The position numbers and the translations under genes are program-made. A stretch of 26,054 bases of DNA from positions 1-26,054 of IMG/VR virus record IMGVR_UViG_3300011115_000252, one strand, 5' to 3'. Positions 1 through 26,054 of the stretch are shown here, piece after piece (positions within the stretch are counted from its first letter, which is position 1; every line of letters begins with the position of its first letter). The DNA is from a virus. The notes under the pieces are model-generated. The model was given only the letters and a program-made list of their open reading frames with translations, had not been told where the DNA came from and ran no database searches.

Positions 1-450
1 ATGAGCGATGATTTGCCTGTTGATTTAGATCCATTAACTGGGTATGAAAAGAAAGTAGGAAAAGGAAACTTCTATGAAACCTTCAATCCATTTAAAACAT
101 CAGAAGGCAAGCCTATTGCTGGCTATGCAACATTGTTAGAATATGATATTCCAGCATATATTCCCCCTAAATCTAAAGATGGCATTATGTTATCTGGCAA
201 CCAATATAAGCGATGGATAGAAATTGCTACAGATAATGGAGCATTAGAAAAACGTGTAGTAAGAATGGGTGAAATGTATAGACGTATTAAAGGCATGGAT
301 ATGTCTGTAGCACAAAAAGCAATTAGCGGTGAGATATCTGACACTTATGGCAGAGCATGGAAAATGCTTGTTAGAGAAGATATTGATTTACAAATGGCGC
401 TAGATGAGGTAAAACAACAACAACAAGAGATGGGTATTTATAAAAGGTAA
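1..450 (+). CDS. Virion-associated protein, possibly the end of a larger internal virion protein
   Basis: An open frame of 149 residues starts with ATG at the first base of the window and ends in TAA. I do not recognise a family. The protein is mostly hydrophilic, with a helical, charged C-terminal half that ends in a Gln-rich stretch (KQQQQEMG). It lies just upstream of the tail-fibre gene, where T7-like phages carry the end of their internal virion protein genes. Because nothing upstream can be seen, the ATG at base 1 may be an internal methionine of a longer protein or the true start of a small gene. An AAAGG in its last codons probably serves as the ribosome-binding site of the next gene. 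Confidence 0.6.
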   Translation: MSDDLPVDLDPLTGYEKKVGKGNFYETFNPFKTSEGKPIAGYATLLEYDIPAYIPPKSKDGIMLSGNQYKRWIEIATDNGALEKRVVRMGEMYRRIKGMDMSVAQKAISGEISDTYGRAWKMLVREDIDLQMALDEVKQQQQEMGIYKR

Positions 451-455
451 ATAAT

Positions 456-2084
456 ATGGCAGACTATCCAATAACCAATGTAGCAAGACGAATCGTATAC
501 ACAGGATCTGCGGGTGTAGGCCCTTATGCCTTCTCATTTCCAGTCATTGTAAATACAGATATCGCTGTATATAAGAATGACGTATTACTCACACTCACCA
601 CAGATTACACTGTATCTATTAGTGGCGCAACAGGAACTGGATCAGTCACATTAGTATCAGCCGCTACTGGAACTGATCGTATCACAATCGTTGGTGCTAG
701 ACCAATTCAAAGATCAACAGACTTTGTAACTGGTGGTGACTTTTTTGCTAACACACTTAATACAGAATTAGACTCAGAAGTTATCTTTGTTCAACAAGTG
801 GCTGAAACAGCAGAGCGTTCTATTAAAGCGCCTGTAACAGATCCTACTTCTATTAACATGGTATTGCCACTCAATACTGTTCGAGCTGGTAAGACATTAG
901 CGTTTGATGCATCTGGTAATCCAGTCGCTGGTGATCCTATTGGAGTTTGGCGTGGTAATTGGGCTGCTGGCACATCATATCAAAACCGAGATCAAGTTAA
1001 AGACACAACAAACAATAATGTATATATTTGCGTAACTGCACATACATCATCTGGCGTATTACCTCTTACATCTAATGCTGATTATACCAAATGGGCATTA
1101 GTCGTAGACGCTGCTGCTGCTGCTTCAAGTGCTGCCGCTGCTGCATCTAGCGCAACATCATCTGCTGCTAGTGCTGCCTTAGCTAATGATTGGGCTACAA
1201 AGACTTCTGGTGCTGTGGCTGGTGGAGAATACTCTGCTAAATATCATGCTAATGCTGCATCAACATCGGCATCTAATGCAAGCACATCAGCTTCTAATGC
1301 TGCTACATCTGCATCTAATGCTTCATCTGCACAGACTGCTGCTGAAGCTGCACGTGATGCAACCCTAGCTGCATATGATAACTTTGATGATCGTTACCTT
1401 GGTGCTAAAGCATCTAACCCAACATTAGACAATGATGGCAATGCATTACTTGCTGGTGCTTTATATTACAACACCACTGTTCCAGAAATGCGTTTATATA
1501 CTGGATCAGCATGGGTAGCTGCTTATGTATCTGGTGCATCCTATTTATCTGCTGCTAATAACTTATCTGATCTTGCTAACACTGCTACAGCTGTGAGCAA
1601 TTTAGGATTAACTAATGCTGCTTTAACAAGTGCAGCAAATACATTTACTGCGACTCAAACATTTACAGGATCAACTACAGCATTAGGTGCAGTATTCCAA
1701 GATGCAGCAGAAGTAGCAACTGTGTCAGCAACTGCAGCTACAGGCACAATTAACTATGATGTTACTTCTCAATCTGTGCTTTACTACACAACTAATGCTT
1801 CAGCTAACTGGACAGTAAATATTAGAGGTAATGGCACAACATCATTGAATACTTTAATGTCTACAGGTCAAGCTCTTACAGTAGTATTCCTAGTATCACA
1901 AGGTGCAACTGCATACTATAACAATGCATTACAAATAGATGGATCATCTGTCACACCTAAATATCAAGGTGGCACAGCATGGTCTAGCGGTAACGCTTCA
2001 GGAATTGATGCTTACTCATATACTATCGTTAAGACAGGTTCAGCAGCATTCACAGTATTCGCAGCTCAAACACAATTCAAATAG
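456..2084 (+). CDS. Tail fibre protein with T7 gp17-type N-terminal domain
   Basis: 542 residues. The first ~130 residues match the T7 tail-fibre N-terminal domain that docks the fibre to the tail: an opening NVARRIVYTG, then YAFSFPV, VYKNDVLLT, the TDYTVS segment, and TELDSEVIFVQQVAETAER. A long Ala/Ser-rich low-complexity stretch follows (about residues 215-300, repeats of SASNA type), typical of a trimeric coiled-coil shaft. The C-terminal ~240 residues are Thr/Ser/Ala-rich and beta-like and should form the tip. It starts 5 bases after the preceding stop, with AAAGG upstream. It likely works with the larger glycine-rich protein that follows. The domain assignment is strong; receptor specificity cannot be read. 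Confidence 0.9.
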   Translation: MADYPITNVARRIVYTGSAGVGPYAFSFPVIVNTDIAVYKNDVLLTLTTDYTVSISGATGTGSVTLVSAATGTDRITIVGARPIQRSTDFVTGGDFFANTLNTELDSEVIFVQQVAETAERSIKAPVTDPTSINMVLPLNTVRAGKTLAFDASGNPVAGDPIGVWRGNWAAGTSYQNRDQVKDTTNNNVYICVTAHTSSGVLPLTSNADYTKWALVVDAAAAASSAAAAASSATSSAASAALANDWATKTSGAVAGGEYSAKYHANAASTSASNASTSASNAATSASNASSAQTAAEAARDATLAAYDNFDDRYLGAKASNPTLDNDGNALLAGALYYNTTVPEMRLYTGSAWVAAYVSGASYLSAANNLSDLANTATAVSNLGLTNAALTSAANTFTATQTFTGSTTALGAVFQDAAEVATVSATAATGTINYDVTSQSVLYYTTNASANWTVNIRGNGTTSLNTLMSTGQALTVVFLVSQGATAYYNNALQIDGSSVTPKYQGGTAWSSGNASGIDAYSYTIVKTGSAAFTVFAAQTQFK

Positions 2085-2094
2085 GAATTAGTTA

Positions 2095-5000
2095 ATGTCC
2101 TTACTATCACGCCTAGCCATACAAGCCGCAAGAGCTTATGGTATTCTATCGTCTAAAAGCACCAATGTATCTACTGACTATCTCGTAGTAGCTGGTGGAG
2201 GTTCAGGTGGTGGAGGGAATGACGGTTCAGGTGGTGGCGGCGGTGCTGGCGGTTATTTAACAAGCACCGTTACATTATCAACATTAAATACATATTCTAT
2301 TGTAGTTGGAGCAGGAGCAGCAACAACAGCTACAAGTTCAAAAGGTGCTAACGGTTCTAATTCATCTTTGTCAGGCACAGGAATTACAACTGTAACTTCT
2401 ATAGGTGGTGGTGCTGGTGGATACAACGCAGCAAACCAAGCTAATACAGGTGGTAGTGGTGGTGGACAAGGCGGTAAACAAAGTAGTGGAAATACAACAG
2501 GAACTACAGGACAAGGTAGCTCTGGCGGATATGGGTATAATGTATCATTAAATTGGACAGGCGGTGGCGGTGGTGGAGCTGGTGGTAATGGTGGAAATGG
2601 TGCGTCAGGTTTATCAGGAGCTGGCGGAGCAGGTTCTGCATCATCAATTTCAGGAACATCTATAACAAGAGCTTCAGGAGGTTCAGGAGGTGCATGGAAT
2701 AGCGGTCAAGCATCTGGAGCAACAGCAGGCGGTGGTGGTGCTGGTGGCGGCGGTGTAGTTGCAGGAGGAAATGCAACAGTTAATACAGGTGGTGGAGGTG
2801 GTGGTGGTGGTCAAGATAGTCTTGGAGGTGCAGGCGGTTCAGGCATAGTCATCATATCTTACACATCTGCTACACCTAAATTCGTAGGTGGCACAATTAC
2901 TACTTCAGGTGGTAAACAAATACACACATTCACATCTTCAGGCACATTAAGCCCTATTACACCTATTACAGCTAGTTATTTAGTAGTAGCTGGTGGTGGT
3001 GGAGGTGGAACTCCAAATATCAGTATATATTATGGTGGTGGTGGTGGAGGTGGTGGACTTTTAACATCATCCACAACATTATATTCAGGTGCAACTTATG
3101 TTGTCACAGTTGGTGCTGGTGGAGCAGTTAATACTAATGGCTCTGACTCTATTGTATCTGGCACAGGACTTACAACAGTTACTTCTACAGGTGGAGGTAA
3201 AGGCGGAGCATTTCAAACAAATGGAACAGCAGGCGGTTCAGGTGGCGGAGCTGGTGGTGATGGTTCAGGAGTAGCAAGAACTGGTGGAACAGGAAACTCT
3301 GGACAAGGTAATAATGGTGGCGGAGCTGGTGCAGCTGGTGGTTCTACTAACACAGGTGCTGGTGGTGGTGGTGGTGCAGGTGCAGCTGGAACAACATCTT
3401 CAACAAAAAACGGTGCTGCTGGTGGCGCTGGTTTAGCTAATTCTTTAAGCGGTTCATCTGTTACTTATGCTGCTGGTGGCGGCGGACAAAGAGGTTCAGA
3501 TGGAACAGATGGAACAGATGGAGCAAATGGAACTGGATGGGTTAGCGCTCCTAATCTTGGTCATGGTGGCGCAGCTTCTGTTCAAAGAGCAGGTTCATCT
3601 GGTATCGTTATCATCTCATACGCTGGCTCACAAGTATTTAACGGTGGTCTAGTCACTACATCAGGTGGAAACACTATCCACACATTTACTTCTACAGGTG
3701 CTTTAACACCATTAACAAATAACCTAAACAACTCTTTAAGGTTTAGAAGTAGTGCGAGTGCTTATTTATCAAGAACTCCAGCAAGTGCTGGCAATAGAAG
3801 AACATGGACTTGGAGTGCATGGGTTAAGCGTGGCTTAATGCCAAACGATACAAGTCAATACTCAATGCTTTCGTCTGGTGGTTCTGGTGGCGATGCAATT
3901 ATGTTTTCTGATGGAAACAAATTTACAGTTAATATTGGGCTTCTTGGTATAAACGCTGGAGTAATTCCTACTCAAGTTCAAAGAGATCCATCTGCTTGGT
4001 ATCATCTTGTTGTTGCGATTGATACTGCACAGGCAACTGCATCAAATAGAGTAAAAATGTATGTCAATGGTGTTCAAATAACATCTTTTAGCACTACAAA
4101 TTACCCATCTCAAAATACTGATACAACAATTAATTCAACAACTGTTCAAGACATTGGTAGACAAACTACTTATGGGAATTACTTTGATGGCTACATGGCA
4201 GATGTAAACTTCATTGACGGTCAAGCACTAGAACCCTATTACTTTGGCAACAATGACGCTAATGGTGTATGGAAACCTATCCTATATAAAGGCACATACG
4301 GCACAAATGGTTTCTACCTAACATTTGGCAACACAACATCCACTACAACATTAGGCTATGACAGTTCACCTAATGGCAATAATTGGACTTGTAACAATAT
4401 TAGCTTAACTGCTGGCACAACTTATGATGCTATGACAGATGTGCCTACTAATACAAGTGCGACTGTGGCGAATTATGCTGTAGTAAATCCTATTTTTACT
4501 AGAACTCCAAATGTTACTATATCTTATGCCAATTTAAGAATATCAACATCAGCCGCAGCAGATTCTTATTTTTCAGGAACTATGGGAACTGGAACATCTG
4601 GAAAATACTATTATGAAATGACATATACAAGTGCTGGAAATGCAATTCTTGTTGGTGTTCAAAGTAACCCAACAACAGGTAATGCAAATGGTGGCACTTA
4701 TAGAAGTAATACAGGAACTATATATAATTTAGATGGCACAACAGCAACTACAGGTGCAACATTTACAACAGGCGATATAATTGGTGTTGCTATTAATGTT
4801 GATTCAGGTTCGGTAACATTTTATAAAAACAATGTATCACAAGGTTCGTTTTCATTTACTGCTGGAACAGAAATGTTTATGTTTGGCAGAACCAACGGAA
4901 CAGGTAGTGAAACTGCTGATTTTAACTTCGGTCAAAGACCATTTACCTACACACCACCTACAGGCTTTGTAAGACTTAATACATTTAACCTTCCTACACC

Positions 5001-6051
5001 TACTATATTGCAAGGTAATAAGTATATGGATGCAACGCTATATACAGGAACAGGAACTACACAAGTAGTGGTAAATCAAGCTCAATTTAAACCTGATTTA
5101 GTTTGGGTAAAAGTTAGAAGCACAACAGGAACTCATGTTTTAACAGACTCAAATAGAGGTGCTAACAAACAATTATTCTCTAACTTAAGTAATGCTGAAG
5201 CTACTGCAACTAATAAAATTACAGGCTTTTCTTCAAATGGTTTTACTTTAGGTGCAGATGATGGTTCAGGAACAGGTGATGCAAACTTTAATGGAAGCAC
5301 TTATGTAGGCTGGCAATGGCAAGCTGGTCAAGGTTCAACATCATCAGGCACAGGAACAGGTGGTATTACAAGCGTTACACAGTCTGTAAATACAACTGCT
5401 GGCTTTAGTGTTGTAACTTATACAGGTTCTGGTGCTAATGGAACAGTAACGCATGGGTTAGGTGTTGCACCAAAGATGATAATTGTAAAATGGCGTAGTG
5501 GTGGCGGTTTAACTGCTCAAGATTGGAATGTTTACCATACTTCTGTTGGTGCTACAGCAAGATTATTTTTAAATACAACTGCTGCCTCTGCAACAACTTC
5601 TGTAGCGTGGAATAATACTGCTCCAACATCATCTGTATTTAGTATAGGAACAGGCACAGATGTAAATGGAAATGGTGCTGCTTATGTAGCCTATTGCTGG
5701 GCAGAAATAGCAGGGTTTAGTGCATTTGGTTCTTACACAGGTAATGGTTCTACAGATGGTGCATTTGTATATACAGGGTTTAGACCTAAATGGATTATGT
5801 TAAAACGAACTGATGCAGCTAATATATGGTTAATTGGTGATTCAAGAAGAGATGGATATAATTCTGCAAATCCTTCAGCAAATAAACAATTACAAGCACA
5901 AGCAACAAACGCAGAAAGTAATTTTGACATAGATTATTTATCAAATGGGTTTAAATTAAGAAATATAGACTCATATTTAAATGCTTCAGGTGGAACATAC
6001 ATATACATGGCATTTGCAGAAAACCCATTCAAAAATAGTAACGCAAGATAA
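2095..6051 (+). CDS. Large glycine-rich tail fibre/adhesin with LamG-like and SPRY-like domains
   Basis: 1318 residues, the longest gene in the window. Order of parts: a short N-terminus; two glycine-rich modules (about residues 28-285 and 294-540), each opening with YLVVAGGG and closing with a HTFTS motif; a LamG/concanavalin-like domain (about 547-715; LRFRSSASAYLSRTP, WSAWVKRG, YVNGVQI); a SPRY/B30.2-like domain (about 815-960; KYYYEMTYTS, VDSGSVTFYKNN); and three related beta modules to the end (see separate repeat entry). These are carbohydrate- or surface-binding folds common in phage fibres, so a host-recognition role is likely. It starts 10 bases after the T7-like fibre and is probably co-transcribed with it. 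No peptidase or lyase motif was seen. Confidence 0.85.
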   Translation: MSLLSRLAIQAARAYGILSSKSTNVSTDYLVVAGGGSGGGGNDGSGGGGGAGGYLTSTVTLSTLNTYSIVVGAGAATTATSSKGANGSNSSLSGTGITTVTSIGGGAGGYNAANQANTGGSGGGQGGKQSSGNTTGTTGQGSSGGYGYNVSLNWTGGGGGGAGGNGGNGASGLSGAGGAGSASSISGTSITRASGGSGGAWNSGQASGATAGGGGAGGGGVVAGGNATVNTGGGGGGGGQDSLGGAGGSGIVIISYTSATPKFVGGTITTSGGKQIHTFTSSGTLSPITPITASYLVVAGGGGGGTPNISIYYGGGGGGGGLLTSSTTLYSGATYVVTVGAGGAVNTNGSDSIVSGTGLTTVTSTGGGKGGAFQTNGTAGGSGGGAGGDGSGVARTGGTGNSGQGNNGGGAGAAGGSTNTGAGGGGGAGAAGTTSSTKNGAAGGAGLANSLSGSSVTYAAGGGGQRGSDGTDGTDGANGTGWVSAPNLGHGGAASVQRAGSSGIVIISYAGSQVFNGGLVTTSGGNTIHTFTSTGALTPLTNNLNNSLRFRSSASAYLSRTPASAGNRRTWTWSAWVKRGLMPNDTSQYSMLSSGGSGGDAIMFSDGNKFTVNIGLLGINAGVIPTQVQRDPSAWYHLVVAIDTAQATASNRVKMYVNGVQITSFSTTNYPSQNTDTTINSTTVQDIGRQTTYGNYFDGYMADVNFIDGQALEPYYFGNNDANGVWKPILYKGTYGTNGFYLTFGNTTSTTTLGYDSSPNGNNWTCNNISLTAGTTYDAMTDVPTNTSATVANYAVVNPIFTRTPNVTISYANLRISTSAAADSYFSGTMGTGTSGKYYYEMTYTSAGNAILVGVQSNPTTGNANGGTYRSNTGTIYNLDGTTATTGATFTTGDIIGVAINVDSGSVTFYKNNVSQGSFSFTAGTEMFMFGRTNGTGSETADFNFGQRPFTYTPPTGFVRLNTFNLPTPTILQGNKYMDATLYTGTGTTQVVVNQAQFKPDLVWVKVRSTTGTHVLTDSNRGANKQLFSNLSNAEATATNKITGFSSNGFTLGADDGSGTGDANFNGSTYVGWQWQAGQGSTSSGTGTGGITSVTQSVNTTAGFSVVTYTGSGANGTVTHGLGVAPKMIIVKWRSGGGLTAQDWNVYHTSVGATARLFLNTTAASATTSVAWNNTAPTSSVFSIGTGTDVNGNGAAYVAYCWAEIAGFSAFGSYTGNGSTDGAFVYTGFRPKWIMLKRTDAANIWLIGDSRRDGYNSANPSANKQLQAQATNAESNFDIDYLSNGFKLRNIDSYLNASGGTYIYMAFAENPFKNSNAR
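2176..3714 (+). repeat. Tandem duplication of a glycine-rich module inside the large fibre gene
   Basis: Two divergent copies, about 2176-2955 and 2974-3714. Both begin with YLVVAGGG. Both run through long Gly/Ala/Ser repeats with GGT/GGC/GGA codon runs. Both end with the same succession: G-IVIISY, then a GG.(I/L)(T/V)TTSGG-IHTFTS block, then LSP or LTP. The DNA is similar but not identical, so the duplication is old or codon-shuffled. Confidence 0.8.
5086..6033 (+). repeat. Three related C-terminal modules of the large fibre
   Basis: Three protein-level repeats: (i) residues ~998-1078, KPDLVWVKVR to YVGWQWQAG; (ii) ~1102-1203, GFSVVTYTG then APKMIIVKWR to YVAYCWAE; (iii) ~1205-1312, GFSAFGSYTG then RPKWIMLKR to YIYMAFAENPF. 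Each pairs a P-K/D-x-hydrophobic-V/M-K/R strand with an aromatic closing strand. This tip architecture recurs in marine phage fibres. Divergence between copies is high at the DNA level. Confidence 0.65.
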
Positions 6052-6062
6052 CAGGAGAAAAC

Positions 6063-6425
6063 ATGGCACATTTTGCACAATTAAACGATGAGAACTTGGT
6101 TACCCAAGTAATTGTTGTTGCTAACCAAGACACAGCAGATAAAGACGGTGTAGAAAATGAAGCTATCGGAGCTGAATTTTGCACTAACCTTTTAGGTGGT
6201 CGTTGGAAACAAACTTCATACAACGGTAATATCCGTAAGAACTACGCAGGTATTGGTTACAAGTATGATGAAACTTTAGACGCTTTCATTCCGCCACAAC
6301 CCTATGCTTCATGGACTTTAGACGAAGCAACTTGTCAATGGAAAGCACCTGTAGACTATCCTACAGACGGTAAGAGATATACTTGGAATGAAGAAACTTT
6401 AACTTGGGATAATGTAGAGGAGTAG
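6063..6425 (+). CDS. Small tail-fibre-associated protein
   Basis: 120 residues, preceded by AGGAG 7 bases before the ATG. It has the pattern of a small protein family common in cyanophages and pelagiphages next to fibre genes: start MAHFAQLNDENLVTQVIVV, then EFCTNLLGGRWKQTSY, IRKNYAGIGYKYDE, DAFIPPQPY and a Trp-rich end (SWTLDE, CQWKAPVDYP). Biochemical function is unknown to me. Its place directly after the fibre genes suggests a virion or fibre-assembly role. Recognition of the family is from the motif pattern, not from a search. Confidence 0.75.
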   Translation: MAHFAQLNDENLVTQVIVVANQDTADKDGVENEAIGAEFCTNLLGGRWKQTSYNGNIRKNYAGIGYKYDETLDAFIPPQPYASWTLDEATCQWKAPVDYPTDGKRYTWNEETLTWDNVEE

Positions 6426-6426
6426 T

Positions 6427-6585
6427 ATGGTGAAGCCAGATGTAGAATCAAGACTAAGCACACATGAAGAAGTCTGTGCATTAAGATACGATCAAATTAA
6501 TGCAAGACTTAAAAGACTAGAGAGTATTCTTATGGCTTCTGCTGGTGCAATCATACTACTATTATTGAGCATTGTATTAAAATGA
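6427..6585 (+). CDS. Small coiled-coil protein with a C-terminal membrane segment (XhlA-like layout)
   Basis: 52 residues. ATG at 6427 is preceded by GAGGAG. Residues 1-34 are charged and helical (EVCALRYDQINARLKRLESI). Residues ~35-51 are a hydrophobic segment (SAGAIILLLLSIV) ending in LK. A soluble coiled coil followed by a C-terminal TM is the layout of XhlA-type hemolysin/holin accessory proteins, but at this length the resemblance is only architectural. Its TGA overlaps the ATG of the next gene (ATGA), so the two are translationally coupled. A membrane or lysis role is inferred from context. Confidence 0.7.
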   Translation: MVKPDVESRLSTHEEVCALRYDQINARLKRLESILMASAGAIILLLLSIVLK

Positions 6586-7049
6586 AACATATCATTGGAT
6601 TATTTATCGTATGCATTCTACTTGCCTTAATTCATAAAGCTCATGCCGACACAACTACCATCAATAACAAAGGGATGCCCGTTCCAAGCGCTATGGCCCC
6701 ATCAATGTCAGGGTTCTCTAACGACATGTGTAAGTCTGGTGTCAGTGGTGGCGCAAACACAGGCATGTTTTCTATCAGTGGAGGCGCTACAATCACTGAT
6801 GAAAACTGTGAACGAATCAAACTAGCTAAGACACTTAATGACTTAGGCTTAAAGGTAGCAGCAGTATCTGTATTATGTCAAGATCCTAGAGTATGGGATG
6901 CCATGGAAATGTCTGGCTCACCATGTCCTATTGGTGGATCACTAGGCTTTACAGCTAAACGTGCATGGCATGAAAGAGAACCTAAACGATTTGAGAAACT
7001 CTATGGTCCGACATACACGTTACCTCTCGTTAATCCTTCTGTGGAGTAA
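6582..7049 (+). CDS. Exported protein of unknown function
   Basis: 155 residues with a clear signal peptide: MKH, a hydrophobic core IIGLFIVCILLALI, and a likely signal peptidase I site after KAHA (about residue 22). The mature part contains four Cys residues (DMC, ENC, LCQ, SPC) that could form two disulfides in the periplasm, and a hydrophobic helix in the middle (KVAAVSVLC). It starts in an ATGA overlap with the upstream TM protein, and its end overlaps the start of the next exported protein. I do not recognise the family. A role at the host envelope before lysis is inference. Confidence 0.75.
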   Translation: MKHIIGLFIVCILLALIHKAHADTTTINNKGMPVPSAMAPSMSGFSNDMCKSGVSGGANTGMFSISGGATITDENCERIKLAKTLNDLGLKVAAVSVLCQDPRVWDAMEMSGSPCPIGGSLGFTAKRAWHEREPKRFEKLYGPTYTLPLVNPSVE

Positions 7050-8016
7050 TCTATCTTATGCATGGTATTGCACATATGTTCCAACAACTCAAGGCTGGAT
7101 TTCTAACTTACAGTGCTATGGCATTGACGATGCTACAGCGCTTACTACAGCATGGTGTCCGTATAGGCCAGATGATCCTATCTGCGCTCCATACATTCAG
7201 CCAGTCTGCACTGATTCAGTCGAGTATCAATCGCTTAGTTGCCCTCTACCACACTACAGTGGCGTGGTTAATCAGAGTCGTTCCTATAGTTGTAGCCAAG
7301 GTGCTTGGACTTCTTGGACAACTACGTCAGATAATTGCACACAAGATCCGCCAACTTGCTTCACGTCTACTGAACAAAGGACCTTAGCATGCGAAGCTGG
7401 ATACACTGGATCAATACTAGAGCAAAGAACTTCGACATGCTCAGATCCATACTCGACTCCAGCGTTTGGTTCTTGGACTCAAGTTACCAATACTTGTGTC
7501 AAGTCGATGGACAATCCAACGAATCCGATCAGTCCGACAAGTCCACTCAGTGTGACAAGTCCATTGAATCCCATCAATGCACCAGCCATGCCAATAGATC
7601 CTGTAACTGTGCCGATGGATGCTGCGCAGACTCAGACTCCAATGGCAACTACTTCGGTGCAACCAGAAGTGAAGGCAGAAGGCAGACAAGAATCACAGCC
7701 CGTATCGAGAACAACCGCAAATACAGAAGTGAAGCTAGACCCAAAACAAGAGCTTCCGAAATCAAAGGAACTCGTGCCTGGGTTTGGGATTGTTATGAGT
7801 ATGCAACTTCTAACACAAGCATACACGATACGGAATCAACAGATCATCGAAGCAATCAACATGGAGCAAGAGAATGACTACGCAAGAGAACAAGAAGTAT
7901 ACTTTAAACTTATCCTCGCAGATGATATTGGGGATAATCTTATCGGTGCTAGTTCCTATCAGTGGGGCAGTCTATTACGGGATAACCCTATTCAACGATT
8001 TGACTTCGACAATTGA
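7003..8016 (+). CDS. Exported protein with two Cys-rich repeats and a Pro-rich linker
   Basis: 337 residues from ATG 7003; the frame is open upstream to 6961, but the ATG at 7003 directly precedes a signal peptide (RHTRY, then LSLILLWSNLSYA). Two ~45-residue repeats follow, each with internal Cys pairs and a W-x-N-C ending: one around SLSCPLPHYSG to SWTTTSDNC, the other around TLACEAGYTG to GSWTQVTNTC. They recall sushi or thrombospondin-type modules but are not a firm match. A Pro/Ser/Thr-rich linker (NPISPTSPLSVTSPLNP) and a hydrophilic C-terminus complete it. It overlaps the previous gene by 47 bases and the next by 143 bases in a different frame, which is unusual here. Confidence 0.7.
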   Translation: MVRHTRYLSLILLWSNLSYAWYCTYVPTTQGWISNLQCYGIDDATALTTAWCPYRPDDPICAPYIQPVCTDSVEYQSLSCPLPHYSGVVNQSRSYSCSQGAWTSWTTTSDNCTQDPPTCFTSTEQRTLACEAGYTGSILEQRTSTCSDPYSTPAFGSWTQVTNTCVKSMDNPTNPISPTSPLSVTSPLNPINAPAMPIDPVTVPMDAAQTQTPMATTSVQPEVKAEGRQESQPVSRTTANTEVKLDPKQELPKSKELVPGFGIVMSMQLLTQAYTIRNQQIIEAINMEQENDYAREQEVYFKLILADDIGDNLIGASSYQWGSLLRDNPIQRFDFDN

Positions 8017-8275
8017 AGAAGTCAAGAAGATGAGTGATGTAGAAACACGCATCACATTACTTGAAGATAAAGTTAAAGCTGCTGACAATCGTATGATTGA
8101 ATTAGCTATGTCTAATAACAGAGCTTATGAGAAAGCATCAGAAGCATTTGCATCTTCTAAAGAAACATCTGCCATCATTAAAGGATCACAAAGAGAAGTT
8201 GATGTATCTCTTAACGCAGTGCGTGAGGAGATGAAAGCATTACGTAAATCAACGATCAATCCATTGGCTAAGTAA
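7874..8275 (+). CDS. Membrane-anchored coiled-coil protein (i-spanin-like layout)
   Basis: 133 residues. One hydrophobic segment near the N-terminus (about 14-40, MILGIILSVLVPISGAVYYG) is followed by a long charged helical region with heptad character (ETRITLLEDKVKAADNRM, EVDVSLNAVREEMKALRK). A single N-terminal TM with a long coiled coil is the layout of Rz-type inner-membrane spanins, and the gene lies close to holin and lysozyme. No lipoprotein o-spanin was found, so the assignment stays architectural. The first 143 bases overlap the preceding exported-protein gene. The stop overlaps the next ATG (TAATG). A tail or membrane role is an alternative. Confidence 0.7.
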   Translation: MTTQENKKYTLNLSSQMILGIILSVLVPISGAVYYGITLFNDLTSTIEEVKKMSDVETRITLLEDKVKAADNRMIELAMSNNRAYEKASEAFASSKETSAIIKGSQREVDVSLNAVREEMKALRKSTINPLAK

Positions 8276-8640
8276 TGTTTATCACAAAGGAATTTATAAA
8301 GGGTCTATACGAAACCTTTATATCTGCCGATGTGTATAAGAAGTATGCTAAGTATCCGCCTTCAAGTAAGGTAAAGTTTACCATCAAGGATACGATAGAA
8401 GCCTATGGCGAATATAAGCCAGAGGAAAAAGAGTTTAATTCTAAGCATGAGATTATGATCTCTGTTGGAAAGTGTGGGTTCTTAGATACAGTATGTAAGA
8501 CTATGCTACATGAGTTAATACATATGGGGATCTATATTAACAATCCTAACTCTAATAAATATCTATCTCATCAAGGTGAGTTTAAACGCATGCAAAAGAA
8601 AGTATCTAAAGAGTTTGGATTTGATTACAAGGAGTTATAA
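8275..8640 (+). CDS. SprT-like zinc metalloprotein
   Basis: 121 residues with a HExxH zinc site, MLHELIHMG (H79, E80, H83), and a third His in SHQGEF (H99), which is the SprT/Spartan-like arrangement. It lacks the zinc-ribbon extension of cellular SprT, being just the catalytic core. SprT-like proteins in cells cut DNA-protein crosslinks; the phage role is unknown. Its placement between membrane and lysis genes gives no clear functional hint. It starts in a TAATG overlap with the upstream gene, and its TAA is followed immediately by the holin ATG. Confidence 0.8.
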   Translation: MFITKEFIKGLYETFISADVYKKYAKYPPSSKVKFTIKDTIEAYGEYKPEEKEFNSKHEIMISVGKCGFLDTVCKTMLHELIHMGIYINNPNSNKYLSHQGEFKRMQKKVSKEFGFDYKEL

Positions 8641-9123
8641 ATGTTAAGTATTATTAGTGGACTACTAGGCTTTGCAACATCTGGTCTACCATCTGTGCTA
8701 AATTTTTTCCAACAAAAAGGTGACCAAGCACACGAACGTGAGATGGCTAAGCTACAGAATGAACAAGCTATGCGTATGGCAGAGGCTGGATTCGTAGCAC
8801 AAGAAAAGATTGAGGCTATCAAACTAGAGGAAGTCAATGCAGAAACCTATGCTCAAGAACGTGTAGCGCTTTATGACTATGCTAACAAAGAAGCAGAAGG
8901 CGCATCACAATGGATCATTAACTTACGTGCATCTGTTAGACCAGTGATTGCTTATGCCTTTATGTTTATCTTATTGTTTACAGACATCGTAGGTTTAATC
9001 TGGGCTATTAAGAGCAGTGGCTTTAGTCCAGAAGCTATGGAAGCTATATTCTCTACAGAAGAAATGGCTATCCTTGCATCAATAATTGGATTTTATTTTG
9101 GGTCAAGACGCTGGGGCAAATGA
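8641..9123 (+). CDS. Holin-like membrane protein (three-TM family)
   Basis: 160 residues. A hydrophobic N-terminal segment (MLSIISGLLGFATSGLPSVL) is followed by a long Glu/Lys/Ala-rich coiled coil (about 25-90) and two TM segments: about 99-122 (VRPVIAYAFMFILLFTDIVG) and about 137-157 (EEMAILASIIGFYFGSRRW). The closing GFYFGSR is typical of the three-TM holin family known from gene transfer agents and many phages. Its stop overlaps the lysozyme start (ATGA), which strongly supports a lysis cassette. It would form the inner-membrane lesion that releases the signal-less lysozyme. Confidence 0.85.
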   Translation: MLSIISGLLGFATSGLPSVLNFFQQKGDQAHEREMAKLQNEQAMRMAEAGFVAQEKIEAIKLEEVNAETYAQERVALYDYANKEAEGASQWIINLRASVRPVIAYAFMFILLFTDIVGLIWAIKSSGFSPEAMEAIFSTEEMAILASIIGFYFGSRRWGK

Positions 9124-9584
9124 GAATATCCGATCGTGGTATCAAACTTATTAAACATTTTGAAGGCGTGCGTTATAGGCCCTATCGTTGTGCTGCTGGG
9201 CTGTATACTGTGGGTGTGGGTCATCTTATTGGTGATGGTAAATCGTTGCCTACAGAGTGGAATAGAACTTTTACAGAGGATGAAGTAAATGCTTTACTCA
9301 GATCAGACATTGCTCGCTTCGAGCTTGGAGTATCTCGAATGTTATCTCAGGTGCGCGTTAAGCAATGTGTCTTTGATGTGTGTGTTAGCTTTAGCTTTAA
9401 TCATGGGCTTGGATTATTTCAAAGATCAACCTTCCGTCAAGAGATTATTAGAGGCAATGAAGAAGGTGCTGTCAATTCGCTTCTAAAGTATTGCAAAGCA
9501 CGTGTGAATGGCGTGCTAAAAGAAGTGCGTGGTTTGAAGTTAAGACGTGAAGCAGAAGCCAAGATGTTCCTTGCAAACTATTAA
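9120..9584 (+). CDS. Endolysin, GH24 lysozyme with an E-C-T catalytic triad
   Basis: 154 residues of T4-lysozyme type. KHFEGVRYRPYRCAAGLYTV contains the spacing E15-x8-C24-x5-T30, followed by GVGH, so the usual Asp is Cys, a natural variant known in phage lysozymes. Later features also fit: VSFSFNHGLG and the C-terminal GLKLRREAE. It cleaves peptidoglycan glycan strands. There is no signal peptide or N-terminal anchor, so it should wait in the cytoplasm for the holin encoded just upstream, with which it shares an ATGA overlap. Confidence 0.92.
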   Translation: MRISDRGIKLIKHFEGVRYRPYRCAAGLYTVGVGHLIGDGKSLPTEWNRTFTEDEVNALLRSDIARFELGVSRMLSQVRVKQCVFDVCVSFSFNHGLGLFQRSTFRQEIIRGNEEGAVNSLLKYCKARVNGVLKEVRGLKLRREAEAKMFLANY

Positions 9585-9598
9585 GTAATGTGATATCG

Positions 9599-9627
9599 TT
9601 TCGTAACTCCACTATGAGGATACGAAA
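9599..9627 (+). promoter_or_regulatory. Inverted repeat around the ribosome-binding site of the phosphoesterase gene
   Basis: TTTCGTA (9599-9605) and TACGAAA (9621-9627) are perfect 7-base complements. They flank a 15-base loop containing the Shine-Dalgarno GAGGA, and the second arm includes the A of the ATG at 9627. In RNA this could modulate initiation. It could also be an operator in DNA. No experimental basis. Confidence 0.4.
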
Positions 9628-10331
9628 TGAAATACAAATCAGTATTAGTCATCTCTGATCTACACATTCCCTATCACCATCCCGATGCATTCAACTTTCT
9701 TAAAGCGCTCAAGGCAAAATACAAACCAGATCTCGTTGTTAATATTGGTGACGAACTTGATATGCATGCGATGTCTATGCATGATTCTGACCCTGATCTA
9801 TTCTCTGCTGGCCATGAGTTGGCAGCATCTATTGCATACATTCAAACGCTAGAAAAGATATTCCCTAAGATGGTGATTGTGCATAGCAATCATTCATCTA
9901 TGTTATACAGACGTGCATTAAAACATGGTGTGCCTAAGGGTTATCTCAAAGACTACAATGACTTCCTAGGTGTAGGCAAAGGCTGGCAATGGGTAGAAGA
10001 TCATACGATTACTTTATCTGATGGCGCTCGTTGCTTCTTTACACATGGCTTATCTGCTGACGTGCTTAAGGTAGCCATGCAATACGGGATGAACACAGTG
10101 CAGGGCCACTACCATACCAAGTTTAGTATTGGATATTACTCTAACCCAGATGCATTAGTATGGGGTATGCAAGTAGGCTCGCTTATCAATCAGAAGTCTA
10201 TGGCATTTAATTATGCTAAGAACTTTAAGACTAGATTCATTGTCGGATGTGGCATGATACTCGATGGCCAACCTAAATTAATGCCAATGGTTCTTAACAC
10301 AAATGGTAAGTGGCATGGTAAACTTGTTTAG
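9627..10331 (+). CDS. Calcineurin-like metallophosphoesterase
   Basis: 234 residues with the five metal-binding blocks in order: D11-L-H13 (ISDLHIPYHH), G41-D42 (VVNIGDELD), N88-H89 (VHSNHS), H140 (FFTHGLS) and G160-H161-Y-H163 (VQGHYHTK). These assign a two-metal phosphoesterase. The substrate (nucleotide, DNA 3' phosphate, or other) cannot be told. Similar stand-alone enzymes are frequent in marine phages. GAGGA lies 7 bases upstream of the ATG, inside a small inverted repeat. It is the first gene after the lysis cassette. Confidence 0.88.
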   Translation: MKYKSVLVISDLHIPYHHPDAFNFLKALKAKYKPDLVVNIGDELDMHAMSMHDSDPDLFSAGHELAASIAYIQTLEKIFPKMVIVHSNHSSMLYRRALKHGVPKGYLKDYNDFLGVGKGWQWVEDHTITLSDGARCFFTHGLSADVLKVAMQYGMNTVQGHYHTKFSIGYYSNPDALVWGMQVGSLINQKSMAFNYAKNFKTRFIVGCGMILDGQPKLMPMVLNTNGKWHGKLV

Positions 10332-10531
10332 TGGAAAATCCAACATCAGAACAATTAGATATCTTAGATAAACTTATCGGTCGTAAGATTTGGGATATTG
10401 AAATCATAGAAGAAGAACCTCTTGCTATTCTTAGAATTTTTTTGACAGAAAACCAAGATGATTACATAGAGATTAATGCTGAATACATGCAAATGCTCTA
10501 CATCTCTCCAAAACCTAGCAAACTACACTAA
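10331..10531 (+). CDS. Small acidic protein of unknown function
   Basis: 66 residues from a GTG at 10331 that shares one base with the TAG of the phosphoesterase gene (TAGTG), suggesting coupled translation. The sequence is acidic (IEIIEEEPLAILRIF) with a predicted strand-helix mix and no membrane segment. I do not recognise it. It is the last rightward gene before the leftward block, so the two transcripts converge just downstream. Confidence 0.6.
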   Translation: MENPTSEQLDILDKLIGRKIWDIEIIEEEPLAILRIFLTENQDDYIEINAEYMQMLYISPKPSKLH

Positions 10532-10604
10532 AAAGTTAATACCCTAGCCTACCCTTGGCTACGATCGTGCGTTATAGAGCGATTGTGTAGGTCTCTCTTT
10601 ATAA

Positions 10605-10694
10605 TCAATGAGTTACGATAGTAATATCCACACATAGCAATAAAAAGATACACACGATACACACTAGCGTGACTAACTGTTCTTTATTCGTCAT
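10605..10694 (-). CDS. Tiny single-TM membrane peptide
   Basis: 29 residues: MTNKEQLV, then a hydrophobic helix (LVCIVCIFLLLCVDITIV). The start overlaps the end of the upstream 48-residue gene by 11 bases, a layout repeated elsewhere in this genome. It could be a small membrane effector or an accidental frame. Evidence is the hydrophobic pattern and the coupling only. The rest of the 10532-10604 gap holds no gene I can support. Confidence 0.4.
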   Translation of the reverse strand: MTNKEQLVTLVCIVCIFLLLCVDITIVTH

Positions 10695-10830
10695 ATCTTT
10701 CCCCTAATCCATGCTCATACTTAAATTCTTTGATGTCCATTTCATCTTCAATTAAATCATCGTAATTTTTTTGAAGTATTTTGACTGGCTTCTTGAGTGT
10801 TGCTGGTTTTAATTCTACATCATCATCCAT
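10684..10830 (-). CDS. Small charged protein of unknown function
   Basis: 48 residues, MDDDVELKPATLKK at the start and an acidic/basic helical body (NYDDLIEDEMDIKEF). It is supported by a strong ribosome-binding site (ACTAGGAGAATATT directly before the ATG) that overlaps the stop of the SleB-like gene, so it follows that gene in one transcript. No family recognised. It may be a regulatory or inhibitor peptide, but that is a guess. Confidence 0.6.
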   Translation of the reverse strand: MDDDVELKPATLKKPVKILQKNYDDLIEDEMDIKEFKYEHGLGERYDE

Positions 10831-10839
10831 AATATTCTC

Positions 10840-11193
10840 CTAGTAAAATATATGATTGTTAATAATAGTTCTTGGCTTCATGCCCCATTGATTGTTCAAG
10901 TCAATATGATGAAAGTAACTAGCGCCTTTGCTAGTATCTTTGATCTCTTGCTTGATAATTTTTTGGGATAATTCTATGAAGGGTTTGAGTGTGCCATATG
11001 AGGGAATAACTTTAGTCTTGGTAGTCCATTCAAATTGATTTCTTTTGAAGGTCTCCGAGCATATATTCTTCTGGTCAAAGTCTGCTCTCCGATAAAGCAC
11101 GTATCCCACTGCCACTTGGCCAGGGATTGGTTCACCCCTAGCCTCATGGAACATGGTCAAACTCATACACATCACTGCTGCAACGTCTAACAT
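10840..11193 (-). CDS. Cell wall hydrolase of SleB type
   Basis: 117 residues. The N-terminal half carries the SleB/CwlJ catalytic region, MFHEARGEPIPGQVAVGYV (E17 and E21), followed by VLYRRAD. The C-terminal half has the family pattern GASYFHH...W and the ending NNHIFY. Family members cleave peptidoglycan (amidase or transglycosylase). It has no signal peptide. It is transcribed away from the main lysis cassette, next to pqqA and divergent from it, so it is a second wall enzyme with a likely different time of expression. AAAGGAG precedes the ATG by a few bases. Confidence 0.85.
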   Translation of the reverse strand: MLDVAAVMCMSLTMFHEARGEPIPGQVAVGYVLYRRADFDQKNICSETFKRNQFEWTTKTKVIPSYGTLKPFIELSQKIIKQEIKDTSKGASYFHHIDLNNQWGMKPRTIINNHIFY

Positions 11194-11284
11194 AAAGTCT
11201 CCTTTGCTTAGGTAGCTTTCATGGTTATCCGTATATACTTTCTATATACTTTAGGCATAATGAACTCACGAAAGGAGAACTACT
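11194..11284. promoter_or_regulatory. Divergent control region between the SleB-like gene and pqqA
   Basis: 91 bases without a gene. It contains two copies of TATATACTTT at 11232-11241 and 11243-11252, exactly 11 bases apart (one helix turn). Each holds a TATACT that could be a -10 element. A CATAAT lies at 11256-11261. No good -35 was found for either direction. Ribosome-binding sites AAAGGAG face both genes. A copy of the repeated box (CTTTCATGGTT, 11216-11226) lies here too. The repeats may be operators. Confidence 0.45.
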
Positions 11285-11356
11285 ATGTGGACAACACCAG
11301 CAGCTACTGAAATGCGTTTTGGCTTTGAAGTTACAATGTATGTAATGAATAAGTAA
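11285..11356 (+). CDS. pqqA: PqqA: precursor peptide of the cofactor PQQ
   Basis: 23 residues: MWTTPA at the start and EMRFGFEVTMY in the second half. The invariant Glu15 and Tyr19 of the E-V-T-x-Y core sit at the positions and total length typical of PqqA. These two side chains become PQQ after PqqE (with PqqD) joins them and PqqB, PqqC and a protease finish the cofactor. AAAGGAG lies 7 bases before the ATG. The gene is alone on the + strand between leftward genes, with a terminator-like hairpin downstream, the mark of a separately expressed cargo gene. No PqqB-E gene is present, so host enzymes would be needed. Its 3' end overlaps the end of the opposing small membrane protein gene by 26 bases. 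Confidence 0.88.
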   Translation: MWTTPAATEMRFGFEVTMYVMNK

Positions 11357-11531
11357 TCCAAGCATACACAGAGAAGGCAATGCCTACGGAGACTTTAGTA
11401 GCTCTCCATATGCGTTGCCTTTTCTCTTTGGGTGACTCTAATGTCACCTCGTATTCATAGCCATTGATCTCTTTAAATGAGCGTGGGAAACGCCATTCAA
11501 AAGCATTAAAGTTAGTTTTGTATTGTTTCAT
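11331..11531 (-). CDS. Small membrane protein of unknown function
   Basis: 66 residues: a polar N-terminal part (NAFEWRFPRSFKEINGYEY), a basic stretch (KEKRQRIWRATK) and a hydrophobic C-terminus (VSVGIAFSVYAWITY). AAAGGA stands upstream of the ATG. The start overlaps the end of the ERF gene by 20 bases, so it is coupled to the recombination genes. Its last codons overlap pqqA on the other strand, and the pqqA terminator-like hairpin lies within it. Family unknown. Confidence 0.6.
   Translation of the reverse strand: MKQYKTNFNAFEWRFPRSFKEINGYEYEVTLESPKEKRQRIWRATKVSVGIAFSVYAWITYSLHTL
11374..11430 (+). terminator. Two-tier hairpin terminator downstream of pqqA
   Basis: Outer stem AAGGCAATGC (11374-11383) pairs with GCGTTGCCTT (11412-11421), 10 pairs with one G-U. 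Inner stem GGAGA (11388-11392) pairs with TCTCC (11403-11407). The + strand continues TTCTCTTTG, so it looks like an intrinsic terminator starting 18 bases after the pqqA stop. It lies within the coding sequence of the opposing small gene, which makes chance less likely but not excluded. Confidence 0.6.
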
Positions 11532-12252
11532 TTGGTTTTCCTTTCACATTGTTGATGCGAGTGGCTTGCTTGCCTATGTATTGCATCTTTACTGTTACTG
11601 GTAAGCGGTTTAGTGTAGGCTGGTTAGCTTCTACTAATGCTTTTAGTTTCGATATCTTATCCTCTGGATTAAGGCTAGAATTAACTAGCTGTTCAGAAAT
11701 TTCATCAAACTTTGCTTGCCATGTCAAGACATCTGTGAGTTCTAATGGGTCTTTGCCTGGAATATAGAAGGTAAATCCATTAGTTTGTTGCTTTTTTACA
11801 ACACTGCCAGCTCTTTCTGTGGCTAAATTGCCATCATCATCCTCTGGGGCTATGCCACAAGTAGCCATAAGGCTATATCTACGGGCATATGTCAGAGCTG
11901 AACCATATCCTTGTGGATCTTGCTTAGGTGCTGGCACATGTAAGATACCACCAGTTAAAGTCTCACCACTTTCATGGATTAATATGGTTTCAATCTTGAC
12001 ACCATTCTCACAATCATGAGTGGTTTGTATCAAGGCAATGCCATTATTATTGAGTGCATCTAAGACAGCTTCAATACATCCATCTAAAGACACATACTTA
12101 GATCTAAAGTGTGGATTGGTTGATGTTTTTAATGCTGGTGCAAACTCTTTCTGTGCCTTAACAAAGGCTGTTGCTATAGTTTTCATACTTTTCTCCTGTT
12201 GTTGTTGTAATTCACTCATAACTTCTACTTCAAAACGATCTTGGTCATTCAT
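11512..12252 (-). CDS. erf: ERF-family single-strand annealing protein
   Basis: 246 residues from the ATG at 12252, which has AAGGAGG about 7 bases upstream; an alternative start 7 codons earlier is less likely. Family motifs: FAPALKTSTNPHFRSKYVSL near the N-terminus, HESGETLTGG, then the hallmark GYGSALTYARRYSL and EDDDGN. ERF/Sak-type proteins pair complementary single strands for recombination and can circularise phage genomes. It neighbours the YqaJ-type exonuclease, its usual partner. The C-terminal third is a less conserved, charged extension. Confidence 0.9.
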   Translation of the reverse strand: MNDQDRFEVEVMSELQQQQEKSMKTIATAFVKAQKEFAPALKTSTNPHFRSKYVSLDGCIEAVLDALNNNGIALIQTTHDCENGVKIETILIHESGETLTGGILHVPAPKQDPQGYGSALTYARRYSLMATCGIAPEDDDGNLATERAGSVVKKQQTNGFTFYIPGKDPLELTDVLTWQAKFDEISEQLVNSSLNPEDKISKLKALVEANQPTLNRLPVTVKMQYIGKQATRINNVKGKPNETIQN

Positions 12253-12793
12253 ACATATCCTCCTTGACCTCATTCAAACCTACTGAAAAATCAAACAAAT
12301 GCATAGGCAAGAGCTTACTGAATGGAACATAGTGGCATCTATAGCCAGCATCCCCACCTAGTTTAGATCCAAAGTCCTTGAGCGGAGCTTCGTCTACTTG
12401 CTCATGCACTGCATAGCCTACTAATATTGCTTTCATTCCAGAGGTAATTGCTTTTGTTTCTCTTGGAACATCAATCAATATCTGCACATAAAAGTCTGGC
12501 TTTCTTTTACGAGCGTAATCTTCTCTTACAAGTAAGTGTAAATTATCTTGATAAGGATGAGCGCTTGTCTTGATCTCTATCTTATTAAAGAAATCAACCT
12601 TGCCTTTTGTGTTATACATATCATGAAGTTTCCAATCTTTTAAATACCACTTGGCAAATACTAACTCGCCAACCAATCCTAAGACTGTATCATAAGGTGA
12701 TGCCTTCGTTCTATTAACTTCCGTATACTTAGATGCTATTGTTGCTGCATCCAACATCTCTTGATCGATGTAAGTATAAGGTTGCCTTATCAT
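12245..12793 (-). CDS. PD-(D/E)XK nuclease-like protein
   Basis: 182 residues. GLVGELVFAKWYL gives the early Glu, and GKVDFFNKIEIKTS gives the D...E-x-K core (D and IEIK) of the PD-(D/E)XK fold. HLLVREDYARKRKPDFYVQIL fits the following strand-helix and matches restriction- or resolvase-like members of that fold. It lies between YqaJ exonuclease and ERF, with a 4-base start overlap with the former and an 8-base overlap with the latter. A role in DNA processing is probable; the exact substrate is not known. A non-catalytic relative is possible. Confidence 0.65.
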   Translation of the reverse strand: MIRQPYTYIDQEMLDAATIASKYTEVNRTKASPYDTVLGLVGELVFAKWYLKDWKLHDMYNTKGKVDFFNKIEIKTSAHPYQDNLHLLVREDYARKRKPDFYVQILIDVPRETKAITSGMKAILVGYAVHEQVDEAPLKDFGSKLGGDAGYRCHYVPFSKLLPMHLFDFSVGLNEVKEDMYE

Positions 12794-13746
12794 ATACGAT
12801 CCTTGATAGATAGTTTAGATTGTCTAATGACATACGCTTCTTTAGCTGGCACAGTTTTTGCTGGCTGTGCTTTATATTGACGCATAGGCCACGATATTTT
12901 GTAACGACCCGCATTACACACTTCTGCATCACGCATTTGCTCCATGATGTTGATCTGTAAGCGATCAATCTGATTCTCTAACTCCATGATTTGCTCACGA
13001 ATTGTAATGATCTTCTCAGCTTGTAGCTCAACTTCGGGTAACTCAATCGCACTCTTTTCCGCACGATCAAACACACGACTGGCTTCAAAAGAATTGTCAA
13101 GCGGATACCAATCTATTTCTTCATTAGATTTATACTTATCTAACTTAGCTTGGAATTCCTCAACAGCTTGATGAATCATATTGACTTGATCTTCATCACG
13201 CTCATACAAGAAAATACGAAGTGTTGTGCCACGATACAGCACGCATAGCGCACCCCACTTGGCTTTCATAATATCCATCTGTCCTTGCAACTGAATGACA
13301 CAACGATAAACAGCTGGGGTATCTTCGACATCCTGTGCTGTAAGCTTGGCCTCTAATATACCTAATCCATCTAACTTGATAGGCTTAGTGCCATCATTCA
13401 TCACATAAATGCCATTACCAACATCGGTGAATATTTCATTCCCGACACCCTGAGCAGTGCCATCAAGCGAGCAAGCCAGTGGAATGCTGTCATGGAAATA
13501 GGGCTGATCGTGATCGAGGTTATCAATCTCACAGCCTAATCTTTTAACAGCTTCGGATAGGATTAACTTCTCTGTAAGATTGCCCCATATCATTGGCTCA
13601 TTCTCAATAAACTCTGGCTCGATGCCTTGATAGTATTCAATGCTTTGTTTTAATTCATCATTCGGCGTTCTAAACTTGCTAAAACCTAACAAGGCTGGAA
13701 GCCTTGAGCATGACATCATGTCATTCGGAGTCAGTTTCCCCACCAT
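12790..13746 (-). CDS. YqaJ-type viral exonuclease
   Basis: 318 residues. SRLPALLGFSKF and MIWGNLTEKLIL (early Glu) open the domain. IPLACSLDGTAQG (Asp), LGILEAKLTAQD (E-x-K) and VIQLQGQMDIMKA (Q-x-Q) give the lambda-exonuclease/YqaJ catalytic order. A C-terminal coiled coil (ITIREQIMELENQIDRLQIN) extends it, as in many phage versions. It would resect double-stranded ends to feed the ERF annealing protein. It starts inside the end of the recombinase gene (26-base overlap). AAAGAGAG is upstream. Confidence 0.88.
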   Translation of the reverse strand: MVGKLTPNDMMSCSRLPALLGFSKFRTPNDELKQSIEYYQGIEPEFIENEPMIWGNLTEKLILSEAVKRLGCEIDNLDHDQPYFHDSIPLACSLDGTAQGVGNEIFTDVGNGIYVMNDGTKPIKLDGLGILEAKLTAQDVEDTPAVYRCVIQLQGQMDIMKAKWGALCVLYRGTTLRIFLYERDEDQVNMIHQAVEEFQAKLDKYKSNEEIDWYPLDNSFEASRVFDRAEKSAIELPEVELQAEKIITIREQIMELENQIDRLQINIMEQMRDAEVCNAGRYKISWPMRQYKAQPAKTVPAKEAYVIRQSKLSIKDRI

Positions 13747-14422
13747 ATTTTCTCTCTCTTTCTTTAATTGTATTGAAATACCATTGAACGTTAGAGCCTG
13801 TCCATTGGCGGTTAAGATAAGTCTTGATACCTAACTCATTGAGCTTCTTTGCAATGCCAACACATGTAGGCTTATCCGCCTGTTGTATTGCAATATCCAC
13901 CCATTGTTTAATGCTTAAAGCGTATTGTGCTGTGTGATAAGCGCGTCTATTGCCTCCAGCTGTGCCAATCTCTTTGAGTTTATCTCTAGGCGCTCCGAGC
14001 TGGATGCCTCTAGCTTTGGCAGCTCTCAAAGCGTTTTTAGTATTGATCGAGATTTGCCGCCTTGTTTCCTCGTTTAATACAGCTCGAATATGCAATTCGA
14101 AAATACTTGCTTTGGGGGTTTCAGCGATGACCAATGGAACCTTCTTTTCCAATAGCTCAGACATGAGATGAACAGAACGCGTTAATCTACACTGTTTAGC
14201 TACCAATAGGAATTGATCTTTTTCAAAATCTAAAAGTGCAAGCGCCTTGAGCAGCTCAGGCCTATGATTATGAGAGCCGCTCTCGATGTCGGTAAACTCG
14301 GCCACGATCTCAGCGCCTTCCGCTCGGGCGTAGGCGTAGCATATTTGCTGCTGCGCCTCTAAACCTAGCCCGCTTTCACCTTGCTTATCCGTAGACACGC
14401 GATAATAAGCTATAAATTTCAT
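13721..14422 (-). CDS. Serine recombinase (resolvase/invertase type)
   Basis: 233 residues. The N-terminal catalytic domain starts MKFIAYYRVSTDKQG, with R8 and the nucleophile S10. It includes LGLEAQQQ, SGSHNHRPELLKAL and VAKQCRLTRS, and a long helix region with NTKNALRAAKARGIQLGAPR. The C-terminus has a short DNA-binding part (IAKKLNELGIKTYLNRQW) without the large Cys-rich domain of integrases. It may integrate, invert or resolve DNA. No attachment site could be identified. A repeated-box leader (14429-14440) supplies AAAGG before the ATG. Confidence 0.85.
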   Translation of the reverse strand: MKFIAYYRVSTDKQGESGLGLEAQQQICYAYARAEGAEIVAEFTDIESGSHNHRPELLKALALLDFEKDQFLLVAKQCRLTRSVHLMSELLEKKVPLVIAETPKASIFELHIRAVLNEETRRQISINTKNALRAAKARGIQLGAPRDKLKEIGTAGGNRRAYHTAQYALSIKQWVDIAIQQADKPTCVGIAKKLNELGIKTYLNRQWTGSNVQWYFNTIKERERKYGGETDSE

Positions 14423-14446
14423 ATATAACCTTTCATGGTTTAAAGT

Positions 14447-14653
14447 TTAGTCTTGAAAATCTATTGCATTTTTAACAGCATATTCAATCAAGTTATATAA
14501 TTCCTCGCCGTATTCTGTATTGCGAGTGCCGTCTTGATTATCTGGATCATGCTCAATGCATTTTTTAGCAATGCCAAAATGATCTACAATCTCAAAATAA
14601 ACTTCCTGAGTGATATTGCATACTTGATCTAATTCTAAAATGTTGATACTCAT
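14447..14653 (-). CDS. Small acidic protein of unknown function
   Basis: 68 residues, acidic and probably helical (VYFEIVDHFGIAKKCIEHD, YGEELYNLIEYAV). It has a strong upstream signal, the repeated box with AAAGG 8 bases before the ATG, which supports reality. It lies between the serine recombinase and a 28-residue membrane peptide in the leftward operon. I do not recognise the family. Confidence 0.55.
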   Translation of the reverse strand: MSINILELDQVCNITQEVYFEIVDHFGIAKKCIEHDPDNQDGTRNTEYGEELYNLIEYAVKNAIDFQD

Positions 14654-14691
14654 TATTAATACCTTTCATGGTTTCGGCCAAAGTTAGCCCC

Positions 14692-14717
14692 TTAAAGCCC
14701 CTATAAAGAGGCTTTAA
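14692..14717 (-). other. Intergenic stem-loop in the leftward operon
   Basis: TTAAAGCC (14692-14699) and GGCTTTAA (14710-14717) pair perfectly over 8 bases with a 10-base loop, between the 28-residue peptide gene and the 68-residue gene. There is no U-tract on the minus strand, so it looks more like a processing or stability element than a terminator. Confidence 0.5.
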
Positions 14718-14726
14718 AAGATAACT

Positions 14727-14813
14727 CTAGAATGCTAGGAATAGAATGAGCCAACAATAAGCGCTTATAAATCCTAATACTAGCCAAATAAAGTGTTTTA
14801 ATAAGTTAGTCAT
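14727..14813 (-). CDS. Tiny single-TM membrane peptide
   Basis: 28 residues: MTNLLKHF, then a hydrophobic helix (IWLVLGFISAYCWLILFLAF). The repeated box variant AACCACGAAAGG (14820-14831) provides AAAGG 6 bases before the ATG and overlaps the stop of the upstream 289-residue gene. The box supports translation. The function is unknown; single-TM phage peptides of this size often act on host membranes, but nothing here shows that. Confidence 0.55.
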   Translation of the reverse strand: MTNLLKHFIWLVLGFISAYCWLILFLAF

Positions 14814-14829
14814 AATGTGCCTTTCGTGG

Positions 14830-15699
14830 TTAATTTAATGATAATTGATGCGCGATGCTTTCGATCTCGCTATATGGAATAGTGTGACAGCCAACAGTTA
14901 AGACATCATCTTTAAAGCTATTAACTGAGTAATTGCCTAAATGAATAGAATGATGATCTTTGACATATGAAACGCCTTTTTCATGCCATGACTTAATCAA
15001 ACCCCAAAACTTAATAGCATGATCGACAGGAATGCGAGCGCCTCGCGTGGTTTGAATTTCATCATCTTTAATACGTAGCGCTGTAACCTCAAAGAAGTTA
15101 CGCACATCTAAACCCGCGCGCCAATTCTCGAGGGCTTCCGCTTGCTCTTTGATTCTTTTAGCTTGTGCAATCTTAGCTAATTCTTTGGCCTTTTTGTCAG
15201 CTTCTATAGCTTGCGCCTGAATAGATGTAAGATCGGGCATTGCATAATTTAGATTTAATAATTGCGCGTATTTATTAAGATTTTCATAGATAAAAATAGC
15301 CTCTGAATAATATATTCCAGCTCGAATGCGAGCGCGTGAAGCCTTAACTAATAGTTTAGCGGCCTTATCCTCGCTATGTTTTAGAATAAGGGTTTCAAAA
15401 TCTCTTTGGCCATATACTAAAGTGTTTAAGTTCATTTTAGGAATGTTTAAAAAGATAGTGTCAAAGTGATTTGAGGCGCTTCTAGCGTGGCCTTGATGTT
15501 TTGATGTGCTGTGGCTATATGATGCGGTGTTGATAATTACAGTATTGCGCTCAGGTATTAAATGCGCGATAGCTGTGTTATAACTGAATAATACGCCATA
15601 ATGGCATGACATCGAATTAGCGCTTTTATAAACGCTTGAATCAGGGTCATTCGCCCAAATATGTGCAAGTTCTGAATTGCTGGAGTATTTAGTTCTCAT
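14830..15699 (-). CDS. Conserved phage protein of unknown function
   Basis: 289 residues. The N-terminus has the pattern of a widespread phage hypothetical family: ELAHIWAND, a central YGVLFSYNTAIAHLIPE, and NTASYSHSTSKHQGHARSAS. A Lys/Ala-rich coiled coil lies at about 160-195, and the C-terminal ~80 residues are beta-rich. The family's biochemical role is unknown. The gene lies early in the leftward operon behind the repeated box (15708-15719), two bases after the preceding small gene. I recognise it by pattern only. Confidence 0.75.
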   Translation of the reverse strand: MRTKYSSNSELAHIWANDPDSSVYKSANSMSCHYGVLFSYNTAIAHLIPERNTVIINTASYSHSTSKHQGHARSASNHFDTIFLNIPKMNLNTLVYGQRDFETLILKHSEDKAAKLLVKASRARIRAGIYYSEAIFIYENLNKYAQLLNLNYAMPDLTSIQAQAIEADKKAKELAKIAQAKRIKEQAEALENWRAGLDVRNFFEVTALRIKDDEIQTTRGARIPVDHAIKFWGLIKSWHEKGVSYVKDHHSIHLGNYSVNSFKDDVLTVGCHTIPYSEIESIAHQLSLN

Positions 15700-15700
15700 T

Positions 15701-15868
15701 TTAGTTACCTTTCATGGTTAAGTTAAAATTATTTACTATTTGATTTGCTTCTTTTAATGGAATGTTATAGACACTTGAAACTGAATAAGGGTCTACTTCT
15801 AAATTGAGCTTATATGCTTTTAAAAGACTATCCATAATTAGCATATATTTATTGATTGAAGTTACCAT
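15701..15868 (-). CDS. Small protein, first gene of the leftward operon
   Basis: 55 residues (MVTSINKYMLIMDSLLKA at the start), hydrophilic and probably helical. A variant of the repeated box (AACTTTGAAAGG, 15877-15888) places AAAGG 8 bases before the ATG. Its stop ends one base before the ATG of the 289-residue protein, so the two are coupled. It is first behind the divergent promoter region, a place often used for early regulators. No DNA-binding motif was recognised. Confidence 0.55.
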   Translation of the reverse strand: MVTSINKYMLIMDSLLKAYKLNLEVDPYSVSSVYNIPLKEANQIVNNFNLTMKGN

Positions 15869-15914
15869 TTTATATACCTTTCAAAGTTTAAAAAATGTGT
15901 GTTGCAAAAGTAAG

Positions 15915-15941
15915 ATTATAGATATCTCATAAACATGTCAA
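15915..15941 (-). promoter_or_regulatory. Leftward early promoter
   Basis: On the minus strand, TTGACA (15941-15936) and TATAAT (15920-15915) both match the sigma-70 consensus fully, but the spacer is 15 bases rather than 17. An 8-base palindrome AGATATCT (15920-15927) lies beside the -10, a good operator candidate. It would drive the leftward block. Confidence 0.6.
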
Positions 15942-15964
15942 TAGGTAATTGTAAAATAATTTGA

Positions 15965-15977
15965 TATAATAACTAAA
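15965..15977 (+). promoter_or_regulatory. Rightward promoter of the winged-helix gene, possibly leaderless
   Basis: A TATAAT at 15965-15970 stands 6 bases before the ATG at 15977. Transcription would start about at the ATG, and there is no Shine-Dalgarno. The -35 region 17 bases upstream (TAGGTA) is weak, as in activator-dependent promoters. Confidence 0.45.
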
Positions 15978-16576
15978 TGATTGATTCTCAATATAAAATT
16001 CCCGAGCAAATAAAGCTAAAGACAGTTAAAAACGAGGATTTAAGGCGCTTTTGCGTGGTTCCAATTAAGGCATTCTTAAATAAAAAGCTAACAGGGGAAA
16101 ATCTAAGAGTTCTAGCTGTTTTAGCTTCTTATGCTAACAAGGGCGGATTCTCTTTTGTAAGCTGTCTCACAATAGCTAAAGACTTAGGATGCACAAGTCA
16201 AAACATAAGTAAACACCTAAAAAAGTTAGAAGCTCAAGGGGTCATTGAATCATTCAATAACTACTTTCCAAAGCTCAAAGGGAACACAAGGCGCATTATC
16301 TATGATGACAAAATAAAGAGAGAAGATGTCAGTGAATACGATCTAAAGAACTCAGAGATTAGCGAGATATTAAAGACTAATAAGATATTAAATGAAGTCA
16401 ATGAGAATGATTCTCAATATCATGTAGTTTCACAATCAGCAATTCAGAAGGATGATGATATAACTAGCTTGTTTAATACTATAACAAAAGAGAGCCAACT
16501 TATAGAAGCTGAGAAGCTATTAGCACAAGGATTAACACCTAAAGAAGTCAGAACCCGCATGGCTCTAGGTTCATAA
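15977..16576 (+). CDS. Winged-helix DNA-binding protein (replication or regulatory)
   Basis: 199 residues. About residues 28-100 read as a winged helix of the type seen in phage and plasmid replication initiators and MarR-like regulators: ENLRVLAVLASYANKGGFSF, then LTIAKDLGCTSQNISKHLKK (the recognition helix) and LEAQGVIESF. The C-terminal half is acidic and low in structure, with a final helix pattern (LLAQGLTPKEVRTRMALG). It sits at the divergent promoter region with no Shine-Dalgarno, as repressor genes can. Beside it is a 650-base non-coding region that could hold an origin. Repressor or initiator cannot be separated from sequence alone. Confidence 0.65.
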   Translation: MIDSQYKIPEQIKLKTVKNEDLRRFCVVPIKAFLNKKLTGENLRVLAVLASYANKGGFSFVSCLTIAKDLGCTSQNISKHLKKLEAQGVIESFNNYFPKLKGNTRRIIYDDKIKREDVSEYDLKNSEISEILKTNKILNEVNENDSQYHVVSQSAIQKDDDITSLFNTITKESQLIEAEKLLAQGLTPKEVRTRMALGS

Positions 16577-16587
16577 GGTCATCTCAT

Positions 16588-16615
16588 AGTATAGCAAAGG
16601 TTCCTTTGCCATACT
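16588..16615 (+). terminator. Hairpin after the winged-helix gene
   Basis: GCAAAG (16594-16599) pairs with CTTTGC (16604-16609) around a GTTC loop. AGTAT and ATACT extend it by five pairs after one A-C mismatch. It lies 12 bases past the stop. The U-tract is missing (CTTAAATG), so a terminator or RNA-protecting structure is likely, but not proven. Confidence 0.45.
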
Positions 16616-16898
16616 CTTAAATGATTAGGGCTATCTTAACATCCCTTATCTATCAAGGCTTTCATTGAAGGCATTGCGCCTATAGTGCAACATCCGATAT
16701 TCCAAAGACGACCCTTTACCCCCCACACCCTCACTCATATCGTAGGGTATATCTCACAAATTTTTCCCACTTTTTTGAAAACACTTGTAGTCTCCAAATG
16801 GTATGTCTTAGCAAAAGCAAACCTTACTTTAGGATTTCCTTCATAAATATATAAACTAAATACAAACCAAATAGGATGTAATCTAGGAGCATGTAGGT

Positions 16899-17039
16899 AA
16901 CATAGAAGAATAACATAGAGTTCGTGCCGAAATAGAACCTAACCCGATAATAAACAGTATTGTTAAATTATCTTACTAACCTTTTAGGGTTGTAGCTTCT
17001 CGTTTATCTAGGTGACATAGATGGCACTACGCTCTATGT
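16899..17039. repeat. ACATAGA iteron-like repeats with one inverted copy
   Basis: AACATAGA at 16899-16906 and 16912-16919 (13 bases apart), ACATAGA at 17015-17021, and its complement TCTATGT at 17033-17039, making a 7-base perfect stem with an 11-base loop. TCTAGG precedes the repeat groups at 16883 and 17007. The pattern recalls origin iterons or operators but is short. Confidence 0.4.
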
Positions 17040-17222
17040 TCAGTGATCTGATCCCCGATACTGTTGTTTGTATCCCATCCAGGAACAAGCAATAAGAAAG
17101 ATCCACCGACTTACACCACGTTTATCCCTATCTGTCAGCTACTACATTTAGGAGGGCTGGGTAATGGCCCCGTTATGATTAATATAATAGATAATGAAAT
17201 ATGAGTCAAGTTATAAATATAT

Positions 17223-17251
17223 TTGACATAGATATCTTTATCAGATATATT
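17223..17251 (+). promoter_or_regulatory. Rightward promoter, possibly giving leaderless mRNA
   Basis: TTGACA (17223-17228), 17-base spacer, TATATT (17246-17251): a near-consensus sigma-70 promoter. The ATG at 17259 is 7 bases past the -10, so the transcript would start at or next to the start codon. AGATATCT (17230-17237) lies in the spacer, the same palindrome as in the leftward early promoter. Confidence 0.7.
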
Positions 17252-17258
17252 GATTGAC

Positions 17259-17453
17259 ATGAGCAAAGGATCTAAACCAAGACCATTTACAGACAAAGAA
17301 ATCTTTGATGCTAACTTTGATCGCATCTTTGGTCGTAAGAAACCATCTCGTATAGATACTATCGGACAAAATGGTAACGATGGTCAGCATTATGAATACG
17401 AACTCAATAAATCCACAGGTGAAGTTGAGAAGAAGTTTAACGATGGACATTAA
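17259..17453 (+). CDS. Small protein of unknown function, first rightward early gene
   Basis: 64 residues (MSKGSKPRPFTDKEIFDANF at the start), polar, with a basic middle and a Glu/Lys-rich end. The frame could start at a TTG nine bases earlier, but that lies inside the -10 hexamer, so the ATG is chosen. No Shine-Dalgarno is present. It overlaps the next gene by 11 bases. No family recognised; similar short proteins are common in phage early operons. Confidence 0.6.
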   Translation: MSKGSKPRPFTDKEIFDANFDRIFGRKKPSRIDTIGQNGNDGQHYEYELNKSTGEVEKKFNDGH

Positions 17454-17697
17454 AGACTGGATGAAGTCCATGGCTCATGAGTTTGGTAGCTATGAATACA
17501 AAGTCAAGTATCAAAATGATAAAGGCATGATAGAACTAAAGTCTCCTGGGTATAAAGAAGATCCACCAAACCTAAAAGCCTATAAAGCGATTGATTGTGT
17601 TTTGCCAGTGTATTTAAGAAATACCAAACCACAGGCAAATGCACGCGATAAAAAGAAAGTTATTAAGCAAGTAACCAAGTATAAGGAGATCACATGA
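17443..17697 (+). CDS. Small protein of unknown function
   Basis: 84 residues from the ATG at 17443 (MDIKDWMKSMAHEFGSYEYK). The frame is open further upstream, but a GAGAAGAAG ribosome-binding site precedes this ATG. A mixed alpha/beta pattern and a Lys-rich tail (DKKKVIKQVTKYKE) are visible. It overlaps the preceding gene, and its TGA overlaps the RHH gene start (ATGA). I do not recognise it. Confidence 0.55.
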   Translation: MDIKDWMKSMAHEFGSYEYKVKYQNDKGMIELKSPGYKEDPPNLKAYKAIDCVLPVYLRNTKPQANARDKKKVIKQVTKYKEIT

Positions 17698-17873
17698 GCG
17701 AGTCCACATTAAAACCATTCCTTGTTCGACTAACACCAGATAGTGTTGCGTTGTTAGATAAAGCAAGCAAAGATCAAGGTAAAACAAAAGCATCTATTAT
17801 TAATAATGCAATTAAATACTATTTACGTAATGGTGATTTGAATAGTCGTTTAAGTCAAGTGATTGGTGAATGA
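17694..17873 (+). CDS. Ribbon-helix-helix DNA-binding protein
   Basis: 59 residues. LKPFLVRLTPDSVALLDKAS reads as the beta strand and first helix of a ribbon-helix-helix (CopG/Arc type) fold, with helix 2 in KASIINNAIKYYLRN. Such proteins bind DNA as dimers through the strand and repress their own or neighbouring promoters. Both ends show ATGA overlaps with flanking genes, so it is expressed together with RusA. It could bind the palindromes found in the early promoters, which is inference. Confidence 0.75.
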   Translation: MSESTLKPFLVRLTPDSVALLDKASKDQGKTKASIINNAIKYYLRNGDLNSRLSQVIGE

Positions 17874-18220
17874 TTATAGAGTTGCCTTATCCACCAAGTG
17901 TTAATACATATTGGAGAGCCAATGGCAAAAGAAGATTCATTTCAAAAGAAGGCGTGTTATTCAAAACAGCAGTCCAAGCCATCTGCCTTAGAGACAAAGT
18001 GGGATCTTTTGGCGATGCTCGCCTTTGCGTTAATATTTACATTCATCCTAGAAGTAGGCGTATATTTGATCTCGATAATTGCTTAAAGGCTATTTTAGAT
18101 GCATTGATGGCAGCCAACGTATATGATGATGACTCACAAATTGATATGTTATCCATTACAAGGAGCGATCCTAGGAAAGGTGGAGCAGCAGTAGTTAGTA
18201 TTAGTGAATATGGCACTTAA
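17870..18220 (+). CDS. rusA: RusA-like Holliday junction resolvase
   Basis: 116 residues, the usual family length. The catalytic region is FDLDNCLKAILDALM (D67, D69, N70 and D77), followed by NVYDDDSQIDML with the third essential Asp. The N-terminus has IELPYPPSVNTYWR, another RusA signature. RusA dimers cut four-way DNA junctions and help process recombination or replication intermediates before packaging. It belongs with ERF and YqaJ functionally, though on the opposite strand. ATGA overlap at the start. Confidence 0.9.
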   Translation: MIIELPYPPSVNTYWRANGKRRFISKEGVLFKTAVQAICLRDKVGSFGDARLCVNIYIHPRSRRIFDLDNCLKAILDALMAANVYDDDSQIDMLSITRSDPRKGGAAVVSISEYGT

Positions 18221-18398
18221 GTATGCGCATTATATTGACGCAGAACCAAGTCCATTAGGAACAAGATTCTGTTCAGCTTGTTCAAGGCATCAACAAAGTC
18301 ACCATGGTAAGTGGAAAGTATCGCTGAATGGTAGGAATAGACGATGGATATGTCAAGATTGTATGAATAGACGTGTAGAAGTTAAGCCAATTAAATAA
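18210..18398 (+). CDS. Small zinc-ribbon-like protein
   Basis: 62 residues from the ATG at 18210; a GTG at 18204 is an alternative. Two CxxC knuckles, FCSAC and ICQDC, with a His-rich and basic region between them (SRHQQSHHGKW) suggest a zinc ribbon that binds nucleic acid. It overlaps the end of rusA and precedes the SSB-like gene, so a DNA-metabolism role is plausible. The function is not known. Confidence 0.6.
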   Translation: MALKYAHYIDAEPSPLGTRFCSACSRHQQSHHGKWKVSLNGRNRRWICQDCMNRRVEVKPIK

Positions 18399-18409
18399 AG
18401 GAGAAAGCT

Positions 18410-18676
18410 ATGGCAGAACAAAAACCAAGAAAACCAGGCACAGGCGTTGCATTTACAAACAAAAATAAGAAAGAAGATTGGCATGCTGATTGGACTGGCG
18501 AGTTTGCAGCACTTGATGGCACAATTTATTATCTTAATGTAGCGAAACGTGTTGCTGGACATAGCGGTCAAGAATATATGACTGTCAGTTTAGGTAAACC
18601 AAAGCTAGCTAAAGGTGAATCAAGTAGCGCACCTAAGGCAAACTTTGATGATCTCATTGACGACATGCCATTCTAA
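18410..18676 (+). CDS. SSB-like protein with an acidic C-terminal tip
   Basis: 88 residues. The N-terminal part is Lys-rich and polar; the middle reads as a short beta pattern (WTGEFAALDGTIYYLNVAKR, then YMTVSLGKPK) in the style of a reduced OB fold. The last residues, NFDDLIDDMPF, mirror the acidic tip (DDDIPF) by which bacterial SSB recruits repair and replication proteins. The protein is half the usual SSB length, so it is either a minimal SSB or a mimic of the tip. GGAG lies upstream of the ATG. Its stop overlaps the next gene (TAATG). Confidence 0.6.
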   Translation: MAEQKPRKPGTGVAFTNKNKKEDWHADWTGEFAALDGTIYYLNVAKRVAGHSGQEYMTVSLGKPKLAKGESSSAPKANFDDLIDDMPF

Positions 18677-19143
18677 TGGATGAAGTCAAAAAGAAAAATC
18701 CAATCCCTTCTCTTGCTGGCTATGGTGGTGTCCGTAGCCTTCAAAAGAAACTTGAGCGTTCGACTACGCTTCAGCAGAATCGTGAAGCTGTTAGCTATTC
18801 TCTCTTATGTATGGCGAATACAAAGCTTACTGATATTATGGAATGGGATGAGCAAGGTAATATTAAAGTTAAACCGAGTAAGGATATACCAGACCATGCT
18901 CTACAAGCCATTAAGTCCATTAAGTCGAATACTAAAGTTGATAAGGAAGGAAATAGTTATACGACTCTGGACATTGAGTTGTGGGATAAGGTTGGAGTCT
19001 TACGCTTACTTGCAAAAGCATCTGGCTTATTAGATAATCCAGAAGAATCAGATAAACCAAGCGTATTAGGTATTAACATACGCGCACCCGAGGTGATAGA
19101 CAATGGCGAAGCCACAGGATCAGATAACAAAGATACTGAATGA
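18676..19143 (+). CDS. Probable terminase small subunit
   Basis: 155 residues. The C-terminal half matches small-terminase patterns (ALQAIKSIKSNTKVDK, then LWDKVGVLRLLAKASGLL). It stands two small genes before the large terminase. The N-terminal part (LAGYGGVRSLQKKLERSTT) is basic and helical and could bind the packaging site, but a classic helix-turn-helix was not obvious. A divergent or alternative function remains possible. It starts in a TAATG overlap with the SSB-like gene. Confidence 0.65.
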   Translation: MDEVKKKNPIPSLAGYGGVRSLQKKLERSTTLQQNREAVSYSLLCMANTKLTDIMEWDEQGNIKVKPSKDIPDHALQAIKSIKSNTKVDKEGNSYTTLDIELWDKVGVLRLLAKASGLLDNPEESDKPSVLGINIRAPEVIDNGEATGSDNKDTE

Positions 19144-19405
19144 GCGTCAAGCAACACATGGTGATTATTTATCTAAATGTGTTTTCATTCAAATAGTCAA
19201 AGAACAAATGCGTGATGAAAACGGAAATTGGCATAGATTAGATTCAGACATGCAAGAATCATTAGATATGGTGATACATAAAATCAGTCGTATACTTTAT
19301 GGAGATCCATATCATACTGATAACTGGTTAGATATAGCTGGTTATATTATGTTAGTTGGTAATCGTTTACAAATTGAGGAGGAATTTAATGAGCGCACCA
19401 AATAG
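19103..19405 (+). CDS. DUF6378-like conserved phage protein
   Basis: 100 residues with the family pattern: ILNERQATHGDYLSKCVFIQ, SLDMVIHKISRILYGDP and NWLDIAGYIMLVGNR. Related proteins occur in many phages between early and packaging genes; the function is unknown. It overlaps the end of the probable small terminase by 41 bases and ends shortly after the next gene's start. Recognition is by pattern. Confidence 0.75.
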   Translation: MAKPQDQITKILNERQATHGDYLSKCVFIQIVKEQMRDENGNWHRLDSDMQESLDMVIHKISRILYGDPYHTDNWLDIAGYIMLVGNRLQIEEEFNERTK

Positions 19406-19556
19406 TTTAGAAGAACGTATACAAAAGTTAAGAGATGCTTATGCATTAAATAACATTTATCAAACGGAGTCATTACAGATTATTGATGCATTGCAAGCAC
19501 AGATAGCAGTGTTGAATCAATTACTAGCACTCGAAATTAAAGACATCGATGGCTAA
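19389..19556 (+). CDS. Small coiled-coil protein
   Basis: 55 residues (MSAPNSLEERIQKLRDAYAL at the start) with heptad-like leucines (LQIIDALQAQIAVLNQLLAL). The ATG at 19389 is preceded by GAGGAGG, an excellent ribosome-binding site, which decides the start over an upstream in-frame codon. It overlaps the large terminase by 8 bases. Possibly a terminase- or portal-associated helper; unproven. Confidence 0.6.
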   Translation: MSAPNSLEERIQKLRDAYALNNIYQTESLQIIDALQAQIAVLNQLLALEIKDIDG

Positions 19557-21102
19557 TAAAAAAGAAGTATCTCAAAAGGCCATTCATGGCCCTGGGATTG
19601 ATTTAGACTTTTCTACAGCGCCAACTACTTGGCAATTCCTACAGTCTGATGCATTCGTGCGTGGACTAATGGGGCCTGTAGGCTCTGGTAAATCCTATGC
19701 ATGTGCCGCAGTGATTATGATGCGCGCAGTCAGACAAAAGCCATCACCTATTGATGGTATTCGTTATACACGATTTGTGATTGTGCGTAACTCATATCCA
19801 GAGTTAAAGACAACGACAATCAAAACATGGCAAGATTTATTTCCAGAGAACACTTTTGGTCCAATGCTATATACTCCTCCTATTACTCATCACATTAGAC
19901 TCCCAGCACGGGGTGATGCTGCGGGGATTGATTGTGAAGTAATTTTTTTAGCATTGGATCAACCTAAAGACGTAAGAAAACTATTATCACTTGAACTGAC
20001 AGGAGCGTGGGTCAATGAAGCTCGTGAATTACCTAAAGCAGTTATTGATGGACTTACACATCGTGTGGGTCGTTATCCGACACAACGTGACGGAGGACCT
20101 ACTTGGCATGGTGTGTGGATGGATACTAATCCAATGGATGATGACCACTGGTGGTTTAGATTAGCAGAGAAAGAAAAGCTAAGTGGTAAATATGCATGGC
20201 AATTCTTTAAACAACCTGGTGGTGTTACAGAAGTATCTCCAGGCGATTTGCCAGAGAATCCAGAAGCGAATGACCATATATTTTCTGGTGGTCGTTGGTG
20301 GAAGATAAATCCTAAAGCTGAAAACGTAGGTAATCTACCCGCGGGTTATTACATGCAGATGTTAGGCGGTAAGAACCTAGATTGGATTAAGTGTTATGCC
20401 GAAGGTAAATATACATACGTTCAAGAAGGTAGACCCGTATGGCCAGAGTATGACGATCATGCTATGAGTGGTGAAGTTGATTACGATCCAGAACACTCAC
20501 TTCAAGTGGGTCTTGACTTTGGTTTGACACCAGCCGCAGTGGTAGGTCAGCGTTATCCTAATGGAAGATGGGTTATCTTAGACGAGATTGTAACTTTTGA
20601 CATGGGACTAGAGCGATTTGGTCAGCAATTACTAGCAGAACTTAATGCTAAATACCCAAAAGCACAAGTCATGCTATGGGGTGACCCAGCTGGTATGCAA
20701 CGAGATGCGATTTATGAAGTAACAGCATTTGATTATCTACGAACTCTAGGGTTACGCGCACAACCTACACCATCCAATGACTTTAAGGTGAGACGAGAAG
20801 CTGCGGCTGCACCTATGCAACGACTTATTAATGGCAAACCTGGACTAATTGTCAATACAAAATGCAAGATGATACGTAAATCACTTGCTGGTGGTTATCA
20901 TTTCAAGCGTGTATCTGTTGGTGCTGGTCAAGAAAGATTTAGAGATGCGCCAAATAAAAACGAACACTCACACGTAGGTGATGCTTTTGGCTACTTACTC
21001 CTTGGTGGTGGTGAACATAAGCGTATGACTAAGAGTCCGTTGCAAGCATCAACTATTATTGCCCAAACTGTTGCTTCTGCTGACTTCGATGTATTTAAAT
21101 AA
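19549..21102 (+). CDS. terL: Terminase large subunit
   Basis: 517 residues. The ATPase half has Walker A GPVGSGKS (42-49) and the acidic Walker B-like LTGAWVNEARE. The nuclease half has QVGLDFGLTP, LWGDPAGMQRD and the late HVGDAFGYLL with the metal-binding Asp residues. This motor packages DNA into the prohead and cuts it. It lies upstream of the portal with small genes between. The TerL subgroup, which decides between cos, pac or repeat-type ends, cannot be set by eye. No frame disruption. Confidence 0.93.
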   Translation: MANKKEVSQKAIHGPGIDLDFSTAPTTWQFLQSDAFVRGLMGPVGSGKSYACAAVIMMRAVRQKPSPIDGIRYTRFVIVRNSYPELKTTTIKTWQDLFPENTFGPMLYTPPITHHIRLPARGDAAGIDCEVIFLALDQPKDVRKLLSLELTGAWVNEARELPKAVIDGLTHRVGRYPTQRDGGPTWHGVWMDTNPMDDDHWWFRLAEKEKLSGKYAWQFFKQPGGVTEVSPGDLPENPEANDHIFSGGRWWKINPKAENVGNLPAGYYMQMLGGKNLDWIKCYAEGKYTYVQEGRPVWPEYDDHAMSGEVDYDPEHSLQVGLDFGLTPAAVVGQRYPNGRWVILDEIVTFDMGLERFGQQLLAELNAKYPKAQVMLWGDPAGMQRDAIYEVTAFDYLRTLGLRAQPTPSNDFKVRREAAAAPMQRLINGKPGLIVNTKCKMIRKSLAGGYHFKRVSVGAGQERFRDAPNKNEHSHVGDAFGYLLLGGGEHKRMTKSPLQASTIIAQTVASADFDVFK

Positions 21103-21580
21103 CCTACCAGAAATCATTAAACATCTGCCAGAAGTCAAAGGCGTTTACTATCTACCATTCATGGATAGTCATTTAGATGTATTAGAAGATGCTCAATACT
21201 ATTTTAATTCTAAAATGGGTAAAGAGCATGCTAAGACACAGATATCTTATCAAGCAGAATGCGGTCCAGCCATTACAGCCTTTGTTTATGGGAAGCCAGC
21301 AGCTGTATTTGGATGTGTATTAATGTGGAATGGCGTAGGTGAGATGTGGTCTATCTTTTCCGATAGCTCTAGGAGATATCCATTTGCTATGACTAATGCT
21401 GCAATTACATTCTGCGATATCTGCGAGATATTATTTCGCTTGCACAGATTGCAAATAACTGTTAAAACCTCTGATAGTCGTGCTATGAAGTGGGCGAAGT
21501 ATCTAGGTTTTGTTCCAGAAGGCAACATGAAAATGTATAGCGCTGACAAAGAAGATTTTACAATTATGGGGAGAACGTAA
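21092..21580 (+). CDS. GNAT-like acetyltransferase-fold protein
   Basis: 162 residues from the ATG at 21092, which overlaps the end of terL. The C-terminal half carries a GNAT-like order: GVGEMWSIFSD, then RLHRLQITVKTSDSRAMKWA and YLGFVPEGNMKMY. Phages of this type often have such a protein near terminase and portal, where it may be structural rather than enzymatic. A clear acetyl-CoA P-loop (Q/R-x-x-G-x-G) is not visible, so activity is uncertain. Confidence 0.65.
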   Translation, partial: YLNNLPEIIKHLPEVKGVYYLPFMDSHLDVLEDAQYYFNSKMGKEHAKTQISYQAECGPAITAFVYGKPAAVFGCVLMWNGVGEMWSIFSDSSRRYPFAMTNAAITFCDICEILFRLHRLQITVKTSDSRAMKWAKYLGFVPEGNMKMYSADKEDFTIMGRT

Positions 21581-21819
21581 TGGGTGGTATTATCGGTGGT
21601 GGCGCTCCAAAGCCAGACACATCAGCTTTGCAAGCTCAGCAAAAAGAAAACGAAAGACTAAGACAACAAGCAGAACAAGAAAAACGTAACTTAGCAGAAG
21701 AACTTGCTGGTAAACGTAGAGCAAGAACATATGGCGGTTCACGCACTTTATTATCTGAATCAAGACTCAATCCAGAAGCTGGCATTGATGAAACACTTGG
21801 TTCTGGTCCAATGGTATAA
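21580..21819 (+). CDS. Small conserved phage structural-region protein
   Basis: 79 residues: a Gly-rich start (MGGIIGGGAPKPD), a charged coiled coil (NERLRQQAEQEKRNLAEEL) and a segment RRARTYGGSRTLLSESRL seen in many podovirus proteins next to portal genes. Function unknown. It shares one base with the end of the GNAT-like gene. Confidence 0.65.
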   Translation: MGGIIGGGAPKPDTSALQAQQKENERLRQQAEQEKRNLAEELAGKRRARTYGGSRTLLSESRLNPEAGIDETLGSGPMV

Positions 21820-21828
21820 GGATACATA

Positions 21829-21984
21829 ATGAAAAAAGATAAGATGCAAGCTAAGGTTCACAAAGTAATGCGTGAGTGGAAAGCTGGATCACTTCATTCT
21901 GGTAAAGGTGGTAAGGTAGTTAAATCACAAAAGCAAGCTGTTGCGATTGCAATGAGTGAAGCTGGAATGGCTAAAAAGAAATGA
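21829..21984 (+). CDS. Small basic protein (DUF6496-like)
   Basis: 51 residues, strongly basic. Motif KVMREWKAGSLHSGKGGKVV followed by SQKQAVAIAMSEAG, the pattern of a small family found near phage structural genes. AAGGAT precedes the ATG. It overlaps the next gene by ATGA. It may bind nucleic acid or act inside the head; unproven. Confidence 0.7.
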   Translation: MKKDKMQAKVHKVMREWKAGSLHSGKGGKVVKSQKQAVAIAMSEAGMAKKK

Positions 21985-22133
21985 AAGAAGTCTGGGACAA
22001 AGAAAGACCTAAAGAATTAGGTAAACCTAAAAAACTAACGCCCATGCAAAAAGCAGCAGCAAAGCAAATGGCTAAGAAAGCTGGAAGGCCTTATCCTAAT
22101 CTTGTAGATAACATGAGGGCAGCTAAAAAATGA
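21981..22133 (+). CDS. Small basic protein of unknown function
   Basis: 50 residues, Lys-rich (PMQKAAAKQMAKKAGRPYPN). Both ends are ATGA overlaps with its neighbours, so it sits in a chain of three coupled tiny genes before the 192-residue protein. I do not recognise a family. The C-terminal motif YPNLVDNMRAAKK resembles short phage proteins near portal genes. Role unknown. Confidence 0.65.
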   Translation: MKEVWDKERPKELGKPKKLTPMQKAAAKQMAKKAGRPYPNLVDNMRAAKK

Positions 22134-22279
22134 AAGCAGAAATTTCAGTTGAATTAGATGCAGAAGATCTTAAAGATAAAAAGTTAGCTGCTTATGTTGC
22201 AAAGCTTTTAGCTAAGCAAGCTAAAGAAAAGAAAAAAGGCATGATGAATGAAATGCCAGAAGAAGATGAAGAAGATTAA
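22130..22279 (+). CDS. Small charged protein of unknown function
   Basis: 49 residues: an acidic start (EISVELDAEDLKDKK), a Lys/Ala-rich helix and an acidic tail (MPEEDEED). It closes the chain of small coupled genes, with ATGA upstream and TAATG downstream. Opposite charge to its two basic neighbours may mean they pair. This is inference. Confidence 0.6.
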   Translation: MKAEISVELDAEDLKDKKLAAYVAKLLAKQAKEKKKGMMNEMPEEDEED

Positions 22280-22857
22280 TGGCTATTAACGTTCTTCGTG
22301 AATCAGATACTACTAAGTCTAGGCATGTTAATCCAGCCTATGTAGATAAGGATGGCAATAGTTATATTGCTAGCTCTGATAGACCATTCCCTATAATAGA
22401 CGTTAATCACTTACGTTTGCATGAGGGTAGAGCATATTACATATATAAGATGTATCCATATGCTACTGGGTTATCTGCTGGTGCAAGTATTGATATTGCA
22501 ATAGCATGGCCAAGTGGAGTAACGCCACATGTATCATTTCAATATGAGAGTCCAGGCGAATCAGAGTTTTATTTATATGAAGAACCTACTACAAGTGGCG
22601 GAACAGCTATGACAATATATAAACGTAATAGAAGTGTATTAACATCAAGTTCTGGTGCAGCAGTATTAAATCCTACTGTATCATCTGTAGGCACAGAAAT
22701 ATTTTCTGAGTTTATACCAGCTGGAAACAAAGGCGGTGGTGCTGCAAGTTATAGTTTTGAATATGTATTGAAACCATTAACAACTTATTTATTAAGATTA
22801 ACTAATGTAAATACTCAAACGCATCCAGCAAACCTAAGAGTAGAATGGTATGAATAA
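22279..22857 (+). CDS. Probable virion structural protein
   Basis: 192 residues, beta-rich and with few Lys: IASSDRPFPIIDVNHLRLHE, YIYKMYPYATG, DIAIAWPSG, VTPHVSFQYESPG, and an ending LLRLTNVNTQT. The repeated strand-turn pattern and position directly before the portal suggest a head decoration or head-fibre protein. I do not recognise a specific family. It overlaps neighbours by TAATG on both sides. No signal or membrane segment. Confidence 0.6.
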   Translation: MAINVLRESDTTKSRHVNPAYVDKDGNSYIASSDRPFPIIDVNHLRLHEGRAYYIYKMYPYATGLSAGASIDIAIAWPSGVTPHVSFQYESPGESEFYLYEEPTTSGGTAMTIYKRNRSVLTSSSGAAVLNPTVSSVGTEIFSEFIPAGNKGGGAASYSFEYVLKPLTTYLLRLTNVNTQTHPANLRVEWYE

Positions 22858-23129
22858 TGACACTTAAAAAATATCAGAATCCAAAAGGTGGGCTAAATGA
22901 AGCTGGTCGTAAATATTTTAAAAGAAAAGAAGGATCTAATTTAAAAGCACCAGTTAAAGCTGGAACTAACCCAAGACGTGTATCATTTGCTGCTAGATTT
23001 AGTGGTATGAATGGTCCGTTAGTAGATGAAAAAGGTAGACCTACAAGACTTAAATTAGCTTTAAAGGCTTGGGGGTTTGGTAGTAAAGAAGCAGCTCGTA
23101 ACTTTGCAAACAGACACAAGAAAGATTAA
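22857..23129 (+). CDS. DUF6321-like small basic protein
   Basis: 90 residues with the family pattern QNPKGGLNEAGRKYFKR, EGSNLKAPV, RRVSFAARFSGMNGPL and KGRPTRLKLALKAWGF. Such proteins lie near portal genes in many podoviruses; the role is unknown, possibly nucleic acid-binding given the charge. It starts in a TAATG overlap and ends two bases before the portal ATG. Confidence 0.75.
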   Translation: MTLKKYQNPKGGLNEAGRKYFKRKEGSNLKAPVKAGTNPRRVSFAARFSGMNGPLVDEKGRPTRLKLALKAWGFGSKEAARNFANRHKKD

Positions 23130-23131
23130 TT

Positions 23132-24706
23132 ATGGCCGAAATGATGAAATTATCTGTTGATGATATCTTAAAAAGACATAAGAAAGCATTAACTAAAAAA
23201 GAAGATTTTAGATCTTTGTATGACGAAGCATATGAGTTTGCTTTACCACAACGCAATCTTTATGATGGTTATTATGATGGTGGTGTAGGCGGTGCTAAGA
23301 AAATGAATCGTGTATTTGATTCTACAGCTATCAACTCTACACAACGATTTGCTAATCGTATGCAATCTGGTGTATTCCCACCACAACGCAAATGGTGCAG
23401 ACTTGAACCTGGCACAGATATTCCAGATGATCGTAAAGAAGAAGCACAAGGTGCATTAGATATTTACACAGAAAAACTATTTGCTACATTAAAGCAATCT
23501 AACTTTGATATTGCAATTGGCGAATACTTACTTGACTTATCAGTAGGCACTGCTGCCATGATGGTTCAGCCTGGTGATGATGTTAATCCAATTAACTTTA
23601 TTCCTGTGCCACAATTCTTAGTATCATTTGAAGAAGGTGCTAATGGTCAAGTAGATAATGTGTATCGTAGATTTAGATTAAAAGCAGAGTCTATTCAATC
23701 ACAATGGAATGATGCTGTATTGCCACCAGAACTTGAAAGATTAATTGCAGACAAACCTACAGAAGATGTAGAACTTATTGAAGCTGTAATCTTAGATGTT
23801 AAACGTGGCGACTATTGTTACCATGTTATCTATGAAAAAGGCAAGGCAGAACTTGTATACAGACGTATGAAAACTAGCCCATGGGTTATTTCACGTTACA
23901 TGAAAGTAGCTGGTGAGATCTATGGTCGTGGTCCGTTGATTACTGCACTGCCAGACATTAAGACACTTAACAAAACATTAGAACTTGTATTAAAGAATGC
24001 ATCATTAGCTATTGCTGGTGTATATACCGCAGCAGATGATGGCGTATTGAATCCTAATACAGTGAAGATTGTTCCTGGTGCTATTATTCCTGTAGCACGT
24101 AATGGTGGTCCACAAGGCGAATCACTTAAAGCATTACCACGTGCTGGTGACTTTAATGTATCTCAAATTATTATGAATGATCTTCGTCAAAACATTAAGC
24201 GTATCTTACTTGATGAGTCATTACCACCAGATAATATGTCAGCTCGTTCTGCTACAGAAGTTGTAGAACGTATGAAAGAATTATCACAAAACTTAGGCTC
24301 AGCCTTTGGTAGACTTATCAATGAAACAATGATACCATTGGTGACTAAGATTTTAGATGTAATGGATCAAAAAGGTTTAATTGATCTACCACTTAAAGTC
24401 AATGGATTAGAAGTTAAGGTATCAGCAGTCGCTCCATTAGCTATGGCACAAAACATGGAAGATGTGCAGAACATATTACAATATGCTCAGATTGCACAAA
24501 GTTCTGGTCCAGAAGCACAAGCTACATTGAAGGTAGGCGCTATGATGGACTTTATTGCTGAGAAGTTAGGTGTGCCACAAAAAGTAAGAACAACCAATGC
24601 AGAAAGACAACAGGCAATGCAACAGTCTATGCAGATGGCACAACAAGCAGTTCAAGCTAATCCACAAATAGCAGCAGAAGCAGCTAAAGGATTAATGAAA
24701 GGATAA
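23132..24706 (+). CDS. Head-to-tail connector (portal) protein, T7 type
   Basis: 524 residues. Start MAEMMKLSVDDILKRHKKAL and the family blocks LYDEAYEFALPQRNLYDG, STAINSTQRFANRMQSGVFP, VYRRMKTSPWVISRYMK, GEIYGRGPLITALPDIKTLN and SARSATEVVERMKEL identify a T7-like portal. Twelve copies form the DNA channel at one head vertex, docking terminase and then the tail. The C-terminus is Gln-rich (QQAMQQSMQMAQQAVQ). Full length and no interruption. The next gene follows after two bases. Confidence 0.95.
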   Translation: MAEMMKLSVDDILKRHKKALTKKEDFRSLYDEAYEFALPQRNLYDGYYDGGVGGAKKMNRVFDSTAINSTQRFANRMQSGVFPPQRKWCRLEPGTDIPDDRKEEAQGALDIYTEKLFATLKQSNFDIAIGEYLLDLSVGTAAMMVQPGDDVNPINFIPVPQFLVSFEEGANGQVDNVYRRFRLKAESIQSQWNDAVLPPELERLIADKPTEDVELIEAVILDVKRGDYCYHVIYEKGKAELVYRRMKTSPWVISRYMKVAGEIYGRGPLITALPDIKTLNKTLELVLKNASLAIAGVYTAADDGVLNPNTVKIVPGAIIPVARNGGPQGESLKALPRAGDFNVSQIIMNDLRQNIKRILLDESLPPDNMSARSATEVVERMKELSQNLGSAFGRLINETMIPLVTKILDVMDQKGLIDLPLKVNGLEVKVSAVAPLAMAQNMEDVQNILQYAQIAQSSGPEAQATLKVGAMMDFIAEKLGVPQKVRTTNAERQQAMQQSMQMAQQAVQANPQIAAEAAKGLMKG

Positions 24707-24708
24707 TA

Positions 24709-24972
24709 ATGGCTGGATGGGAAGATTTAGATAACCCATTGCCATTAGACGTTAGAGATGTAAAGCAAGCTAGAGATGATTTAGATCGTCTTACCTTGCG
24801 CGTCTTTGGTGATGATGACGGAAAGAAATTACTAGAATGGCTACGACAAGCTATTTTAGAGCAACCAGTTGCCTTGCCTGGTAGCGACTCAAGTTACGCT
24901 TACTATCGTGAAGGTCAAAATAGTATTGTGAGAGATATTGAAGCAAGGTTAATTCGAGCAAGGAAACTATAA
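24709..24972 (+). CDS. Bbp19-like small structural-region protein
   Basis: 87 residues with a pattern seen between portal and scaffold genes of podoviruses: LRVFGDDDGKKLLEWLRQAI, then YYREGQNSIVRDIEARL. The exact role is unknown. It starts two bases after the portal stop and overlaps the scaffold start (TAATG), so all three are translated together. Confidence 0.7.
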   Translation: MAGWEDLDNPLPLDVRDVKQARDDLDRLTLRVFGDDDGKKLLEWLRQAILEQPVALPGSDSSYAYYREGQNSIVRDIEARLIRARKL

Positions 24973-25763
24973 TGGAAGATAATATCGAGCCTAGTGTAAA
25001 TGAGAATGATTCTCAAGAAACTGGCCTACTTGATAATGCAACAATAGAAGCAGATCCAAAAGACGCAAATCCTAACGCAACAGAAGTAAGTCATTTAGCA
25101 CAAGATGAAAACGCTATAGATGACGATCCACTAGAAAGACCCGATTGGTGGCCAGAGAATTTCTGGAAAAAAGATGAATCAGAGCCAGACCTAGAAGCTA
25201 TTGCTAAATCTTGGACTGATCTACGTAAACAAATCTCACAAGGTAAACATAAAGCACCAGCAGATGGTAACTATGATGTATCAGCTTTTGGTAATACACC
25301 AGAAGATGATCCTGTTAGGAATCATGTGGTATCATGGGCTAAAGACTATGGCGTAAGTCAAGCAGCTTTAGATGCTTTAGTAAGTAAAGTTGTTGAAATG
25401 GGTGGCACTAATACTGAAAATATTAAGATGTCATTAGAACAAGAAAAGAAAGCGCTTGGTCCAAATGCCGATGCACGTATTAATGGCATGGTTAAATGGG
25501 GTTCTAGCCTTGTTCAAAAGGGTGTATGGGGTAAAGATGACTTTGAGGAGTTCAAAGTTATGGGTGGCACAGCTAAAGGTATCGCTGCTTTAGAAAAATT
25601 ACGTGGCGCATACGAAGGTAGAATCCCAACGGAGTCTACTCCAATTGAAGGCGCTCCGTCAAAAGAAGAACTTTATGCTATGGTAGCTGACCCTAAATAC
25701 CAAACAGATCCTGGTTTCCGCAAGAAAGTAGAAAGAATGTTTGAATCTAATTTTGGTTCATAA
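24972..25763 (+). CDS. Scaffold (capsid assembly) protein
   Basis: 263 residues, acidic and mostly helical, as scaffolds are. DWWPENFWKKDESEPDLEAI and KSWTDLRKQISQGKHKAP are typical of T7-like scaffold N-terminal regions. A long acidic stretch precedes them, and the C-terminus is helical and charged (GFRKKVERMFESNF), suited to binding coat protein. It lies between portal and major capsid, separated from the latter by a terminator and promoter. Confidence 0.85.
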   Translation: MEDNIEPSVNENDSQETGLLDNATIEADPKDANPNATEVSHLAQDENAIDDDPLERPDWWPENFWKKDESEPDLEAIAKSWTDLRKQISQGKHKAPADGNYDVSAFGNTPEDDPVRNHVVSWAKDYGVSQAALDALVSKVVEMGGTNTENIKMSLEQEKKALGPNADARINGMVKWGSSLVQKGVWGKDDFEEFKVMGGTAKGIAALEKLRGAYEGRIPTESTPIEGAPSKEELYAMVADPKYQTDPGFRKKVERMFESNFGS

Positions 25764-25783
25764 TAGCTCCGTAGTTCGTGTCT

Positions 25784-25808
25784 GACCCACTTCGGTGGGT
25801 CTTTTTTT
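25784..25808 (+). terminator. Intrinsic terminator with a UUCG loop
   Basis: GACCCAC (25784-25790), TTCG loop, GTGGGTC (25795-25801), then seven T. A perfect 7-pair stem with a stable UUCG tetraloop and a U-tract, 20 bases after the scaffold stop. It ends the packaging/portal transcript before the capsid gene. Confidence 0.92.
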
Positions 25809-25826
25809 GCTTTTTACACAAAAAGC

Positions 25827-25855
25827 TTGCACAAATTTGCATAATATGCTAAAAA
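25827..25855 (+). promoter_or_regulatory. Promoter for the capsid gene
   Basis: TTGCAC (25827-25832), 17-base spacer, TAAAAA (25850-25855) preceded by TGC, an extended -10. The promoter restarts transcription right after the terminator and allows higher expression of the capsid. It looks like a host sigma-70 promoter; no phage RNA polymerase gene is present in the window. Confidence 0.6.
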
Positions 25856-25996
25856 TTGTCCAAGGCTCATTGCATTCGCAACCCTTCACACAAGTCGTCT
25901 TGTCGTTTGGCTATCGTAAATAGCAAGCACTGGCCCAGGTTTTGTCTGGCTAACCAAAGCGATAAACTTTATTTTTATCAATTCTAGGAGAATAAC
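25856..25996 (+). other. Structured leader of the capsid gene
   Basis: The ~130-base leader folds into a row of short hairpins: TTGC/GCAA (25870-25881), ACAAG/CTTGT (25890-25903), GCTAT/ATAGC (25910-25924) and CCAG/CTGG (25935-25949), followed by a single-stranded AT-rich part and TAGGAG before the ATG. It may stabilise the mRNA or regulate capsid translation. It does not match a known riboswitch. Confidence 0.5.
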
Positions 25997-26054
25997 ATGG
26001 CTATTGGATTATCAAGTGCTTTTGTAACCCTCTTTGATGCCGAAGTTAAACAGG
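25997..26054 (+). CDS. Major capsid protein, N-terminal fragment
   Basis: Only 19 codons lie in the window (MAIGLSSAFVTLFDAEVKQ). The position after scaffold, the strong ribosome-binding site (TAGGAGAATAAC) and the dedicated promoter and leader make major capsid the likely identity. The start itself resembles coat proteins of T7-like marine podoviruses. The gene is cut by the window end, not by mutation. Confidence 0.75.
   Translation, partial: MAIGLSSAFVTLFDAEVKQ

Follow-up and report, generated by a model that had tools for sequence, protein, structure and literature searches.

A phage-borne pqqA gene encoding a peptide identical to the PqqA of Methylophilaceae

Results

A phage fragment carrying pqqA

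The DNA analysed here (the window, 26,054 nucleotides) is a virus record of 26 kb and probably represents only part of a genome. A gene for a terminase large subunit (19549..21102, plus strand) marks it as phage, and the record also contains genes for a podovirus-type head-tail adaptor/portal (23132..24706, plus strand), an endolysin, an Erf-like annealing protein, a RecE-like exonuclease and a serine recombinase (13721-14422). Twenty window proteins matched OM43 phage MEP301 in a protein comparison. The data indicate that the window comes from a tailed phage whose nearest cultured relative is MEP301, and its host is presumed to be a member of the Methylophilaceae. An RNA-gene reading of the window was dropped for lack of support, since an Rfam search of the whole window gave no match.

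The initial annotation had described a 23-codon pqqA with Glu15 and Tyr19. Sequence and translation agree on an ORF running from ATG to TAA (11285..11356, plus strand) that encodes MWTTPAATEMRFGFEVTMYVMNK, in which the motif E-x-x-x-Y is formed by E15 and Y19, the two PqqA residues that become PQQ. The peptide scored about twice the curated PqqA cut-offs in both models applied, Pfam PF08042 (40.3 bits, E 3e-10, cut-off 21.1) and NCBIfam TIGR02107 (38.8 bits, cut-off 20), and these profile matches confirm the ORF as pqqA at the sequence level. Compared with the PqqA of Methylophilales, it was identical, letter for letter, to Methylophilaceae PqqA and equal to the commonest PqqA in the host set, which included OM43, Candidatus Methylopumilus and Methylotenera. 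The window gene shares with the host copies (PF08042/TIGR02107) the 23-aa peptide, the Shine-Dalgarno sequence and the arrangement of a small gene followed by a hairpin; unlike them, it is phage-borne and has no pqqB, pqqD or pqqE found in its record. The PqqE, PqqB and PqqD models gave no match in the whole window record, and the PqqC model gave none in the window nor in the PqqC controls. The proposed absence of pqqB to pqqE thus holds for B, D and E, while for C the search had no working controls.

Signals around the gene

Both genes flanking pqqA, for a cell wall hydrolase (Hydrolase_2; 10840..11193) and for the Erf-like ssDNA annealing protein (11512..12273), lie on the minus strand, so that pqqA stands alone on the opposite strand, as had been noted. 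In MEP301, likewise, pqqA adjoins the ERF gene in opposite orientation. The gene has its own Shine-Dalgarno sequence, AAAGGAG (11271..11277, plus strand), with a gap of 7 nt between GGAG and ATG, and a motif of this kind preceded all 137 distinct phage pqqA copies. By-eye comparison of upstream regions pointed to a candidate -10 box, CATAAT (11256..11261, plus strand), with a CATAAT/TATAAT-type box similarly positioned in many relatives; this candidate is weak, because the consensus promoter scan did not recover it. Sigma-70-type promoter-like sites were no commoner than expected by chance.

Just 3' of pqqA lies a stable hairpin (~11370-11425, plus strand; -32.7 kcal/mol, z -4.79 against shuffles), whose stem shows, by eye, paired changes from GGAGA/TCTCC to GGAAA/TTTCC in relatives. 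A terminator-like hairpin had been proposed here; its stability was borne out, but the intrinsic-terminator consensus scan did not list it. The 80 nt after the pqqA stop had a mean z of -3.0 against shuffles in 135 distinct phage copies (67% below -2) and of -3.8 in 152 host copies. A separate hairpin element, GGTGAATAGCGTTCTTCAGAAAATCGGTATTTACC (L293:28010-28050 (-), L026, L036, L634), immediately follows pqqA on its 3' side in three different phages, in one of which the stem carries paired changes; a search of the loci gave no further occurrence.

The hairpin overlaps a conserved 66-aa ORF on the minus strand (11331..11531), which also covers the last 26 nt of pqqA, an overlap absent from the initial annotation. 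This ORF was kept in 12 relatives at 82-89% identity and had no match in PHROG or Pfam. Together with the short length of pqqA and the opposite orientation of both neighbours, it may explain why gene callers miss the gene.

Distribution of pqqA in phages

A tblastn search of 50,697 phage records with PqqA gave 12 matches: nine cultured Methylophilales phages (P19250A, MEP301, Venkman EXVC282S, MEP401, MEP402 and four Melnitz), one spring-water podovirus and two 'Acinetobacter phage' records. The gene was present in 9/9 of these matching cultured phages, which are siphovirus-like, podovirus-like (Zobellviridae) and T4-like (Kyanoviridae); NCBI taxonomy lists six further Methylophilales phages outside the nine (MEP431-434, Venkman EXVC038S and the partial HIM624-A), none of them represented among the matches, and a literature search found no paper on MEP431-434. 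A Pseudomonas-type PqqA query, meant to reach phages of other PQQ producers, recovered these Methylophilales phages again, together with the spring podovirus and the two Acinetobacter records, and no others. Phages of other named hosts yielded no pqqA, the Acinetobacter records being judged host contigs. One of them, CAKLQF020000010.1 ('Acinetobacter phage MD-2021a', L248), carries ppk, pqqABCD and further bacterial genes; it is probably a bacterial contig in the phage collection.

The expectation that gene callers would skip so short a gene was borne out, as pqqA was unannotated in 7/7 phage records examined, and in Melnitz and the spring podovirus a 'hypothetical protein' had been called on the opposite strand instead. 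These calls, Melnitz gene 152 (L246:2961-3056 (-)) and one in the Manatee Spring podovirus (L247:2067-2195 (-)), are probably miscalls. In the remaining Melnitz records, the pqqA position is assigned to a hypothetical protein.

Two pattern scans of IMG/VR, each with at least 120 contigs, gave at least 158 distinct pqqA loci; all 158 listed encode PqqA in full length, and in one locus two residues are unreadable. No protein was shared with the reference phages at 33 of 129 viral loci. Five viral contigs (L003, L012, L017, L023 and L027) carry another PqqA type (IRLGFEVTMYF or LRLGFEVTMYF) and, judging from the peptide, possibly come from phages of other PQQ producers.

Prevalence was estimated in records chosen on no other grounds than terminase similarity and length and then searched for PqqA. 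The gene was found in 11/12 records with a window-like terminase, 6/13 P19250A-like records and 2/8 MEP401-like records, and is therefore near-fixed in the lineage of the window and patchy in the other two. The 0/7 obtained for Melnitz-like records is uninformative on absence, since all were fragments of a ~140-kb genome. Each of 32 pqqA-bearing records held exactly one copy.

Selection, gain and loss

The pattern used in the selection scan covers residues 1-13 only and leaves the reactive half (codons 14-23) unconstrained. Among the matches listed, Glu15 and Tyr19 were retained in 120/120 viral copies, and pN/pS was 0.063 for codons 14-23 and 0.015 for FEVTMY. Synonymous sites were heavily diverged (pS about 0.5-0.7). 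Viral pqqA is under strong purifying selection. Non-conservation of Glu15 and Tyr19 in related phages, which the initial annotation had given as a ground for refutation, was thus not observed.

The phage G036 has a terminase 97% identical to that of P19250A and no pqqA. It is without the ~156 bp of P19250A that comprise pqqA and its upstream region, and the gap falls between the gp30 stop and a hairpin plus GGGGC-GCCCC terminator common to both phages. With so clean an absence, pqqA is evidently gained and lost as a small cassette, and its lack in some close relatives means that the gene is not essential. Across phages, pqqA was oriented against both neighbours in 45 cases, with both in 34 and with one in 39, the others being at contig ends. 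Varied settings and orientations argue for a stand-alone unit, and phage pqqA behaves as the autonomous cargo that the initial annotation had supposed. In a comparison of the 72-nt ORF, which is too short for counting independent acquisitions, 18/127 viral copies were nearest to a host copy, and the difference between a phage copy and a host-derived one can be as small as 1 nt.

The host pathway

All 14 Methylophilaceae genomes surveyed carried pqqA, in one to seven copies each, and PqqE exceeded the cut-off in 13/14. The exception, an OM43 isolate record with a 0.9-Mb assembly (G002), had a single pqqA and is probably incomplete. The inferred host group thus holds the pathway that the phage peptide would feed, in keeping with the proposal that the host supplies the missing enzymes for an identical PqqA. 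Published genomes contain 3-12 pqqA copies against one pqqBCDE set (PMC4109929). Among pqqA-bearing viral records of at least 20 kb, PqqE exceeded the cut-off in 0/47 and a PQQ methanol dehydrogenase was encoded in 1/47.

Discussion

The suggestion that phage pqqA had not been described before did not hold. It was reported in the Lake Baikal viral population VP_266 (Coutinho et al. 2020, PMC7678222), and a 2026 study of reservoir sediment viromes lists virus-encoded pqqA, pqqD and pqqE (PMC13188868). As with the window, VP_266 is a case of virus-borne pqqA with a proposed support of methanol oxidation in methylotrophs; unlike 46 of the 47 pqqA-bearing records searched here (a set that did not include the window), it also encodes methanol dehydrogenase. 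The sediment study, as far as its listing of pqqA goes, likewise names it a viral auxiliary gene, but reads it as phosphate solubilisation, in hosts and contexts that are not methylotroph-specific there. PQQ is absent from the Venkman, MEP301 (PMC8024684) and MEP401/402 papers and appears in the Melnitz paper only as a medium supplement. In cultured Methylophilales phages, including MEP301, pqqA has apparently never been annotated, and the extent of phage pqqA and its lack of annotation in these phages look unreported in the open-access literature.

PqqA is consumed in the making of PQQ, one peptide for each cofactor molecule. We consider that phage pqqA is probably a functional orphan auxiliary metabolic gene that supplies this consumed precursor to host enzymes; the main proposal of the initial annotation, apart from that of a first description, remains the best available explanation. 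During infection, the gene would be expressed as a small unit by itself, and its peptide would be fed to host PqqD/PqqE for the Glu15-Tyr19 crosslink and then to the rest of the host pathway. Since PqqA is destroyed one-for-one, a further supply of peptide would maintain or increase the PQQ available to the host methanol dehydrogenase, and hence the energy supply, and such a top-up would act while host genes are shut down. The sequences show the identity of the gene, purifying selection, cargo behaviour, PqqE in hosts and no PqqE in the pqqA-bearing phages; expression, processing and the effect on PQQ level and burst we infer. That hosts and phages hold extra copies of the consumed part only would be consistent with peptide supply as the limiting factor for PQQ. 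Three points weigh the other way: with several pqqA copies present in the host, an advantage from adding another is unproven; a methanol dehydrogenase of the phage's own was found in only one of the 47 records; and some close relatives do without the gene. Crosslinking of the Glu and Tyr of PqqA by PqqE with PqqD is established biochemistry (Barr et al. 2016, cited through PMC7678222).

The same peptide could in principle act as a decoy that occupies PqqD/PqqE, lowers PQQ and diverts or stalls host methanol oxidation. A surplus of substrate peptide could compete, and no other gene of the pathway was found in the phage. The initial annotation had allowed for such competition with the host peptide. 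It becomes less likely given the conserved crosslinked residues and the identity with the host substrate: a decoy would be better off without the two reacting residues, both of which are under strong selection, and one phage has pqqA beside its own methanol dehydrogenase. We therefore regard a decoy as unlikely.

Two further readings attach no role to the peptide. The pqqA stretch might be recently captured, functionless host DNA, or host contamination in viral contigs, as the viral copies nearest to host copies and the 33 loci sharing no protein with reference phages could suggest; the gene is nevertheless carried by cultured phages, is flanked by phage genes in the window and is near-fixed in one lineage under strong purifying selection. 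The selection and prevalence data go most of the way to refuting this reading, which we judge very unlikely. It is scarcely credible that the DNA rather than the peptide matters, with the host-like pqqA stretch providing a site for attachment to, or recombination with, the pqqA copies of the host. The near-identity of some phage and host-derived copies and the serine recombinase of the window are what such a site might predict, but synonymous sites are heavily diverged, and when phage gene clusters were sought beside 149 host pqqA loci, 0/149 adjoined a cluster of genes similar to those of the phages.

Precursor supply by an auxiliary pqqA can be extended to a broader proposal, which in our view is as apt to fail as to hold: Methylophilales phages of several unrelated morphotypes would share an orphan pqqA as an overlooked host-takeover gene, with precursor supply as the bottleneck of methanol dehydrogenase in infection, a counterpart for methylotrophy of cyanophage psbA. 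If so, phages of globally abundant methylotrophs would steer methanol oxidation through a 23-residue substrate peptide and no enzyme, and auxiliary-gene surveys would overlook pqqA, because callers skip ORFs so short or call the opposite strand. Phage pqqA also offers a way to test whether, in streamlined methylotrophs with several pqqA copies, PQQ is limited by the supply of PqqA.

The single methanol dehydrogenase carrier (G062, 72 kb) resembles VP_266 (PMC7678222). The gene directly following its pqqA specifies a quinoprotein-associated SoxYZ-like carrier, and a formate dehydrogenase alpha subunit is encoded as well; at several host loci, a gene resembling one of those in G062 lies near pqqA. 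No capsid or terminase gene was confirmed on this contig (IMGVR_UViG_3300025120_009955), which elsewhere encodes ribonucleotide reductase, DNA ligase and GroEL. Its region at about 31.1-43.1 kb (L693:6149-18120) combines methanol dehydrogenase (608 bits), formate dehydrogenase alpha (885 bits), pqqA and a SoxYZ-like quinoprotein carrier, with ClpS, Hsp70, Hsp20, CsgG and an RpoZ-like protein nearby, and is possibly a methanol-oxidation module in a large phage.

Follow-up and report, generated by a model that had tools for sequence, protein, structure and literature searches.

A start-associated leader box with a predicted mini-hairpin, likely a translational switch and cassette junction, in Methylophilales-related phages

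Introduction

The start-associated sequences (SAS) of cluster K mycobacteriophages are 13-bp asymmetric repeats (GGGATAGGAGCCC) found at the Shine-Dalgarno (SD) sequence, mostly in one orientation and a few nucleotides before the start codon of non-structural genes of unrelated families (PMC3203893). They are conserved beyond their match to the anti-SD, are absent or rare in the host and have no known function; about half of the sites are linked to a 17-bp inverted repeat, the ESAS (PMC3203893). SAS were named in 2011, and the statements on their role found in the literature up to 2025 still call it unknown. In cluster EF Microbacterium phages, ten copies of a different SAS (GGGAAAGGACCCC) lie at ribosome-binding sites, unusually conserved and of unclear role (PMC7302621). 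In Citrobacter phage Mordin, a 26-bp repeat precedes eight hypothetical genes and was compared with SAS by its authors (PMC4611695).

Regulation of many messages by one factor is exemplified by RegA of phage T4, a small protein that competes with ribosomes at the start region and so represses about 30 mRNAs. RegA sites lack a clear conserved sequence or structure, and the T4 hairpin operator, that of gene 43, is described for gene 43 itself (PMC3014915). Short conserved sequences at gene borders, proposed as seeds of exchange, are known as lambdoid boundary sequences and from the PeSL cassettes of T4-type phages (PMC3029335, PMC4503421).

Here we describe a 12-base box, AACCATGAAAGG, which precedes five leftward genes of a phage sequence of 26,054 bases (the window) and recurs in its relatives. 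The closest known kind of element is the SAS of cluster K, cluster EF and Mordin. Like the cluster K SAS, the box is a short asymmetric repeat, in one orientation a few nucleotides before start codons, that heads genes of different families (52 protein groups) and is conserved beyond pairing with 16S rRNA, as judged from permuted controls that keep AAAGG. It differs from them in sequence and in hosts: it does not match the consensus GGGATAGGAGCCC, and by sequence it is no member of that family. The cassette boundary reported below is a feature of the box that the SAS passages of PMC3203893 do not describe. The cluster EF repeat belongs to unrelated phages and has an unrelated sequence, and the Mordin repeat is longer; both resemble the box in position and conservation. 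PeSLs, as characterized in the passages on them, combine a promoter with a stem-loop, whereas the box amounts to about 14 bases at the ribosome-binding site. The reading proposed below shares with RegA the notion of one factor acting on many mRNAs, and with gene 43 the hairpin operator. No earlier description of the box turned up in searches of open-access literature on SAS, cassette boundaries, operator hairpins and OM43 phages; term searches of two OM43 phage papers returned no repeat of this kind in the text searched. On balance we favour, with some reserve, the view that the box is a start-associated mini-hairpin leader of Methylophilales-related phages, likely a translational switch, whose left edge is a cassette junction.

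Materials and Methods

The window is IMG/VR virus record IMGVR_UViG_3300011115_000252. Related loci were gathered with the protein of its 289-codon box-headed gene (32 loci), with its serine recombinase (33 loci) and with box patterns. Removal of near-duplicate contigs reduced the set from 94 to 73 loci (582,625 bases), a few of which are still overlapping slices of the same contig (for example, L138 and L213). A hold-out set of new loci, drawn with three other box genes, was reduced in the same way from 49 to 24. The main table covers open reading frames (ORFs) of at least 30 codons; shorter ORFs were listed apart (8 sites). Loci L188-L217 were fetched by a pattern that includes the T after the box and the ATG, and L068 and L101 by a pattern that includes the ATG; of one batch of box-pattern loci, the counts include just L068, L013 and L101. 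A second count of placement and pairing, which left out the loci fetched by T- or ATG-bearing patterns, upheld the result. Box positions are numbered from 0. Conservation of the twelve box bases (0 to 11) is partly built in by the two-mismatch limit of the search; base 12 lies outside that limit.

Results

A repeated box ahead of five leftward genes

Protein comparison showed that the gene content and order of the window match those of the marine OM43 phage MEP301, whose host is Methylophilales bacterium FZCC2181. Amino-acid identity is 84.5% for the terminase, 78% for the head-tail connector and 77% for Erf (over 122 of 253 residues). Judged from these relatives and from the presence of a pqqA gene in the phage, the host of the window phage would also be one of the Methylophilales. 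The boxed genes are flanked by a replication-initiator-like gene that runs rightward (15977-16576) and by a recombination block made up of the serine recombinase, a RecE-like exonuclease (12790-13746, minus strand, E 4e-28) and an Erf-like single-strand annealing protein (11512-12273, minus strand, E 5e-44). The latter two genes lie downstream of the boxed ones and have no box. In the window, boxes occur only in the non-structural region.

The preliminary description of this DNA reported the box in front of five consecutive leftward genes, with zero to two changes per copy, between 14429 and 15888. Both the range and the counts (2, 0, 1, 0 and 0 changes, in the order of transcription) are correct. 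The first copy (AACTTTGAAAGG, 15877-15888, minus strand) carries two changes, is followed by T and lies 8 nt before the ATG of a 55-codon gene (15701-15868, minus strand) for which no PHROG was found; its stem could still form as A-U, C-G and U-G. The second, exact and followed by T (15708-15719, minus strand), overlaps the 3' end of that 55-codon gene and lies 8 nt before the ATG of a 289-codon gene (14830-15699, minus strand). The product of the latter matches PHROG 7247, of unknown function (E 3e-32), and no Pfam family. The third (AACCACGAAAGG, 14820-14831, minus strand) has one change and is followed by C, so that the outer pair, A.C, is unformed; it stands 6 nt before a 28-codon hydrophobic ORF (MTNLLKHF...). 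The fourth, exact and followed by T (14662-14673, minus strand), lies 8 nt before a 68-codon gene (14447-14653, minus strand) without a PHROG or Pfam match. The fifth, exact and followed by TT (14429-14440, minus strand), lies 6 nt before the gene for a 233-codon serine recombinase of the resolvase/invertase type (13721-14422, minus strand; PF00239, E 2.6e-23). Past the recombinase, no further box-headed gene was seen within 1500 nt in the tabulated loci.

The three exact copies compare with 0.01 expected from 100 shuffles. When up to three mismatches are allowed, the 24 copies found do not exceed the 26.9 expected, so that only near-exact copies before genes are meaningful.

The stretch of about 150 nt that follows the 289-codon gene (14674-14819, minus strand) contains the 28-codon ORF and a hairpin-like repeat (AAAGCCTC...GGGGCTTT). 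The small ORF recurs in relatives, and a ttggccga-like end immediately ahead of the next box often stays the same where the gene behind it changes.

Occurrence among relatives

A motif search in relatives bore out the proposal, made from the window alone, of a shared leader element conserved beyond the SD. In the 73 loci, which include those fetched by box patterns, 148 sites with at most one mismatch precede ORFs, against a mean of 1.1 for 60 permuted controls of the AACCATG plus AAAGG type. The highest control count, 17, came from AATCCAG, which is the box of a sister group of phages (see below). The nearer relatives do not conform to a pattern of AAAGG retained without AACCATG; there, boxes head gene after gene. 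In 78 loci for which protein similarity was the sole criterion of choice, each of the 65 distinct exact copies has an ATG 4-11 nt downstream.

Altogether, 133 exact copies represent 86 distinct contexts. The base after the box is T in 98% of near-exact contexts, some of them from loci fetched with that T in the pattern. Among 138 distinct contexts (up to two mismatches), base 0 is A in 137, base 1 is A in 118, base 2 is always C, and the base after the box is T in 113. The 206 sites with at most two mismatches head 52 protein groups, mostly small; 37 of these groups have a copy with at most one mismatch and 29 an exact one. Nine groups were scanned against Pfam: one matched serine recombinase, one an ArdC-like anti-restriction protein, one GP88 and one, weakly, a clamp-like family, and five had no match.

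No exact or one-mismatch copy was found in the four more distant isolates MEP301, P19250A, Venkman and MEP401. As these are cultured Methylophilales phages, the element belongs to a subset of such phages. A search of bacterial and archaeal genomes for the extended box ahead of an ATG gave 25 single, scattered hits, none in an entry titled Methylophilales, where chance would give about 45 if sequence were uniform (18 bases, six spacings and two strands over 257 Gb). The search thus gave no sign of a host element.

A promoter or transcription start at the box was considered and discarded: upstream of 40 independent contexts there is no -10 peak (at most 4 per position), and the 20 nt upstream are A+T-rich sequence only. 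The single-subunit RNA polymerase family PF00940 was found in none of seven records, but control genomes likewise gave none.

Predicted pairing across the SD sequence

The box can be drawn as a hairpin, ACC[AUGAAA]GGU, in which the SD is embedded and bases 1, 2 and 3 pair with bases 12, 11 and 10 (A-U, C-G and C-G); the preliminary description had not suggested this pairing. The predicted energy of the stem is -2.0 to -3.8 kcal/mol for variants with a six-base loop. When 98 contexts were folded, the mean unpaired probability was lowest over AACC (0.37) and highest over AUG (0.84).

Only one column pair can covary, since the SD fixes the G-G partners of the other two. At this pair (1/12), complementary bases were found in 97 of 102 contexts from protein-chosen loci (5000 shuffles: mean 70.0, maximum 82), in 133 of 138 contexts of the full set (mean 101.6, maximum 114) and in 73 of 77 when a single context was kept per group and sequence (maximum 66). 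In the hold-out set all 52 unseen contexts were paired, the shuffle maximum being 51. Wherever base 1 is not A, base 12 is its complement (20 of 20 contexts: 16 U-A, three G-C and one C-G), so that all four pair types are represented. The type switches within orthologous gene groups A, D, K and S. In one hold-out locus (L283) three adjoining genes carry U-A with the rest of the box unchanged, and one of the three looks by eye like a group S relative. Independent double changes number perhaps four to six, with related boxes inflating the counts. Base 3 faces a G of the SD, and each of the 190 contexts (138 plus 52) has C or U there, the two bases with which G would pair in RNA.

Nine other column pairs served as controls. 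Eight stayed at shuffle level, although several of them cannot vary and say little; pair 0-12, which shares base 12, reached 114 of 138 (mean 112.2), and 190 of 5000 shuffles were as high. The next outward pair, 0/13, is mostly A.A and is paired in 24 of 138 contexts. The exceptions at pair 1/12 include the window's own copy at 14820 and its counterparts ahead of the same small ORF in L136 and L148, all with A.C. In two other relatives the box of this ORF has diverged (L152) or pairs (L101); overall, four of the eight short-ORF sites are unpaired. L153 also shows A.C, and for AACTCTGAAAGGG pairing requires a shift of register and yields just -0.9 kcal/mol. One unpaired site is probably due to chance.

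A sister group of phages has a box of its own, AATCCAGAAAGG, at 12 of 73 AAAGG sites in 20 loci. It retains a stem, AUCC[AGAAA]GGAU, with a loop whose length differs from that of the main box. Its carriers are L167, L169, L171, L176-L178, L181 and L187, where it is mostly followed by AT and heads genes of 51, about 500 and 322 codons. At 171 non-box AAAGG sites, 3-bp stems were found 32 times with a five-base loop (null maximum 31), 12 of these being the sister box, and 25 times with a six-base loop, which equals the null maximum.

Folds can also be drawn for the cluster EF consensus, GGG[AAAGGA]CCC, and for the Mordin repeat, UCC[UAAACU]GGA. Extending the hairpin to cluster K is unsupported: parts of six phages contain 103 SAS sites, of which 29 are changed in the stem; 3 of the 29 are paired, and at up to two mismatches 1 of 19 stem changes is paired. 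At the level of sequence comparison, compensation of stem changes sets the box apart from the cluster K SAS.

These data also bear on the simplest account of the box, that it is a strong but drifting SD context in which GAAAGG pairs with an anti-SD ending in CCUUUC and the remainder reflects chance or recent ancestry. Six bases could indeed pair where 16S rRNA ends in CCTCCTTTCT. The sequence GGATCACCTCCTTTCT is present in 32 of 299 sampled Pseudomonadota genomes, presumably at 16S ends (the sample is anonymous), and the lack of near-exact boxes in the four isolates would also fit. Such a context predicts neither the rarity of permuted controls nor copies in front of so many protein groups, and the two covarying bases lie outside the anti-SD match. 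The permuted controls, the hold-out set and the recount on protein-chosen loci have largely refuted this account, which we now regard as highly improbable.

The ATG of the box and the class-2 leader

In the copy before the recombinase, the ATG of the box opens a five-codon frame (MKGYI) that ends in an ATGA overlap with the gene, as the preliminary description had noted; the frame is there. Initiation at this ATG is another matter. A translated mini-ORF (MKGx-stop) could couple its termination to initiation of the gene, and 54 of 85 class-1 contexts with the ATG do have a stop in its frame no later than the gene start. A stop is likewise found in 27 of the 53 contexts (out of 138 distinct ones) that lack it, and the difference is not significant (Fisher p 0.16). 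Although GTG or TTG replaces the ATG in 20 of those 53, the other 33 have none of the three codons. The ATG is in frame with the gene in 13 of 85 contexts, and no SD of its own is visible. Translation from the box ATG is therefore not borne out, the MKGYI frame is probably incidental, and a mini-ORF appears very improbable, even though the leader described next gives it one point in favour.

The partial copy reported near pqqA is AACCATGAAAGC (11215-11226, minus strand). This class-2 copy lies in the leader of a cell-wall hydrolase gene (10840-11193, minus strand; PF07486) that has a separate SD, AAAGGAG, further downstream. Among 23 orthologous leaders found by protein similarity, 17 keep the copy, and all 17 retain ATG AAA GCT NNN TAA/TAG, as a mini-ORF would require; the other six, at 53-58% identity, are the most distant. 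Several unrelated kinds of sequence occur immediately upstream of the copy. The comparison indicates that the box persists in a leader whose SD lies elsewhere, and that it once more marks a seam. In the fold of the window's leader (-8.0 kcal/mol), the box pairs with the start-codon region; four versions gave -8.0, -7.7, -5.6 and -4.3 kcal/mol, and this pairing is closely shared by two of them.

Four nucleotides upstream of the class-2 box lies an inverted repeat, GTATATAGAAAGTATATAC (11231-11249, minus strand), which unrelated sequence replaces in some relatives; lying between pqqA and the hydrolase gene, it may be an operator or promoter. The pqqA gene itself (11285-11356, plus strand) encodes a 23-residue PqqA precursor peptide (TIGR02107, E 5.6e-10). 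A near-identical peptide is encoded in all four isolates checked (MEP301, P19250A, Venkman and MEP401), in the last three without an annotated feature. A study of Lake Baikal, in its passage on auxiliary metabolic genes (AMGs), reports viral PqqA but describes P19250A as lacking all of its AMGs (PMC7678222).

The left edge of the box

The order of box-headed genes is shuffled among relatives: group C is followed by A, D, F, G, I or N, and group B by any one of seven groups. In 45 pairs of the same gene (more than 85% nucleotide identity) with different neighbours, identity was 0.97 within the box and 0.92 over the first 30 nt of the gene; upstream of the box it came to 0.44 over the nearest 10 nt (background 0.39) and 0.36 at 30-10 nt (background 0.30). 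In 122 pairs of different genes with the same neighbour, the last 10 nt upstream were 0.76 identical and the gene was at background. For 23 of 33 gene/neighbour combinations, every pair loses similarity no more than two bases to the left of the box; in the other 10, similarity continues beyond the box in some or all pairs, the longest extension being 58 nt. The right edge is harder to place (12-35), as one spacer or start codon looks much like another. The same successor group is kept less often at box junctions than elsewhere (0.264 versus 0.593, pair-weighted); by group means the values are 0.52 (12 groups) and 0.66 (65 groups at other junctions). As a pattern of similarity, the left edge of the box behaves as a mosaic boundary where neighbouring genes appear to be swapped. 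Spread by duplication of genes with their leaders, which had been suggested for the window, is correct insofar as the leader travels with the genes; the genes themselves are a pool of unrelated cassettes swapping at the box, not duplicates.

The presence of Erf and RecE-like genes makes short-homology exchange plausible, and the Erf-like protein is a candidate for carrying it out at the boxes. The box could then be a neutral recombination seam, conserved as exchange homology with no regulatory role. The sharp left boundary, the lower retention of successors at box junctions and the nearby recombination genes all fit with that. It would predict neither the paired changes nor the strict spacing of 4-11 nt to the ATG, nor that the class-2 box be kept where its GAAAGC is not an SD. 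We find a purely neutral seam quite unlikely.

The junction pattern, together with a serine recombinase in the same cluster, also raises the question of whether the box acts in DNA, as a dyad (AACC N6 GGTT) bound by a phage protein or as the site at which the recombinase moves cassettes. A palindrome, too, predicts complementary arms and covariation. Yet every exact copy is oriented towards an ATG 4-11 nt away, the sister box has a loop of different length, and T opposite G at base 3 (27 of 138 and 25 of 52 contexts) breaks a DNA dyad and leaves an RNA stem intact. Crossover sites of resolvases and invertases are dyad-symmetric and span about 26 bp or more; the box is conserved over only about 14 bases, and its arms of 3-4 bp are far shorter. 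Some box loci, moreover, have no recombinase in the tabulated cluster (L151 and L152, for example, which are fragments). A DNA dyad is thus less likely than an RNA hairpin, and we consider it an unlikely basis for the box.

Discussion

The observations fit most readily with a box that acts as RNA. On the mRNA, its second to fourth bases (ACC) would pair with the two G residues of the SD and the U that follows, giving a stem of three pairs over the loop AUGAAA, or of four if another U follows. Half of the ribosome-binding site would then lie in the stem and half be displayed in the loop, an arrangement which the compensatory changes favour. The trait expected of an operator hairpin, conserved secondary structure over the ribosome-binding site, thus seems to be present, as judged from one informative pair. 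With a predicted stability of -2 to -4 kcal/mol, ribosomes should be able to open such a stem. A weak stem alone would entail a mild loss of initiation, and identical copies suggest a common reader; hence the operator reading. The most likely use of the box would be as a shared translational switch, with a trans-acting factor of phage or host stabilising or opening the hairpins of many genes together, while the phage's own Erf/RecE-type annealing may exchange cassettes at roughly 14 bases of homology.

A bolder, tentative version of the operator reading, possible although we would not expect it to hold, makes the boxed genes a plug-and-play regulon. A phage-encoded factor would read one hairpin, the AUGAAA loop and its stem, ahead of every accessory gene, and box/reader pairs would have diverged among phage groups, as the types AACC..GGU, AUCC..GGA and AGCU..GGC might reflect. 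If so, any cassette recombining in at the box would fall at once under the timing control of the phage.

For the favoured reading, a translational leader with a cassette junction, the relatives provide a natural set with enough sequence turnover to reveal a structural constraint, the compensatory pairing around the SD. Its evolutionary consequence would be that unrelated genes are exchanged at the regulatory element itself, and the box looks like a standard "socket" for gene swapping and joint control of translation. This bears on what SAS-type elements do and on how phages bring new genes under existing control.

A second set of phages, found through a 57-codon protein (L276-L297), also has boxes. 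The box genes that its tabulated members have in common with the first set come from few groups only, such as O, which suggests exchange across phage groups. The group O cassette (L174, L198, L209 and L214) encodes the ArdC-like anti-restriction protein, with PF08401 and Peptidase_M78 in the L214 copy, hinting that the box cluster may hold counter-defence genes.
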